A DNA stretch of 64,000 nucleotides, taken from positions 62,001 to 126,000 of the forward strand of contig JAUIGE010000001.1 of the NCBI GenBank assembly GCA_030430205.1, read 5' to 3'. The DNA comes from Bacteroidia bacterium (lineage in GTDB: Bacteria; Bacteroidota; Bacteroidia; J057). The position numbers and the translations under genes were made by a program. Positions 1-64,000 of the stretch are shown piece after piece; the stretch's first letter is position 1, and every line of letters starts with the position of its first letter. The notes beneath the pieces are model-generated. The model worked only from the letters and a program-made list of their open reading frames with translations. It was not told the origin of the DNA and did no database searches.

Positions 1-588
1 GCAGGTATCTACCACTACGTGGCGATAAAAAGCGCCCCCCGCCTCCCGGCGAATCTCGCCGGAGCCATTGCAGCTCGGGCAGGATTTGTAGGCTGTGCCG
101 TTGGCGGCACCATTGCCCTCACAACTGTCACAGGAGAGGTATCTCTTGAGTTTGATCTTTTTCTCTACGCCTTTGGCGATTTCTTCGAGATCGAGTTTGA
201 GGGAAACGCGCAGGTCTGCGCCGGGCTGACCGCGCCGCTTGCGGCGCTTGCGACCGCCTCCACCGGCACCCCCAAAGATGTCTCCAAAGGGACTCCCTTC
301 CCCAAAGATATTTCCAAAAATATCACTAAAATCTACCTCCTGGTAACCGCCACCAGCGGCACCCCCCATGCCTGCATGACCAAAGCGGTCATAGCGCGCA
401 CGTTTGTTGTCATCACTCAGCACTTCGTAGGCTTCAGCCGCCTCTTTAAACTTCTCCTCAGCCTCTTTATCACCAGGATTGCGGTCCGGGTGATACTTCA
501 TCGCCTGCTTGCGGTAAGCCTTTTTCATCTCATCAGCGTTGGCAGACTTGCTGATGCCTAAGACTTCGTAATAATCTCTTTTCTCCAT
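1..588 (-). CDS. dnaJ: Chaperone protein DnaJ (3' part outside the window)
   Basis: Hsp40 co-chaperone that stimulates the ATPase of DnaK and delivers unfolded substrates; cytoplasmic. The 196 visible codons give an N-terminal J domain with the HPD motif at residues 33-35, then a Gly/Phe-rich linker (repeated DIFG segments), then the start of the zinc-finger region with two complete CxxCxGxG modules (CDSCEGNG and CPSCNGSG). The reading frame is open to the window edge, so the remaining zinc modules and the substrate-binding C-terminus lie beyond base 1. The ATG at 586-588 is 7 bp after the grpE stop, so the two are surely cotranscribed. No CIRCE element is visible upstream of the pair. Confidence 0.97.
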
Positions 589-595
589 GGTATGC

Positions 596-1300
596 TTATT
601 CGCCTACTATCACTTTGGGGAAGCGAATGATTTTTTCCTTCAATCTGTAGCCTTTTTCAATTTCGTCTATCACCTTGCCTTTTTGCTCTTCATCCTCCAC
701 CGGCACGGCTGTGATGGCCTCATGAATCTCCGAGCTGAAGCTTTCGCCAATGGATTCGATGCTCTCCAGGCCAATTTTTGTCAAAATATTATTCAACTGA
801 CGGCTGAGGCTGTGAATACCCTCCTTGATCGCTGCCAAATTGTCACTTTTATCCATCGCCTCCATCGCCCGGTCAAAGCTATCCAATACCGGAAGCAATT
901 GCTTGAGCAGGTCTTCATGGGAGTATTTGATGAGCTCGCTCATCTCTTTTTCCTTGCGCTTGCGCATATTGGCAAAGTCGGCGTTCAGGCGAAGGGCGTA
1001 GCCCTCTGACTCTGTCAGCTTGATTTTGGTTTCTTCAAGCTCTTTTTGGAGCATTTCAAGCTTATTGGCAGCACTATCCGCACTTTTTCCTTTTTTCGAT
1101 TTTCCTTTATTCACAGGGATTTCTTCATTTTGCTCAGCTTCCTGTTCGATAGAAATTTCCTTTTCATTCTGCTGTTCAGCAGCTTCTTTATCTATGTTTT
1201 TTCCGTTAGGCATGTGGGGATCCATGTTTGGGGTTGCCTTTGCTTTATTGTTTCTTTTACTCATATTTTCAAACACTTTCAGGCTATTCTGTAATTCCAT
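596..1300 (-). CDS. grpE: Nucleotide exchange factor GrpE
   Basis: Releases ADP from DnaK, closing the DnaK-DnaJ-GrpE cycle. The protein is up to 234 aa with a long, charged, low-complexity N-terminus, a coiled-coil segment (about residues 80-140) and the conserved GrpE core: [24 protein letters not shown], and a C-terminal head with HEAITAVPV and [16 protein letters not shown]. An in-frame ATG at codon 13 (base 1264) is an equally good start because the first 12 residues are not part of the family core. It leads the grpE-dnaJ heat-shock pair and is divergent from the secreted protein gene starting at 1411. Confidence 0.96.
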
Positions 1301-1410
1301 CTGTTATATCACATTGTGTGCCATTGACATTTTGGCTTAAGTATCTGACAAATTGGTTAAAATCTGCTGAATCTCAGTATTTTTGCAGATGTAAGAACCC
1401 CAGCAACAGC

Positions 1411-4400
1411 ATGAATAAACACAATAGGCTTTTTGTATTCCTGGCAATATTTTCCTTTCTGCTAGCAGCACATTTCTATCCTTCTCCTCCTCAGGAGGCT
1501 GCGGATTTGCCTGTATTTGGCAAGCGAGACCGGATGGACCTGGCGATGGCGCAGGAATACGAAATGACCCATGATCCTTCCACAGGAGAGGTGCCCAGGG
1601 AAGCCCTGAGGGAGGCTTATCTGTATGCAGAAAGGCTGCGGGCGGAGCGCGACAGGGCGCGGGCAGCGATTTCTGACATGAATTGGACGGAACGTGGCCC
1701 CAACAATTTTGGCGGTCGTACACGCACCATCATGATTGATCCCAACGACTCGACCCGGCGGACGGTATGGGCGGCAGGGGTGGCTGGAGGCCTGTGGAAA
1801 ACGAACAATATCACCGCAGCAGCGCCAGCCTGGCAGCCACAAGATGACTTTTTTGGCAACCTGGCGATCACCTGCCTGGTCCATGACCCGGTCAATCCGC
1901 AGCTCATGTACTTCGGCACAGGTGAAGGCTATTTCAACTCGGATGCGATGCGCGGCCTGGGCATCTGGAAAAGTACAGATGGGGGTGTCAGCTGGAATCC
2001 GCTTTCTTCTACGCAGAACAGCGATTTTCATTATTGCTACCGCTTGCTGATGGTGGGCCAGGACAGCCTGCTGGCTGCTACCCGCTCCGGCTTACGCCGG
2101 AGTACCAATGGAGGAGCCTCCTGGACCAAGGTCCTCGGAGGCAGCGGTGTCTCCAACACCATTTACGATATAGAAATGGCCGCCGATGGCCGCATCTTTG
2201 CCTCGCCTAACGGCGGCATTCACATCTCTGCCGACAAAGGCGCGACCTTTGGGCCGCCGCTCTCCCTGCCGGTAACGGCAGAGCGGATCGAAATCGGCTG
2301 CGCCGCTTCTGATGCAAATTATGTCTATGCGCTCGTTGAGCGCAGCAATAGGGTGGAGGCCATCCTCCGATCTACCGATGGAGGCGCAAACTGGACGAGC
2401 ATGGCAGAGCCCAATGATATAGATGGCGGGATTCCTGCCACGGACTTTAGCCGCAATCAGGCATGGTATGACCTGACGATCGCTGTTGATCCAAACAACC
2501 GGGACGTGGTTCTGGTGGGTGGAGTGGATTTGTTTAGAACCAATAACGGAGGATTGAGCTGGCAACAGATTTCCCATTGGTGGGGAGGCTATGGCTTTCA
2601 GGAAGTGCATGCAGATCAGCACTTTATCTGTTTTGAGCCAGGCAATTCTGATGTGGTTTATTTTGGAAATGACGGAGGGGTATATGTGAGTTTCAATGGA
2701 AATAATGTGATACCGACCATCCAGCGAAAAGATGCAGGCTACCGCACAATTCAATTTTATGCCTGTGCGATACATCCGACAGCAGATGACAATCATTTTC
2801 TGGCAGGTGCCCAGGACAATGGCTCGCACCGCTTCAGCAGCCTGGGGCTGGGCAATACCCTGGAGGTAACGGGCGGAGACGGCGCATTTTGTCATATAGA
2901 CCAGGATCAGCCGCAATACCAGTTGACTTCTTATGTTTACAACAACTACTATCGCTCCAGCAACGGAGGCCTTTCGTTTAACTCTTCCAGTCATGGAAAT
3001 ACAGGCAGGTTTATCAATCCATCGGATTATGATAATGATGCCAATAAACTGTATGCAGCGCGCAACAATGGCGAATATCTTCGCTGGGAGAATCCCCAGA
3101 GTGGCAGCTCTTTTACAACGATAGTTGCCGGATTTGGGAGTAAGGTATCGGCTGTCAGCTGTGATCCCAATGTGGCGAACCGCGTTTATTTTGGCATCGG
3201 AAATGGTCGGGTGTACCGGGTAGATGATGCTCACACAGCAGCGCCGACGATCACTTACCTCAACAATGGCGCGGGCATGCCGGGCAGCTATATCTCCTGC
3301 ATTGAGGTAGAAGAGGGCGATACGGATCACCTGCTGGTTACTTATTCAAACTACGGAGTCAACTCCGTCTGGGAGACCGCCGATGGCGGGCTCAACTGGC
3401 AATCTGTCGAGGGCAACCTGCCCAATATGCCCATCCGTTGGGCGCTTTTTCATCCGAAGGATGCGGATCAGGCCCTCCTCGGCACCGAGCTGGGAGTCTG
3501 GTCTACCGATGATTTGAATGGAAACAGCACCAATTGGGGCCCTTCCTCTGTTGGCCTGGCCAATACACGGGTGGAGATGCTTCAAATAAGAAAATCTGAC
3601 TTGCTGGTCATTGCAGCCACGCATGGACGAGGCCTGTTTTCTTCGGATGTTTTTATGGCCCCACAGGCCAGACTGGGTGCAGATCGTCAGATCGGCTATG
3701 TGAACAAAAGCATACAGTTTACTGATTACTCAGTCAAAGGCACCAGCTGGAGCTGGGATTTTGGAGATGGCAATTTTTCCACTGCACAGCACCCCAGCCA
3801 TAGCTATGCTACACCGGGCTTATATCACGTCCGTTTGACCATCAATGGGGGAGCAGATACGGATGTTCAAAATAATTTTATCCATATACTGCCAGATAAA
3901 ACTCCGCCCTACTCAGCGGCTGATGGAGGGGATTTTGAGACAAATATATTGGACTTCGCACCGGAGAGCGTATCGGGAACCGCCTTTGAGCGGGGCAACT
4001 CAGGGATCAATGGCAAACACGGCACATTTAGTGGGCGGAATGCCTGGGTGACAGGCCTGAACCAAAGCAACTATACCGACCTCACAGATGCGAGGCTGTA
4101 CACGCCTAATTACGATTTTTCCCTGCTGGGTGTCTATACCCTGCGCTTTCGCTCGCGCTTCTATACGGAGACAGCTTATGATGGCTTTCGCCTGGAATAC
4201 TCCCTGGATCGGGGAGACAATTGGACTCCTTTGGGTGTGAATGGCGCGCAGGCCAATTGGTACAATTTTGCCAATACTGCTTCTACGACTTCCTTTCCCT
4301 GGAATGAGGCTTTTTTCGCAGGAAACAGCAGCAGCAATTTTGAGGAATACTACTTTGATCTGACTTTCCTCTCAGGCAAGCCTGATGTCGCCTTCCGCTT

Positions 4401-4992
4401 TCGCTTCAAAAGTGATCCTTTTATCACGGCACCTGGTGTGGCGATAGACAACTTCGAAATCGATAACTACCTGCTAGCTGTCAGTCTTCTAACATTTGAA
4501 GGCCAATGGGAAAATCGGGCTGCAAAGCTCGAATGGGTCGCCCAAACGGACGGCAATGCTGCATTTTTCAGCCTGGAACGCAGCAGCACAGGCAGCGATT
4601 TCGCTGAAATAGCAAACATCCCCTTTGCTACGCAAAATGGGGATGCTATGTATTCTTTTTTTGACAAAAATGCTGCGATTGGCCTGAACTACTACCGCCT
4701 GCGTTGGCAGGATGTGAATGGCGCTTTGGCTTATTCCAATGTGATTGCGGTTACGCGGCCGAGTGAAGGCTTTTCCCTTTATCCCAACCCCGCCCACAAG
4801 CAGGTAAATCTTCAGCTCGATTTTGATGCACAGCTGCGTTTGTTAAACATGAAAGGGCAGACTGTGCGACAGTTTTCGCTGCCCGCAGGCATCCACTATC
4901 TCCCCCTTCAGGGCCTGGAGGCGGGTATGTACCTGCTCGAAATTAGTTCGAATGATGGCCGCAAGCGAAGCGCGAAGCTAATTGTAAGATGA
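1411..4992 (+). CDS. Secreted beta-propeller / PKD / MAM-like protein with T9SS sorting domain
   Basis: Large exported protein (1193 aa), presumably carried across the outer membrane by the T9SS and attached at the cell surface or released. The start is the ATG before a hydrophobic signal segment (MNKHNRLFVFLAIFSFLL); an upstream extension of the frame lacks a signal sequence. Residues about 90-740 contain repeated BNR/Asp-box motifs of the sortilin (VPS10) type (STDGGVSW, STNGGASW, STDGGANW). A PKD domain follows (SWDFGDGNFS, about 765-825), then a jelly-roll/MAM-like region (about 845-1020) and a C-terminal type A sorting domain with the YPNP motif. Such proteins are often adhesins or glycan-binding or -cleaving proteins; no catalytic site is recognised, so the substrate is unknown. 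Confidence 0.88.
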   Translation: MNKHNRLFVFLAIFSFLLAAHFYPSPPQEAADLPVFGKRDRMDLAMAQEYEMTHDPSTGEVPREALREAYLYAERLRAERDRARAAISDMNWTERGPNNFGGRTRTIMIDPNDSTRRTVWAAGVAGGLWKTNNITAAAPAWQPQDDFFGNLAITCLVHDPVNPQLMYFGTGEGYFNSDAMRGLGIWKSTDGGVSWNPLSSTQNSDFHYCYRLLMVGQDSLLAATRSGLRRSTNGGASWTKVLGGSGVSNTIYDIEMAADGRIFASPNGGIHISADKGATFGPPLSLPVTAERIEIGCAASDANYVYALVERSNRVEAILRSTDGGANWTSMAEPNDIDGGIPATDFSRNQAWYDLTIAVDPNNRDVVLVGGVDLFRTNNGGLSWQQISHWWGGYGFQEVHADQHFICFEPGNSDVVYFGNDGGVYVSFNGNNVIPTIQRKDAGYRTIQFYACAIHPTADDNHFLAGAQDNGSHRFSSLGLGNTLEVTGGDGAFCHIDQDQPQYQLTSYVYNNYYRSSNGGLSFNSSSHGNTGRFINPSDYDNDANKLYAARNNGEYLRWENPQSGSSFTTIVAGFGSKVSAVSCDPNVANRVYFGIGNGRVYRVDDAHTAAPTITYLNNGAGMPGSYISCIEVEEGDTDHLLVTYSNYGVNSVWETADGGLNWQSVEGNLPNMPIRWALFHPKDADQALLGTELGVWSTDDLNGNSTNWGPSSVGLANTRVEMLQIRKSDLLVIAATHGRGLFSSDVFMAPQARLGADRQIGYVNKSIQFTDYSVKGTSWSWDFGDGNFSTAQHPSHSYATPGLYHVRLTINGGADTDVQNNFIHILPDKTPPYSAADGGDFETNILDFAPESVSGTAFERGNSGINGKHGTFSGRNAWVTGLNQSNYTDLTDARLYTPNYDFSLLGVYTLRFRSRFYTETAYDGFRLEYSLDRGDNWTPLGVNGAQANWYNFANTASTTSFPWNEAFFAGNSSSNFEEYYFDLTFLSGKPDVAFRFRFKSDPFITAPGVAIDNFEIDNYLLAVSLLTFEGQWENRAAKLEWVAQTDGNAAFFSLERSSTGSDFAEIANIPFATQNGDAMYSFFDKNAAIGLNYYRLRWQDVNGALAYSNVIAVTRPSEGFSLYPNPAHKQVNLQLDFDAQLRLLNMKGQTVRQFSLPAGIHYLPLQGLEAGMYLLEISSNDGRKRSAKLIVR

Positions 4993-5430
4993 TTTGAGGA
5001 TTTGAAGTTGTTGCTATTTTGGATGAAGAAGCTTTCCAAGATACTTGGACATTGGAAGGAATCTATCAATTACGCAATATGCATCCAATCCCAAAGAGAT
5101 TAAATACCAACTCAATCAGTGGATACAACATGTAGTAAAACTCAAGCATAAGGCCATGGCCACCTTTCTAAACACATTGAAAATCGAATGAAGCAGATTT
5201 TTGCATTTGCTCAGTATAGGGGCATAAATGCTGTCATCAAAGGACAAAACAATATCCTTTGCTTTTTATTTGAAGAAATATTTCAAATATGTTGGTTTGA
5301 TTTGCCTATTATCATTAGATTTAATAAGTGTTTTTTTCAAGTATTTATTTTAGCCCGCCTATAAAGACACCACAATAAGAAGAGCAACAGGACCTTTTTT
5401 CTACTTAATCACCTTTTAATTGAACCATTT
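4993..5430. other. Intergenic region of 438 bp between two T9SS cargo genes
   Basis: No intact gene. The first ~270 bases contain a decayed transposase-like stretch (annotated separately). The last ~150 bases are AT-rich and probably carry the promoter of the next gene, but no TAnnTTTG box is clear. A short direct repeat (GATTTGAGGATTTGAAG) lies immediately after the upstream stop codon. Confidence 0.5.
5013..5275 (+). pseudogene. Probable relic of an ISL3-type transposase C-terminus
   Basis: Shifting between reading frames recovers a broken protein trace: a segment around LEGIYQLRNMH, then LNQWIQHVVKLKHKAMATF and LNTLK, then RGINAVIKGQNNI. The order and spacing (helical Y-L-R segment, LK-containing linker, then an xGINxxIKxxxN segment) resemble the C-terminal end of ISL3-family DDE transposases. 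There are at least two frame breaks and several stops, and no terminal inverted repeats are visible, so it cannot be active. The match is from memory of the family pattern and is weak; it could be chance similarity. Confidence 0.33.
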
Positions 5431-8091
5431 ATGCGAATTACTACTCTCACAACCCTCGGGTTGCTGACATTTTTCCTATTAGCCGGAAATTATGTCTTTT
5501 CCCAGCCCATTTCATCTTTTCCTTATTCAGAGAGTTTTGACTTATTTCCGGCCAGCCTTGCCGGGTCTGGCTCCATTGTAGAACCTGCGCCAGTCTTTCC
5601 TGGTGACTGGGGTAATGTAAATTCCATAGATGCACCGCCCGATAATGACGGCCTTCAGGACTGGCACGCGGTTTCCGGCGGCACGCCTTCTGGTGCGACG
5701 GGCCCCACAGCTGACCATACTTCTGGCAGCGGACGGTACCTTTACATTGAAGACTCTGGCGCAGATAGAGATTCGATCTCGCTGCTTAGCCCTATTTTTA
5801 ATGTGACGGCGCTGAGTTCCCCGACTTTGTCTATATGGGTACATAGCAATGTCAATGAGGTAGGAAAGGGTTACTTAGGTGATACCAGCTACAATGACCT
5901 GAAGATTGAAGTCTTCTCGGGGGGTGCCTGGGTGCTTATAGATTCTATCGGTGCCCTCAATACCGACTGGACAGAGTTTATCTATGACCTGAGTAGCTAT
6001 ACCAATATCCTGCGTTTCCGTTTTCGGGCTAATAACAATAATCTGGGAGACTTTGTGCATGACATCGCTATCGATGATTTTTCCATCTTTGACTTTCCTG
6101 ATATTGAGGCAGCTTTAGTCGGTGCCAGTATAAAAACAAATGCACCAACAGGTTATCAACTGGCACCTATCTCTCAGGGAGCATCCTATGATGTGCAGGC
6201 AGTCATTCGCAACGCCGGCAAAAATACCCTTACCAACGTGAAGGTTGTAGCTGATTTTGGAACATATAAGGACAGCGGAACGGTAGCTTCGCTTATTTCT
6301 TTGACAAATGACATCCTGAGCTTCAACAGCTTCACTCCAGTGGATGATACACCGGGAACTTTTACCCTTTCCCTTTCTCAAAATGATACTACTCCCGGCA
6401 ACAATTCGCGGGTAGTATTAGTGAATGACAGCACTTTTGCAAGGGATGACAGTGTCGCGAGTGGCGCCCTGGGTTTCACAGGCGCAACAGGTATTTTTGG
6501 AGATATGTATGAACTTACGGCCCCTGATGTACTTACCTCCAGCTCATTTTTCCTAAACAATCCTCCTCTTGGAGATAGTGTAAGAATCCTGCTATTTGGT
6601 TTTGGGAACCAATTGGCTGGAGAGCCTGATACGATTGGCGGTTTGTTGGATTCCACCGACTATCTCGTAATCAGTAGAGGCGGCTGGATTACCCTGCCGT
6701 TTAAATGTCAGCCGGAACTGACTGCTGGCCAATACTTTATCGCTGTCGAGCAGGTAAATCTCAACAACGTCAGTTGTGGATATGATGCCGATACCTATAT
6801 CCCGGGAGTGGCTTTCTTTGGTGATGGCATCAACCGTTGGGTGGAAATCAGCGCAGTACCTTCGCTGATATCATCCTTTATGGTGCGCATGAACTTTGGA
6901 ACAGAGACAGCACCTAAGGCCATGATTACCTCTTCAGCTACAGCATTATGTGTAGGAGATACAGTCAGCCTAAACAGCACAGGTGGCCTGGCTACCTACA
7001 ATTGGCTAGGGGTAGGGGTACAAAGCGCCATGGCAGCTACCACCAAAGCTGTAAGCGCTGTTACCGGCACGTTCCCTTACGTCCTGATGGGCGTTGACGC
7101 CAATGGTTGTGCGTCTCAGGCAATCACAATGGTTACCTTTGACCCTTTACCTTCAAGTTCTATTTCGGGGGACACAACCATCTGTGCCGGGGAAAACGTT
7201 ACCTTGACCGCTTCCGGTGGGACTTCTTATTCATGGAATAATGGCGATATGACTCCCATGACTACTGTCAGTCCGACTGACACCACAACTTATGATGTGA
7301 CCGTGAGCATTGGCGGTTGTGGCGTAGATGAGTCAGTCACAGTCAATGTGCCTGAAGTATTTTTGCATGTAGACCTGGCTGTGGATGTAGCTTGTAACGG
7401 GGACTCTACAGGCGTAATTGAAGTCAGTTCTTTCGCACCTGGCAGTGTGACTTATAGCTGGTCTGATGATGCCAATGCAACATCTGCAAGCCGCAATAAC
7501 CTGCCAGCAGGTATGTATACGATAACTGTTACAGATGATGGAACACAGTGTTCTTCCGGAAGTATGGTTACACTTGGGGAGCCTGCAGCGATCACCCTGA
7601 CCCCTTCTGCTTTTGGTGCCACCAATGGCAATACCGATGGCTTCGCCATTATCGCGGCCAGTGGTGGTACAGCTCCATTCAGCTATGCCTGGAATGATGG
7701 CGCTATGCAGACAGGAGATACAGCTGTAAATCTAGGCCCTGGTACATATTCCGTAATCGTTACTGACGACAATGGCTGCATTGACAGTGCTTCTGTGACC
7801 ATCAATGAGTATGGTGTGGGTATCGAAGACCTGCTCAATCCTGCTTTGGTGAAAGTATATCCGAATCCCAACAACGGACAATTTGTCCTGAGTGGCCTGA
7901 ATGCTTTTGGCCATGATGCAGCGCTTCAGATTCATGTATATGACCTGAATGGGAAAAATGTTTTTTCAAAGGCCATACATGCCCAAAATGAACTGCACAT
8001 CAACCTGCCTTCAAATCGTGCGGCCGGTGTGTATATGATTCATATTCAAAGCGAAAGCATGAGACTCGTCAAGCGTGTCATGATCAAGTAA
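5431..8091 (+). CDS. Secreted multidomain SprB-repeat protein with T9SS sorting domain
   Basis: Exported protein of 886 aa. The start ATG precedes a clear signal peptide (LGLLTFFLLAGNYVFSQP). Residues 28-228 form a MAM-like jelly-roll (ends with AIDDFSIFD), followed by a CARDB-like region (about 235-330), two Cys-containing Ig-like repeats of the kind TICAGENVTLTASGG (about 505-640), and two SprB-type repeats (CNGDSTGVIEV and a second near 700-785, each ending YTITVTDDG or YSVIVTDDNG). A type A sorting domain with YPNPNNGQF ends the protein. SprB repeats are known from flavobacterial gliding adhesins, so a surface adhesin role is a reasonable inference. A strong terminator follows 31 bp after the stop. 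Confidence 0.9.
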   Translation: MRITTLTTLGLLTFFLLAGNYVFSQPISSFPYSESFDLFPASLAGSGSIVEPAPVFPGDWGNVNSIDAPPDNDGLQDWHAVSGGTPSGATGPTADHTSGSGRYLYIEDSGADRDSISLLSPIFNVTALSSPTLSIWVHSNVNEVGKGYLGDTSYNDLKIEVFSGGAWVLIDSIGALNTDWTEFIYDLSSYTNILRFRFRANNNNLGDFVHDIAIDDFSIFDFPDIEAALVGASIKTNAPTGYQLAPISQGASYDVQAVIRNAGKNTLTNVKVVADFGTYKDSGTVASLISLTNDILSFNSFTPVDDTPGTFTLSLSQNDTTPGNNSRVVLVNDSTFARDDSVASGALGFTGATGIFGDMYELTAPDVLTSSSFFLNNPPLGDSVRILLFGFGNQLAGEPDTIGGLLDSTDYLVISRGGWITLPFKCQPELTAGQYFIAVEQVNLNNVSCGYDADTYIPGVAFFGDGINRWVEISAVPSLISSFMVRMNFGTETAPKAMITSSATALCVGDTVSLNSTGGLATYNWLGVGVQSAMAATTKAVSAVTGTFPYVLMGVDANGCASQAITMVTFDPLPSSSISGDTTICAGENVTLTASGGTSYSWNNGDMTPMTTVSPTDTTTYDVTVSIGGCGVDESVTVNVPEVFLHVDLAVDVACNGDSTGVIEVSSFAPGSVTYSWSDDANATSASRNNLPAGMYTITVTDDGTQCSSGSMVTLGEPAAITLTPSAFGATNGNTDGFAIIAASGGTAPFSYAWNDGAMQTGDTAVNLGPGTYSVIVTDDNGCIDSASVTINEYGVGIEDLLNPALVKVYPNPNNGQFVLSGLNAFGHDAALQIHVYDLNGKNVFSKAIHAQNELHINLPSNRAAGVYMIHIQSESMRLVKRVMIK

Positions 8092-8122
8092 TAAGCATCT
8101 TTTGAAATAAAATCGTAAAATT

Positions 8123-8160
8123 GGGTAGGAATGCTTCCGGGTATTCCTACCCTTCTTTTT
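8123..8160 (+). terminator. Intrinsic terminator after the SprB-repeat protein gene
   Basis: A perfect 10-bp stem (GGGTAGGAAT pairing with ATTCCTACCC) with a 10-nt loop is followed directly by TTCTTTTT. It lies between the stop at 8091 and the next gene at 8174 and should end transcription of the exported protein gene. Confidence 0.85.
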
Positions 8161-8173
8161 ACCCAGCACTATT

Positions 8174-9238
8174 ATGCAAAAGCTGTTACTTATTTTTTGT
8201 TTTTGTGGCCTGTTCCTCGCCTGCGGGCAAAAATCGCAGAACAAAAAACGAATTCAGGAGGCCGAACTAACGCCCCTTCAAAGCATGGCTGTGACGTACC
8301 TGAGTTATCCACGATTCGTTCATGATGAATTCACTCAACAATTTTTCGGCATTCCTCTTGAATTGGAAGAATATGCCCCAGATACCCGCACCTTATATCT
8401 CTCGGCACCCAAAGATTCGCTTAGTAAAAAGAAGCTTTTCGCTATTTGCCAGGATAGCTCCCTGATTCAGTTTGCTCTTGAAGACTCAAATGGGATAAGC
8501 CTAGATTCTTACCATTTCCCAGATTCAAACAAGCTCTATTTTAAATTGCCTGCCTCCTCCCTGAACATCGATTCTTCCAGACAGATTTACACGCATTTTG
8601 GGGAGATTATGTATGAAGCAAGCCTTGCTGAATTGGCAGACATTTACTCTCGCAAAATGATGTTTAATGGGTCTGCAATAGCCGGAATCCCTGACAAGAA
8701 CAACCCAGATCAGGTTTCGTGGATCGGTAATCATTGCGCCACAATCTCGCTTGCAGGCGAGCCTTCACTCCTTCGTCTCTCCTCCAGAATCATCGATTCG
8801 ACAGCCTCACGCGAAGCGCAGGCTCAACAACTCCTCGATTTCGTGTCACGAAATATCACCTATACCAGAGACGCTGGGGAACTTTTCCGTAATACGGCGG
8901 AGATCTTGCTGGGCAAGAAAGCAGATTGCAGCGGCAAGGTAGTGCTTTTCGCCAGCCTGCTGGAGCAGATCGACTATCCCTACCTGCTGGTCTACCTGCC
9001 CCGGCACATCGCCCTGGCACTACCAGGGGACTTCTCCCGCAAAAATGGCATGCTCTTCGAGCATGAAGGTCAGACCTATTTTTTCGCAGAAACCACCTTC
9101 CCTGGCTTTTTGATTGGCTCCACCTATTTTTCCCCTCCTTTGAGCGAAAATGATATCGAGTTTCTTCAGTATCCTGGCAAGGAAACGAAGCTATATGATG
9201 TGGTAAATGGGGATTCGCTGGAGTTTGTGAAAAAATGA
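8174..9238 (+). CDS. Lipoprotein with transglutaminase-like (papain-fold) domain
   Basis: A 354-aa protein with an N-terminal lipobox (LFLAC, lipidated Cys17), so probably membrane-anchored in the periplasm or outer membrane. The C-terminal half (about residues 215-320) is a transglutaminase-like domain: the nucleophile is in KADCSGKVVLFASLL (Cys near 251) and the His in LPRHIALAL (near 277). The third catalytic position falls in FFAETT, with Glu where Asp is usual. Bacterial members are mostly proteases or have unknown substrates rather than cross-linking enzymes. The N-terminal 200 residues match nothing I recognise. It follows a strong terminator, so it probably has its own promoter, and is alone on this strand. 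Confidence 0.8.
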   Translation: MQKLLLIFCFCGLFLACGQKSQNKKRIQEAELTPLQSMAVTYLSYPRFVHDEFTQQFFGIPLELEEYAPDTRTLYLSAPKDSLSKKKLFAICQDSSLIQFALEDSNGISLDSYHFPDSNKLYFKLPASSLNIDSSRQIYTHFGEIMYEASLAELADIYSRKMMFNGSAIAGIPDKNNPDQVSWIGNHCATISLAGEPSLLRLSSRIIDSTASREAQAQQLLDFVSRNITYTRDAGELFRNTAEILLGKKADCSGKVVLFASLLEQIDYPYLLVYLPRHIALALPGDFSRKNGMLFEHEGQTYFFAETTFPGFLIGSTYFSPPLSENDIEFLQYPGKETKLYDVVNGDSLEFVKK

Positions 9239-9273
9239 GGAGAGGGGACGCTGATCACGTTGGTTTTTGCTCC

Positions 9274-9846
9274 TCATCGCCGTCGAAAAGGCGGCACCAT
9301 CAATCCCGCTTCGCTGGATTCGATTAAGGTCTCCAGCCGTCGCTGACGGGTTTCTTCTCTTTTGGCGCTCATCACCCAGTGAATTGTATTCTTTTTGTAA
9401 CCGGGAGCGAGATTTTCGAAAAACTCCCAGGCTTTGGGATTTGCCTGAAGCTGCTGGAGATAAGCTTTGTCAAGCTTTGGGGAATCCTGCTCATGGGCGT
9501 AAATCTTTGATTTATTCTCTTTTCGCCGCTCCCAGGCGGCGAGGCCTGCGGGCTGCATGCGGCCTTCGGCCTGGAGTTTTTCCATCAATCCGATGTTGAT
9601 GGCGCTCCAGATGGAGGTAGGCTTGCGCGGCGTGAAGCGGATTTTGTAGCTGACATCATCTATGGACTTTCGCAAGCCATCTATCCAGCCATAGCAAAGG
9701 GCTTCCTCCACCGACTCTGGCCAGGTGATGCTGGGGATTTTCGATGCTTTTTTATAAAAGCCTACCCAAAGTTCGGTTTCTGTCTCAAAATGGGCTTTCA
9801 GCCATTGCTTAAAATCTTCTGGCGTAGGGAAAAAAGTGGGTTCCAT
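9274..9846 (-). CDS. YdeI/OmpD-associated family protein
   Basis: Small soluble protein (190 aa from the ATG at 9846; an ATG six codons upstream at 9864 is also possible). Family marks are PTFFPTPEDFKQWL at the N-terminus, ELWVGFYKK, SVEEALCYGWIDG, the RFTPRKPTSIWS motif, and the C-terminal NTIHWVMSAKREETRQRRLE helix. YdeI-type proteins have been linked to bacteriocin or peptide tolerance in enterobacteria, but the biochemical function is not known. It is divergent from the hydratase gene at 9977, and its 3' end faces the lipoprotein gene ending at 9238. Confidence 0.85.
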   Translation of the reverse strand: MEPTFFPTPEDFKQWLKAHFETETELWVGFYKKASKIPSITWPESVEEALCYGWIDGLRKSIDDVSYKIRFTPRKPTSIWSAINIGLMEKLQAEGRMQPAGLAAWERRKENKSKIYAHEQDSPKLDKAYLQQLQANPKAWEFFENLAPGYKKNTIHWVMSAKREETRQRRLETLIESSEAGLMVPPFRRR

Positions 9847-9976
9847 GATTTTTTCTGTCAACATACCATTTTGCGGCTATAATCTCAACATGAGTCAGAC
9901 CACTTTTCTTGTAACTCTTGGCGGCTTCATGCAACTTGCAGTCCTTACTTCTTCTTTTATTTCAACCCACCTACAG

Positions 9977-10741
9977 ATGAACCCCGAACAACTAGCCACC
10001 CTTGTAGACCAGGCAGCTATGGATGCCCGTCCTATTCCCCAACTCAGTCTTTCCCACAGCTTCAGTGAAGCCGATGGATACGCCATCCAGGCCGCTTCGA
10101 TGGCCCATCGCTACGCCCGCGGCGAAAAGCTGATCGGCCTGAAAATGGGTTTCACCAGCGAAGCCAAAATGAAGCAAATGGGCGTGCATGATATGATCTG
10201 GGGGCGATTGACGAGCAGCATGCTTAGAGAAAATGGGAGCGTTTTAGCGCTGAATACATTTATACATCCCCGCGCCGAGCCGGAAATCTGCTTTTTGATC
10301 CAAAAAGACATTGAGCGTGAATTGAGCCTGGAAGAAGCGCCAGAGTATGTGGAGGCCGTAGCTGCCGCTATAGAAATCATCGATTCCCGCTACCAAAATT
10401 TCAAATTTTCGCTCGAAGATGTGATCGCAGACAACTGCTCTTCGGCCGCACTTTTTGTGGGAGCATGGCAGGACAAACATACGCCTCTCGGCGATTTGAA
10501 AATCAGCCTGATGATTGACGGCGAAGTAGTTCAGACAGACTCCTCTGCTGCTATATTGGGCGATCCCTGGCGGTCTCTCCAGGCCGCTACGCGGCTGGCG
10601 CATCAATATGGACAGCCGATTCCGGCTGGCTCTTATATCATGGCTGGCGCGGCTACGCCGGCGGTTTTCCTGTCCGCAGGACAGGAGGTCAAGGCCGTCG
10701 TAGAGGCCCTGGGAGAGGTGACGTTCACCGTAGAGGGATAA
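9977..10741 (+). CDS. 2-keto-4-pentenoate hydratase / 4-oxalocrotonate decarboxylase family protein
   Basis: Cytosolic enzyme of the fumarylacetoacetate-hydrolase superfamily, 254 aa, the usual length for the hydratase/decarboxylase group of meta-cleavage pathways. Visible marks are GLKMGFTSEAKMKQMGV, the metal-binding segment HPRAEPEICFLI (E-x-E type), AIEIIDSRYQNF and GDPWRSLQAATRLAHQYGQPIPAGSYIMAGA. The ATG at 9977 gives the family length; an extended frame begins upstream at 9836 but overlaps the divergent YdeI gene. No other aromatic-degradation genes are adjacent, although a 3-oxoacid CoA-transferase follows on the opposite strand. Hydratase cannot be told from decarboxylase by sequence alone here. 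Confidence 0.85.
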   Translation: MNPEQLATLVDQAAMDARPIPQLSLSHSFSEADGYAIQAASMAHRYARGEKLIGLKMGFTSEAKMKQMGVHDMIWGRLTSSMLRENGSVLALNTFIHPRAEPEICFLIQKDIERELSLEEAPEYVEAVAAAIEIIDSRYQNFKFSLEDVIADNCSSAALFVGAWQDKHTPLGDLKISLMIDGEVVQTDSSAAILGDPWRSLQAATRLAHQYGQPIPAGSYIMAGAATPAVFLSAGQEVKAVVEALGEVTFTVEG

Positions 10742-10742
10742 A

Positions 10743-10850
10743 GTTTTGAGTTTCGGGTTTTGGGTTTTGAGTTTTGGGTTTTGAGTTTCGGGTTTTGAGT
10801 TTCGGGTTGCAACCCGGAACCCGGAACCCGAAACCCGAAACCCGAAACAA
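10743..10850. repeat. Period-7 degenerate array, inverted into a long hairpin
   Basis: About nine heptamers of the form GTTTYGR (GTTTTGA, GTTTCGG, GTTTTGG and so on) run up to a GC centre and are followed by the reverse complement (AACCCGG, AACCCGA and so on). The two halves can fold into an imperfect hairpin of nearly 40 bp. It fills almost exactly the gap between the convergent stops at 10741 and 10854, so it could act as a bidirectional terminator. The same unit family recurs at 46514-46595 and 55833-55884. Confidence 0.85.
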
Positions 10851-10853
10851 CTC

Positions 10854-11513
10854 TTACCCTATCTTCATCACCGGCACATCGCCTTCAATGATGAGTTTTC
10901 CCTCCGTCGCGTCCTGTATATCTTTTACAGAAACACCCGGAGCGCGCTCCAGCAGCCTGAATCCGCCGCCTTCGACGATTTCGAGGACTGCAAGATTGGT
11001 CACAATCTTTTTCACACAGCGCACGCCTGTGATGGGCAAGGTGCAAGTTTTGAGCAATTTGGATTGCCCGCGCTTGTCGGTATGCATCATCGCGACGATG
11101 ATGTTTTCGGCGGAGGCGACGAGGTCCATGGCACCGCCCATGCCTTTGACCATGCGGCCTGGTACTTTCCAGTTGGCGATATCGCCATTTTCAGATACTT
11201 CCATTGCGCCCAGCACGGTCAGCTGCACATGCTGCCCGCGGATCATGGCGAAGCTGGTCGCGGAATCGAAGATACTCGCTCCCGGCATGGCCGTGATGGT
11301 TTGTTTACCTGCATTGATCAGGTCGGCATCTTCTTCTCCCTCATAGGGAAAAGGGCCCATGCCCAGGATGCCGTTTTCGGACTGCAGCTCAATGCTGATG
11401 CCCTCAGGTATGTAGTTGGCGACAAGGGTCGGAATGCCAATGCCCAGGTTGACGTACCAGCCGTCCTGCAGTTCCTGGGCTATTCTTTTTGCTATATCTT
11501 GTTTGCTAAGCAT
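10854..11513 (-). CDS. scoB: 3-oxoacid CoA-transferase subunit B
   Basis: Beta subunit (219 aa) of a succinyl-CoA:3-oxoacid CoA-transferase (SCOT). It transfers CoA to acetoacetate or another 3-oxoacid, allowing ketone bodies or aromatic breakdown products to enter acetyl-CoA metabolism. It carries the catalytic glutamate motif in LQSENGILGMGP and the glycine-rich NLGIGIPTLVANY and GAMEVSENGDIANW segments typical of subunit B. The partner subunit lies 97 bp upstream on the same strand, with a period-7 array in the gap. Substrate choice (succinyl-CoA/acetoacetate versus 3-oxoadipate) cannot be read from the sequence. Confidence 0.93.
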   Translation of the reverse strand: MLSKQDIAKRIAQELQDGWYVNLGIGIPTLVANYIPEGISIELQSENGILGMGPFPYEGEEDADLINAGKQTITAMPGASIFDSATSFAMIRGQHVQLTVLGAMEVSENGDIANWKVPGRMVKGMGGAMDLVASAENIIVAMMHTDKRGQSKLLKTCTLPITGVRCVKKIVTNLAVLEIVEGGGFRLLERAPGVSVKDIQDATEGKLIIEGDVPVMKIG

Positions 11514-11520
11514 GAAAATC

Positions 11521-11609
11521 GTTTTTCGTTTTTTGTTCTTCGTTAGGAAAGAAGTTTACAGTTTCTTCACTTCAAAAATCCTTGTTCCTTGTTCGTCATT
11601 CGTCAATCC
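11521..11609. repeat. Two short period-7 arrays between the CoA-transferase subunits
   Basis: The gap between scoA and scoB holds GTTTTTC GTTTTTT GTTCTTC GTT and, after about 35 bases, CTTGTTC CTTGTTC GTCATTC GTCAATC, both with a 7-nt period. Together they occupy most of the 97 bp spacer. Confidence 0.65.
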
Positions 11610-11610
11610 A

Positions 11611-12306
11611 TCATCTCTTCCTCACCGTCCTCTGCTCAATGCGCTTCTCGTATCCTGTTCCCTGAAAAATGCGCTGCACGAAGATGCCGGGCGTGTGGAT
11701 GAAATTGGGGTCCAATTCGCCGGGCTCTACGAGCTCTTCGACCTCAGCGATGGTGATCTTACCGGCCATGGCCATGAGGGGGTTGAAGTTACGGGCGGTG
11801 CCTTTGAAGATGAGGTTGCCCAGGCGGTCGCCTTTCCATGCTTTGACGATGGCAAAGTCTGCGGTGAGCGCATGCTCCAGGATGTGCGGCTTGCCGTTGA
11901 AGTAACGGACTTCCTTGCCTTCGGCAACCTCGGTGCCGAAGCCGGCAGGCGTGAAGAAGGCGGGGATACCCGCGCCTCCGGCGCGGCAGCGCTCCGCAAG
12001 AGAACCTTGCGGAATCAAATCCACCTCCAGCTCACCGCTGAGCATCTGACGCTCAAACTCGTCATTTTCGCCTACATAGGAAGAGATCATCTTCCTGATC
12101 TGTCGTTTTTGCAGCAAAAACCCGAGACCAAAGTCGTCCACGCCGGCATTGTTGGAAATGCAGGTAAGGCCGGTGACGCCCTTTTCTACCAGGGCTGCAA
12201 TGCTGTTTTCAGGAATGCCGCACAAGCCAAATCCACCGAGCATGAGGGTCATATTGTCCTCTATCCCCTGGATGGCGGCCTGGGCGTTAGCTACTATTTT
12301 ATTCAT
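11611..12306 (-). CDS. scoA: 3-oxoacid CoA-transferase subunit A
   Basis: Alpha subunit (231 aa) of the same CoA-transferase. Typical marks are the [16 protein letters not shown] loop near residue 25, [22 protein letters not shown], the [18 protein letters not shown] segment and [19 protein letters not shown] near the C-terminus. The start ATG is at 12304-12306. It is the first gene of the pair, which face convergently toward the hydratase gene. Upstream on the same strand, 78 bp away, is the gamma-glutamyltransferase gene, which may or may not be cotranscribed. Confidence 0.93.
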
Positions 12307-12384
12307 ATCGCGTGACTGTTTATTTGTTTAGTCAAAGGTAATAGGAATTGCCCTGAAATCAACGCCCCCTAGTCCCCCGATCCT

Positions 12385-13854
12385 CTAACGAGTCATCACC
12401 ACCCCCGCCCGCCGCCTGTCGGCGGCCCCCATCAGCATGCCATTGGCATCCTGGTAAGCGACATGCGTGCCGCCAAAAAACATGTTTTTCTCCTCCCAAA
12501 ACTGCACCCGGCTACCCGGCAGGCTGAAGGCTTCGCCTTCGTACAGCAAGCCCGGCTCTGCGCTGAGCAGGTGCCCTTCCCAGTGCGCCCGGGGATGATC
12601 TACCGCTTCCTGCGGACTCATCCCCTGCCCGATCAGGTTGATGACAACCTGCATGATCGCGGTGCGGATACGCGCTGAGCCGCCTGAACCGATGACGATT
12701 TTGGGTTTGCCCTGATACAGGACGATGCTCGGCGACATCATGGAACTGACGCGGCGGTTTTCCGGCCATTGGTATACGCCTTTGGGGAAAAGGTCTGTCT
12801 CGCCCAACATATTGTTGGCGTGGATGTCTGTGTCGGGGATCATCTCCCCGGAGGAGCCACCGATGGTGGTGGTGAGGCTGGCGGCATTGCCTTTGCGGTC
12901 TATCACGCTGAGGTGCGTGGTATTGCCGAGGGCATCGAGGTAGCTTGTGAGGTGGTCACGGCGGTAGCTATCCATCGCCTGGATCACGCTGGCAAGTTCT
13001 GTGAGGTAGTTGCCGCCCATGGGCTGCTGGCGGGAGAGCTGCATGGCCTCGGCCTGCTCCAGGCCGTGACAGATGAGGCTGCCGCCTGCGCTGGGCGGAG
13101 GATTGGTGAGGATGACATGCTCGCGGTAGTCGGTCTGAAGGGGTTTTCTTTCGATCACCTCATAATGCGCCAGGTCTTCCAGCGAAATGCTGCCGCCATG
13201 CTGCGCATGGTCTTCGGCGAACTTCCGTGCAATTTCTCCTTTGTAGAAAAGCTCCGAGCCTTCCTCCTCCAGCCACTCCAGGGTGTCAGCAAACAAAGGC
13301 AAAAACATGCGCTCGCCCAGCCGAAGGGTGCGGCCATCCTTTGTATAACGACGAGCTACTTCCGGCTTTTGCAGGAGAATGGATTCGAGGATTTTGAGGG
13401 AATATTCCTGATAAGGGGTGATGATGACACCTTCTCTTGCCAGCTTCACTGCTGGCCTGATGATTTCTTTCATGGGCAGGCTTCCCAGCCTGCGGTGTAT
13501 GTGAAAAAGGCCCGCCGGGCATCCCGGAACGGCGACGGAGGCTTTGCCATTGTACTGGTGCTGTGAGACAGCACCGAAGTGGATGTAGGAGTCGCGAAAG
13601 TCTACTTCGCTCATTTTCTGCCGCTTGCGCGGCGTTTGGACGAAAAAGTCGAACAGGCAGGCTTCGCCTGCTGCGGTATAGGTATTCATAAAACCCCCTC
13701 CTCCCATGGAGGTAAGGGAAGCTTCGCTGACGAAGGAGACCAGCATGGCCGCCAGGGCAGCGTCAAAGGCGTTGCCGCCTGCCTCCAACATGTCTATACC
13801 AGCCTGGGCTGTCGTGGGATGTCCTGCCGCTATGGTGCCGTATTTGGGATTCAT
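12385..13854 (-). CDS. Gamma-glutamyltransferase family protein, no signal peptide
   Basis: N-terminal nucleophile hydrolase of 489 aa that would cleave gamma-glutamyl bonds (glutathione or similar) after self-processing into two subunits. The processing Thr is in GNTTHLSVIDRKGNAAS (Thr312), and MGGGGFMNTY, PPPSAGGSLICHGLEQ and GGSSGEMIPD fit the family. Unlike most family members it begins at once with the mature fold (MNPKYGTIAAGHPTTAQAG) and has no signal peptide, so it is probably cytosolic. It is also shorter than classical GGT (about 550-580 aa). Relatives include cephalosporin acylase-like enzymes, so the substrate is uncertain. Confidence 0.87.
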   Translation of the reverse strand: MNPKYGTIAAGHPTTAQAGIDMLEAGGNAFDAALAAMLVSFVSEASLTSMGGGGFMNTYTAAGEACLFDFFVQTPRKRQKMSEVDFRDSYIHFGAVSQHQYNGKASVAVPGCPAGLFHIHRRLGSLPMKEIIRPAVKLAREGVIITPYQEYSLKILESILLQKPEVARRYTKDGRTLRLGERMFLPLFADTLEWLEEEGSELFYKGEIARKFAEDHAQHGGSISLEDLAHYEVIERKPLQTDYREHVILTNPPPSAGGSLICHGLEQAEAMQLSRQQPMGGNYLTELASVIQAMDSYRRDHLTSYLDALGNTTHLSVIDRKGNAASLTTTIGGSSGEMIPDTDIHANNMLGETDLFPKGVYQWPENRRVSSMMSPSIVLYQGKPKIVIGSGGSARIRTAIMQVVINLIGQGMSPQEAVDHPRAHWEGHLLSAEPGLLYEGEAFSLPGSRVQFWEEKNMFFGGTHVAYQDANGMLMGAADRRRAGVVMTR

Positions 13855-13899
13855 ACGGCCAAATAAGGGAATTTTCTGCTAAGCTGCTGCTTTTGGAGC

Positions 13900-15576
13900 T
13901 TATTCTCGTAGCACAAATTTCATCACGCCATGCGCACCGCTGCAGCGCTCCCACTCTAGGATATACATCCCTCCCGGCAGGGACCTCGCTGGCTGTAGGC
14001 GATAGCCCTGAGCGAGTTTCTCTGTGTTTGAAATGGTAATTTTCTGGCCAGAGAGGGCGTAGAGATGGAAGTGGATGATGGGCTGATTGGGGCAATCATC
14101 TTTGAGAGTCAGAGAGTGTGTGGGAGAATGAGCGTGGAGATGGAGGGGGCAGTTGGGGAAAAGATTGGGGGTGAGGGATTTGGTGAAGTTAAGATTAAGG
14201 GAAGCAATATAGAGATTTTGAGTTCCTTTGAATTCCAACTCATGCCTACCCAAAATGTATGTGGGTGTACGAAAATTGCCTAATACAAGAAGGTAATTTT
14301 CTGGGTTTAGAGCTAAAGCATGTAAATGTCCCCACTGCTGAATACCAGCTTGTGGCTTTTGCGTGTCCGATTCTTTTGTCCAAATAAGCTTCCCATCTAT
14401 TGAACTGAAGGCACAAATAAAAATATCTTTGACACTATCTTTTCCCATTATCTTGTTATCAATACTACATCTCCCCCAGATATCTCCACCCAAAATAATA
14501 TTCCCGCTATTATCCTCTACCATGCTGGTAACTGTATTGGTATGCTCTGATCCTTCAGAAGCATTTACCCACAAAATAGTTCCATCTTGATCTAGTTTTA
14601 CCAGGCAAAAGTTATTGCCTGTCCTATTATTATTATTCCAAATCCTTCCATCAAAAGAAAGGGTTGTGCTATAGTTCCCAAGAAGATGGATTTCTTTTTG
14701 ATCGTTTACAAATACTCTGCTTATTGCTGGCTGGCTCGCGTCTATCGTCTGGTAATTTTGACAATTGCCCAAACTATCATAAAAAGCCCAAAATATACCT
14801 CCTTTAATTGTAGAATTGGCACATTGCATAGTAGTAAGCTCCTGAGAAATTCCTACTAATAATATTTTATTTCCATCCAAAAAGCGAAGATGTAAGGGTA
14901 GTTGAGATTCATAAGAACCAATATACCTCCCCCAATAATTTCCTGTGGCTGAATCAACCATAGCTATATATTTTTCCGGGTAAAGAGGAAGGGTTCCTAT
15001 AGGCGGTCCCCAAATGGTATCTTTTCCAAAAACGACGGTATCTCCGATCTGTAGCGTTCCAATAAAAAGTTCTCTTCCCCTTGCATCCGACCATGTGATT
15101 GTAGGGGAAATTTTTCGGGCATTTAGCCAATTCCCTTGCTCGTCAATATAGAACCTAAAATCTCCTCCGCTAAGCGTGTCGATAGGATTTTGGGAGAGGA
15201 ATTTATTTATGTTACATCGAGCAAATAGTTTGTCATTTTCATCCCTACCAATGGATATGGCTTTATCCATCCAATTGGTACCATAGCTATTTAGCCATTG
15301 GGTTGTTCCTGACCGACCCAGCTTCCATACGATTACATCTGCATCTGTGGGTTCACTTCGAGGAAGTTGGATGGAGTAGCTGCCGGCATTCCAATCATCA
15401 TGAGCCGATAAGCAAGTATAAATAGAAGAGTCCCGGTCAACGAATATGTTTCCTATATACGGACTAAGGCCTCCATAACTACTTGTTACCCATGTCCATT
15501 CAAGCGATTGGCTATAACCACAGGCTCCACTTAAAAAACCCAAAAAGAGAGCAAGATTTTTTAGTAAATTATTCAT
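13900..15576 (-). CDS. Exported propeller-like protein with weak T9SS-type C-terminus
   Basis: A 558-aa protein with an N-terminal signal peptide (LALFLGFLSGACGYSQS). The middle consists of repeated strands of the pattern VKLDQDGTILWVNASEGSEHTN and GNIILGGDIWG, resembling SBBP-type beta-propeller repeats. The last ~75 residues (FHLYALSGQKITI, then LPGGMYILEWE) resemble a T9SS type A sorting domain but lack a clear YPNP motif. The stop of the upstream protease gene lies 1 bp before its start, so the two are one operon. From about 14,200 onward the gene is markedly AT-rich, while the last ~300 bases are GC-rich. Confidence 0.78.
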   Translation of the reverse strand: MNNLLKNLALFLGFLSGACGYSQSLEWTWVTSSYGGLSPYIGNIFVDRDSSIYTCLSAHDDWNAGSYSIQLPRSEPTDADVIVWKLGRSGTTQWLNSYGTNWMDKAISIGRDENDKLFARCNINKFLSQNPIDTLSGGDFRFYIDEQGNWLNARKISPTITWSDARGRELFIGTLQIGDTVVFGKDTIWGPPIGTLPLYPEKYIAMVDSATGNYWGRYIGSYESQLPLHLRFLDGNKILLVGISQELTTMQCANSTIKGGIFWAFYDSLGNCQNYQTIDASQPAISRVFVNDQKEIHLLGNYSTTLSFDGRIWNNNNRTGNNFCLVKLDQDGTILWVNASEGSEHTNTVTSMVEDNSGNIILGGDIWGRCSIDNKIMGKDSVKDIFICAFSSIDGKLIWTKESDTQKPQAGIQQWGHLHALALNPENYLLVLGNFRTPTYILGRHELEFKGTQNLYIASLNLNFTKSLTPNLFPNCPLHLHAHSPTHSLTLKDDCPNQPIIHFHLYALSGQKITISNTEKLAQGYRLQPARSLPGGMYILEWERCSGAHGVMKFVLRE

Positions 15577-15577
15577 T

Positions 15578-18500
15578 TTAAAGCTTGATTATTTTTTGGA
15601 AATATGATTTTTTGTCCAATCGCAATTCGATAAAATACATCCCTGCAGGAAGTTCTCTCAACGATACTTTTTTTACATGCTGGCCTTGAGGGTTTAGTCC
15701 CAAATTAACGTCATGCATTGTTCTTCCATCCATTCCATGGACTCTTATATTTACCTTATGGGGCCTCAAAAGTGTAAAAGAAACATTGAGGTAATCTTGT
15801 GTTGGGTTGGGATATGTGTCAAATACAGGAGGATCATCATTTACTCTATCTATTCCTAAAGCGTTACTTTCAAGTAGAACAGAAACTGCAAATTTTGGGG
15901 GCCTTGTGCCCGAATCAAATTCTTCTGGCCAGAATAGAAAAAGAGTAGGATTAAAAGGATCAGGTGCTAATTCATAAAAATAAGTAGAAATATGAATTGC
16001 GCCTGAAGAAACAGAATCGATTGTAAGGTGTGGAGTTGGTAAGAAATAAGGAAAGGTTTTGGGGTCGGTTGGAGAAGGAGCAAGAAACCGGTCTGTTTGA
16101 GGTGCATTCCACCCATCTGATGAACTATTTCTAGGCCAAACCAGAGCCATATTACCCACCTCATCAATATGATAACCTGGAGGAGGGGTATAAGGTATAT
16201 TGGCATTTACTTTATTGACTTTAACAAAATAATCACCTTGACTAAAAACCTTATTGAGAATAGAAGATTTATATGACATTTCTAAAAAAGCATCCAAAGA
16301 ATCTACTACTTGAGACTGAAAACCGGTTGTTTCAACATGTTCAATAAAATAGTCTGGCCATTTTATTTGATATAAGGCATTTCCTGCATTTACTAAACCA
16401 TAGCCTGTAACATAATCCTTGCCAGGCTGTGCATAGGATTGGGCTTGACCAGGAATATTAGGGTCAATATCCATTGCTGTTATCTCCATTATTCTCTGAA
16501 TATCTTCAGGGGCCAATAGCACCGGGGATTGGGATGGCAATACTTGTTCTTTTTGTGTTTTCTGGAAACGTTGGAGGATTGCTGTCACTCCTGATACATG
16601 AGGGGCGGCCGCTGAGGTTCCCCAAAATGCGGCATAACTTCCTCCGTTTCTACCTGTTAATGTTCTGATGATAGACGACACACCAGGTGCCATTAAATCA
16701 AGCCCCGGTCCAAAATTAGAACCAAAATAATTTGTTAAACCACTGTAAGATGAATCTGACTTGAGCCCCCCTAATTGATTATTAAAAAAGAACCTTCTTC
16801 CATATTCATCAGTTGAGCCTACCCCGATTACTCCAGGATAACAAGAAGGGTATCGTTTATCATCAGAATCATCATTTCCCCTACTTGAAACAATCGTTAC
16901 TTGATGTTTTAATGTCATTTGGATTACTTCCCATTCAAAAAAACTAAAAGTATTTCCCCCAAAAGACATATTTAAGATATTAACAGAATCAATCATTACT
17001 GCTCTATTAATAGCTTGGATAATAAGTCCAACATTAAGATTAAGACCAATAGTATTTGAATCCAAAACTACATAATCAAACAAATCTGCTCCTGTGTCAT
17101 TGTATCTCATATCCCCTCCTGCGATCCCCGCAACTCCAATAAGGTTATTTCTTAGCGCACCAATTATTCCGGAAACTCCATTTCCGTGGGAAGTATTGAA
17201 AGAATTAGGATTATATATGGGAACATTTTTAGTAAAATTAAATCCTCCTTTTATCTTCGAATTTGCAGGATTTCTTGTCGTATCAGTTTGATCTATCTTT
17301 AAGTCTTCATGTGACCATAAGGTTCCAAGGTCAATAACCCCCACTTTGATATGAGGATTGGCAGATCCGTTATAAATTAAAGTCCAGGCGGGTTCGACGT
17401 TTATGTCACTTGGCCAATTTAAAGAATAAGGATTAAGATCATGCAAACTCTGCTGCCCTACACCAAAACTATTATTGTACTCAGGATCATTCGCCCCCGA
17501 ATCTGCATCCGCCTCATACACCCCACACACCTCCGCCACCCAAACCATCGGGTACAAGCTCATCAAACTATCCACCGCCTCCGACGCAGCAATAAAATCC
17601 TCTGGATTTTGCTCCGGTTGCGGTAGGGGCAGTGAGAGGACAAAAGTCGCGTAATAGTTCGGATTTCGGATGGAGTCTCCATTGGGAAGGACCGAGAGCG
17701 TATCAGCTCGCGTAAGAAAAGGGCAGAGCTTGTACATGGCCGTGCCAGCTATGGCCGTACCGAGGCCGAGTTTATCAGCCATTTGGTTGCGTAGCTCAGA
17801 TTGCAGGAAATCATCTACCGTACCAAAGAGAATGTCGGTATTATCAATTTTATCAAGCTTGAGGTATTGGGGAGCTACACGAAAGATAAGCTCGTTGCGG
17901 GCGAACTCGTGCATATTATTGCTATCGGTCATCAGCACGATTTCGCGCTCATGACTGCTGTAATGCAGCAAGATATAGCTACTTGTGGCCAAGTCTATGG
18001 ATTTGCCTGTCACATAGGCATTCCCAAAAATATCCACCAACAGGTCGGTAGCATATTCATTGGGATCATGGATATTTTTGAAAACCTTCTCCCAACCACT
18101 TTGCCCCGTCGGGTCAAATCGCATGCTCAGGATGTCTTTATCCCCCTGATCCTGTATGTAGCCGGAGGCATAGACATTGCCGCTGATGTCCAGCGCAATT
18201 TCGGTAGCCTGAGCGGAGTCCTGAGGATAATAGGGCGTTCTTTCTTTACTCCATTCCAAGGTACCTGTGGAGTCATATTTCAGGATTAGAAAATTCATGC
18301 CCAGATTGGATTTCTGGGTATACCCCGCGACATAGACGTTGCCCTGGGGATCTGCAATCACATCATAGGCACCATCTTCCATATTGTGTCCATTGAAGGT
18401 CTTTGTCCATTTGAGTTGGAGATGGGCATTTAATTTTATAGTCAGGATGTCAAAATCGGTTCCGTTACCGGATTTGGAGCCTGTAATATACATATTCCCT

Positions 18501-19291
18501 GCATTATCCTGATAAAAAGCCATGGGCTTGTCGAAGGTACCTATGCCCGAGGCTTCTCTTTCTGTCGCCTGCCAATTGCCGTCGCTGTCATATTGCAGCA
18601 CCGCAAAGTCCCAAGCAGTAGCAGAGGAGGCACTGCCGCCGACAATGGTAAGTTGCCCACTTCCCTGCTCGACCTGAATTTCAGATGCGAAGTCGTCCTT
18701 CTGAGCATAATCATAGCTCACAGACCATTGTTCCATGCCCGTATAATCATACTTGATCGTAAGGTAGTCCCAGGCATTTGCCTGGCTTTGGCTACCTCCT
18801 GTGACATAGACATTTCCCTGATAGTCAATGCCTATAGCAGAAGGGATGTCATCCAGGTTGTCTTGTCCGTCAAAGCGTTTTTGCCAGACAAAATTGCCGG
18901 AAGCGTCAAGTTTGAGCGTAGCATAATCAAAACTACCACTGGTATTGTCATAACTACCTCCTGTGACATAGATATTATTGTACTGATCACAGATCACGGC
19001 CGTAGCAAAATCGGTGCTGTCGCTATCAGAGAAGTTGTATTCCTGCTGCCATAGCAGCCCACCATCCGGATCAAATTTGGATATCAGAAAGTTTTCTGAT
19101 TCACCATTGGTAAGGGTATTACCCACCACGATCAATCTGCCGGAATCATCAAAGGCCGATGCGGAGTAGTCGATCAGTTGGGATGGGTTACCTGTGGCAG
19201 CCTGCCATTCAAGGTTTACCATCACTTGTTGGGCGGAGCAATAGGAAAGGACGAGAAATAAGCTCAGGATGAGGACTTTAGTGCGTTGCAT
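15578..19291 (-). CDS. Secreted subtilisin-like protease with N-terminal propeller and T9SS sorting domain
   Basis: Exported S8 serine endopeptidase of 1237 aa. The ATG at 19289-19291 is chosen because it precedes a signal peptide (KVLILSLFLVLSYCSAQQ); the frame stays open upstream but without such a signal. Residues about 25-480 are SBBP-type repeats (NIYVTGGSYDN and similar), then a linker, then the peptidase domain with Asp in KVGVIDLG (near 653), His in HGNGVSGI (near 702) and Ser in GTSAAAPHVSG (near 893). The C-terminus is a type A sorting domain (TYPNPTQDYLNVSF). Base composition drops from ~58% to ~38% GC near 17,500, at the junction between linker and protease domain. Confidence 0.93.
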   Translation of the reverse strand: MQRTKVLILSLFLVLSYCSAQQVMVNLEWQAATGNPSQLIDYSASAFDDSGRLIVVGNTLTNGESENFLISKFDPDGGLLWQQEYNFSDSDSTDFATAVICDQYNNIYVTGGSYDNTSGSFDYATLKLDASGNFVWQKRFDGQDNLDDIPSAIGIDYQGNVYVTGGSQSQANAWDYLTIKYDYTGMEQWSVSYDYAQKDDFASEIQVEQGSGQLTIVGGSASSATAWDFAVLQYDSDGNWQATEREASGIGTFDKPMAFYQDNAGNMYITGSKSGNGTDFDILTIKLNAHLQLKWTKTFNGHNMEDGAYDVIADPQGNVYVAGYTQKSNLGMNFLILKYDSTGTLEWSKERTPYYPQDSAQATEIALDISGNVYASGYIQDQGDKDILSMRFDPTGQSGWEKVFKNIHDPNEYATDLLVDIFGNAYVTGKSIDLATSSYILLHYSSHEREIVLMTDSNNMHEFARNELIFRVAPQYLKLDKIDNTDILFGTVDDFLQSELRNQMADKLGLGTAIAGTAMYKLCPFLTRADTLSVLPNGDSIRNPNYYATFVLSLPLPQPEQNPEDFIAASEAVDSLMSLYPMVWVAEVCGVYEADADSGANDPEYNNSFGVGQQSLHDLNPYSLNWPSDINVEPAWTLIYNGSANPHIKVGVIDLGTLWSHEDLKIDQTDTTRNPANSKIKGGFNFTKNVPIYNPNSFNTSHGNGVSGIIGALRNNLIGVAGIAGGDMRYNDTGADLFDYVVLDSNTIGLNLNVGLIIQAINRAVMIDSVNILNMSFGGNTFSFFEWEVIQMTLKHQVTIVSSRGNDDSDDKRYPSCYPGVIGVGSTDEYGRRFFFNNQLGGLKSDSSYSGLTNYFGSNFGPGLDLMAPGVSSIIRTLTGRNGGSYAAFWGTSAAAPHVSGVTAILQRFQKTQKEQVLPSQSPVLLAPEDIQRIMEITAMDIDPNIPGQAQSYAQPGKDYVTGYGLVNAGNALYQIKWPDYFIEHVETTGFQSQVVDSLDAFLEMSYKSSILNKVFSQGDYFVKVNKVNANIPYTPPPGYHIDEVGNMALVWPRNSSSDGWNAPQTDRFLAPSPTDPKTFPYFLPTPHLTIDSVSSGAIHISTYFYELAPDPFNPTLFLFWPEEFDSGTRPPKFAVSVLLESNALGIDRVNDDPPVFDTYPNPTQDYLNVSFTLLRPHKVNIRVHGMDGRTMHDVNLGLNPQGQHVKKVSLRELPAGMYFIELRLDKKSYFQKIIKL

Positions 19292-19515
19292 AGGTTTGGA
19301 GATTAGGATAAGTAATATCCTAATATGAAATATAGAGAAGAAAGACGCAACTACTTCAGGCCAGGCTATCCCCAGATTGGGGGAAGGTATGTAAGGATTA
19401 ATGAAAGATAGTCGAAAGCTTTTACAAAAGGCAATTGGCAAAAATAGTTTGTTCAGGATCGTATATTGCGTAAATTCTCTCCCCTTTCGTTTTTTCACTT
19501 TAGTTTTTGGCACAC

Positions 19516-22500
19516 ATGAGGCGTTTTCTGATCATTTTTCCCTCAAAAACAGCCTTGTTCTTGTCCTTGATAGCCTTTAGCCATTTTATTCCCAGCTCGC
19601 ATGCTTCTCATATCATGGCCGGAGACCTTACTTACAGGTTTTTGGGGGGTATGAATTATGAACTCACATTAAAACTCTATCGGGATTGCAATGGGGTAGA
19701 CCTTGCCAGCACCGCTTCGGTGCGCCTGCGCTCCTCCTGCTACCGTGATACCAGTGCTACGCTGACGCTGCTCAATGGCTCGGGCAATATACTCCCGCTG
19801 ATCTGCCCTGCGCAGCAATCCAACAGCGCCTGCCTGGGAGGCAATTTGCTGGGGGTAAAGGAATACATTTACCAGGATACTATTAGCTTGCCGATATCCT
19901 GCGAGGACTGGAGGTTTTCCTGGACCAGCTGCTGCCGCAATGCGGCCATTTCCAACCTGAGCAACCCCTATACCCATTCTTTTTACCTGGAGGCTTTTCT
20001 AAATCACGAATTGTCTCGGGGAAATAGCTCCCCCTCTTTTGGATCTATACCCACGCCCTATATCTGCCTCGGACAGCCTTTTGCCTATACCCAGGGTGCC
20101 AGTGAGGCTGATGGAGATTCCCTGGTCTACACCCTGGTAGATCCCCAAACGAGTGCGGTGGGAACCATTCCCTTTAGCACGGGCTACTCGGCTTCTCAGC
20201 CTCTCTCTCCTTCCATGACTTTCAGTCCGCAGAGTGGGCAAATTTTCTTTACACCCAATATACAGCAGGTCGCCGTTGTGAGTTTGTTGGTGGAAGAATT
20301 CCGCAACGACAGCCTCATCGGCAGCACCCGGCGGGATATTCAGATCATTGTATTGAATTGTAACAATACTTTTCCGGCTCTCTCCCCTCCTGCAGCTATC
20401 CATGTACAGGCGCCTGCTGTGCAAAGCAGCTCCCTGGCTTTGGAGATTTGTCCGGGCAATATATTGCATTTTGAATTGCAGGGTTCGGATTTTGATTTGG
20501 GAGATTCTGTATTTATAGAAGCGGCCGGTGCGATGATGCCTGGCGTCAGTTTGACGCCCAATCCAGGCCTGGGATCGGGAGCGATGCAGGTAGAATGGAT
20601 GCCTACGGCAGGCGATATTGGCACCTATGTGTGGGAGTTTTTGGTGCGGGACAACCATTGTCCCCTGCTCGGGGTACAGCGCTATGCTGTGACAATCAGG
20701 GTACGGGACAGGACCCGTGCGGGTCCGGATCTCTTTTATTGTCCGGCAGGCGGGCCTGTCCGCCTGGGTGCTGAAGGAGGCAGCGCCTTTGTCTGGACGA
20801 AAATCAATCAGACCGCCTTTAATCCGGGAGAAATGTCCTGCGATAGCTGCCCTCATCCGCTCGCGGCTCCGCCCCTTACCACGACCTATGTCGTGACCAG
20901 CAACCTCGGCAATTGCATCAATAAAGATACCATCACGGTATATGTCGTGCCTAATATTACCCTGGCGACAGGCGCACTGAAAGATACCATCTGCCGCTCC
21001 GAAAGCGTTCAACTTTTCTCTATTCCCAATGCCCCTAACAATATTACCTTTGGCTGGAATCCTACTTCCTCCCTACTCGATGCGAATACCCTTGCTCCCC
21101 TTGCCATCCCCACCCAAAGCACTTCCTATACCATCCGTGTGACTTCATCCGCAGGTTGTACCGTCCAGGATACGGTGCATATCCATGTGATTGACATGGA
21201 TGTAACCGCTTTTGCACCCCAGGATAAAGTATGCAGACTGGACTCTGCTGTTCAGCTGTTTTCCGTTGTAAACAGCAATGTGCCCTATTCCATCCGGTGG
21301 CATGATCCCCTGGGGGCCACCCTTGGACAAACTGACAGCATCCGCTTTTTAGGCCTGTTTAGTGGGAATTATTACATCACATTGGAAGATTCCAATCAGA
21401 CATGCCAGGCGAAAGACTCCATCTATATAGATGTGCTGGACCTCGTTGTTTTGCCTGGTAGCAACGCCATTTGTCAGGGAGACAGCCTTGTCTTACAAGC
21501 CAATTACCTCGGCCCTACGGGCCTTTTTTACCCCACCGAAAGCGGCCCGACAGACTCCTGCTGTGGTCCACGAAATCTTTATCTCGTAGGAGACACCTGC
21601 GATTCCTCAGGCCCTGCGGGTGGACAGGCTTGCTTGCAACCCGGCTTTCAAAGCACCGCTTACAGAGCTTCTTTCGAAGCTTCCCGTGTGCAGTACCTTT
21701 TCAGAAAAGCAGAGTTGCATGCCGCAGATTTTCTGGGTGGCACCATTGAGTCCATTGCCTTTCATGTTTCCTGGCTTTTGAGACAGGGAAGCAATACCGA
21801 ACTGGATGAAGTCGTCATCAAACTGGGCTATACCCATGAGGATTCCTTGCGTGACTTTATGGATGGCTTGACGACTGTATGGGGGCCCGCGCCCTTCAAC
21901 CCTCAGTTGGGATTCAATGAGCACATGCTCGACATCCCCTATGCCTGGACCGGTGCCAGCAACCTGGTGATTCAGATTTGCTCTGTTGATTCGAGCAATC
22001 CGCTGGGGATCGCTTTTTATGAAACGAGTGTGGGCACCTATCCATTTCCGCCCACCATCAAGGCTGATCGCTTTACGCCCCAGACTCCCTGTGAGCTGCC
22101 TCCTGACACAGGTCTTATTTACCAGCGACCCACGGTTCGCTTTGGGGTATGTGTGGAGGGTCTCAACCCTGTCTATAGATGGACGCCTGCCACCGGTCTC
22201 AGCAATCCCCATATCGCCAACCCCAAGGCTTCGCCTGCAAGCAGTACCACCTATATGCTCCATCTCAGCATAGCTGATAGTTGTATCTGCCAACTGGAAA
22301 AACCCGCTCTCGTAACAGTCGATGGCTGTGTACTGGGAGATGCCTTTCTCACATTTGATCTGGAGAAAAAAGGCAATGCTGCCCGTTTAAGCTGGCAACT
22401 CTCCCAGGCTCAAATGCCTGCGACCCTTTGGATTGAGAAGGCCATCAATGGCCTGTTTGTGGCCGTAGGCCGTGGAAGTGGGGCTTTGGCAGAAGTTTTC

Positions 22501-22833
22501 GAGGAGGAAAAACTGCAAGCCGGAGAGCATATTTACCGGCTTCATCTGGTGGATGAAATCGGTCGGGAAGCATTTTCCGAAGTAAAAAGCATTCATATTT
22601 CCCTGGAAGATTTGCATCAAATGATTTACCCCAACCCCGTACGGAAAGGCCAGACTCTTTTTGTCTCTTCTTCTGGAGAAAAGCAGGCTCTGTCGATCTA
22701 TGATTCAATGGGTAAACAGCTTTACCATAACACGCATTTTAAAGGAAAAACCATTGCGACAGATGCTTTTCAGCCAGGTGTCTACCTGGTTGTGCTGGGA
22801 GGAGAAGTATGGAAAATCGCCATTCAGAATTAA
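19516..22833 (+). CDS. Large exported Ig-like repeat protein with T9SS sorting domain
   Basis: Exported protein of 1105 aa. The ATG at 19516 follows an in-frame TTG (19507) and leads a signal sequence (KTALFLSLIAFSHFIPSSHA). The mature N-terminus (SHIMAGDLTYRFLGGMNYELTLKLYRDCNG in its opening) is the Cys-rich module common at the front of large gliding- or adhesion-related Bacteroidota proteins. Several Cys-bearing Ig-like repeats follow (TICRSESVQLFS, AICQGDSLVLQANY). The end is a type A sorting domain (IYPNPVRKGQ). No enzyme motif is seen; surface adhesin is the likeliest role. It is divergent from the protease gene, with 224 bp of shared upstream DNA. Confidence 0.88.
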   Translation: MRRFLIIFPSKTALFLSLIAFSHFIPSSHASHIMAGDLTYRFLGGMNYELTLKLYRDCNGVDLASTASVRLRSSCYRDTSATLTLLNGSGNILPLICPAQQSNSACLGGNLLGVKEYIYQDTISLPISCEDWRFSWTSCCRNAAISNLSNPYTHSFYLEAFLNHELSRGNSSPSFGSIPTPYICLGQPFAYTQGASEADGDSLVYTLVDPQTSAVGTIPFSTGYSASQPLSPSMTFSPQSGQIFFTPNIQQVAVVSLLVEEFRNDSLIGSTRRDIQIIVLNCNNTFPALSPPAAIHVQAPAVQSSSLALEICPGNILHFELQGSDFDLGDSVFIEAAGAMMPGVSLTPNPGLGSGAMQVEWMPTAGDIGTYVWEFLVRDNHCPLLGVQRYAVTIRVRDRTRAGPDLFYCPAGGPVRLGAEGGSAFVWTKINQTAFNPGEMSCDSCPHPLAAPPLTTTYVVTSNLGNCINKDTITVYVVPNITLATGALKDTICRSESVQLFSIPNAPNNITFGWNPTSSLLDANTLAPLAIPTQSTSYTIRVTSSAGCTVQDTVHIHVIDMDVTAFAPQDKVCRLDSAVQLFSVVNSNVPYSIRWHDPLGATLGQTDSIRFLGLFSGNYYITLEDSNQTCQAKDSIYIDVLDLVVLPGSNAICQGDSLVLQANYLGPTGLFYPTESGPTDSCCGPRNLYLVGDTCDSSGPAGGQACLQPGFQSTAYRASFEASRVQYLFRKAELHAADFLGGTIESIAFHVSWLLRQGSNTELDEVVIKLGYTHEDSLRDFMDGLTTVWGPAPFNPQLGFNEHMLDIPYAWTGASNLVIQICSVDSSNPLGIAFYETSVGTYPFPPTIKADRFTPQTPCELPPDTGLIYQRPTVRFGVCVEGLNPVYRWTPATGLSNPHIANPKASPASSTTYMLHLSIADSCICQLEKPALVTVDGCVLGDAFLTFDLEKKGNAARLSWQLSQAQMPATLWIEKAINGLFVAVGRGSGALAEVFEEEKLQAGEHIYRLHLVDEIGREAFSEVKSIHISLEDLHQMIYPNPVRKGQTLFVSSSGEKQALSIYDSMGKQLYHNTHFKGKTIATDAFQPGVYLVVLGGEVWKIAIQN

Positions 22834-22907
22834 CTGGCAGAGGATATCTCCTGAATTTCGGTTTAACATAAAGAGCGTGTATCTTTATTTACCAACGCTT
22901 ATTTTTT

Positions 22908-24314
22908 ATGAAAAAAATCCTTTTCTATAGCCTGCTGGCCTTTAGCCTCCTTCTCCCCCAGTCCTGCGACCTGCCCAGCCAGAATGTGAATCCGGCTACC
23001 CTGCCTGATGTAAAGCTGCGACTGATTTTACCGGGAGCTATCTCTCAGGCAGCTTATAATCAAATGGCCATGACACTCCGGGTGCCCAGTACTTTTATGC
23101 AACAGATGGACATGAGCGATGGCTGTATTTTTGTCCCCTTCTACCGACTTACGCCCAGTCATTTTAACAATGTATGGTCTGTGGGATTGTATGGAGGCGT
23201 ACTGAAGCATTGTGCGATAATGATTGAAAAGGCCCGTGAAGAGGGCCAGATCCATTATGAGGGCATTGCCAAAGTTCTGATGGCAGACTGGCTGGCCTAT
23301 ACAACTCTTTTGTTTGGAGACATTCCCTATACAGAGGCTTTTACAGGGGAAATCAGAAAACCGGCTTTTGATTCTCAGGAAGATATGATCCGGGAAATTT
23401 TTGAATTGCTGGAGGATGCGATCACCCTGCTGGGAAGCCCAGCTGTTCCGGGCGGCCCTGCCGCCGATGACCTGATCTTTGGCGGCGACGCCCAAAAATG
23501 GCTGAAGACAGCCTGGGCCCTGAAAGCCCGCTATCACCTGCAAATGAGCAAACGCGATTCCGAAGCAGCCCGCAAGGCTTTGGATGCCATATACAGCGGG
23601 ACGCTGAGCAGCCTCGAAGAGCAGGCCGACTTTCAGTGGGGCACCAGCGAAAATGAGCACAATCCTTTAGCAAAATTTGGCTACCAAAGGCCCAATACGA
23701 TGTTTATTCATAAGCAATTTGCGGAAAATTATCTCCAGCATGATCCCAGGCTCCCGCATTATGTTTACCATGACACCACATTTGGGGAGACTTATCATTT
23801 TTACAACCACAAAGACCCAGGCTCGCTCCATTGGTCCAACCCCTCTGCAAAAATCCCGATCATTTCTTACGTAGAGGTAGCTTTCCTGGAAGCAGAGGCG
23901 CTCTGGCGTACAGGAGCGGATGTGAGCAGCATCCAGGCAGCAATGGAAAGGGGAATCATAGCCAGCATGGCGCAAGTGGGCCTGGAAGAAGGTGATTATC
24001 AGCCATACATTTCATCTTTAGGCTCATTGGGAGCTTTAAGCAGAGAAGAGCAGCTGGCGTTCATTATGACAGAGGCTTACAAAGCCTACTACGGCTTTGC
24101 AGGCTTCCAATGCTGGTCCAACTATCGCCGCACAGGCTATCCCAGCCTGACGCCTCATCCTTTTGGTTCGCACCTTTTCAATCCCAGCGGAAAAATACCG
24201 CAGCGTATTATCTATCCGCAAAATGAAACTGAAACAAATCCAGACAATGTGGCCACAGCCAAAGCCCGCCAGGATGGTGGGCTGATGGATGCGGTTTTAT
24301 GGGTTTTTAAATAA
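22908..24314 (+). CDS. SusD-like (SusD/RagB superfamily) outer-membrane lipoprotein
   Basis: Lipoprotein of 468 aa with a lipobox-like end to its signal (LLLPQSC, Cys20). The helical body has the SusD pattern: AYNQMAMTL, VLMADWLAYTTLLFGDIPYTEAF (the WAxxTxxxGDIPY-type motif), FGGDAQKWLKTAWALKARYHL (TPR-like), and a C-terminal YKAYYGFAGFQCWSNYRRTGYP. The last is typical of the SusD-like 2 group. SusD proteins cap TonB-dependent SusC transporters and capture glycans or peptides. No SusC gene is adjacent: the next gene is parE and the TonB receptor 2 kb away is of the FecA type, so its partner must be encoded elsewhere or lost. Confidence 0.87.
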   Translation: MKKILFYSLLAFSLLLPQSCDLPSQNVNPATLPDVKLRLILPGAISQAAYNQMAMTLRVPSTFMQQMDMSDGCIFVPFYRLTPSHFNNVWSVGLYGGVLKHCAIMIEKAREEGQIHYEGIAKVLMADWLAYTTLLFGDIPYTEAFTGEIRKPAFDSQEDMIREIFELLEDAITLLGSPAVPGGPAADDLIFGGDAQKWLKTAWALKARYHLQMSKRDSEAARKALDAIYSGTLSSLEEQADFQWGTSENEHNPLAKFGYQRPNTMFIHKQFAENYLQHDPRLPHYVYHDTTFGETYHFYNHKDPGSLHWSNPSAKIPIISYVEVAFLEAEALWRTGADVSSIQAAMERGIIASMAQVGLEEGDYQPYISSLGSLGALSREEQLAFIMTEAYKAYYGFAGFQCWSNYRRTGYPSLTPHPFGSHLFNPSGKIPQRIIYPQNETETNPDNVATAKARQDGGLMDAVLWVFK

Positions 24315-24460
24315 TTTTTAGCAATGTCCTAATATATTGAGTTTTTCAGGGCCTTTACTAAACTTTTAAAACTTAGGGGAGTTCTTTAAAAAACCAGCCC
24401 AAACTCCCCCATCCACGCTGTTTGTGGATAACAGCAGTTTTTATCGCACAATATTATTCC

Positions 24461-24468
24461 TATATTTG
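24461..24468 (+). promoter_or_regulatory. Candidate Bacteroidota -7 box upstream of parE
   Basis: TATATTTG fits the TAnnTTTG -7 consensus of the Bacteroidota primary sigma factor and lies 22 bp before the parE ATG. No good TTTG -33 element is visible at the right distance, so this is a partial match. Confidence 0.45.
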
Positions 24469-24489
24469 CTTTGCGTAAAATATTAGTAT

Positions 24490-26382
24490 ATGGCCAATTA
24501 CACAGAAGACAGCATTAAGTCACTCGACTGGCGGGAGCACATCCGCCTGAGGCCGGGTATGTATATCGGAAAACTGGGAGATGGATCTTCCGTTGATGAC
24601 GGAATTTATGTGCTGGTAAAGGAGGTGATCGACAACTCTATCGATGAGTATGTCATGGGAAATGGAAAAAAAATCGAGGTTTCCATCGAAGATGGCGAAG
24701 TGGTTATCACAGACTATGGCCGCGGTATTCCTTTGGGAAAAGTGGTCGATTGTGTTTCCAAAATCAATACAGGCGGCAAATATGATTCAGATGCCTTCCA
24801 AAAGTCCGTAGGACTGAATGGTGTCGGTACCAAAGCGGTGAATGCGCTTTCCAACTATTTTCGGGTTGAGTCAGTCCGTGAGGGAAAAATCAAGGTTGCT
24901 GAGTTTAAGCAAGGCATACTCACCCAGGACCATAAAATCAAGAAGTCTGACCGCCCCAATGGTACCACGGTTATCTTTCGCCCGGACGAAACGGTATTTA
25001 AACACTATCGCTTTCGCCCCGAATACCTGCATAACCAACTTTGGAATTATGCCTACCTGAATGCAGGCTTGTCAATTCACTTCAATAAGCAGGTTTTTCA
25101 TTCCAAAAATGGCCTTTTGGACCTCCTGGAGGCCAAGACTGATCCTGAATCCATTCGCTACCCCATCATCCACCTGAAAGGGGATGACATCGAAATTGCT
25201 ATCACACATGGCAATGCCTATGGAGAAGAATACTATTCTTTTGTCAATGGACAGCACACCACACAGGGTGGCACCCACCTTTCTGCTTTCCGCGAAGCGG
25301 TGGTCGGCGCAGTCCGCAATTTTTTCAATAAAAACTTTGACACACCCGATATCCGGGCTTCGATCATCGCTTCGATCAGCGTGCGTGTACAAGAGCCGGT
25401 TTTTGAATCACAGACAAAAACCAAGTTGGGTTCTACCCATATCTCGCCAGGCGGCTCGACCATGCGTACTTTCATCAACGATTTTGTATCACGCGAACTC
25501 GACAACTTCCTGCACAAGCACCCCGAAGTAGCACAGGCTCTTCTCAAGCGCATACAGCAGTCAGAGCGCGAGCGCAAAGAGATCGCCGGCATCAAGAAGC
25601 TCGCCAACCAGCGCGCTAAAAAAGCCAATTTACACAACAAAAAGCTGCGCGACTGCCGTTTTCACCTCGACGATAAGCAGCCTAAGAAAAAGGAAGTAGA
25701 CCGTAGCCTGGAAACAACTTTGTTTATCACGGAGGGAGACTCCGCCAGCGGCTCTATCACCAAAGCCCGCGATGTGGGCACCCAGGCTGTCTTTAGCCTG
25801 CGAGGCAAGCCGCTCAACTGCTTTGGTCTGACCAAAAAAGTGGTTTATGAAAACGAAGAATTCAACCTGCTACAGCATGCACTCAATATAGAAGACGGCA
25901 TCGAAAGCCTCAGGTACAACCAGGTGGTCATTGCTACCGATGCCGATGTGGACGGTATGCATATTCGTCTGCTATTGCTGACTTTTTTTCTGCAATTTTT
26001 TCCTGACCTTGTGAGAGAAGGCCATCTTTTTATCCTGGAAACCCCGCTTTTCAGGGTCCGCAATAAGAAGAAAACCATGTACTGCTATGATGAAACAGAA
26101 AAGCAGGCAGCGATAGATGAATTGGGCGGGAAGCCGGAAATCACACGATTTAAGGGATTAGGCGAGATTTCGCCAGATGAGTTTGAAGGATTTATCGGCG
26201 ACGATATCCGCTTGCAGCCTGTATTGCTGGATAAGGAATCAGGGATCAAAAAATTGCTGTCTTATTATATGGGCAAGAATACGCCCGACAGGCAGACATT
26301 CATCATCGAAAACCTGCGTGTAGAGAAGAATCAGGTAGATGATGAGGAAAAAATTGTGGAAGAAGCTGTAGCAGCAGCTTAG
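24490..26382 (+). CDS. parE: DNA topoisomerase IV subunit B
   Basis: ATPase subunit (630 aa) of the type IIA topoisomerase that decatenates daughter chromosomes. The GHKL ATPase shows [17 protein letters not shown] near residue 45, DYGRGIP, and [15 protein letters not shown]. The transducer domain follows, then the TOPRIM domain with [10 protein letters not shown] and the DADVDGMHI metal site. The opening [30 protein letters not shown] and the overall length fit Bacteroidota ParE better than GyrB. parC is not the next gene: the following gene is convergent and the two stop codons overlap by 4 bp (26379-26382). Confidence 0.95.
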
Positions 26383-29153
26383 AAAGAGACCTTGAAAAAG
26401 ATATTGGGGCTAAAGCTTAGGTCCAGTACATCTGAGGTTTTGACAGTAGGACGAATACTCAAAAAATTGGAGGAATCCAGGAAGTATCTTCTTGACCTTA
26501 CATTGCTGCGGTTATAGAAGTTATAAACCGAGAAGCCGATCTGGCTTTTTGCTTTGCCAATGGCAAACTGATAGGAAAGAGACACATCCAATCTGTGGTA
26601 ATTAGGCAGGCGATTGGCGTTGATGCCGCCCAGGCCCAGGCCCAGGCTTGAACTCCCGTCAGGGAGTAGGACAGAGCGGGTTTCTTCAGCTTGTGTATAA
26701 GGTCTTCCAGAAGAAAAAATCCAGGTAGCTGCCAGGTCAAAATTATCTATTTGCAACTGATTGACCAGCTTCAACTCATGCCGTTGGTCATGCAATGCCG
26801 GATAAAACTCTCCCAGATTGATCCCCAAAAATTTCTCATTTACTTTGCTTAAAGAATAACTCACCCACCCGGTATAGAAATCATTCCATTTCTTCTGAAT
26901 CAAAATATCTATTCCCCTGACCGTTGTTTGACCTCCGGAAAGCAGGCTTTCTTCTCCCTTATCTATCAACTCCTCAGGAGCAAACCCAAATGAATAGGTG
27001 ATAATTCCTTCTGTATATTTATGATAAGCTTCCAACTCAACCAAAAATGAAGGGCTTTCATAGGTCGCGCCAAATATCAAATGATTTGACATTTGAACAG
27101 GTATATCACGTCCATCCGCCAATGCCCAAAACTCTTCTCCCAGCCCTAAACCGTTGTTTATCTGGACCCTGTTAACAAACTGATGGTATACGCCCCAGGC
27201 CCCCTTCATATACAAGCGGTCAGAAAGCTGATAGTCCAGAGAGAGTCGGGGATCAAAATACCATTTATCTGTTCGTTGATGATAGGTAGAGCGTAGCCCC
27301 ATCCTCATCGCCAAGTTGGGCTCAGGATGGAAAGTATGCTGCGCAAAAGTAGCAAGAGTCGCCCCCGTCTGGTTATTTCCCAGCAATACTGTATCGCTGT
27401 TAAATTGGAACAAAATTGATTTTTGAGAAAATTCTGTTCCAAATTCAAATTTGTTCTTTGCATCAATCTGCCAACTATTCTCCGCGCGCATGGCATAATC
27501 CTGTATGCTATTTCGCTGATCAATAAAGGTAGAATACTTGCTGGTATCGTCTTTTCCGACAAATCCATATTCATATAAACTGCCAAAGGAAGACCAGGAA
27601 AAATTCAGCTTGCTGTACAGGTTATTGTTCCACTGCCTAAACCAGGAACTGCTCATGCCCTGATTTTGCAGTTTTAACTTGTCAATACTTTGTATCTCCC
27701 TTCTGTTAAAAGTCTGCTGGTCATAGCTGTACAGCAGCTTGTCTCCTCCCTGGTAGTAGGTCAATGAGACCAAATCTTTCCTGGAAAGCTGCAAATTAAA
27801 CTTCCCATTCAGATCCTGGAATTGAAAATCTGGATCAGAACTGTTGCGAAACACATCTTCATTGACTGTGAGGTACCGCAATTGGGTATTCAGATCATAG
27901 TATTCTACATTCGGATTGTTGGCTGCGTGGCTGACTTCATTTAGGTTAAATTCAATTTTGGGGTTCTCAGAATATGCCTCATCAATAGAAATGGAAGACC
28001 TCTGAAAAGAATTGTAGCCCGGAGAAACCTCTGGAGGAGCGGCGATATAATTCAGGAGTCCTTCATATAAGGGATGATTCAACACATCTGAATAAGACCT
28101 CCGGCCCGAGAGCAAAAGCGAAGCTTTTTTATTGAGCATGGGGAGTTCGAGGTGCAAATGGGAGCTAAACAGGTTGGCACCTATGGAAGCATGCACTTTA
28201 TCATAGTCTGCCGCTTTTCCCTTTATATCCACAACACCCGAAACGCGGCCGCCGTACCTCGCATCAAATCCCCCTCTGTAGATATCTACAGCCTGGATTG
28301 CCCGGGTATTGAAGGCACTGAAGAGGCCAAAAAAATGATCTACACGATAAGCAGTGATCCCATCAAAAAGGACCAGATTTTGATCCGGTGTACCTCCACG
28401 AATATAGAAGCCCGAAGAAGCGACATTTGTCCCTTTTATGCCCGGCAGCAATTGTATCGCTTTGAGCATATCGGGTTCGCCCAAGCCAGAGAGATTGGCG
28501 ATCTTTTCAGGATTAATCTGAATTTTTCCGGGAGCATCTGCCACATGCAGGCTTTGCTCAGAGCCGAGAGCAATAACGACCTCATCAAGAGAAATTTTTT
28601 CCTGAATCAAGGCTACCCTGAGGCTGCTTTGAGTAGGCAGCTGAACCGCTTCCTTTTTATCGGAATAGCCGATAAAAGAAAAATTCAACTCGAGCTGCTG
28701 CTGAGGCAGGTTTGAGAAGGAAAAACGACCTTTTTCATCGCTTCTCACCCCTTTTTTCAGGGAAGGAATCCAGACACTGGCAAAGGGAAGCGGTTCTCCG
28801 CTTTTGGCATCTACTACCCAGCCCTGTAGCCTGGCAAATTGTTCTTTAGGTGGTGCAGCCGGAAGAATGAGTACCTCCTTAGGAGATAAAAACTCAAAAG
28901 TATAGCCACTTTTCTGTAAAAGCTGCTCCAATAATACTTCCAAATTGGCGGCCTGTATTTTCCCCGACAAAATGATGTCATTCATCTTGAGCGGATCAAA
29001 TGCAAAATCTACCTCATACTCTTGCTGAATATGGGTAAAGATTTGGGAGAGAGATTCATTTGAAAAGGAAAGGTCAAAGCTGGTGTGCTGGCTCCAAAGA
29101 CTTGGCCACATGCAAACAATCAAGATAATCAGCAAGCACTTACTTTTCCACAT
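26379..29153 (-). CDS. FecA-type TonB-dependent outer-membrane receptor with STN domain
   Basis: Outer-membrane transporter of 924 aa. After the signal peptide come an STN (secretin/TonB N-terminal) domain (about 27-100), a carboxypeptidase-regulatory-like domain ([19 protein letters not shown], about 108-190), a plug with [19 protein letters not shown] (near 250), and a 22-strand barrel ending in Phe. The STN domain, with FecR and an ECF sigma gene directly upstream, shows a cell-surface signalling receptor: ligand binding is passed to FecR, which controls the sigma factor. The substrate (siderophore, vitamin, glycan or peptide) cannot be told. Its start overlaps the fecR-like gene by 14 bp. 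Confidence 0.92.
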
Positions 29154-30075
29154 CTACATTTGCAGCTTGTTGCAGCAAGATGTGACCTTCGTGGGTATAT
29201 TGAAACTGGATACCTAAAGGTGAACAAATGGTTTTTAATGCCTGTTCCAAATTTTGATTGGTAAACCACCCATAATAGGGTACATTTTCCAATCCCGGGA
29301 ACACTACCGTCACATCATACTGCCGTTCTAATACTGCAATAACATCAATTAGCGGTTCATTATCAAAGTAAAATTTACCTTTTTTCCAGCTACCAATCTT
29401 CTGTATTTCGACCTGGAAAAGGCGCAAATTTTCTGTAGAAGAGGCTTCCTTTTCCAAGGCTTTCCCAGGAGTTAGGTGTTCATCCAATCCCTCAGAATTT
29501 GTAACTTTTACCTCTCCGGTAAAGCAGGCTACTTCCAGTTTTTCATCTCTTACATAGACATTGAAGCTGGTGCCCAACACACTCACTGTGCCCTGAGCCG
29601 TAGTTACCCTAAAAGGAATGCCTTTTTTCACCTCAAAAAAGCCCTCTCCATCCAGGTGAATGCTTCGGTCTTCGTCCCACTTGTTTTTATCAAAACTGAC
29701 ACGTGATTCTGCATTCAGCACGACAGTAGAGCCATCTGGCAGATTGACTGTACGATGCTCGGCACGGGCACTCTCTATGGTCACAGGCTGGCTTTGGTTT
29801 ACCCACCAAAAACTCACACTAAAAAGCAGCACGATAGCAGCAGCAGCCATCCATATCCTGCGGTTAAACATGGGTTTGACATGAGTAGACTCCGCCGGCA
29901 AGCGATCCTGAAGCATCTTCCATGCTTCTTCCTGGGTCCGGATAGCAGGTACCCGAAACTCCGCAGTTGTGCTTAACAACTGCTCCAGATCTTTGTGATC
30001 TTCTCCCAAATCAGGCATTCCTTGGTGGGATAGCCAGGGGTTCAATCGTTCATTATCTGGTAAAGGTTGTTGCAT
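29140..30075 (-). CDS. FecR-family anti-sigma factor
   Basis: Inner-membrane sigma regulator of 311 aa. The ATG at 30073-30075 is preferred over an upstream in-frame start at 30105. The cytoplasmic N-terminus is followed by one membrane segment (WMAAAAIVLLFSVSFWWV, near 85-105), the periplasmic FecR domain (VNLPDGSTVVLNAESRVSF, GEGFFEVKKGIPFRVTT, VLGTSFNVY) and the Bacteroidota-specific C-terminal domain (FDNEPLIDVIAVLERQYDV). It would hold the sigma factor encoded 50 bp upstream until the STN domain of the receptor signals through it. Confidence 0.93.
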   Translation of the reverse strand: MQQPLPDNERLNPWLSHQGMPDLGEDHKDLEQLLSTTAEFRVPAIRTQEEAWKMLQDRLPAESTHVKPMFNRRIWMAAAAIVLLFSVSFWWVNQSQPVTIESARAEHRTVNLPDGSTVVLNAESRVSFDKNKWDEDRSIHLDGEGFFEVKKGIPFRVTTAQGTVSVLGTSFNVYVRDEKLEVACFTGEVKVTNSEGLDEHLTPGKALEKEASSTENLRLFQVEIQKIGSWKKGKFYFDNEPLIDVIAVLERQYDVTVVFPGLENVPYYGWFTNQNLEQALKTICSPLGIQFQYTHEGHILLQQAANVDVEK

Positions 30076-30125
30076 AGAATGCGTGTGTATTTTGAACTGA
30101 TACAATTAATAAAGCTTTTACCCTA

Positions 30126-30641
30126 CTAAATTTTTTCCGCAACCTTTCTTACTTCTTTCAAGGCTTTGGTCATACGTTTTTCGATAGTTTTCTCGCTGAG
30201 TCCCAATCTCTCCGCGATTTCGCGGTAGGTTAATTTGTCAATTCGGTTCATCAGAAAAACGATTCTGATTTTCTCAGGAAGTCGCGAGATGGCCATCTCA
30301 AGCTGCTTTTTAAACTCAGATTCCTCCATGAGGAATTGAGGGGTTTCAATAGAGGTGGAGGAAAAGGGTTGCTGGGTAAATTTCAGCACCACTTTTTGGT
30401 GCTTGATGTGATTGAAGAAAAGATTTGTGGCGATGGTATACAAAAAGCTTTTGGCTTTTTCGGGCTTGAGTGAATGCCGCTTATCCCATATAATGAGAAA
30501 GACCTCCTGGCTAAGGTCTTCAGCCAACTCTATATTCCCGGATTTGTAGTACAAATAGTTTTTGATAGCGTCATAATACGCATCAAAAAGCTTTTGAAAA
30601 GCCTGCTGCTCATTTTCCGTATTTGACCCTTTCTTAAACAT
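30126..30641 (-). CDS. ECF-type RNA polymerase sigma factor (FecI-like)
   Basis: Extracytoplasmic-function sigma factor, 171 aa from the ATG at 30639-30641 (a TTG six codons upstream also opens the frame). Region 2 shows YLYYKSGNIELAEDLSQEVFLIIW and the DNA-melting segment KAKSFLYTIATNLFFNHIKH. Region 4 shows RLPEKIRIVFLMNRIDKLTYREIAERLGLSEKTIEKR. It heads a three-gene set: sigma factor, FecR anti-sigma, TonB receptor. It probably drives the receptor gene and possibly itself. Confidence 0.93.
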   Translation of the reverse strand: MFKKGSNTENEQQAFQKLFDAYYDAIKNYLYYKSGNIELAEDLSQEVFLIIWDKRHSLKPEKAKSFLYTIATNLFFNHIKHQKVVLKFTQQPFSSTSIETPQFLMEESEFKKQLEMAISRLPEKIRIVFLMNRIDKLTYREIAERLGLSEKTIEKRMTKALKEVRKVAEKI

Positions 30642-30769
30642 GCGCTGCGAAGTTCTCAAATATTTTCATTTCTCTGAAAAATAGTAGGGGAAATGGCGGC
30701 AAAGTTGTTATTCATATATAGAGCTTATGCGGCTAATCTTAAGCTTTTGATTTTCAATATCATATTTAC

Positions 30770-30805
30770 ATGCTACAGGACAGTCCGGCCACTGTTCTGT
30801 AGCAT
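30770..30805 (-). terminator. Hairpin directly after the PD40/vWA gene
   Basis: A 15-bp stem with one mismatch (ATGCTACAGGACAGT pairing with ACTGTTCTGTAGCAT) encloses a 6-nt CCGGCC loop, starting 1 bp after the stop at 30807. The T-rich run TTTTATTTTTT is on the far side (plus-strand orientation), so on the minus strand it lacks a classic U-tract. It may still end transcription or stabilise the 3' end and insulates the sigma-factor gene. Confidence 0.6.
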
Positions 30806-30806
30806 T

Positions 30807-32810
30807 TTATTTTTTACGAACGGCTTTCGCTTCCTGAAGAAGGGCCTTATCCACATTCTGATAAGAAATATTAGCGTGGGTGCCCATACCCAGCCTGGCT
30901 AATTCTTCAAATTGAGCTTCCTGCTCATTGCCCAATTTTCCAAAAGAAAAAACAGATAATTGTGCATGGGATTGGCTACAGCCTTTTTCGACTATACTAA
31001 AAAGTTCTTCCAGGTTGAAATAGCCGTCTGTTGCCAGGATAATGCGGTTATTCCCTCCCTCAATGAAGTTATTGGATGCAATTTTAAAGGCTTTTTTCAA
31101 AGCATTTTTGCTGTTGGTCCCACCACCACCGCCAAGGTTGTCAATGGCGCTATTGATAGCCGCCTGCTCAGCAGCCGACACCCCATCAAGCAGCACCCTG
31201 GCATCGCTGGAGTAAGTAACGATAGAAATCCTGTCCACTGCCCGTAAATAGGAAACCAGGTTTTTGATGGATTCCTTGAGCATGGGAAGCTTATCGGGAT
31301 GCTTCATGGAAGCTGAGACATCCAATAGGAGGATCAGGTTGTTTTCCGCTACATCGTCAAAGGAATAGGGGTCTTCGTAGATAGGCGCTTCCACTTTACC
31401 TGCCTGCTGCTTATCATCAAGTCCAATTTGAGTGCCTGGAGCAGGCTTGACGGGTTCGAGGGCAAAGCTTGGCTTTGCTGGTTGTTCCTCCTTCTGAGGA
31501 GGTTTTTCAGGCGGGCTTTCCCTAAGGGGTTCTTCCCTCGGATTATTCTGGGCAAGTAGAGGAGGTGTCTGTTTGGGAAGAGGTTTTCCCAGGTAAAAAT
31601 TATTTTCATAACTCTGCTGTGCCAGCGCCTCACGTGTCTTGAATATTTCCTTTTTGACTTTGTAGCCATCTGCTTTCACAGATTGGTAATAAGTGGCATT
31701 TTCATTTGGTAAATAAGCCTCATAATGCCCTCTGTCATCGGTGGAGAGAATTTTGACGACCTTGGTCGTCCTGGCATCCATCAATATTACCTTGGCCTGC
31801 ATAGGCCTGCCCGTGAGGCTGTCACGAATGGTTCCTTTTAAGCTAATCTGATAAGCGGGCTTCATCCGGGGATCGGCATCGGTCAGATCGGCGAAGTAAA
31901 TATCTCCATCACGGATAAAATAGCCTTCTTTCCCGTCTCCTGTCAGGATAAAGCCGTAATCGTCTTTGGGTGTATTAAATGGCTTTCCGAGATTGATAAC
32001 CTCCCCACAGCTTCCATCTGGATGTATGGTGGTTTTAAAAATATCCAATCCGCCATAGCCGCCATAGCCGTTGGAGGCAAAGTATAAGGTCTGCCCATCG
32101 GCAGCCAGAAAAATAGAACGCTCATCGCGGGGTGTACTTACCCCCAATCTCTTGCAATATGACCAGCCGCGAGGCCCTTTGTGGCTGATGTATAAGTCCA
32201 TATTGTTGTGGTAATCATTGCCGCAGGCAACGATGAAGGTCTTGCCGTCAGGCGAGATGGTCATGCCATCCGTGGCGTCAAAGTTTGACTTGAAAAACTC
32301 GGTGATGCCGCCGCCCAGGCCTCTGCCCTGCCCCCATTTGCCATTGATCAACTCGGCCTCATAATAAGGCCCGCCTGTGAATCGCCAATAGTCCTGCCAG
32401 CTCTGGTAGTAGACCTTTCGCCCATTGGGCGAGACATTGGGCTCATCCTCGCCACTGGCGGTATTGATGCCGTAAGGCAGGCATTTGGGCTTTGCCCAGA
32501 CGCCATTCACCTTTTGGGTGTACCAAATATCTCCGTCGAAGACGCTGTCTTCTCCCCAGACCATATAGCTGTGGGACCACTTTTGACCTCCTCTCAGGGA
32601 CATAAAAAACAAATATTGCCCATCTGGAGTGATCGACATATTGGTTTCCCTAAAGGGGGAGTTCAGATGCGATAAAGGAGTAATGCGAATCCTGTCACGG
32701 TGATCCAGCAAAGTGGCCTCTCGCTGAAGCTGGGCCATCAAGCCGCTTCCTGGCGAAAACAACATAATCAGAACTACAAAAACACGACTTTTCATATGCA
32801 CAATTTTCAT
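30807..32810 (-). CDS. Exported PD40 propeller - carboxypeptidase-like - von Willebrand A fusion protein
   Basis: Exported protein of 667 aa (ATG at 32810 or 32795, both before the signal segment). Residues about 40-330 are PD40/WD40-like propeller strands (SITPDGQYLFFMS, NVSPNGRKVYYQSW, TISPDGKTFIVA). A carboxypeptidase-regulatory-like domain follows (SLKGTIRDSLTGRPMQAKV, about 335-400), then a Pro/Glu-rich linker and a von Willebrand A domain with a complete MIDAS (LLLDVSASM; GGGTNSKNAL; ATDGYF). Similar Bacteroidota proteins, such as PorE of the T9SS, have a propeller and CTLD-like domain followed by an OmpA peptidoglycan-binding domain; here the C-terminal position holds vWA instead. Partner unknown. 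Confidence 0.85.
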   Translation of the reverse strand: MKIVHMKSRVFVVLIMLFSPGSGLMAQLQREATLLDHRDRIRITPLSHLNSPFRETNMSITPDGQYLFFMSLRGGQKWSHSYMVWGEDSVFDGDIWYTQKVNGVWAKPKCLPYGINTASGEDEPNVSPNGRKVYYQSWQDYWRFTGGPYYEAELINGKWGQGRGLGGGITEFFKSNFDATDGMTISPDGKTFIVACGNDYHNNMDLYISHKGPRGWSYCKRLGVSTPRDERSIFLAADGQTLYFASNGYGGYGGLDIFKTTIHPDGSCGEVINLGKPFNTPKDDYGFILTGDGKEGYFIRDGDIYFADLTDADPRMKPAYQISLKGTIRDSLTGRPMQAKVILMDARTTKVVKILSTDDRGHYEAYLPNENATYYQSVKADGYKVKKEIFKTREALAQQSYENNFYLGKPLPKQTPPLLAQNNPREEPLRESPPEKPPQKEEQPAKPSFALEPVKPAPGTQIGLDDKQQAGKVEAPIYEDPYSFDDVAENNLILLLDVSASMKHPDKLPMLKESIKNLVSYLRAVDRISIVTYSSDARVLLDGVSAAEQAAINSAIDNLGGGGGTNSKNALKKAFKIASNNFIEGGNNRIILATDGYFNLEELFSIVEKGCSQSHAQLSVFSFGKLGNEQEAQFEELARLGMGTHANISYQNVDKALLQEAKAVRKK

Positions 32811-33125
32811 CTGGCTTTGGACTTGCTAACGATTGAATATTATGAGAAGATATAAAGGAATAAGCTTTCTAGGAAATCGTTTTATAATTAACACCGCCAT
32901 TCCTTAAAGAGTTCCTACACAATAGGGTAAATTTATTTCTATTTGGCCTGCTTTAGCTTGAATATTGAAAACCAAATAGATAATTTTCAGTATCCTATGG
33001 GGATATTTGAGAAAAGGTGATTGAAATACTTGAATATTAGCTGTACTTTAAACCACCAATTTTCCTTTATCGCCAGTTTTATACCAAAACGAAAAGGTAA
33101 TCACTAAATTAGAGACTTAACGGTT
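32811..33125. other. Intergenic region of 315 bp upstream of prc
   Basis: AT-rich divergent gap between the vWA protein gene and prc. It holds a perfect 9-bp inverted repeat (TCTATTTGG at 32938-32946 and CCAAATAGA at 32972-32980, 25 nt apart) that could be an operator or stem. No reading frame of note and no clear -7 box. Confidence 0.4.
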
Positions 33126-35225
33126 ATGAAATCAAAGCTGTTTTTAACAACGAGCGTACTTATCGCAGCCCTTATATTCAGTTCATGGACTTACTCCGTA
33201 CTGAATGACAAAGATAGCCTGCTTATCAGGCTTATGATGCAGGGACTGGGACAAAGCCATTACTCAGAAGTATCTGTAGATGACAATTTTTCTCAGGAAG
33301 TTTTTGACCTCTATATTGAGCGTCTGGACTATAACAAGCGCTATTTGCTACAGAAGGACATCTCTGAATTGGCAAAATTCAAGAAAAAAATTGATGATGA
33401 GGTAACCAATGGTACCTATGAGCTTTTTGATTTATCCTACGACATCATCCAAAGCCGCTACAAAGATGCAGAAGGATACTATAAAGAAATCCTTTCCAAA
33501 CCTTTTGACTTCAGCATAGATGAAGAAATAAACCTGGATTCGGAAGAGCTCAGTTTTGCTTCCAGCAAAGCAGAACTACAGGATCGCTGGCGCAAGCTGC
33601 TCAAGTATCAGACGCTCCTTCGCCTAAACGATTTGATAGAGGAACAAGAGAAAGCCGAGGCAAGCGAAGACAACGACAAGGAAATCCTGAGCATGGATAA
33701 GCTGGAAGAAAAAGCGCGGGAACGCGTGAAGAAAAACTATGACGATACCTTTGTCCGCATCAATAGGCTTGACAAAAAAGACTGGCAAACCCGCTATATC
33801 AACTCGATTGCCAATGTTTTTGACCCTCATACTGTGTATTTTCCTCCTAAAGACAGAGAGGATTTTGACATGCAGATATCCGGACAGTTTGAAGGCATCG
33901 GTGCCCGGCTGTCTGAGCAGCCAGATGGCTACATCAAAATCGTGGAGATCATGCCTGGCGGCCCTTCTTCCCGACAAGGCCTGCTGAAAGCCAATGACCT
34001 GATCCTTAAAGTAGGACAGGCTGAAGAAGAAGCCGTATCAGTCGTTGACATGCCCGTTGATGAAGCTGTGAAGCTGATTCGCGGGAAAAAAGGCACAGAA
34101 GTACGCCTTACCGTGCGCAGACCAGATGGGGCGGAAGATATCATTCCTATCATCCGCGATGTGGTTAATATTGAAGAGACATTTGCCAAATCTTTGCTGC
34201 TGGAAGAAAAAGACAATGACTTCAAAACAGGCTATATAGACCTGCCTGGTTTTTATACCAATTTCAACGACCGCAGCGCACGCACCTGCTGGCGCGATGT
34301 AGCCTTCGAGATTGAAAAACTCAAAAAAGAAGGCATGACCCACCTGATTTTGGACCTGCGCCGCAATGGCGGCGGTTCCCTACCCGATGCCATCAAGATG
34401 ACGGGCCTTTTCATAGAAGAAGGACCTGTGGTCCAGGTAAAAGGCCGCACAGGCAGCCCTTATGTCTACCGGGACACCGACCCCACCGTACAATGGGACG
34501 GCCCACTGGTTGTTTTGGTTAACTCCCAGAGCGCTTCTGCCTCTGAGATTCTGGCCGCAGCCATCCAGGACTACAAGCGCGGCATCATCATGGGAAGTAC
34601 TTCTACCTATGGCAAAGGCACCGTGCAAAGCTTTATTTACTTTGACCAGTCGCTCAACCAGTATCCAGAGCTACGCCCTATGGGAGCCGTCAAACTAACT
34701 ACTCAGAAGTTTTACCGCATCAATGGCGGCGCTACCCAACTCAAGGGAGTCATTCCGGATATCATTCTTCCAGATGCCTATAAATACCTTGACATCGGAG
34801 AAAAAGAGTATGAGTACTCTATGAAGTGGGACGAGATTCAACCACTTGAATACCAGACATGGGTGAGCACAGGCGCATATTTGAAGCGTGCTGCCGACCG
34901 CAGCAATAAAAGAATTGCAGAGAATCCTACTTTTAACCTGATAGAGGAAAATGCTAAGCGAGTAAAAGAGAACCGCGATAAAAATGAGTATCCTTTGCAG
35001 CTCTCCAATTACCAGGCTTTTCGCAAAGAAGAAAAAATAGAATCTGATAAGTATAAAGATCTTTTCAGCAAAATTGAGGGGCTGAAAGTCTACAATCCCA
35101 AAGTGGACCTGACTTTCATTGAAGAAGAAGAGTCAAGAACCAAATCCAATAAAACCTGGATCGAAAGTATAGAGAAAGATCCCTATGTTTTTGAAGCCAT
35201 TCAGGTGCTGAAAGACCTGAAATAA
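33126..35225 (+). CDS. prc: Carboxy-terminal processing (tail-specific) protease, S41 family
   Basis: Periplasmic serine endopeptidase of 699 aa that cuts proteins near their C-termini. The N-terminal hydrophobic segment (LFLTTSVLIAALIFSSW) is a signal or anchor. A helical N-terminal domain (about 30-240) is followed by a PDZ domain (GIGARLSEQPDGYIKIVEIMPGGP, about 255-345) and the S41 core with LILDLRRNGGGSL, catalytic Ser in NSQSASASEILAAA (near 470) and Lys in TYGKGTVQS (near 496). The helical C-terminal domain of the long Prc/Tsp type is present. It is monocistronic, with a hairpin 12 bp after the stop. Confidence 0.95.
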   Translation: MKSKLFLTTSVLIAALIFSSWTYSVLNDKDSLLIRLMMQGLGQSHYSEVSVDDNFSQEVFDLYIERLDYNKRYLLQKDISELAKFKKKIDDEVTNGTYELFDLSYDIIQSRYKDAEGYYKEILSKPFDFSIDEEINLDSEELSFASSKAELQDRWRKLLKYQTLLRLNDLIEEQEKAEASEDNDKEILSMDKLEEKARERVKKNYDDTFVRINRLDKKDWQTRYINSIANVFDPHTVYFPPKDREDFDMQISGQFEGIGARLSEQPDGYIKIVEIMPGGPSSRQGLLKANDLILKVGQAEEEAVSVVDMPVDEAVKLIRGKKGTEVRLTVRRPDGAEDIIPIIRDVVNIEETFAKSLLLEEKDNDFKTGYIDLPGFYTNFNDRSARTCWRDVAFEIEKLKKEGMTHLILDLRRNGGGSLPDAIKMTGLFIEEGPVVQVKGRTGSPYVYRDTDPTVQWDGPLVVLVNSQSASASEILAAAIQDYKRGIIMGSTSTYGKGTVQSFIYFDQSLNQYPELRPMGAVKLTTQKFYRINGGATQLKGVIPDIILPDAYKYLDIGEKEYEYSMKWDEIQPLEYQTWVSTGAYLKRAADRSNKRIAENPTFNLIEENAKRVKENRDKNEYPLQLSNYQAFRKEEKIESDKYKDLFSKIEGLKVYNPKVDLTFIEEEESRTKSNKTWIESIEKDPYVFEAIQVLKDLK

Positions 35226-35237
35226 TCTGCCAATCAA

Positions 35238-35282
35238 CAAATGTGCTGATGTGCTGAAATTATCAGCATATCAGCACATTTG
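35238..35282. terminator. Bidirectional hairpin between convergent genes
   Basis: A 13-bp perfect outer stem (CAAATGTGCTGAT with ATCAGCACATTTG) continues inward to 20 bp with a single G-T pair. The arms consist of 8-nt units (TGTGCTGA twice; TATCAGCA twice), so this is also a member of the short-period array class seen at other junctions. It lies between prc and the convergent gene ending at 35300 and can end transcription both ways. Confidence 0.75.
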
Positions 35283-35299
35283 CATTTGGGTACCCCCTA

Positions 35300-36460
35300 C
35301 TAATACCCCAACAACTCCTCCATCTTCGCTTTTTGCGAATCTGTCTGGCGGGTATAGCGATACATAAAGCGGCAGTAATCCCGGATCAGCCGGTGATCAT
35401 CGGCCTGCGTTATCAGGGTCACCCAGGCCAATTCCGTAACCCCTTCATACAAAGCTCTTTGCAGGTCCTCCTCATCGCGGTTGCGCTGAGATCTGTGGGT
35501 GGCGGCTGCCACAGGAGCCAAATCCAGGGTAGCCACGATTCTCTGTATGCTTTTGAAATTGCCTGTAGCGAGAAAGGTAAACCAATAAATATCCAGGTCT
35601 ACTGGCGTAAATGCCACGGTGAGGGGGCGTTCCAACTCCTCTGCCCGCAATTTGCGGTAGGCGATCAATTCACTATCAGGAAGATTTTGGAAAAATATGG
35701 CTTCATCATATCCCGAAAAATGCAGGAGCGCAAGCACCCGGCTGCGAATACCGGACTCAAGCTCTGGATATAAGCGCGCCAGTTCTTTTTGCAAAAAAGG
35801 ATTATAGGCAAATATTTCTTTATAGAAATGGAACATCGGGCGATACACAGACACATCCTGCGCCATCTCAGACCGAGCCATATACAAAAAACCATCTATC
35901 GCCAACTCGGGGCGTGGATTGCGGTAGTACTGGCTTTGCCAGCTTAGCAGTTGGCTATCAGACTGGAAGTAAGGCTGATAATCATAAGGCGAAGACTGCA
36001 CATAAGTCTTAAGGTCCTGATAGGTATTATCTATCCAATCAGTCAGCCGCAACTTTATCTCATAGGTACCAAAAGGAAAACTTTCCTGTAAGGAAATCTG
36101 GACAATATTTTCGCTGAGGATAATGGGATTGTTTTCTTTTACACGGGCATCCAGCGCGGTTAATTCTCTTTTGTGGAAGACCGTTTTCCCAAAAGGATCA
36201 ATCACTTCCAGGTCATAGGTAAGCAGTGCATGATGCTGATTGTCGGTAGCATACTCTGCGATGAAAAGCAGCAGGTGAAAAGGTTGTCTGGGAAAAACGA
36301 CTTCTACTTTGCTGTATTCCAGGGGTTCAGTAAGAACAGTATAATGCCATTTGTCCTTGGGACTCGGATCATTGGACACAAACATGACAGCTCGTGTAGC
36401 CCACAAATGGGCACTCAGCAATAAAAAAACAAATGACAACAGGACAGAACGTAAAAGCAT
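35300..36460 (-). CDS. Uncharacterised exported protein
   Basis: A 386-aa protein from the ATG at 36458-36460, which precedes a signal peptide (LLLRSVLLSFVFLLLSAHLWA region). I do not recognise the family with certainty. The N-terminal ~130 residues look like beta-strands (YTVLTEPLEYSKVEVVFPRQPFHLLL). The C-terminal half is mostly helical with a segment DLDIYWFTFLATGNFKSIQRIVATLDL; a similar D-x-x-W-x-x-F-x-A-T-G pattern occurs in other uncharacterised Bacteroidota proteins. It is probably periplasmic. It faces prc and is divergent from the symporter gene; neither neighbour suggests a role. Confidence 0.75.
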   Translation of the reverse strand: MLLRSVLLSFVFLLLSAHLWATRAVMFVSNDPSPKDKWHYTVLTEPLEYSKVEVVFPRQPFHLLLFIAEYATDNQHHALLTYDLEVIDPFGKTVFHKRELTALDARVKENNPIILSENIVQISLQESFPFGTYEIKLRLTDWIDNTYQDLKTYVQSSPYDYQPYFQSDSQLLSWQSQYYRNPRPELAIDGFLYMARSEMAQDVSVYRPMFHFYKEIFAYNPFLQKELARLYPELESGIRSRVLALLHFSGYDEAIFFQNLPDSELIAYRKLRAEELERPLTVAFTPVDLDIYWFTFLATGNFKSIQRIVATLDLAPVAAATHRSQRNRDEEDLQRALYEGVTELAWVTLITQADDHRLIRDYCRFMYRYTRQTDSQKAKMEELLGY

Positions 36461-36876
36461 ACGATAGGAAGAGGTAAATAATGGAACAAGAGCAAATACA
36501 AATAAATCACATAGGCATGATAACGGCCTTTTCGGCAAGAGTCTCTATTCAGACTTCTATTTTAAGGGAAAAATAAAGACTTGCCAAGGCAAAGCGTAGC
36601 TTTTCTGTCAACCGGGGAGGTACGTCTGTTAGCTTTAAGAAGCTTTTGTTCTGATAGGCGGTCGAAAATTACAATCGTGTAAATATATAACAGAAATAAT
36701 TTCCTTTTATTTGCTATTCCACGATGAATAATCACCTTTTAGCAAGCAACAACCATACCCTTCCGTATTTTCTGGTATTTATTTTACAAATATTTCCTTA
36801 GCAACAGTCCACTCCGGCTAACTTTTGGGTAGGATGTAATTTTTATCCCAACTTTGTGCTTCAATTGTGTTTAGCT
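36461..36876. other. Intergenic region of 416 bp between divergent genes
   Basis: No reading frame of note. The region should hold promoters for both flanking genes. TAACTTTTG near 36818 is close to, but one base longer than, the TAnnTTTG box for the symporter. Small inverted repeats (TTGCC-aa-GGCAA, AGCTT-taag-AAGCT) are too short to interpret. Confidence 0.35.
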
Positions 36877-38598
36877 ATGGGCCATTGGGACTGGATTATC
36901 TTATTATGCTTTTTCGCATACACCCTTTGGGACGGTATGCGACAAAACAGGCAAACAACTAATGTGGAAGATTTGCTGTTGGCAAATCGTCGCATGCCCT
37001 GGTGGGCCGTTGGTCTCTCGGTTTTGGCTACACAGGCCTCTGCGATCACCTTTATTGGTACCACCGGCCAGGCCTATATGCACGACATGAAATTCGTGCA
37101 ATTTTACCTCGGTACGCCCATCGCCATGGTCATTCTGTCCGTCACCCTGCTTCCCCTTTACCATCGCAGCAAAGCATTTACAGCCTATGAAGTGCTGGAA
37201 AAGCGCTTTGGCTTGTCAACTCGTTTGAGTACGAGTTTTCTCTTCCTGCTCTCCCGTGGCCTTGCCACGGGTGTCACCATAGCCGCACCGGCTTATGTGC
37301 TCTCGCTTATCCTCAACATTTCGCTCCACTGGACCATCATCGTCATTGGCATCAGTGCGACCATATATACCATGTATGGTGGCATAGGAGGCGTTATTCG
37401 TACCGACATCAAACAGATGTTTTTGGTGATCGTGGGCCTGGTATTTTGTTTTTTCTGGATCATCGGTTCCCTGCCTGAAGGCATAGGCATGGACGATTCA
37501 TTGCGCCTGGCAGGCGCTTTGGGCAAATTGGAAAGCATTGATTTCAGCTTTGATCCGGGAGAAAAATACAACATCTGGAGCGGCCTCATAGCTGGCAGCT
37601 TTCTGATGCTGGCCTACTTTGGGACGGATCAGTCCCAGGTACAGCGCTACCTGACATCGCGTTCGCTACCTGATGCCAAAGCCTCTTTGCTTATGTCAGC
37701 TTTTGTCAAAATCCCCATGCAGTTTTTCATTTTGCTCCTGGGCGTACTTCTCTATGTATTTTATTTTTTTGGGGAAAGGCCCTTGCTTTTCTCTCCTCAG
37801 CCGGAGCTCAGTGCAGGCATGGCGATAGAGATGACAGATTTGGAAAATGAATTTGCCGTGGTGCAGGCCCAGCGCCAGGGCGCTGCCTACGCCTATCTCG
37901 AAGCGCCTACGGCGCTCAACAAGCAGCAGCTACGCTCGCTGGACAACCAAAGCCAGCTTCTTCGGGAAGAAGCACTTATCCAGCTGAAAGCTGAAACCGG
38001 CCTCGACAAAGACGACACCAACTACGTTTTTCCCTATTTCATTCTCCATGAATTGCCCATGGGTCTGATCGGCCTCATCGTGGCCGCCATCCTGGCAGCG
38101 GCTTTGTCCAGCATTGACAGCATCCTCAACTCCCTCACAGCTGCCACCATCATAGATTGGTACAAGCGGCTGCATCGGCAGGAACGGCCCGAGAGACATT
38201 ACCTGCGCATGGCCAGGCTCACCACCCTGATCTGGGGACTGGTCGCCACAGCGACAGCCCTGACATTTGGGGAGACGGAGTCTATCATCGAGCTGATCAA
38301 CAAAATCGGCAGTTATTTCTATGGCTCTATCCTGGGCGTATTTGTGTTGCTTTGGGTAAAACGCTCCACAGGCTTCAGCGTAATTACGGGTCTGTTTACA
38401 GGCATAGCCTCTGTCTGGCTGCTGAGTCTCCTGCATCAGGAGATCGGCAACGGGAGCTACCATTGGTTTTTTGAAACGCCCAAAGGCTTTGAGCGCGTGC
38501 TGGAGTACCTGTGGCTCAATCCTATCGGAACGATCATCGTGCTTATTATCGGTTTTGTGTTGGGCAAAAAACCGCTACCAGCTCAGCCTGAGGAGTAG
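36877..38598 (+). CDS. Sodium:solute symporter (SSS family)
   Basis: Inner-membrane sodium-coupled importer of 573 aa with about 13-14 hydrophobic segments. The start is the ATG before GHWDWIILLCFFAYTLWDG, seven codons inside the longest frame. Family marks are DLLLANRRMPWWAVGLSVLATQASAITFIG in TM2-3 (the sodium-site region), YEVLEKRFG, GGIGGVIRTDIKQM and ILAAALSSIDSILNSLTAA (the TM8 sodium-binding serines). A hydrophilic insertion of ~80 residues (about 315-385) interrupts the membrane segments. The substrate is unknown; Bacteroidota relatives are assigned to sugars, sialic acid or amino acids. The 3' end overlaps the convergent gene by 24 bp. Confidence 0.92.
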   Translation: MGHWDWIILLCFFAYTLWDGMRQNRQTTNVEDLLLANRRMPWWAVGLSVLATQASAITFIGTTGQAYMHDMKFVQFYLGTPIAMVILSVTLLPLYHRSKAFTAYEVLEKRFGLSTRLSTSFLFLLSRGLATGVTIAAPAYVLSLILNISLHWTIIVIGISATIYTMYGGIGGVIRTDIKQMFLVIVGLVFCFFWIIGSLPEGIGMDDSLRLAGALGKLESIDFSFDPGEKYNIWSGLIAGSFLMLAYFGTDQSQVQRYLTSRSLPDAKASLLMSAFVKIPMQFFILLLGVLLYVFYFFGERPLLFSPQPELSAGMAIEMTDLENEFAVVQAQRQGAAYAYLEAPTALNKQQLRSLDNQSQLLREEALIQLKAETGLDKDDTNYVFPYFILHELPMGLIGLIVAAILAAALSSIDSILNSLTAATIIDWYKRLHRQERPERHYLRMARLTTLIWGLVATATALTFGETESIIELINKIGSYFYGSILGVFVLLWVKRSTGFSVITGLFTGIASVWLLSLLHQEIGNGSYHWFFETPKGFERVLEYLWLNPIGTIIVLIIGFVLGKKPLPAQPEE

Positions 38599-40425
38599 GC
38601 CCCGATCTCCTATCACCCATGCCTGGTTTTCGGTGAGCAAGGCATTTTTGGGTTGAGAGAAATAAGGGAAAAAAGCGGGCTTCCACTTTTTACCGCCATT
38701 GCGGGTGTAGAAATACTGCTGCCCGCTGGTGAGCAAAAGGCCTTCCTTTTTGTTGCGAAAGCTGACTTTTACCAAACGCTCATCGGTTGGGATTTCCTGC
38801 GCTTTCCAGCTTTTGCCTGCATTGGAGCTGCATAGATACCAGCCGTCGGCTGTCGTGATGGCAAGTACCTGCCCGGCTTCATCCAGCACCGACAAGTCGG
38901 TGAGCAGTGTTTTTTGTGGCAAAGCCACAAGATGCCAGCTGCTGCCAGCATCCTGGCTGTGCCAGAGTTCGCCTTGCAGGCTGATCATCCAGCCTGTGGC
39001 TGGTTGGGGAAACTGTATCGCCCAAAGATCCTCTTTGCTGTCTACAAAGGCTTTCCGCCAATTTTTCCCTCCATCTGTCGTCTGAAGAAATAAACCTCTG
39101 CCTCCGCAGATCCAGCCATGCTTTTCATCTGAAAAGGCAAGATCATATAAACGGCCCGTTGTTTCTCCCATATCTGCCTCTGACCAGGTTTTACCCGCAT
39201 CTTCCGTCATCCATAGGTGGTCCTTTTTTTCCAATAAAAACCCATGCTGGCTATCATAAAACTGCACTTTTCTAACATCTTTTTCCCCTTCAAAAATATA
39301 CCGCTGCCAGCTATCCCCTCTGTCTTCAGAAAACCAAAGCTGGCCTTTGGCATCGGTCATCCAGCCATGTGATTTATCGGCAAAGCAGAGCGTTCGAAGG
39401 TCGCTGCGCGTAGATGCGCCGTGATCCTGCCACAGTTGCCTGAAGCTTTTGTCGTGAAGCAACAAGCCCTGATCGCCGGCCAGCCACAGGCCGCGTTGTG
39501 CATGCCCATATATCGAAGCCAGTGTCAGGCTGCTTTCGGTGCCTCTTTTTAACGGCAATTGCAGCCATAGCTCCCCGCCGTCTTCGGTATAGAGCAGCGT
39601 ACCGCTTTCGCCTATAGCCCATCCTTTTTGATTATCCAGGAAAAAAACATCCAGCAGCCGGATTTTACTTTGACCCGCCTCCTGCTCCCGCCATACGCGG
39701 CCCCCATTCTGGCTGCGGACGATCCGCCCTTCCTCACCCACAGACCAGCCCGTAAATGCATCAATGAAATGCACAGCCTGCATATTAAAGGCAAAATCAG
39801 GATTTTTACGCGAAGGGAGGCTTTCTTCCTTCCAGACGATGCCGCCGTCTATGGTGCGTTTTACGACCCCTTCATTTCCGACTATCCAGCCGTGCAGGCT
39901 ATCAGCGAAAAAAATATCCGTGAATCTTTCCCTGGAGTATGGGTCATCATGCCCATAAATGGGAAACCAGTTGACTCCTTTATCTACACTTTGATAAATG
40001 ATCCCGGCATGCGAAACGGCAAAGCCGGAGTCCGCATCCACAAAGTGTATTGAAGCAATATAATCGCGGTAAGGGATGCTGTTTTTCCCCCAATATCTAC
40101 CTCCATCTGTTGTATGGTAGATGCTGCCGTTGGCACCGGAGATCCACCCATTTCGTGCATCAGCGAAATAAATATCTGTTAACTCTTCCTGCGTTCCAAG
40201 CTCATATTTTCGCCAGTTTTGCCCGGCATCCCCACTCAGCAAGAGTGTGCCTTCCTGGCCTACAGCCCAGATTGTCTCCTCATCGCTGCATGTGATGGCA
40301 TTCAGGTTCCAGCCGACAGGATGAGGGTTGACCCATTCCCAACTGGGTTGGGCGGAAAGGAAGAGGTTTTGAAATATCAGACATGCCAAAATGGGAAGTG
40401 CATACTTCCCGCTAGTATTTTTCAT
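38575..40425 (-). CDS. Exported Ycf48-like (BNR) beta-propeller protein
   Basis: Exported protein of 616 aa; the ATG at 40423-40425 precedes a signal peptide (YALPILACLIFQNLFLSAQP). Nearly all of it is propeller repeats of the Ycf48 kind: a GWxxGxxGxxxxTxDGGxxW pattern recurs at least ten times (ARNGWISGANGSIYHTTDGG, LHGWIVGNEGVVKRTIDGG, KGWAIGESGTLLYTEDGG). Ycf48 helps assemble photosystem II in phototrophs, but in heterotrophic Bacteroidota such proteins are exported with unknown roles. It ends within the propeller (WVIGDRGLLLRLSW) with no sorting domain, so it is probably periplasmic. Its coding end overlaps the symporter gene by 24 bp. Confidence 0.87.
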   Translation of the reverse strand: MKNTSGKYALPILACLIFQNLFLSAQPSWEWVNPHPVGWNLNAITCSDEETIWAVGQEGTLLLSGDAGQNWRKYELGTQEELTDIYFADARNGWISGANGSIYHTTDGGRYWGKNSIPYRDYIASIHFVDADSGFAVSHAGIIYQSVDKGVNWFPIYGHDDPYSRERFTDIFFADSLHGWIVGNEGVVKRTIDGGIVWKEESLPSRKNPDFAFNMQAVHFIDAFTGWSVGEEGRIVRSQNGGRVWREQEAGQSKIRLLDVFFLDNQKGWAIGESGTLLYTEDGGELWLQLPLKRGTESSLTLASIYGHAQRGLWLAGDQGLLLHDKSFRQLWQDHGASTRSDLRTLCFADKSHGWMTDAKGQLWFSEDRGDSWQRYIFEGEKDVRKVQFYDSQHGFLLEKKDHLWMTEDAGKTWSEADMGETTGRLYDLAFSDEKHGWICGGRGLFLQTTDGGKNWRKAFVDSKEDLWAIQFPQPATGWMISLQGELWHSQDAGSSWHLVALPQKTLLTDLSVLDEAGQVLAITTADGWYLCSSNAGKSWKAQEIPTDERLVKVSFRNKKEGLLLTSGQQYFYTRNGGKKWKPAFFPYFSQPKNALLTENQAWVIGDRGLLLRLSW

Positions 40426-40552
40426 AAAAATCGGTCTTTCTACGGCTATCTTTAAACACAAAACAATGTGTATCTTTCGGGCAAGATAAGATGAATTGTG
40501 AAAAAGATTTCATGGTATAAATTCAGAATTCTGATCTCAAAGTAAAACCAGC

Positions 40553-41059
40553 ATGTTTGAAACCATCATCGGCGAGCACATACTCGAACTCAACAAAAAA
40601 GGAGAAAACTACCTGCAGGCAGAGCAAATATTGCCGCTCGACATCCAAAAAATAGATGACAATCATTGGCATGTGCTCTATGAGGGCCGTTCTTACCGCA
40701 TTCTGCTGCACCAGGTAGATGCAGTAAAAAATACAATTACACTTGCTGTAAATGGCAAAAAGACAAGCGTCCGGCTCCGGTCCCGTCTTGAGCGTCTGCT
40801 CAAGGAACTCGGGCTGGAAAACGCCCTCGAAGCAAAGGTGGAATCCATCCAGGCACCCATGCCTGGTCTGATTCACAGCATCATCGCCCGGGAGGGCGAT
40901 ACCGTCAAAAAAGGAGAACCTTTATTGATACTGGAAGCCATGAAAATGGAAAATATCATCAAAGCTCCCGCAGATGTGGTGATAGAAAAAATTCATGTAC
41001 AGGAGAAAAACACCGTTGACAAAGGCACTTTGCTGATGAGTTTTGGCAGCCCTTCCTAA
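40553..41059 (+). CDS. Biotinyl-domain carrier protein (carboxylase subunit)
   Basis: A 168-aa protein with a C-terminal biotinyl domain (about 95-165): QAPMPGLIHSIIAREGDTVKKGEPLLILEAMKMEN, in which Lys131 of the AMKM motif is the biotin site. The N-terminal 90 residues resemble the linker region found ahead of the biotinyl domain in propionyl- or methylcrotonyl-CoA carboxylase alpha chains. It would be the swinging-arm subunit of an acyl-CoA carboxylase or similar enzyme. No biotin carboxylase or carboxyltransferase gene is near, so the partners must be elsewhere. The TAA stop lies inside a heptamer array shared with the convergent gene. Confidence 0.88.
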   Translation: MFETIIGEHILELNKKGENYLQAEQILPLDIQKIDDNHWHVLYEGRSYRILLHQVDAVKNTITLAVNGKKTSVRLRSRLERLLKELGLENALEAKVESIQAPMPGLIHSIIAREGDTVKKGEPLLILEAMKMENIIKAPADVVIEKIHVQEKNTVDKGTLLMSFGSPS

Positions 41060-41109
41060 CTGCCAACTGCAAACTGCAAACTGCCAACTGCCAACTAAAC
41101 ACTCCCAAC
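41057..41109. repeat. Period-7 array holding both convergent stop codons
   Basis: Five near-identical heptamers (AACTGCC, AACTGCA, AACTGCA, AACTGCC, AACTGCC) then AACTAAA and a decayed copy. The biotinyl-protein stop (TAA, 41057-41059) is the first unit and the MMPL stop (TAG on the minus strand, 41095-41097) is in the last. A decayed array with the same unit occurs at 53157-53190. Confidence 0.85.
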
Positions 41110-43464
41110 CTCCTCCTCTTCATCAGGAATCGGCAGAAGGGGAGATTTTTCAGGCAGTTTTTGTTTGGATTTTTTGGGTTCAAAAGTCAGCAACAATGCC
41201 GGGAGCAACAGGAGGTTGCCAAACATGGCGATAGCCAGTGTACTGGAAGCCAGGATACCCAAAGCTTTGGTGCCACCAAAGGACGATGCCGTGAAAATCA
41301 CGAACCCAAAAAAGAGGATGACAGAAGTGTAGATCATGCTGACACCTGTGTCTTTGAAAGAATTGGTGATGGCCTCGGAGACGGTGTCTCCCAGCCGGAG
41401 GGCGAGCCTATAGCGCGCCAGGAAGTGAATCGAGTCATCCACAGCAATGCCGAAGGCAACACTAAATACCAAAGCCGTGGACGGCTTGAGGGCCACGCCC
41501 ATAAAGCCCATCACCCCTGCAACCATGAGCAGGGGGAGGAAATTCGGAATCAGGCTGATGATAACGATACGCACGGATCGGAAAAGCCAGCCCATGATAA
41601 AAGCAATCACGACAAAAGCCATCGCGAGGCTTTGAAGCAGGTTTTGGATCAAGTATTCATTCCCCCGAATGAATATCTTGGTGGTGCCTGTAATGGTTAC
41701 GTCAAATTTTTCCGGGTCAAAAAATTCATTCACATCCGCCTGGATAGAATCTACCAGTTTGGCCATTTCGATAGAACCGATGTCTTGCACATTGCCGGTG
41801 ATGCGGATCTTTTGCAGACTGGTGTCTGTCAGGGTTTTGGACAGGCTGCCTGTATTGAGCTTTGTATTGCCAAGATACAATTTGATAAAATCCTGTTCAT
41901 TCCTGTCTGGCAGGATGTAGTCATCCTCACCCCCATCAAAAAATACCTGCCGCAGGAAGCGGGTCAAATCCACAACGCTGAGGGTACGTGAGACAGAAGG
42001 ATAACTTTCAAGCTTTTCCTGGAGGTTCGCAACCTTTTGCAGGGTACTTCGGCGTGTAGCGCCACGCTTTTTGCCCGTATCTATCAAAATCTCCAGAGGC
42101 ATAACTCCTTTAAACTTATTTTCCACAAAGGACAGGTCTGATCGCAAATCTGCCGAGGCAGGCACATCATCGGTCATAAAGGAAACAGGCTTGAGCAGGA
42201 TAAGCCCCCAGATGGAAGCTCCTGTCAAAATCAAAGTCACCGTGTATACCACCCAACGATATTCGTGGACCATTCTGTCCAAAAAATCCACAAACACTTT
42301 CAGGAGTTTTCTGTCCAGATGAGCTGTTTGATGCTTGGTGGGTGGGGGCAGAAAGCTAAAGAAAATGGGAATCAGCAGAAGGGAAATGAAGAAAGCTGCC
42401 ACAACACTGAGCCCTGCGACTATGCCAAACTCTTTGAGCATGCGAATATCGGTGAAAGCCAATACGCCAAAACCCACCGCTGTGGTGGCATTGGTCATGA
42501 TGGTTACGATCCCGATTTTCTCGATCATGCGCGTCAGCGACTTGATTTTATTGCCTGTTTGCCGATATTCTATATGGTATTTGGTGATGAGGTAGACGGA
42601 ATTGGGAATACCGATCACCGTAATCAGCGCCGGAATAACCGCTGAGACCAATGTCATTTGGTAACCCAAAAGCCCCAATATGCCCAGTGACCAGACAATG
42701 ACCACCCCTACCACAATCAGGGGCAGGATGGTATTGGAGAGGGAGCGAAAAAACAGCAACAAAGTAACAGCCATCACCATGACTGCCAGTCCCAAAAAGA
42801 GCAAAACCTCCTGGTTTACCAACTCTGAGATGGTAGATCGGATGACGGGTAAGCCCGCAAAATGTACTGTTAGGTTATGTTTCTTTTCCAGGGAATCCGT
42901 AAGCACGCGGATTTTTTTAAACAGGGGGATTTTGGCTCCGGAGTCCAACACATCCTGCTCCATGGTAATGGCGATGACAAAGGTAGTGCCTTCCTTGTCG
43001 CGGATAAGGCCTTTGTAAAAGGGAAGATTTTCAATTGTTGCCTGAATGGCATCCAAATCCGCCTGTGTTTCAGGCTTGTTTTTGCTGACAGGCGCGACTT
43101 CAAAGCGCTCCAGGCTATCATTCCTCAGCAATTGGACAATATTGGTAATGCTTACCACCTGCTCCACTCCTTCAAGCGCCTGAAGCTCTTCCGTCAGTTG
43201 AAATACATCGCGGTAAAAGTCAAGTTGGAAAATGTCCTTTTCGATCGCAGCAATGATCACATTGCCATCTTCTCCAAAGTCCCTTTTAAAGGCCTTATAC
43301 ACCTGATATTCAGCATCATACTCAGGTACAACCTTGGTGAAAGCCTGGTCTTTTTCCTTTCCTCTGTTAGCCCACATAAAGACAGTAAGGACCCCCAAAA
43401 CGATGAGAATGGGGACCCTGCCTCTTAAGATAAATCTCGCTACCAAGCGCCAAAATGGATGCAT
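41095..43464 (-). CDS. MMPL/RND-family membrane transporter
   Basis: Inner-membrane exporter of 789 aa with the RND layout: TM1, a large periplasmic loop, a bundle of five to six TM segments including a sterol-sensing-like region (LGLAVMVMAVTLLLFFRSLSNTILPLIVVG in its first part), a second periplasmic loop, and a second bundle (AFVVIAFIMGWLFRSV, FSVAFGIAVDDSIHFLARYR). The duplicated GIxxDDSIHFL-type motif is typical. Relatives move lipids, hopanoids or hydrophobic compounds using the proton gradient. The ATG at 43462-43464 is preferred over an in-frame TTG three codons upstream. The last residues (EEEEVGSV) run into the heptamer array. Confidence 0.9.
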   Translation of the reverse strand: MHPFWRLVARFILRGRVPILIVLGVLTVFMWANRGKEKDQAFTKVVPEYDAEYQVYKAFKRDFGEDGNVIIAAIEKDIFQLDFYRDVFQLTEELQALEGVEQVVSITNIVQLLRNDSLERFEVAPVSKNKPETQADLDAIQATIENLPFYKGLIRDKEGTTFVIAITMEQDVLDSGAKIPLFKKIRVLTDSLEKKHNLTVHFAGLPVIRSTISELVNQEVLLFLGLAVMVMAVTLLLFFRSLSNTILPLIVVGVVIVWSLGILGLLGYQMTLVSAVIPALITVIGIPNSVYLITKYHIEYRQTGNKIKSLTRMIEKIGIVTIMTNATTAVGFGVLAFTDIRMLKEFGIVAGLSVVAAFFISLLLIPIFFSFLPPPTKHQTAHLDRKLLKVFVDFLDRMVHEYRWVVYTVTLILTGASIWGLILLKPVSFMTDDVPASADLRSDLSFVENKFKGVMPLEILIDTGKKRGATRRSTLQKVANLQEKLESYPSVSRTLSVVDLTRFLRQVFFDGGEDDYILPDRNEQDFIKLYLGNTKLNTGSLSKTLTDTSLQKIRITGNVQDIGSIEMAKLVDSIQADVNEFFDPEKFDVTITGTTKIFIRGNEYLIQNLLQSLAMAFVVIAFIMGWLFRSVRIVIISLIPNFLPLLMVAGVMGFMGVALKPSTALVFSVAFGIAVDDSIHFLARYRLALRLGDTVSEAITNSFKDTGVSMIYTSVILFFGFVIFTASSFGGTKALGILASSTLAIAMFGNLLLLPALLLTFEPKKSKQKLPEKSPLLPIPDEEEEVGSV

Positions 43465-43505
43465 AGACCGCAAAGGTAGTTAAATTTTATAATCTCCAAA
43501 CCTGT

Positions 43506-44240
43506 TCATTCTACATACAAAATCAACATAGTCCGGCGATTGAGATAGCGGCCTGCTTCTGTTGCATTGGTTGCAAGCGGAGCAGTGGCTCCGTGGCTGG
43601 CAACAGACAGCCGGGAAACAGGAAATCCTGATGAAATAAAAACATCTCCCACTTTTTGGGCTTGTTCCCAGGCCTCTACCCAATATCCTCCTGCTGTTTG
43701 AGACAGGCTATCAACATGCCCTTCTATGTATAGAAAAACATTGCTATTTGCCCGTAATTTTTGGCTTAGTTCGCTTAGCTTCTTTTTTGCATCCTCTTTC
43801 ACTTTCCCTCCTTCTTCCTCAAAAAGGACACTGTTGTTTATTTGTAAACTCAGGCGGTTCTGGCCTTTTTCCTTGAGTTTCCAATCTTTTGCTGCTTGTT
43901 TTTGCACCCAACCAGCCAGCTCATTTTCGAGTTTTTGTATCGCAACAGGGCTGCTCGCAGGCTTGCTGGCAGCGGTTTTTTGAGCATTCGACTTCGCAGG
44001 AGCGAGCTTCCCCTCAAAAAGGGTCTCTGCATAATGCTCCATGCGGTGCATAACAGTGAGGGTATCTTTATTCAAAACACTGTCAATATAAGCTTGCAGC
44101 CCTATTCTGAGTATACGCTCCCGGTTCAGATCGCTTTCCAGAAGCTTTTTTTCCCGATTGAAGACAGCATCTACCTCCTTCGAGTCACAGGCACTCAAAA
44201 AGAGAAGGCCAGCCAACATGATAATCCCCGCTATTTTCAT
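43506..44240 (-). CDS. OmpA-family lipoprotein
   Basis: A 244-aa lipoprotein (signal with lipobox LLFLSAC, Cys18), with a charged helical middle and a C-terminal OmpA-like peptidoglycan-binding domain (about 130-244). The usual strand and loop are seen in LYIEGHVDSLSQTAGGYW, and the closing NRRTMLILYVE matches the NRRvei end of the domain. The common LSxxRAxxV helix reads AWEQAQKVGDVF here, a divergent form. It probably tethers the outer membrane to peptidoglycan. It is 41 bp upstream of the MMPL gene on the same strand and could be cotranscribed with it. Confidence 0.87.
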   Translation of the reverse strand: MKIAGIIMLAGLLFLSACDSKEVDAVFNREKKLLESDLNRERILRIGLQAYIDSVLNKDTLTVMHRMEHYAETLFEGKLAPAKSNAQKTAASKPASSPVAIQKLENELAGWVQKQAAKDWKLKEKGQNRLSLQINNSVLFEEEGGKVKEDAKKKLSELSQKLRANSNVFLYIEGHVDSLSQTAGGYWVEAWEQAQKVGDVFISSGFPVSRLSVASHGATAPLATNATEAGRYLNRRTMLILYVE

Positions 44241-44300
44241 TTGTTAAAGTCGTTTTTTCATCCGTAAAATTGCTCTTATTACCTCAAAATGCCAACTGGA

Positions 44301-46505
44301 TTAATCATAAACCGACCAATTCACGCCAAAGACCAGCGTCCGTTCAAGAGCGGGATAAAAAGGCGTCTCATAATAGCCTCTGGCAAGCAGGTACTCATTC
44401 GCATGAATCCAGCGCACCCAGAGGTAAGCTTTTTTTATTTGCATCATCCCAAAGAGGTCCAGCCGGGGGTAGGCCTTTACGCTATAATCTGTAGGGAAAA
44501 ACTCTCCGCTAAAGGCGTCCATTGCCATCCCACGGTAGCCCGTGAAGAAGTGCAGCTCCGCCCCCAGGCGGAAACTTCCCGCAAAGGAGACATTGCGGTT
44601 ATCGTAAAAGAATGCGGTTTTCGCATGAAATTTGGGCAAAGAGCTGGCATAATATGCCAGATCGTTCGTGGCAGCGGTGCTGCCGAGCTGGTAGCGCATA
44701 TTGCCTTCAGCATAAAACTTTTTCATAAAACGCACACGGCCTTTCAGGATCAATCCGATCCAGTTCAGGCTTTCGCCTGCCGTGGCCTGTGCGACCTGGA
44801 AGTCGCGGGTATAGTAGACCTTGCGGCCTGCCCGGCTAACAAAAGCCATCAGGCTCAGCTGATTCGCAAAAACCGTGTCTCCCAGCACCAATGGCCGGTT
44901 GCCTTCCCAGCTGAGGCCCGCACGAAAATGCAACATCTGGCTGTTGCGTAGTTCGCTATTGCCTGCCATGGAGAGGTAGGAAGTCTGCGGATAATAAGTC
45001 TGAAAGACAGTTGGGTTTTGGTCATAAAAATTGAGGGCAGCATATAGGGAAAAAGGATTGGTAGAAATAAGCCCTTCAAAAGCTGTCGAATCAGAAGCCA
45101 CGCTATCTGCTGCCAGACTGTCTGCTGCCAGGCTGTCTTTTTCCGCTTTGATCAGCCTGGGGGAAAAGCTCAGGTCAGCGAAAAGGTAGGTTTCGCCATT
45201 GAAGAGCGTAGAGCTCGTGCGGCTGCCTTCAAATCGTTGGCGCAGTTTCAGCGCCGGTATATACAACTCACTTTTGACCTTCTGCTCCGTGCGGTCATCC
45301 GTCAGGGCAGTTCCTGCCAGGTCAAACCACAAGCGGCGATAGCCGAGAAAGGCCTGTACATTCCAATACAGCTTTTCAGGAAAAGCCAGGCTATAGCTTG
45401 CTCCACCTGTAAGCTTGAGGTCATCTGTCAGAAGCTCATGAAATAACTTATTGGTACCGGGTGCCAGGGCCGGGTATGCAGGTATGAAGCCCGCATGGTT
45501 GCGGGTAGTATCTATTTTCTCATCGCCAAAGCGATGATAGCCGCCCATGAGGCTGCCCGTAAAGCGAAGGCTCAGCCGCTGAGCCGTCCTGTTTTCATAG
45601 AGTTGGGGTTTCTTTTCCCTTTTTTTTAAGGTATCAGCCCTCAGCGAATCCGCAAGCGGAATCGGATCTCCCGCCCCATGCCCAAACAGGTGATATACCT
45701 GATCTACATAGAGCGAGCGGTATATTTGAAAATGCACTGCATCTGTGAGCAGAGGCGTTTCCAGACCTTTAAAAAAGGTAGTTGTATCATAAGGCAGATC
45801 TCGCTCCAGGCGGTACATACCGCCATTTACAGCATCCTGAAGTTCATTGTAATTCCAGTTGGCAAAAAGGTGGTAGCGATTGTTTCGCGACCGAAAATAG
45901 CTGCTTGCAGCCACCACCCGATGCTGGTTCAGCATCTCGGTATAGGCGCTCTGTGAGCGCCGGGCCTTGTAGTGGCCCGTTATATTCCATTCTGGTGTGA
46001 TATTGCGCGAGAGTGTGCCATCCAGTAGCTGAAGGCTGCGCCCACCCTGCACATAATCAATGTTGACAAAGTTTGTTTTTGTGTCGTAATAGGGCATTTC
46101 CCCAGCCGGATTCAGTACATAGACATCGTAGCGGCCAAAGACCGGATTTTTCCAATAAGGTGCTAAAAAATGGCTCTGAGATAAGCCATAAGGCGAAATA
46201 AAGGCGGGTTTGCCTATTTGCCCGATAGTCTGTATTGTGCCCGAGACGGAATCCATCGGATCAAAATACATCAGGCGCTCCATGGAAGCGGAAAAGGTTT
46301 TCCGTACCTGTGCCCGATGGGCAAAAACAGCCTCCGGAAAGACCAGACGCGTGTCTGGCTTTACCTGCTTATCAGGATTATACAGGTCCGAAACAGAATC
46401 CCGGGCAGTCGTATCTACCTGTAGCTCACGCCCGGGAAAGACCTGCGGGAAAATCCATAAAGGAATCAGGAAAAGGAAAAGAAAGCTATTTAGCCTTTTT
46501 AGCAT
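44301..46505 (-). CDS. Putative outer-membrane porin (Bacteroidota porin_10 type)
   Basis: A 734-aa protein with a signal peptide (SFLFLFLIPLWIFPQVFPG) followed by an all-beta barrel pattern. The beginning (FDPMDSVSGTIQTIGQIGKPAFISPYG, read as its opening part) and YVQGGRSLQLLDGTLSRNI match the 'putative porin' family of Bacteroidota. Conserved neighbours of this family often include purine nucleoside phosphorylase and lpxK, as here. The ATG at 46503-46505 is chosen because the frame upstream runs through the heptamer array and would add a repeat-encoded NPKPETRN-type peptide before the signal peptide. It is the last gene of the long minus-strand run. Confidence 0.85.
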   Translation of the reverse strand: MLKRLNSFLFLFLIPLWIFPQVFPGRELQVDTTARDSVSDLYNPDKQVKPDTRLVFPEAVFAHRAQVRKTFSASMERLMYFDPMDSVSGTIQTIGQIGKPAFISPYGLSQSHFLAPYWKNPVFGRYDVYVLNPAGEMPYYDTKTNFVNIDYVQGGRSLQLLDGTLSRNITPEWNITGHYKARRSQSAYTEMLNQHRVVAASSYFRSRNNRYHLFANWNYNELQDAVNGGMYRLERDLPYDTTTFFKGLETPLLTDAVHFQIYRSLYVDQVYHLFGHGAGDPIPLADSLRADTLKKREKKPQLYENRTAQRLSLRFTGSLMGGYHRFGDEKIDTTRNHAGFIPAYPALAPGTNKLFHELLTDDLKLTGGASYSLAFPEKLYWNVQAFLGYRRLWFDLAGTALTDDRTEQKVKSELYIPALKLRQRFEGSRTSSTLFNGETYLFADLSFSPRLIKAEKDSLAADSLAADSVASDSTAFEGLISTNPFSLYAALNFYDQNPTVFQTYYPQTSYLSMAGNSELRNSQMLHFRAGLSWEGNRPLVLGDTVFANQLSLMAFVSRAGRKVYYTRDFQVAQATAGESLNWIGLILKGRVRFMKKFYAEGNMRYQLGSTAATNDLAYYASSLPKFHAKTAFFYDNRNVSFAGSFRLGAELHFFTGYRGMAMDAFSGEFFPTDYSVKAYPRLDLFGMMQIKKAYLWVRWIHANEYLLARGYYETPFYPALERTLVFGVNWSVYD

Positions 46506-46513
46506 AATTGAAA

Positions 46514-46595
46514 AGTTTCGGGTTTCGGGTTTTGGGTTTCGGGCTTTAGGTTCCGGCTTGTAACTCGAAACACGAAACTCCAAACCCGAAACAAG
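46514..46595. repeat. Period-7 GTTTCGG array with inverted arm between punA and the porin gene
   Basis: GTTTCGG GTTTCGG GTTTTGG GTTTCGG and degraded copies, then the reverse-complement arm (CGAAACA, CGAAACT, CCAAACC, CGAAAC). An imperfect hairpin of about 29 bp can form. It fills the gap between the punA stop (46598) and the porin ATG (46505). Same unit family as 10743-10850 and 55833-55884. Confidence 0.83.
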
Positions 46596-46597
46596 GA

Positions 46598-47431
46598 CTA
46601 AACGTCCAACTCCTCCACCAGGTGCGCCATGAGCGCAGTCAGTCTGGGCTCCGCCTCATTTGCGGTAGCTATGATGTGATCTATATTGATCGGGTCCAGG
46701 TTGTCAGGATCACAGAGATCGGTGATCACAGACACAGCGCATACGCGCATGCCGCCCTGATTTGCGATGATCACCTCAGGGACGGTGGACATACCGACCA
46801 CATCGGCGCCTATCCCATGCAGGTAGCGATACTCGGCCCGGGTTTCCAGGCTAGGGCCTACGACAGAGACATAGATGCCTTTGTGCATCTGAAAGTCGTT
46901 GGCCTTGCCAAAGGCAAGTGCCTTTTCGATCAGCTCCTTATCATAAGGAGCGCTCATATCGACAAAGCGCGGGCCCCATTCGGGGTCATAAGGTCCGCGA
47001 AGCGGATTTTCGGGTTGCAGGTTGATGTGGTCGTCCAGGACCACCAGGTCGCCGCTGCCATAGTTCATATTCATGCCGCCGCCGGCATTGGAGATCAACA
47101 GAAACTTCACGCCCAACATGCGCATGATGCGAACGGGAAAGGTGATTTCCCACATATCATAACCTTCGTAGTAGTGAAAGCGACCTTGCATCGCCACGAT
47201 CGGCTTTCCCCTCAGTTTGCCAAAAATCAATTTGCCAAAATGGGTTTCTACTGTCGAGATAGGAAAGTGAGGGATGAAATTGTAGGGAATACTTTTTTCA
47301 ATCTCAATCTCCTTGACAAGGCCTCCGAGCCCTGTACCCAGGATAATGCCTACGGGTGTTTCTGTCTGGTACTGGCGGCGGATGTAGTCATAGGCCTCCT
47401 TGAGTGCGTCTTTGCGGTCAGAGATCATCAT
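46598..47431 (-). CDS. punA: Purine nucleoside phosphorylase
   Basis: Cytosolic enzyme of 277 aa that splits inosine, guanosine or their deoxy forms into base and (deoxy)ribose-1-phosphate for purine salvage. It is of the trimeric PNP-I type: IILGTGLGGLVKEIE near the start, MQGRFHYYEGYDMWEITFPVRIMR, the phosphate-binding ISNAGGGMN, SVVGPSLETRAEYRYLHGIG and MSTVPEVIIANQGGMRVCAVSVITD. Length fits the family. It lies 20 bp after lpxK in the same run. Confidence 0.95.
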   Translation of the reverse strand: MMISDRKDALKEAYDYIRRQYQTETPVGIILGTGLGGLVKEIEIEKSIPYNFIPHFPISTVETHFGKLIFGKLRGKPIVAMQGRFHYYEGYDMWEITFPVRIMRMLGVKFLLISNAGGGMNMNYGSGDLVVLDDHINLQPENPLRGPYDPEWGPRFVDMSAPYDKELIEKALAFGKANDFQMHKGIYVSVVGPSLETRAEYRYLHGIGADVVGMSTVPEVIIANQGGMRVCAVSVITDLCDPDNLDPINIDHIIATANEAEPRLTALMAHLVEELDV

Positions 47432-47451
47432 AAGCGTTTCTTTTTAGCGTT

Positions 47452-48513
47452 TCAGGTGTTTTGATGGTTTATCGTTTGGATAAGCCTGGCTTCCAGCTCT
47501 TCTTGTCCCTGCCAGAAAGCCAGTCGGATAGGTATATAAAAAAACGGCAACTTTTGCCAAAAGTGTGGCAGGGGTCTGCCACGGAGTCTGCTAGCGTCTT
47601 TTTCAGTTGTAAGAATAATCAGGGAGTCAAAGTTAGAAGAATTTTCAACATGTTTCCGATAAGCTGCCGCGATTTCCGTCAGCTCCTTTTGGCTGTAGGT
47701 GTGATGGTCGGAAAATGAAAAAAACTGAAGCACCTCAATCCCCGCAGCTTCCAGCTGCCGGCAAAAAAAGGCATTGTTGCCCAGGCCTGAGAAGATGACG
47801 GCTGCCAGCCGTCGGTCTGCTGCCTGTATGTCAATTTTTTCCCCTGAAAAAAAATCAACCAGCCCCGTAAAAACGGGCCTGCAAAAAGCCATCGGCTTTG
47901 CCCATCGCGCAAATCGCGCAGCGATAGCCTCGATCTCGGCTGGCTCCGCCAGCTTATTGATCACCAGGAAATCTGCCCGCCGCAGGCTCGCCAGCGGCTC
48001 TCTCAAGCTGCCTGCCGGCAGGAGGTAATCCCGCTGAGGCAGCCTATTGGCATCGAATAGCAGGATGTCAACATCCCGCAGCACCTTGCGGTGCTGAAAG
48101 GCATCATCGAGGATGATCAGATCAGGTCTATGCTCCGCCTGAAGGCGGGCGATGCCCTCGGCCCTGCTTTCGCAGACTGCAACCGGCAAGTCCGCAAATT
48201 TGCGGGCTACCTGCAGGGCTTCGTCGCCGTATTCGGCGGCTTCATCGGATTGGGGGTCTACAAGGCGATAGCCTTGAGAAGCGCGGCCGTAGCCGCGGCT
48301 GAGGTAGGCGGGGCGTAGCCCCTGAGAAACAAAAAAACGGACCAGGTACTCCGAAAATGGTGTCTTGCCCGTACCGCCAACAGAAATATTTCCAACAGAA
48401 ATCACAGCTACATCCGCTCGAAAAAGCTTTTCCCGACGGCTATCATACCATCTGTTTCTCAGGAAAATAATCCCTCCATAAAGCCACGAAAACGGAATAA
48501 ATAATCTGCTCAT
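47452..48513 (-). CDS. lpxK: Tetraacyldisaccharide 4'-kinase
   Basis: Inner-membrane-associated kinase (353 aa) that phosphorylates the 4' position of the lipid A precursor disaccharide. The N-terminal hydrophobic stretch (FIPFSWLYGGIIFLRN) is the membrane anchor, then VISVGNISVGGTGKTPF, the Walker A loop (near 43-53), RPAYLSRGYGR, and DLIILDDAFQHRKVLRDVDILLFD (catalytic Asp/His region). The start codon is part of an 8-nt array (ATGAGCAGA), and the gene starts 20 bp after the PAS gene stop. It shows that the host makes lipid A. Confidence 0.95.
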   Translation of the reverse strand: MSRLFIPFSWLYGGIIFLRNRWYDSRREKLFRADVAVISVGNISVGGTGKTPFSEYLVRFFVSQGLRPAYLSRGYGRASQGYRLVDPQSDEAAEYGDEALQVARKFADLPVAVCESRAEGIARLQAEHRPDLIILDDAFQHRKVLRDVDILLFDANRLPQRDYLLPAGSLREPLASLRRADFLVINKLAEPAEIEAIAARFARWAKPMAFCRPVFTGLVDFFSGEKIDIQAADRRLAAVIFSGLGNNAFFCRQLEAAGIEVLQFFSFSDHHTYSQKELTEIAAAYRKHVENSSNFDSLIILTTEKDASRLRGRPLPHFWQKLPFFYIPIRLAFWQGQEELEARLIQTINHQNT

Positions 48514-48538
48514 CTGCTAATCTGCTCATCCTCTCATT
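48503..48538. repeat. Period-8 array spanning the lpxK start codon
   Basis: On the minus strand GAGCAGAT, TAGCAGAT and GAGCAGAT follow one another and end in the lpxK ATG AGC AGA; the stop codon of the upstream PAS gene (48534-48536) lies at the other edge. The same unit appears at 55765-55796. Confidence 0.75.
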
Positions 48539-48953
48539 TCCCCAACCTATCCAGCTTGCCCGTCAACAGGTATTCCATCTCCATGCGGAGTTTATTTCGT
48601 TCGCTTTGTATTTCTTTGAAATAGCGGTAAATCTGGGTTTGATCGACAATCAGCCAGACATATTCATCAGGATGAAAAGGATGCAGACGCAGCTCAAAAT
48701 CAAAATAGCCGTCCAGGCCCCATTCATTCATTTCAACCCCTACATAAGTTTGACCGGGCATATCAGGTTCAAGCAGTTCCAGGCTTTCTCTGGCACTGAT
48801 CAGGAAGGGGAAGTTTTCAAAAGCGTTTTTGCCTATCAGGCTTTTTAAGTCTGCCAGTGTATGACATGAGTCCAGAATAATCCCGCTCTTGTTAAATAGT
48901 ACTACTTGAGAAAGATCGTTCAGCAAGCGGTGTTTTAGTTCGTTTGGCTTCAT
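48534..48953 (-). CDS. Small PAS-like protein of the GTPase module
   Basis: A 139-aa soluble protein. Residues about 8-110 read as a PAS fold (QVVLFNKSGIILDSCHTL, LIGKNAFENFPFL, FDFELRLHPFHPDEYVWLIVDQT), followed by a charged helix (YFKEIQSERNKLRMEMEYLL) that probably forms a coiled coil. There is no kinase, cyclase or output domain, so it should act by binding another protein. It begins 3 bp after the Ras-like GTPase gene, so the two are surely cotranscribed and probably work together. Family not recognised beyond the PAS-like pattern. Confidence 0.75.
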   Translation of the reverse strand: MKPNELKHRLLNDLSQVVLFNKSGIILDSCHTLADLKSLIGKNAFENFPFLISARESLELLEPDMPGQTYVGVEMNEWGLDGYFDFELRLHPFHPDEYVWLIVDQTQIYRYFKEIQSERNKLRMEMEYLLTGKLDRLGK

Positions 48954-48956
48954 AGC

Positions 48957-49523
48957 TTAGCCCTCTTTTTCAGATGATAACATGCTGTTAGCCAGGCCGA
49001 GAAACATATTTTCTACATTCAAACCTGTCTTGGCACTTGTGATATAGTGCGGTTTCAAGGGAATCCCTCCCAGGGTCTTTACAAATTCGGCATTTTGCAT
49101 CAAAAGCTCTACGGTGTCCTTTTCGCTATCGAGCTCCTCTTCTGAGAGGAAGAGATCCGCTTTGTTGGCCGCGATGACGACTTCTACGCCTGGCACCATT
49201 TCCTGTAGTTCTTTGATCTTGAGATCCAGCTTTTCAAATGTCGAATCTCTGGTAGTATCAATGACATAAATGATGCCACTACAACCGCGAAGGTAATAGT
49301 AGGGAACCTCGGAAGTATTGTCCCTGCCGGCGATATCCCAGATCACCAGGTCTACTCTATGACCATTGATCTCAACGGTTTTTTTATCCACTTTTAAGCC
49401 AATGGTGGTAAGGTATTTATCCGAAAATTTTTGGTAGACAAATCGGCTGATCAAGGAAGTTTTTCCGACAGCATGGCTTCCCAGAAGGGCTACTTTTTTA
49501 CTGATCCACTTGGTTGAATCCAT
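48957..49523 (-). CDS. Ras/Rab-like small GTPase
   Basis: A 188-aa P-loop GTPase of the Ras superfamily. It has the P-loop GSHAVGKTS (15-23), a Rab-like switch I (TTIGLKVDKKTV), the G3 motif WDIAGRD (62-68), the G4 motif NKAD (120-123) and the G5 motif TSAK (162-165). In G3, Arg replaces the catalytic Gln of Ras/Rab (AGQE), which predicts slow intrinsic hydrolysis or a special activating partner. There is no C-terminal Cys, so no prenyl anchor. Bacterial Ras-like GTPases include MglA (polarity, with MglB) and several groups of unknown function. The gene overlaps the upstream longin-like protein gene by 26 bp. Confidence 0.92.
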   Translation of the reverse strand: MDSTKWISKKVALLGSHAVGKTSLISRFVYQKFSDKYLTTIGLKVDKKTVEINGHRVDLVIWDIAGRDNTSEVPYYYLRGCSGIIYVIDTTRDSTFEKLDLKIKELQEMVPGVEVVIAANKADLFLSEEELDSEKDTVELLMQNAEFVKTLGGIPLKPHYITSAKTGLNVENMFLGLANSMLSSEKEG

Positions 49524-50361
49524 GAAAATGTTCTTTTAATTTCTCAGACATCTCTTGTTGTAGAGAAGCTGTCACTTCCATGTGTGAACTGAGTTTGACT
49601 GATTTCAAAAAATCAAGGACCTCCTCATCCAGGTGATCTTTAAAATCGGGAGAAATCGTTCCACTGACAACAGAAGCAATGTAGAAGTTTTGGAATGTAT
49701 TAATTACTATTTTGTATTTCTCATACTCAACCGTTTCCAGGTCCTGAGCGTCTTGCTGGAAAGCATGCTCGACAAAGCCTTTAATGCCCGTAAGCATGCC
49801 AGCGATCATGTCGGGGTCCATGAGATTGTTGAAAGAATGATGCCCCAGGAGCAGCCCAGACTCATTGTCAATGAGGAAAACCTCTTCCATATTGACAACG
49901 AGATTGTCTCGCATGAGCAACTCCCGGTAGGGAATTCCAGTCACAAAGGACTTGATGCGAAGCTTCCAGTTTTGGATCGAGAAAAGATCCCGCTGCGCAT
50001 CGTCGATGCGCTGGCTGAGCTTTTCAAGCTCTGCTTTGATGTAGCGGGTGATCATTTTTCCAATGATCGGATAGAGCGCATTGATGATCGTATCATTGGA
50101 CTCGGCTATCTGCTCTTCCAGCGCTTTGGCCAGGCTATTGCGGAAAAGTTCTGGAAAATTTGCTTTGAGAAACTCGATATGCTTTTCGAAATGGGGCTCA
50201 AGATGTGGCTCAAACTTTTCAGGAACGGAGATTTCCTCTTCCAGAGCCTGGATCTTCACGATCATGTTTTCCTGCAATTCAATTTGCTCCTCAAACAGCA
50301 AAATTCGGAGCTGTTCCAGTTTTTGTTTTTCGGGTTCCTGCAAGATGTGGTCGGTCGCCAT
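49498..50361 (-). CDS. Coiled-coil protein with longin/roadblock-like C-terminal domain
   Basis: A 287-aa soluble protein, from the ATG at 50359-50361 (an in-frame TTG is two codons upstream). The first ~150 residues are strongly helical (EQIELQENMIVKIQALEEEI, KALEEQIAESNDTIINALYP). Residues about 155-260 (VFLIDNESGLLLGHH, DPDMIAGMLTGIKGFVEHAF, then a LETVEYEKYKIVI strand) match a domain seen ahead of OmpA domains in other bacteria, with the shape of longin/roadblock partners of small GTPases. Since it overlaps the GTPase gene, it is a good candidate for the regulator or scaffold of that GTPase. The partnership is inferred from position only. Confidence 0.78.
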   Translation of the reverse strand: MATDHILQEPEKQKLEQLRILLFEEQIELQENMIVKIQALEEEISVPEKFEPHLEPHFEKHIEFLKANFPELFRNSLAKALEEQIAESNDTIINALYPIIGKMITRYIKAELEKLSQRIDDAQRDLFSIQNWKLRIKSFVTGIPYRELLMRDNLVVNMEEVFLIDNESGLLLGHHSFNNLMDPDMIAGMLTGIKGFVEHAFQQDAQDLETVEYEKYKIVINTFQNFYIASVVSGTISPDFKDHLDEEVLDFLKSVKLSSHMEVTASLQQEMSEKLKEHFHGFNQVDQ

Positions 50362-50490
50362 GAGCAATCATTAAGAGATTCCGGATTAGGTAGTCCTTGG
50401 AGCGTCAAAATAAGCTTGTTAGCCGTACGAAACAAGTCTTTTTGTTTGAGAAAAAAGGGAGTCTGACTTACAATTACAAGGGTTTATTCT

Positions 50491-50498
50491 TAATTTTG
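50491..50498 (+). promoter_or_regulatory. Candidate -7 box upstream of htpG
   Basis: TAATTTTG fits the TAnnTTTG consensus and lies 60 bp before the htpG ATG. No -33 TTTG at the expected distance is visible, so this is a partial match. Confidence 0.35.
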
Positions 50499-50557
50499 CG
50501 CCGCAAAAGATGCAATTAACCCAGGTTTAACCATCATCAAGCAATTTCTATTTAGTT

Positions 50558-52408
50558 ATGGCAAAAGAAAGCATTAAAAATCCGGAGTTGGAAAAAGGAA
50601 CCATTTCCGTTAGTACAGAAGACATTTTTCCGATTATCAAAAAGTCGCTGTATTCAGAACAGGAGATATTTCTTCGTGAGTTAATTTCGAATGCAGTGGA
50701 TGCTACGCAAAAACTCAAATTTCTCTCTTCACGTGGTGAAGCCACCGGAGAGTTGGGAGATTTGGCTGTGACCATCAGCATAGATGCAGATGCCAAAACC
50801 CTCACTGTAAGTGATGCTGGAATCGGCATGAATGCCGATGAGGTGAAAAAATACATCAATCAGGTGGCTTTTTCTGGTGCAGAAGAATTTGTCAAAAAAT
50901 TCAAAGATGCAGGCTCTGGCGATGAAATCATCGGAAAATTTGGATTGGGCTTTTACTCCGCCTTTATGGTGGCGGGAGAAGTGGAAGTGCTCAGCCGCTC
51001 CTACCGCGAAGGTGAAGAAGCCGTCCGCTGGATCTGCGATGGCAGCACTACCTATACCCTCGAAAGAGCTGAGCGGGAAAGACGCGGTACGGACATTATT
51101 CTGCATATCACAGAAGAAGACAAGCAGTACCTGGAGGAAAGCAAAATCAGCGAAATCCTAAACAAATACGCCAAGTTTTTGCCTATTCCGATCTTTTTCA
51201 AAGGAGAGCAGATCAACAATACCGAGCCGATCTGGCGCAAGTCGCCTACCGATCTCACGGATGAGGATTATAAAGCTTTTTTCAAAGAATTATATCCTTA
51301 TGCCGAAGATCCGCTTTTCTGGATTCACCTCAATGTAGACTATCCCTTCAACCTGACCGGTGTCCTCTTTTTCCCAAAAATAAAAAAGGACATCGACCCG
51401 CGCCGCAACCAGATTCAGCTCTATTCGCGCCAGGTTTTCATCACCGATGAAGTCAAAGACATCGTGCCTGACTACCTCATGCTGCTGCAAGGCGTGATTG
51501 ACTCACCCGATATTCCGCTGAACGTATCACGTTCTTATCTGCAAGGCGACCCCAACGTCAAGAAAATCAGCAACTATATCACCAAAAAAGTGGCAGATAA
51601 GCTGCATGAATTGTACAAAGACGACAAGGAGAAATTTCAGGAAAAATGGGACGACATCTCTGTTTTTGTGAAATACGGCATGCTGACGGACGAAAAATTC
51701 TACGAGCGTGCTGAAAAGTTTTGCCTTCTGCAAAATATTGAGGGCGAGTATTATCTGCTGGAAGACTACCGCGAAAAAATCGCGCCCCTGCAGACCGATA
51801 AGACAGAGCAGATCGTCATCCTTTATACTTCGGATAAAGACAAGCAGGATATCTTTGTGCAGGCTGCGAAAGGCAAGAACTATGACGTGCTCGAAATGGA
51901 TGGCGTGATAGATACGCACTTCATCGGCTTGCTGGAGCGCAAGCAGGAAAAAACGCGCTGGGTGCGCGTAGACGCCGATACGATCAATAAATTGATCGAG
52001 AAAGATGAGCCGGAAGCGGCTCCTGAAGAGGATGCTATCCCCGAAGAGAAGGTTGATGAAATCAAGGCTTTGTTTGAATCGGTAAGACCGAATGAGACTT
52101 ATATGATCCAGACAGCGAAGCTGGGAGAAGAGGCCCTGCCGATCGTCATCACCCGCAACGAGTTCATGCGTCGCATGCGTGAGCAAGCCGCCATGGGCGG
52201 AGGGGGAATGGAGATGTTTGGCAGTATGCCTGAATCTCTCAATGTGGTCGTAAACCTCAATCACCCCCTGGTGAAAAAACTCCAAAGAAGCCGCAAAAAG
52301 GAAAGTCTCGCCAAGCAATTGCTTGACCTCGGGATGCTGTCGCAAAACCTGCTCTCGGGTCAGGAACTGACCAACTTCATCAGGCGTAGCCTGGAGATGA
52401 TCGGATAA
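50558..52408 (+). CDS. htpG: Molecular chaperone HtpG (Hsp90)
   Basis: Dimeric cytosolic ATP-dependent chaperone, 616 aa. The N-terminal GHKL domain has FLRELISNAVDATQKL, VSDAGIGMNADE and IGKFGLGFYSAFMV (nucleotide-lid motif). The middle domain includes GVLFFPKIKKDIDPRRNQIQLYSR in its first part and SRSYLQGDPNVKKI. The C-terminal dimerisation domain ends the protein. A charged insert of ~20 residues (EPEAAPEEDAIPEEKVDE, near 490) separates the middle and C-terminal parts. It is monocistronic and divergent from the GTPase run, with 197 bp between. Confidence 0.96.
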   Translation: MAKESIKNPELEKGTISVSTEDIFPIIKKSLYSEQEIFLRELISNAVDATQKLKFLSSRGEATGELGDLAVTISIDADAKTLTVSDAGIGMNADEVKKYINQVAFSGAEEFVKKFKDAGSGDEIIGKFGLGFYSAFMVAGEVEVLSRSYREGEEAVRWICDGSTTYTLERAERERRGTDIILHITEEDKQYLEESKISEILNKYAKFLPIPIFFKGEQINNTEPIWRKSPTDLTDEDYKAFFKELYPYAEDPLFWIHLNVDYPFNLTGVLFFPKIKKDIDPRRNQIQLYSRQVFITDEVKDIVPDYLMLLQGVIDSPDIPLNVSRSYLQGDPNVKKISNYITKKVADKLHELYKDDKEKFQEKWDDISVFVKYGMLTDEKFYERAEKFCLLQNIEGEYYLLEDYREKIAPLQTDKTEQIVILYTSDKDKQDIFVQAAKGKNYDVLEMDGVIDTHFIGLLERKQEKTRWVRVDADTINKLIEKDEPEAAPEEDAIPEEKVDEIKALFESVRPNETYMIQTAKLGEEALPIVITRNEFMRRMREQAAMGGGGMEMFGSMPESLNVVVNLNHPLVKKLQRSRKKESLAKQLLDLGMLSQNLLSGQELTNFIRRSLEMIG

Positions 52409-52417
52409 GAGCTCCCC

Positions 52418-53095
52418 CTACAAGTCTATCCTGAATCGGGTCTTCTCTTTATTGGTACAATAAACAGAATCCGAATACTGACTAGAAATCCCACTGAGTC
52501 TGGTTTCCCAGGCGATGTGGGTTTTTGCATTTCCCACCACCGGATAGGTGTATATATAGGTGAGATCTTCTCCTACTGTCAGGGAGGTCACGTATTTATA
52601 GCCTTTTCCACTGACCGTGAGGGCAATTTCGTCGCCTGGGGCCACCTCTGTCCTGCCTTTCAATTCCACTTCAAAAAAGCCATAGGGCGTACCCAGCAGA
52701 TCTACATGATAGGTTTCATCTTCCAATACTTCTGCGAGGTCCAGCTCTTCAAAAATAATGGGAATGGAGAAGTTTTGCTGGGTAAAAGCCAAATCAATCC
52801 GTGAATGGACGCTTGCGCTGAGGATGAGGTCACTCGCCTCTGAATTTTTGAAAGGCTGAATATCAAATTGAAAACCGCCATCTGCCTGCGTAATCAGGTT
52901 TGCGCCCAGGATATCCAGCTTGAATCTTTCTTTTCCATTATCCTGGTAAATGCTCAAAAGTATATCCCCCATAGGCTCCATGCTGTCTTTAAAAAAGGCA
53001 TTTCCTTTGATCACATGGGTGTTGGACGTTTGGTCAGAGCAGGCAGCGATGAACATCGCCAATAGCAGCAGGCTACTCAAAAATTTAATTTTCAT
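52418..53095 (-). CDS. Uncharacterised lipoprotein
   Basis: A 225-aa protein with a clear lipoprotein signal (LLLLAMFIAAC, Cys19). The mature part has a beta-rich pattern with two likely sandwich domains: about 25-120, starting HVIKGNAFFKDSMEPMGDIL and resembling a carboxypeptidase-regulatory-like fold, and 120-225. It matches no family I recognise. Its stop is 9 bp from the htpG stop (convergent). Likely in the periplasm or outer membrane. Confidence 0.75.
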   Translation of the reverse strand: MKIKFLSSLLLLAMFIAACSDQTSNTHVIKGNAFFKDSMEPMGDILLSIYQDNGKERFKLDILGANLITQADGGFQFDIQPFKNSEASDLILSASVHSRIDLAFTQQNFSIPIIFEELDLAEVLEDETYHVDLLGTPYGFFEVELKGRTEVAPGDEIALTVSGKGYKYVTSLTVGEDLTYIYTYPVVGNAKTHIAWETRLSGISSQYSDSVYCTNKEKTRFRIDL

Positions 53096-53156
53096 ATCAA
53101 CTGGTTTTTAAGGTCAAATATAGGAAGAAAATGTACTGCTTTGCTAATGTGCTCTC

Positions 53157-53190
53157 AACTGATGGCCGCCGACTGCCAACTGACGACTTC
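53157..53190. repeat. Decayed period-7 array (AACTGCC family)
   Basis: AACTGAT, GGCCGCC, GACTGCC, AACTGAC, GACTTC in a 7-nt register, the same unit as the array at 41057-41109 but more worn. Confidence 0.5.
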
Positions 53191-53203
53191 ATACTAAATC
53201 CCC

Positions 53204-53243
53204 TGTTTCATCCTGAAACAAAAAACTGTTTCAAGCCGAAACA
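53204..53243 (+). promoter_or_regulatory. Tandem palindromic operators, probable activator (EBP) sites
   Basis: Two copies of TGTTTC-N5-GAAACA, 23 bp apart: TGTTTCATCCTGAAACA at 53204-53220 (perfect 7-bp arms) and TGTTTCAAGCCGAAACA at 53227-53243 (one outer mismatch). They lie 75 bp upstream of a sigma-54-like promoter and about 125 bp before the permease ATG, the expected place for sites of an NtrC-type enhancer-binding protein. The binding protein is not encoded in the window. Confidence 0.75.
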
Positions 53244-53317
53244 ATGGAACACATTCCGCTTTTTGATTCCAGTTTGTTTTTCACCATAAAAACCTCATTA
53301 TCAAAAACTTATTGTAA

Positions 53318-53333
53318 TGGAACGCTTATTGGC
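53318..53333 (+). promoter_or_regulatory. Candidate sigma-54 promoter of the FtsX/MacB permease gene
   Basis: TGGAACG-N4-TTGGC fits the sigma-54 -24/-12 pattern TGGCACG-N4-TTGC with one change in each box. The predicted start point near 53345 leaves a leader of about 25 nt before the ATG at 53369. The tandem palindromes upstream support the call. Confidence 0.65.
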
Positions 53334-53368
53334 CTTATAGTTAACAGCTGTCACAAAACCCAACAACT

Positions 53369-55771
53369 ATGTTTTTCCATTACCTGAAATCCTCCTTCCG
53401 CAATTTCAAAAGAAATCGTACCCATACGCTGATCAATGTGTTGGGGCTTAGCCTGGGCATATTGGCTACGATGATCATTTTTGTCAAACTCCGCTACGAG
53501 ATGCGTTTTGACAGCTATCATCCTGATCAGGATCGGATATACCGCGTGGTGGCGCTCAGCACCCAATACGGGGATGAAAAATATGGACACTCCATGCCGG
53601 ACCGCATCGCTGAGGGAATCAGGATGGAAATGCCTGAATTGGAAGCAGTTACAGTTTTATATGCCAATTTTCAGCGGGCGGTGATCAAAGTGGGGGAAGG
53701 CGATAAAAGCAAAAAGTTTTTTGCTGATGAAGCTGTCTTTGCTGACCCGGAAGTATTCAAAATACTGCACTATGACTGGATTTATGGCGAGCCATCCCAG
53801 GCGCTGGCGGAGCCTTATACTGTGGTCATTTCAAGGAGTCTGGCCAATAAATACTTTGGAAAAGTAGATGTCATAGGCGAGTCGCTTCGCTTTTCCAATG
53901 AATACAATCTAAAGGTGACCGGAGTGGTTGAAGATCCGCCTCACCACACCAGTTTTTATTTTACCATGCTGGTTTCCAACCTGACAGATGCGGACGAAAG
54001 GCTAAAAGAAACCTGGCATAGCACCTCTTCCAGTGTGCAATGTCTGCTCAAATTGCAGCCCAATCAGACGCAGGAAGCACTCACAGCTCCCTTTCGGGCG
54101 CTGGCCCTCAAAAATTATTCGTCAGAAGAGGACCCAGAGGTGAAAAGTTTTTCCTATTTCCTACAGCCTCTCGCAGAGGTGCATTATGATACCCGCTTTG
54201 GCTCCTTCTCGGATAGCCCTACTTCCAGGAGAAGTTATTATACCCTCGCCCTGATAGGGCTTTTTCTCCTGATCACAGCCTGCATCAATTTCATCAACCT
54301 CAATACCGTGCTGGTCTTTACCCGGGCCAAAGAAGTAGGCGTACGGAAAATCCTGGGAAGCTACCGCACCCAAATCATGGGCCATTACCTGAGCGAAACC
54401 GCCTTGATCGCTTTCATTTCTCTCTGGTTGGCATTTGCCCTGCTGCCATGGGCCAGCATGCAGCTGGAGGACCTCCTGGGAGGAGATCTCAGCATTTCGC
54501 TGAGTTCGGATATTCAGCTGTGGGGCTTCTCCCTGACAATATTTGTCATCGTGGTGCTTCTATCGGGTCTATACCCTTCCTGGCTGCTTTCCCGCCTCAA
54601 TACCATGCTTGCCTTAAAAAACAAAACAGACAATAAGTATGGGAAAAAGACTTTGATGCGCAGAAGCCTGGTCGTGCTTCAATTTACCCTCTCACAGGTT
54701 TTGATCATCTCCACCCTGGTCATGATGCGCCAAATGGATTATTTTCATGCTGTCCCGCTGGGTTTTGACAAAGAAGCCATCCTTGAGGTGCGCTTGCCTT
54801 CACAGGAAATGCAAAAGCTGAGCAGCCTGAAAAATGAACTCCTTTCCCATGCGGGTATCCAGTCCGTTTCTTTTTCCAATACCGGTGCAGCTTCTTCCAA
54901 TACCTGGAGCGGCAACTTCAATTACCGCCCTGAAGGCAAAAATGAATTTGCAACCAATGCCGATGTAAAATTGGTAGATGAAGACTATCTCGACACCTAT
55001 GGGATGACCTTGCTTGCAGGAGAAAATCTAAGGAATGGAGACAGCACAGGACGATTTCTCATCAATGAGACGCTGATGAAAGCCATGGGCTTTGACAACC
55101 CGGCTGAAGTTCTCAACGAACCGATCTCTTATTGGGGCAATAAGGGTTTTGTAGGAGGCGTCATCATGGATTTCCACATGTCTTCCCTTCATAATCCTAT
55201 CCGCTGCCTGGTTTTATCCAACCTCTCTCCTTCTTTTATGCAGGCGGGGATCAAAATGAAAGGCGGAACCATCAAAGACAACCTGGCAGCCATTCAAAAA
55301 AGCTGGGAGGCTGCTTTTCCTGAAGAAATATTTGAATCCCAGTTCCTGGATGAATCGATCGAAAACTTTTACCAAAAGGAAAAAAAATCTGCCAGCTTGT
55401 TCCAGCTTTTTGCAGGCATAGCCATCTTTATTGGTTGCCTGGGCCTGTTTGGCCTGGTTTCATTTCTTGCGGCGCGCCGCACCAAGGAGATAGGCATACG
55501 CAAAGTACTGGGTGCCACAGTCCGGCAGATCATGGAGCTTTTCATCCGGGATTTTGTGATCCTGGTTTTGATTGGTTTTGTCATTTCGGTCTTCATTAGC
55601 TGGTTTGGGATGAACAAATGGCTGGAAGATTATGCCTACCAGATCACCATCGGATGGGATGTTTTCCTCTATGCCCTGCTCGCATCCGTCGCGCTTGTCA
55701 TCCTGACGATCGGCTACCGCTCCTTTCAGGCGGCCCGTATCAATCCGATTGAGGCTTTGCGGGATGAGTAG
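53369..55771 (+). CDS. ABC transporter permease, FtsX/MacB type
   Basis: Inner-membrane protein of 800 aa with duplicated MacB_PCD-FtsX units. It opens with the amphipathic helix and TM1 (LKSSFRNFKRNRTHTLINVLGLSLGILATM in its first part), then a periplasmic core domain (about 45-280), a three-TM FtsX block (LALIGLFLLITACINFINL, FTRAKEVGVRKILG), then a second copy ending GLFGLVSFLAARRTKEIGIRKVLGA and the family's NPIEALRDE tail. Bacteroidota carry many such permeases without an adjacent ATPase. Relatives act in MacB-like mechanotransmission or peptide/antibiotic export; the substrate is unknown. No ATPase gene is nearby. The stop codon is part of an 8-nt array. Confidence 0.92.
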   Translation: MFFHYLKSSFRNFKRNRTHTLINVLGLSLGILATMIIFVKLRYEMRFDSYHPDQDRIYRVVALSTQYGDEKYGHSMPDRIAEGIRMEMPELEAVTVLYANFQRAVIKVGEGDKSKKFFADEAVFADPEVFKILHYDWIYGEPSQALAEPYTVVISRSLANKYFGKVDVIGESLRFSNEYNLKVTGVVEDPPHHTSFYFTMLVSNLTDADERLKETWHSTSSSVQCLLKLQPNQTQEALTAPFRALALKNYSSEEDPEVKSFSYFLQPLAEVHYDTRFGSFSDSPTSRRSYYTLALIGLFLLITACINFINLNTVLVFTRAKEVGVRKILGSYRTQIMGHYLSETALIAFISLWLAFALLPWASMQLEDLLGGDLSISLSSDIQLWGFSLTIFVIVVLLSGLYPSWLLSRLNTMLALKNKTDNKYGKKTLMRRSLVVLQFTLSQVLIISTLVMMRQMDYFHAVPLGFDKEAILEVRLPSQEMQKLSSLKNELLSHAGIQSVSFSNTGAASSNTWSGNFNYRPEGKNEFATNADVKLVDEDYLDTYGMTLLAGENLRNGDSTGRFLINETLMKAMGFDNPAEVLNEPISYWGNKGFVGGVIMDFHMSSLHNPIRCLVLSNLSPSFMQAGIKMKGGTIKDNLAAIQKSWEAAFPEEIFESQFLDESIENFYQKEKKSASLFQLFAGIAIFIGCLGLFGLVSFLAARRTKEIGIRKVLGATVRQIMELFIRDFVILVLIGFVISVFISWFGMNKWLEDYAYQITIGWDVFLYALLASVALVILTIGYRSFQAARINPIEALRDE

Positions 55772-55796
55772 ATTTGCAGATGAGCAGATGAAGGAC
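55765..55796. repeat. Period-8 array at the end of the permease gene
   Basis: GAGTAGAT, TTGCAGAT, GAGCAGAT, GAAG in an 8-nt register; the permease TAG stop is inside the first unit. Same unit family as the array at the lpxK start (48503-48538). Confidence 0.7.
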
Positions 55797-55828
55797 GTAC
55801 TTTGAATTTTTAATTCAAATCTGAACCA

Positions 55829-56614
55829 TTGGCACCCGAAACGCAAAACCCGAAACACGGAACTCAAAACCCGAAACCCGAAACCTCCTCCATCCTCATC
55901 CTCGGAGCAAAGTCCGACATCGCCCGCGCTATCGCGCATCACTATGCGCAGGCGGGTCATCCGCTTTATCTCGCAGCACGCAATGCTGCGCGGCTCGAAG
56001 CTGATGTCAGCGATCTGAAGATCCGCTATGGAGCAGAAGCGCAGGCGCTTGAGTTTGACGCCACAGCCTATGAAAGCCATGCGGCTTTTTATGCCGCGCT
56101 CGATCCTCAACCGGAAATCGTCATCCTCGTTTTTGGCCTGCTCTCCGAGCAGGAAGAAGCGGATAAAGACTGGGCCAAAGCCCAGGCCATGCTGGAAGCA
56201 AACTTTGTAGGCGCAGCCTCCATCCTGCACCCCATCGCCAATGCGATGGAAGCGCGGGGCCAGGGCACCATCGTCGGCATCAGCTCCGTTGCCGGAGATC
56301 GCGGCCGCGCCAGCAACTACCACTATGGCAGCGCCAAAGCAGGCTTTACAGCTCTGCTGTCGGGCCTACGCAACCGCCTCGCCAAAAAAGGCGTGCATGT
56401 GCTCACCGTGAAGCCCGGCTTCGTAGATACCGCCATGACCGAGGGCATGGATACGCCCGCTCCCCTCACGGCGAAGCCGGAGCAGGTCGCCCGCGACATC
56501 GCCAAAGCCATCAAAAAGCGTAAAAACACGCTTTACACCAAGTGGATGTGGCGCTATATCATGCTGATTATCAAGAACATTCCCGAGGGCATTTTTAAGA
56601 AACTCAGTCTGTGA
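55829..56614 (+). CDS. DprE2-like short-chain dehydrogenase/reductase
   Basis: NAD(P)H-dependent SDR, up to 261 aa. It has the Rossmann start LILGAKSDIARAIAHHYA, the SDR Ser region GISSVAGDRGRASNYHYGSAKAGF with Tyr-x3-Lys, and RNRLAKKGVHVLTVKPGFV. The signature FDATAYESH, VFGLLSEQEE and the tail WRYIMLIIKNIPEGIFKKLSL match mycobacterial DprE2, the reductase that makes decaprenyl-phosphoryl-arabinose. The frame opens only at a TTG at 55829, followed by ~19 codons encoded by a heptamer array (NPKHGTQNPKPET); no ATG lies before the conserved core, so the true start is uncertain. The stop overlaps the next gene by 4 bp (GTGA). Confidence 0.88.
   Translation: MAPETQNPKHGTQNPKPETSSILILGAKSDIARAIAHHYAQAGHPLYLAARNAARLEADVSDLKIRYGAEAQALEFDATAYESHAAFYAALDPQPEIVILVFGLLSEQEEADKDWAKAQAMLEANFVGAASILHPIANAMEARGQGTIVGISSVAGDRGRASNYHYGSAKAGFTALLSGLRNRLAKKGVHVLTVKPGFVDTAMTEGMDTPAPLTAKPEQVARDIAKAIKKRKNTLYTKWMWRYIMLIIKNIPEGIFKKLSL
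55833..55884. repeat. Period-7 array inside the 5' end of the SDR gene
   Basis: ACCCGAA ACGCAAA ACCCGAA ACACGGA ACTCAAA ACCCGAA ACCCGAA, a one-arm copy of the GTTTCGG family (reverse complement). It directly abuts the codons of the conserved Rossmann start. Confidence 0.83.
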
Positions 56615-58323
56615 GGTGGATCGTCAACTTTTTGTTGATTGCCTTTTTTCTCCTTCGTCTTGACATCCTGCCCAACGACGATACTTACGTCTATTTCAAC
56701 TATGCCCGCACTTTCCTGGAGGGTTTCCCTTTCTGCTATGACGGGCGGGGCATCCCTTCCGAGGGCTTTACCAGCATCTTGTATTTGCTGCTTTTGCTGC
56801 CTTTTGAGGCGCTGGGGCTCAATATGATGTTTGCAGCTGTGCTGCTCAATCTGGCTGCCCTTCTGCTCAGTATTTTTTTGTTGGAAAAAATCATTGCTTC
56901 TGCCAGGCTTTTGCCTGAGCGCTGGGCGAAGTGGGCCGCAAGCCTTTTTGGGGGCCTTTTGCTACTGGATCCGCATTTGCTTCCCATCATCGGTCGCGGC
57001 CTGGAAACGATGCTTGGCATCCTGGCGGTCCTGCTTGTCGTGTATTTTTGGGGGAAAGCTGTAGTGGAAATCCATTCCCAAAAACCTGCCCCCGGCAGGT
57101 GGGTCAATTTCTACCTCCTCGCTTGCTTCGCAAGCTTTCTCATCCGGCCCGAAAGCCTGCCGCCTTTGGCATGTGCAGGTCTATACCTGCTCTATATACA
57201 CCCCGAAAAGCTTCAATTGTTGAAGCAGGCCGGCCTTTTTGTGCTGGGAATGCTGGCTTATTTCCTGTGGAAATATGCCTGGTTCGGCGACATTTTTCCA
57301 ACAGCTTTTTACCGAAAAATAAGCACAGGCCATTTGGATGGATACCTCTACCTCCGCCAGGCGGTCCTCGATTATCTGCCCCATGGGCTGCTCATTTGCC
57401 TGGGCATCACAGGCATAAGCCTTTGGCAATGGAAGCGAAAAGAGCCGCTAACCTGGCTGAAAAGCCCGTTGCTTTATTTTCTGGCGGGCATCGCCCTTTT
57501 CACCATGGGCTTTCACTATTATGTGCTGCCGATGGTCGGCTATGGCTACCGACACATTTTTGTGGTGATGGTGATTTTGTATGCGGTGCTAAGCATCCTG
57601 GCTTTTCAACTGCTGGAAAAACTGCTTCGAAAGCCTTTATTATCCTATGGCTTCCTTTCGCTTTTTGCGATGCTTGTGCTGTTTTCAGCCTATCAAAGCC
57701 TGCCTTTCAGCTTCAGCAAGCTGAAGCTCTACGTACAGGCAGAAGACGCGACTTCGCGCTTTTACTACGTCCAGCTCGGTCAATTTCTCCGAAACCATCT
57801 CCCCTCCCACCGCGAGCTTACGCTCATCTATGGCGACGCAGGCGCGCTGCCCTACGAGCTTCGCTGCAGGTTTATCGATACCAATGGCCTCTCCGAGCCA
57901 GCCATCGCCCAATTTTTTGGGCAGCCTGACAGCCGCCAGAAGGCGGATGCCTTTGCAGACTACCTGCTGAGCTGGTCGCCGGACCTGCTGCTCATCGCAG
58001 GCGATACCGCCGCAGACGGGCGTGTGCCACACGCCATCACCCAGCATGACCCTTTTCGGGCGCTTAGGCGCTGGGGGCATTATGACTCAGAGAAACTTTG
58101 GGCGTATGAACGCCTGAAGCAGGCAGGTTTTGGGTATCACCACTCGGCGAGTGGTTACTTCTATGATCTGCATTTTTTGGTGAAAAAGGATTCTCCTTTT
58201 GTGGCGGAATTGCAGGCAGCTTTAGCTGCTCATGAAGCGGCTTTTGCCGCTTATCGGTTGCGGCAGGGCCTGGCTTTTTACAATAAAAAAAGGAGCGTGG
58301 CATTTCCCTCCATTTCTCCCTAA
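56611..58323 (+). CDS. GT-C membrane glycosyltransferase, AftB-like
   Basis: Polytopic inner-membrane protein of 570 aa, starting with GTG overlapping the SDR stop. After TM1 comes the GT-C acidic motif LPNDDTYVYFNYARTFLEG, then the loop YDGRGIPSEGFTSILYLLL, a pattern (DDxxxxxRxARNLxxGxG, NxGxRVEGxTSxxW) shared with mycobacterial AftB-type arabinofuranosyltransferases and relatives. About ten TM segments follow, then a soluble periplasmic C-terminus (about 380-570). It would transfer a sugar from a polyprenyl-phosphate donor to an envelope glycan. With the DprE2-like gene translationally coupled, a pentofuranose donor is a plausible guess. Confidence 0.82.
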   Translation: MRWIVNFLLIAFFLLRLDILPNDDTYVYFNYARTFLEGFPFCYDGRGIPSEGFTSILYLLLLLPFEALGLNMMFAAVLLNLAALLLSIFLLEKIIASARLLPERWAKWAASLFGGLLLLDPHLLPIIGRGLETMLGILAVLLVVYFWGKAVVEIHSQKPAPGRWVNFYLLACFASFLIRPESLPPLACAGLYLLYIHPEKLQLLKQAGLFVLGMLAYFLWKYAWFGDIFPTAFYRKISTGHLDGYLYLRQAVLDYLPHGLLICLGITGISLWQWKRKEPLTWLKSPLLYFLAGIALFTMGFHYYVLPMVGYGYRHIFVVMVILYAVLSILAFQLLEKLLRKPLLSYGFLSLFAMLVLFSAYQSLPFSFSKLKLYVQAEDATSRFYYVQLGQFLRNHLPSHRELTLIYGDAGALPYELRCRFIDTNGLSEPAIAQFFGQPDSRQKADAFADYLLSWSPDLLLIAGDTAADGRVPHAITQHDPFRALRRWGHYDSEKLWAYERLKQAGFGYHHSASGYFYDLHFLVKKDSPFVAELQAALAAHEAAFAAYRLRQGLAFYNKKRSVAFPSISP

Positions 58324-59609
58324 AATCGGTATCCCATCAACACATAAACGCGGGCCAGATCGCCCTTCAGGGCGAGATTATAGGAAGGGACATTTCCCAT
58401 TTCATATCTTCCTTCAAGGAAGTATCTCTTGTAGCGAGCTCCCAGACCAAACAGCAGTTCGGTTTCTATTTTTTGGGTAGCAGCAATCAATTTATCTTCT
58501 TCTGTAGAAAAGGTTGAAAAAAACCAATGCTCTGTTTTTTTATGATTAATCTCTCTGAGCCGCAAGCCATTGGAAACGCCTGCCTGCAAATACAGCGAAA
58601 CATTGCCGATAGGGCGTGTATAGCGAGGCATCGCATTTAGCTTTAAACAGGCTTGCCCAAAAGTGGTCGTAATCAGGCTATGATCTCCTTCGCTTTTAAT
58701 GTCTTCAAAGGTTCCTACTACCTTATAATTGATAAACAGCAATTCAGTATTAAATGACCACCTTCTGCGGTTGCGCGGCAGAACAAACTCTACCGATATC
58801 CCCAAAGAAGGATTCAGAGAAAGTGGATAATTTATGTTTTTCAGGGAATTGCCACTGGAAGAAATCAATTGAAAATGGGTAAAAGATAGTCCCGCGATGA
58901 TTCCGGTTTTGATATAGACTTTTTCATCACCTTTTTGATAGGCCGGCAGATGCCCCATACAGGAATAGTAATTTCTAAAAAGCCCTTTCAAGTTCTTTTT
59001 ATCAAAATCCAGGTTCCTCAATTCATAATCAATGTTGGCGCAGTCCCCCAGATAACTAAGCAATTGCAAGACATGGTCCTGGGTTTCTATCACCTGCGTC
59101 TCCCTTACCCAATAATCTTGATTGGGGATGGCCTGCATGATATGTCTGAGGTATTTTTTAAACCGAAGCAGTTCAAATTTTCCCTCTCTCAATATGTAAA
59201 ATTGCTCCTTGTTGTGGATGTCTTTCAGGTAGTAAAGACTTTTGGGGCCCTCAATAAGCACTTGCAAAAAACCCATGGTCTGTTCATACTGAAATGCACT
59301 GTCAATCGTAAGTCGGGCCTGGGCTACCGGGCTGACCTCAATGTCTACCTCAGCACTGACATACCGCTCTTTTTCTACATGAAAGGCCCGTATATCCCCT
59401 GGCAAAAAGGAGCTCGGATCATGATCGAGAGATTCTTTGAAAAGAACCTGGAGAGGGTTTTTACTCCAATTACGATAATCTATATACCCCTCCAATGTGT
59501 CTCCACTCTGGAAAATCACTTTTCCTTCCAGATAGTTTTCCTGAGCAAAGGATGATTGAGCATAAAAAAAAGTAAAAAACAGAAACAGTGGAAAAAATTT
59601 AATCATCAT
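58320..59609 (-). CDS. Exported outer-membrane beta-barrel protein, uncharacterised
   Basis: A 429-aa protein with signal peptide (FFPLFLFFTFFYAQSSFAQE). Residues 22-200 include a small beta-domain (EGKVIFQSGDTLEGYIDYRNW, LPGDIRAFHVEKERYVSAEV) found in front of PorT-like barrels in Bacteroidota. The last ~200 residues are alternating strands (KTGIIAGLSFTHFQL, SLGISVEFVLPRNRRRW, YLQAGVSNGLRL) ending VLMGYRF, with a C-terminal aromatic as in outer-membrane proteins. Function unknown. Its stop overlaps that of the GT-C gene by 4 bp (convergent). Confidence 0.8.
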   Translation of the reverse strand: MMIKFFPLFLFFTFFYAQSSFAQENYLEGKVIFQSGDTLEGYIDYRNWSKNPLQVLFKESLDHDPSSFLPGDIRAFHVEKERYVSAEVDIEVSPVAQARLTIDSAFQYEQTMGFLQVLIEGPKSLYYLKDIHNKEQFYILREGKFELLRFKKYLRHIMQAIPNQDYWVRETQVIETQDHVLQLLSYLGDCANIDYELRNLDFDKKNLKGLFRNYYSCMGHLPAYQKGDEKVYIKTGIIAGLSFTHFQLISSSGNSLKNINYPLSLNPSLGISVEFVLPRNRRRWSFNTELLFINYKVVGTFEDIKSEGDHSLITTTFGQACLKLNAMPRYTRPIGNVSLYLQAGVSNGLRLREINHKKTEHWFFSTFSTEEDKLIAATQKIETELLFGLGARYKRYFLEGRYEMGNVPSYNLALKGDLARVYVLMGYRF

Positions 59610-59793
59610 GTTAAGGTCAGGGGAAAATGAAAAAATAAAGATGAAACGAATATATTAATTGACATCAGGGGAAACAATTTTTCCGGCCACTATGCCATAA
59701 ATGCTATTAACTTTCCTTTAACAGTGCGACAAGCCCATTCTCATCATATTGGAAAAAGATCTCACACTAAAACCCCATAAATCAACATCCAAT

Positions 59794-61215
59794 ATGAAAG
59801 GATCCTTATTGAGCATGCTCCTGCTCTCCTGCTGTTTCATCGCATGCAGCTTCGCCCAGCAATCGCCTGCCGGCGATCAGACTCCCAGCATCGATGCTGG
59901 CGTCCGCGCAGCCGTCATCGGGCGTGTCGCCCAACTCATGACCGACAACTATGTCGATCCCCAAAAAGGGGAGCAACTCGCCCAAAAGCTGCAAAAGCAG
60001 CTCAAGGCCAAGGCCTACAAAGGCCTCGACGATCCCCGCGCCTTCGCAGCAAAGCTGCTCGAAGACATGCAGCAAGAGCTGCATGACGTGCACCTCAATT
60101 TCAGCTATCGGCCACAGGCCAGCGCGGGCAGCGCCTATGACGACAGAAATGAGGACATCATTATAGACGGTCCAGCAGATGGAGAGGAAGAGGGCGATGC
60201 CGTCATCATCATCGAGGAAGGCCCCGGCTCCGATGAGCCGGATTTTGAAAATATACCGCCAGCTATGCTGGCGATGATGCAGAGCCGAAATTTCGGCCTG
60301 ACCAAAGCCGAAATCCTGACCGGAAATATCGGTTATTTCCGCATAGACGATTTCATGGCCGCTGGCCCTGGCGCTGCCGGACAGGTCGCTGCTGTGATGC
60401 AATTGCTCCAGCATAGCGAAGCACTCATCATTGATGTGCGCAACAATCCGGGCGGGGGCCCCTTTATGATCCAGCAGATTTGCAGTTATTTTTTCGAAAA
60501 ACCTACCCACCTCAACAGCCTCTACCACCGTCCCAGCAATAGGACACAGGATTTTTGGACGCATGAGGTAAAAGGATCAAAACTGACGGACAAGCCTATT
60601 TATGTGCTGGCAAGTGCTTTTACGGGTTCGGCAGCAGAAGAATTCTGCTATGACCTGCAGACGCGCAAGCGCGCCACCATCGTGGGTGAGACCACCGTGG
60701 GAGGTGGGCATATCGTGGCCGGATATGATGCCGGTCATGGCTTCGAGCTGAGCGTACCCAATGGCAAAGCCATCAATCCCATCACCCAGTCCAACTGGGA
60801 AGGGACTGGCGTGGCGCCTGATATAGAGGCTCCCGCTGCCAAAGCCCTGGCCGTGGCACATGCCCAGGCGCTCCGCCATTTGATGGAGCAGGCCAAGGAC
60901 CCCATGCAAAAGCAGCAAATGAAATGGGCCGTCGAACGCCTGGAGGCAGAATCCCGGCATGTCGAGCTGGATGCAACCAAGCTTCAACAATATGCTGGGA
61001 CATACGGCCCGAGGGTCGTCACACTGGTAGAGGGAGAATTGCACATTCAGCGAGCGCCCGGGCCTCGGATGGGCCTGGTGCCCATCACTGAAAACAAATT
61101 TATGTATGCGGACCTCGATCCTTTCCGTCTGGAATTTGTATGGGAAAAGGACAGGGTTTCAGCGCTGAAATTGACCTATCCCGACGGTCGGGAGGAGCTT
61201 TTTAAGAAAGAATAA
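59794..61215 (+). CDS. S41-family peptidase (IRBP/CtpA-like), exported
   Basis: A 473-aa exported protease; the ATG at 59794 precedes a signal peptide (LLSMLLLSCCFIACSFAQQ) that contains a possible lipobox (FIAC). The N-terminal helical domain is about 30-105 (VAQLMTDNYVDPQKGEQLAQKL); an acidic Asp/Glu-rich loop follows, then the S41 core with GNIGYFRIDDF, LIIDVRNNPGGGP and the nucleophile Ser in ASAFTGSAAEEF. There is no PDZ domain. The last ~75 residues are a small beta-domain (YAGTYGPRVVTLVEGELHIQ) common at the end of Bacteroidota hydrolases. Substrate unknown. It overlaps the convergent glycosyltransferase gene by 14 bp. Confidence 0.87.
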   Translation: MKGSLLSMLLLSCCFIACSFAQQSPAGDQTPSIDAGVRAAVIGRVAQLMTDNYVDPQKGEQLAQKLQKQLKAKAYKGLDDPRAFAAKLLEDMQQELHDVHLNFSYRPQASAGSAYDDRNEDIIIDGPADGEEEGDAVIIIEEGPGSDEPDFENIPPAMLAMMQSRNFGLTKAEILTGNIGYFRIDDFMAAGPGAAGQVAAVMQLLQHSEALIIDVRNNPGGGPFMIQQICSYFFEKPTHLNSLYHRPSNRTQDFWTHEVKGSKLTDKPIYVLASAFTGSAAEEFCYDLQTRKRATIVGETTVGGGHIVAGYDAGHGFELSVPNGKAINPITQSNWEGTGVAPDIEAPAAKALAVAHAQALRHLMEQAKDPMQKQQMKWAVERLEAESRHVELDATKLQQYAGTYGPRVVTLVEGELHIQRAPGPRMGLVPITENKFMYADLDPFRLEFVWEKDRVSALKLTYPDGREELFKKE

Positions 61216-62266
61216 AAGCCTCCAATTCATCCAGCAGGCGCTGTAGCGAAAAACGCTGCAGCGCTTTTTCTTTGGCTCGAAGGCCCATTTGATTTCTCAA
61301 ATCTTCATCCAGCAGGACTTTTTTCAAAAAGCTGGCGAGTTCTTCCACATCTCCCTCTTTTGCCAAAAAGCCATTTTCTCCATGTGTGATCACCTCACTC
61401 ATCGCTGACGTATCAAAAGCCACACAGGGAATGCCGAGGGCCATGGCCTCGACCAGCGCCAGGCTGGTGCCTTCGCCATGCGTAGGCGTGAAGAGGAAAA
61501 GCCAGGCTTTTGCCAGTTCGGGGCGGATGTCTTCGACAAATCCATGAAAAACGACCTGCTCGGCCAGGCCTGCTTCCTGACTCAAGGCTTGCAGCCGGGA
61601 GCGCTCCGGTCCTTCGCCCAGCAGATGCAATGTTGCTTCTATCCCGCCTGCTTTCAGCAATTGCAGGGCACGAATCGCCCGATCTATGCCTTTTTCCGGC
61701 GATAGCCGGGCGGACATCAGCATGCGCCCGCGAAGGGGATCGGGGGAAATATTTTCCCATTCAGCCATCTCGATGCCATTGTAAATGGTAGCGTTGGGAA
61801 GTTTTTTGACATAGGGAAAAGCCTCGGCAAATGCTTCAAAAGTTGCCTGGGAATTTGCCAAAAAGTGCGTCGGGATATGGGTGATAAACCAGCGGTTGAG
61901 GAAATTTTGTTTCATGGGATATGAAACCCCTCTTCGAAAAACAATTTTCGGAATTTTGACCCGCCAGGCGGCCAGGCCGACGCCTTTGAGCTCATGGGAG
62001 CCATTGAGCAAGATGACATCTGCCGAGATGCTGCGCATCCAGTTTTCCAGACGGCGCATTTTGGGAGAATTCAGCAAACTGCTTGTGCGCAGCTTCATGG
62101 CCTCAAAAGGCAGCTTTTCTCCCGCCAGCCTTTTTTCCAATTCTCCACCCGGATACACCAGCCAATGCACATCGTGACCGCCTTCGCGCAGGGCCTTTCC
62201 CACGGTGAAAAACCATTTTTCGCCACCGCCCCAATTTTTGGATAGATTTACAAAGAGGAGATTCAT
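61202..62266 (-). CDS. GT4-family glycosyltransferase
   Basis: Cytosolic retaining glycosyltransferase of 354 aa with the GT-B fold. The start NLLFVNLSKNWGGGEKWFF holds the acceptor-side Gly loop. The second domain has MLMSARLSPEKGIDRAIRAL, LHLLGEGPERSRLQAL, HGFVEDIRPELAKAWLFLFTP and the E-x7-E motif EGTSLALVEAMALGIP. Members transfer sugars from nucleotide donors in lipopolysaccharide, exopolysaccharide or glycolipid synthesis. With gmhA divergent just 14 bp away, a role in heptose-containing envelope glycan is plausible, but the donor sugar is not shown. Confidence 0.92.
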   Translation of the reverse strand: MNLLFVNLSKNWGGGEKWFFTVGKALREGGHDVHWLVYPGGELEKRLAGEKLPFEAMKLRTSSLLNSPKMRRLENWMRSISADVILLNGSHELKGVGLAAWRVKIPKIVFRRGVSYPMKQNFLNRWFITHIPTHFLANSQATFEAFAEAFPYVKKLPNATIYNGIEMAEWENISPDPLRGRMLMSARLSPEKGIDRAIRALQLLKAGGIEATLHLLGEGPERSRLQALSQEAGLAEQVVFHGFVEDIRPELAKAWLFLFTPTHGEGTSLALVEAMALGIPCVAFDTSAMSEVITHGENGFLAKEGDVEELASFLKKVLLDEDLRNQMGLRAKEKALQRFSLQRLLDELEAFILS

Positions 62267-62280
62267 TAATTTTACCTTTC

Positions 62281-62868
62281 ATGCAAATAACACAAATGAA
62301 CGAATTCATCCGCGAAGAAATCGCATCCCATATAGCGCTGGCGCAGGAAGTATTGGAAAAAATGCAGCCAGAGATCGCGCTGGCTTGCGAAATGGCCGTG
62401 GCGACCCTTCACTCCGGCAACAAGATCCTCTTGTTTGGAAATGGCGGCAGCGCCGCCGATGCGCAGCATATAGCTGCGGAGCTTTCGGGCCGCTTTCGGC
62501 GTGAGCGGCCTGCCCTGCCCGCGATAGCGCTGACGACAGACACCTCTGCGCTGACTGCCATCGGCAATGACTATGGCTTTGAACAGATTTTTTCCCGCCA
62601 GGTAGAAGCCCTGGCCCGGCCCGGTGATCTCTGCATTGGCATCTCTACTTCGGGCAATAGCCCGAACATCCTGGCAGCCATGAAGAAAGCCGATGAAATC
62701 GGCTGCAGCAGGCTTGGCCTGAGTGGCCAGGCCGGCGGCCAACTCAAAGCCCAAAGCGAGCTTTGCCTCCGTATCCCCTCTGACAATACCGCCCGCATTC
62801 AGGAAATGCATATCATGATCGGGCACCTCATCTGCGAAGCTGTGGAGAGAGGAGAGAGGAGAGAGTAG
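62281..62868 (+). CDS. gmhA: Sedoheptulose 7-phosphate isomerase
   Basis: SIS-domain isomerase, 195 aa (or 190 from the ATG at 62296), converting sedoheptulose 7-phosphate to D-glycero-D-manno-heptose 7-phosphate, the first step to heptose donors. It has the family core GNGGSAADAQHIAAELSGRF with its metal/catalytic His and Glu, TTDTSALTAIGNDYGFEQIFSRQVEAL, GISTSGNSPNILAAMKKA and the HIMIGHLICE helix. The protein would normally end soon after this helix; the final RGERRE and the TAG stop are encoded by a GAGAGAG array. Other heptose genes (gmhB, hldE) are not in the window. Confidence 0.93.
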   Translation: MQITQMNEFIREEIASHIALAQEVLEKMQPEIALACEMAVATLHSGNKILLFGNGGSAADAQHIAAELSGRFRRERPALPAIALTTDTSALTAIGNDYGFEQIFSRQVEALARPGDLCIGISTSGNSPNILAAMKKADEIGCSRLGLSGQAGGQLKAQSELCLRIPSDNTARIQEMHIMIGHLICEAVERGERRE

Positions 62869-62919
62869 AGAGGAGAGAACAGAGAGGAGAGAGAGGAGAG
62901 AGAGGAGAGAGTAGAGAGA
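62844..62919. repeat. GAGAGAG period-7 array over the gmhA stop codon
   Basis: About ten purine-rich units (GAGAGAG three times, TAGAGAG, GAGAGAA, CAGAGAG, then slightly longer units). The gmhA stop is the TAG of the fourth unit; the array continues to within 10 bp of the convergent gene's stop at 62928. Confidence 0.85.
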
Positions 62920-62927
62920 TTGGGCTT

Positions 62928-64000
62928 TTATCTCGCGATGATTTTTCCCCGAAAGGATTTTTCGTTGGATTTGATTTCCAGCACATAGACGCCTGCGGCG
63001 AGTTCGTTTCTGTCGATCCGCATGTCACGGATGTGGGTTTCTTTTTGGGCAAAAAGCAGCTTGCCTGAGAGGTCCCAAAGTTGAACTTCTACCTGGCTTT
63101 GTGGGCTTTTAAATTGAATGCGGAAAAAATCGGAGAAAGGATTGGGGCTGATTTGGGCGATGTCGGACAGATTTCCGGCATCTATGCCTGTTCGTTTATC
63201 GAAGATTTGGAGAATTCTGCCATTGGCAAGATCTGCCACATATAGTTCGCCCCGATGGTCGCGCCCAAAGCTGCTGATACCTTTGTTAAAAACGCCCAGG
63301 CGTTGGATAGTGGTCGGAAAACCCATCAGGCTGTCAGCCAGTGTCAGCCAAAAATTGCCGGTTTCGTAATCGGCAAAAATGTAATAGCCATACATGCCCG
63401 GATGGTCCTGGCCACGATAGACAAATCCGCCTGTGACAGACTCGCCAAAATTGAGCGAATTGTCATATTCGAAAAGCGGGCTGGCATAATTGCCGAAAGA
63501 GCTGCACCCATTGGTTTGGAAAGGGTCGCTGCCTTCATAGCAGCGCCAGCCGTAGTTTTCGCCGCCCTGGCTACCGCCAGGCTGGCGGCTCAACTCTTCC
63601 GTGGCATCCTGCCCTACATCGGCGATCCATAGATCGCCATTCAGCGGATCAAAGCTAAAGCGCCAGGGATTGCGCAGGCCGAGAGCCCATATCTCATCCC
63701 GTGTTGCGGGATCGTTCACAAAGGGATTGTCGGCAGGGATGCCGTAGGGCAAAGCGCCATCGACCTCCAGGCGCAGCATTTTGCCGAGCAGGGAGAGGCG
63801 GTTTTGGGAATTGTTTTGCGGATCGCCGCCGCTGCCTCCATCTCCTGTGGAGATGTAGAGATAGCCGTCAGGGCCGAAGGCAAGCTGGCCGCCATTGTGA
63901 TTGGTAAAGGGCTGACTGATGTTCAGCATTTTGAGCTCGCTGTTGGGATCAGCGAGCTGGATATTTGTGCTGTCCCGCGTGAAACGCGAGACCTGGGTAG
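62928..64000 (-). CDS. Secreted glucose/sorbosone dehydrogenase-like protein with T9SS sorting domain (5' end outside the window)
   Basis: The frame is open to the window edge; 357 codons are visible. It is a soluble PQQ-type six-bladed propeller: NHNGGQLAFGPDGYLYISTGDGGSGGDP (start of the stretch), LLGKMLRLEVDG, ALGLRNPWRFSFDPLNGDLWIADVGQD and the Cys-bearing ENYGWRCYEGSDPF. These proteins oxidise sugars with PQQ or, in HHIP-like forms, have unknown roles. A type A sorting domain (ISPNPFSDFFRIQF, then ELAAGVYVLEIKS) ends the protein, so it is a T9SS cargo. It is convergent with gmhA. Confidence 0.92.
   Translation of the reverse strand, partial: TQVSRFTRDSTNIQLADPNSELKMLNISQPFTNHNGGQLAFGPDGYLYISTGDGGSGGDPQNNSQNRLSLLGKMLRLEVDGALPYGIPADNPFVNDPATRDEIWALGLRNPWRFSFDPLNGDLWIADVGQDATEELSRQPGGSQGGENYGWRCYEGSDPFQTNGCSSFGNYASPLFEYDNSLNFGESVTGGFVYRGQDHPGMYGYYIFADYETGNFWLTLADSLMGFPTTIQRLGVFNKGISSFGRDHRGELYVADLANGRILQIFDKRTGIDAGNLSDIAQISPNPFSDFFRIQFKSPQSQVEVQLWDLSGKLLFAQKETHIRDMRIDRNELAAGVYVLEIKSNEKSFRGKIIAR

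Follow-up and report, generated by a model that had tools for sequence, protein, structure and literature searches.

Wuichet and Sogaard-Andersen predicted in 2014 a Group 1 Rup system (PMC4316618), which is the closest described counterpart of the genes studied here. Its gene neighborhood encodes a coiled-coil protein; a second protein, often with a transmembrane (TM) helix and an OmpA domain, whose conserved domain had no known function; the Rup GTPase; and an output module, which is a kinase or a c-di-GMP enzyme with a shared N-terminal domain. The Rup GTPase lacks the G3 glutamine, and the authors point to an invariant glutamine in the N-terminal region of the output module because the missing residue might be supplied in trans. 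Group 1 Rup GTPases have been reported as the bacterial proteins closest to eukaryotic Rab, Ras, and Rho. A limited literature search, in which absence is not proof, found no experimental work on the Group 1 Rup system after 2014.

We analyzed a stretch of 64,000 nucleotides from a Bacteroidia bacterium, referred to here as the window; its genome is G000. The window carries three genes, in the order A-B-C, for a coiled-coil/longin-fold protein (A), a Rab-like GTPase (B), and a stand-alone PAS protein (C). The original prediction had regarded this trio as an unstudied set; it instead belongs, as a variant, to the Group 1 Rup system, which was described computationally in 2014 (PMC4316618). As in that system, there is a Rab-like GTPase that keeps the G3 aspartate and, in the window, lacks the G3 glutamine, a partner A with a conserved domain, a PAS-type front of the output protein, and a short coiled-coil protein in the genome. 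Unlike in that system, the output enzyme is cut to a PAS stub, A has no OmpA domain, most of the family has a G3 glutamine in cis, and the coiled coil lies not in the neighborhood but at another locus with a PG_binding_1 protein. Since the gene set and its order match those of the published system, we assign the module as a Group 1 Rup variant. In this assignment, A stands for the longin-fold protein, B for the Rab-like GTPase, and C for the PAS domain at the front of an output enzyme; the fourth subunit, the short coiled coil, sits at the second locus together with a TM/PG_binding_1 protein. Taken as a whole, the module is probably best explained as a reduced form of the Group 1 Rup signaling system with its genes split between two loci. 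The system itself was already predicted; the new content is the longin assignment and the kinase-less, two-locus layout.

Other known systems share parts of this design. Actinobacterial conservons (CvnA-D) and MglA-MglB also pair a small GTPase with a roadblock/longin-superfamily partner and have a link to a histidine kinase or sensor, but the GTPase here is of the Rup type rather than MglA, and neither a Robl_LC7 protein nor a kinase accompanies it. The tri-longin Rab GEFs (Mon1-Ccz1, Fuzzy-Inturned, and HPS1-HPS4) and TRAPP likewise join a longin-fold protein to a Rab-like GTPase; unlike them, A consists of one longin domain plus coiled coils, its sequence similarity to them is weak, and the substrate Y-K motif is missing. 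C resembles short LOV and single PAS proteins in having a PAS domain and a C-terminal helix with no effector domain, but it is encoded with a GTPase and is related to the front of output kinases.

The three-gene module and its conservation

All three genes are intact open reading frames (ORFs) on the minus strand. A (49498..50361) has N-terminal coiled coils and a C-terminal longin-fold domain with no TM or OmpA extension; its start is the ATG at 50361, and an in-frame TTG at 50367 is a possible alternative. B occupies 48957..49523, and C (48534..48953) is a PAS domain that ends about 20 residues past a helix motif with Q116 and N120. A and B overlap by 26 bp, 3 bp separate B from C, and lpxK follows C after 20 bp, so the view that the trio forms a unit with overlapping or closely spaced genes stands.

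The trio was conserved in our genome-context survey, as had been proposed. A and B occur in the identical 8 of 13 genomes of the window's family, and A-B-C are contiguous in that order in the window's genome and four further ones (G013, G014, G012, and G011), covering four genera. In genus g4 (G007-G009), A and B lie on separate contigs and C is undetectable. At a threshold of E ≤ 1e-15, the GTPase is present in 12 of 395 genomes of the class, and A adjoins it in all six that lie outside the family. In the phylum sample, A is found in 14 of 395 genomes once two genomes (G331 and G418) that match only the OmpA part are left out. A and B together with a C-containing protein occur in several other families, and related sets are encoded by a Myxococcota MAG (L010), a Nostoc plasmid, and a Mesorhizobium plasmid. 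The contiguity within the family and the recurrence in other families of the class exceed chance association; the set also recurs beyond the phylum. The interval between the facing genes lpxK and htpG spans 158 bp in G005, a genome without A and B, and 2,044 bp in the window, where it contains the trio; the three genes therefore occur, or are missing, as one block. Gene orientation varies among the relatives: in L061, L063, L064, and L070, the gene for the GTPase is transcribed away from those for the coiled coil and A-OmpA. One genome, G606, holds two copies of the system.

The predicted longin-fold domain of A

A has no Pfam match of its own, and neither A nor C has a curated Pfam or NCBIfam name. 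Several lineages have a form of A extended by a TM helix and an OmpA domain, and the window's A is homologous to the A-OmpA proteins of L010, L033, and L034. The AlphaFold2 (AF2) model of A, with a low to modest overall pLDDT of 71 and domain blocks of 64 to 92, has the order b-b-a-b-b-b-a-a over residues 159-281. A Foldseek search with this model returned, at about 1e-4, p14/MP1, Mon1-Ccz1, MglB, TRAPP, and Fuzzy-Inturned, with adaptor sigma also among the top roadblock/longin matches. The suggestion that the upstream protein has a longin/roadblock fold is therefore borne out by the predicted model. The domain (49582..49908, minus strand; residues 154-262 when numbered from the TTG at 50367) is delimited by AF2, Foldseek, and weak Pfam longin matches of family members. 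When 29 family members were searched against 24,736 Pfam models, Fuz_longin_1 (five matches) and Intu_longin_1 (four) were hit most often; the best E values, 0.008 and 0.007, respectively, are weak, and the matches fall short of the curated cutoffs and cover colinear stretches. With a profile of the whole of A against PDB sequences, OmpA dominates since three profile rows carry that domain. A domain-only profile gave TRAPP BET5 (E = 0.15) and TRS23 (E = 0.97) as its top two, both nonsignificant.

Roadblock is a circular permutation relative to longin (PMC3521125). The sequence matches are individually weak; jointly with the predicted fold, they favor longin rather than roadblock for the domain of A. 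Judged by this model, the domain listed as of unknown function in 2014 is now recognized as a longin fold, and its weak sequence matches are longins of Rab GEFs. A would more likely act on B as an exchange factor or a scaffold than as a GAP. The canonical mechanism of tri-longin GEFs does not apply: substrates of these GEFs carry a Y-K/R motif in switch 1 (PMC12383261), and B has Y37-L38, with leucine at position 38 in place of Lys or Arg, a position at which we found lysine in L035 alone.

Could A nevertheless be an MglB-like GAP, with C an effector or sensor only that donates no glutamine? MglB, a GAP, is among the structural matches of the A model, and the absence of a catalytic glutamine from B itself would speak for such an activity. 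However, the sequence matches of A go to longin and not to roadblock families, and the strand order of its model is longin-like. We consider the GAP reading possible but doubtful. Under the preferred assignment, recognition of a longin would supply a candidate regulator for the Rup GTPase, one of the kind by which Rab proteins are controlled.

The GTPase, the PAS stub, and the catalytic glutamine

B matches the Pfam Ras model at 2.8e-30, and its best PDB chain is Rab21 (2.5e-25). All five motif regions can be read, as originally predicted: G1 GSHAVGKTS, switch 1 FSDKYLTTIG, G3 WDIAGRD (49320..49340, minus strand), G4 NKAD, and G5 TSA, with Arg67 at the position of the catalytic glutamine. These motifs, the Pfam match, and the tree place B among Rab-like GTPases of the Group 1 Rup type. 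It is the sole small Ras-like GTPase found in the 7.24-Mb genome, where the remaining matches to the Ras model fall in far longer frames. Three of these long frames, on contigs G000:C51, C58, and C60 (L056-L058), are 984 to 1173 amino acids in length and may be Roco-type GTPases.

In the GTPase tree, the window's family forms one clade (support, 100/99). At position 67, all 18 GTPases of the tree set that lie outside the family have Glu, Asp, Ser, Thr, or Gly; within it, g4, g6, g7, and g8 have Gln, the window has Arg, and the genus-mate has Lys. The change from Gln to Arg is real yet confined to the window's genus, where it is a genus-level feature. The GTPases of the g4 genomes differ at other sites as well: L106, L107, and L108 (from G008, G007, and G009, respectively) have WEVAGQE at G3, with Glu replacing the usual Asp; one of the three lacks the NKxD motif; and the gene adjoins one for a succinyl-CoA-ligase-like protein.

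The AF2 model of C is a PAS fold with a pLDDT of 88, and its best matches among PDB structures are PpsR, short LOV, PYP, and FixL. The ORF holds the PAS domain alone, in agreement with the proposal that this protein has no output domain. C matches the N terminus of the L032 histidine kinase (tblastn, 4e-15). Outside the family, the protein after the GTPase is an output protein in every relative in which it could be read: histidine kinases, some with receiver and HPt domains (e.g., L030, L032-L036, and L073), sigma-54 activators (L067, L069, and L071), or a nucleotide cyclase (L074). By these sequence comparisons, C is the counterpart of the N-terminal region of proteins that in other lineages are histidine kinases or other output enzymes. 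The output part is absent from all family members with C, in which only the N-terminal PAS domain remains. We looked for a second protein in the genome with the PAS domain of C, which would point to a split output protein, and found none; the other matches are to the linker/DHp part of ordinary kinases, and the split-output idea was rejected.

The range of output proteins includes several cases of separate interest. A PAS domain joined to a sigma-54 activator follows the GTPase at L067:6002-7756, L069:2895-4679, and L071:2902-4656, an output class that the accessible part of the 2014 account does not mention (PMC4316618). On the Mesorhizobium plasmid, an adenylate/guanylate cyclase follows the Rup GTPase (L074:6502-7572). 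In L032 and L036, genes for a receiver, a LytTR-like regulator, and an HPt-like protein lie downstream of the PAS-kinase, which suggests that the Rup GTPase heads a phosphorelay in that family.

For the alignment of C, we left out the kinases of L062-L064 and L070, which have no obvious counterpart of its domain. Q116 is a candidate for the invariant glutamine of the Rup output module: all aligned sequences have a glutamine in one of two adjacent columns at this site. N120 is invariant. Both residues lie on the C-terminal helix (residues 106-131; 48561..48638, minus strand), a candidate contact with B as judged from the AF2 model and the alignment. A G3 glutamine in cis is seen solely in the clade that has lost the output part, including all three g4 genomes, which lack C. 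This distribution fits the idea of a glutamine in trans but is suggestive only, as three genera have both C and the cis glutamine; there, donation by C would be unneeded.

A less favorable reading is that C is a functionless, decaying remnant and that the module is being lost in the family. In its favor are the loss of the kinase part, the absence of C and the unlinked A and B genes in g4, and the lack of the trio in G005. Decay is nevertheless unlikely: five genomes from four genera have C next to B as an intact ORF, the Q/N helix is kept, and the model of C is of high confidence. As a stand-alone PAS stub, C is a small soluble handle on the question of whether the catalytic glutamine that B lacks comes from the output protein. 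Membership in an MglA/MglB-type polarity module, suggested by a small Ras-like GTPase next to a roadblock-superfamily protein, is very improbable and was rejected: B keeps the G3 aspartate (WDIAG) where MglA has threonine (PMC3000849), the genome has no match to Robl_LC7 (PF03259), and the gene neighbors are those of Rup systems.

The second locus, the cell envelope, and a proposed mechanism

The gene before A in genomes outside the family usually encodes a short coiled-coil protein with a KIRDILFG-type N terminus. Within the family, this subunit is encoded at a separate site in G000, where it lies on contig G000:C8, and in G013, G014, G012, and G007. A PG_binding_1 protein with an N-terminal hydrophobic helix adjoins the coiled coil in G000, G013, G014, and G012 and also in G340, where the coiled coil is still beside A. 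The full-length peptidoglycan-binding protein is present in 7 of the 395 class genomes, and each of these 7 also has the GTPase; a match in G162 was excluded from this count as a generic PG_binding_1 domain in a different protein. The nominal hypergeometric probability of this co-occurrence is 3e-12, a value that overstates the evidence since six of the seven genomes belong to one family. In the family, neither the peptidoglycan-binding protein nor the GTPase is present in G005, G006, or G010. The OmpA domain that is fused to A elsewhere may here be replaced by the separate peptidoglycan-binding protein; only about three residues are predicted before the TM helix of that protein, which bears against an easy link to cytosolic parts.

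From these parts we propose the following mechanism. B would be the switch, cycling between GDP and GTP, and A would regulate it via the longin domain. C would recognize GTP-loaded B through the domain by which the kinase was formerly linked to B. The active site of B, which has no glutamine of its own, may be completed by the C helix that carries Q116. The coiled coil and the peptidoglycan-binding protein would place the assembly near the cell wall, the role of OmpA on A elsewhere. With the kinase gone, the B-C complex would itself, by its state, constitute the output, or the output would lie in an unlinked target.

A broader and decidedly speculative suggestion concerns the origin of the Rab-longin partnership. 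Bacterial Rup operons might keep a true Rab-like GTPase/longin pair in which A is a bona fide longin regulator, the partnership being pre-eukaryotic or donated to eukaryotes; in the window's lineage, it would have been uncoupled from the kinase, with the PAS stub completing the GTPase site in trans. Such an origin would be contrary to the proposal that eukaryotic longins derived from roadblock GAPs of MglA (PMC3521125).

The genes downstream of the trio are lpxK (5e-84), purine nucleoside phosphorylase (punA; 9.5e-47), and Porin_10 (2.9e-38). They had been taken as a hint of envelope control. The genes are confirmed, and the peptidoglycan-binding partner points to a tie between the system and the cell wall or envelope, but adjacency to lpxK and punA is uninformative, and we rejected it as a functional hint. 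That the module regulates these envelope genes is highly unlikely: lpxK adjoins C in G000, G014, and G011, but G013 and G017 keep lpxK-punA without the trio, and G013 and G012 have the trio without lpxK.
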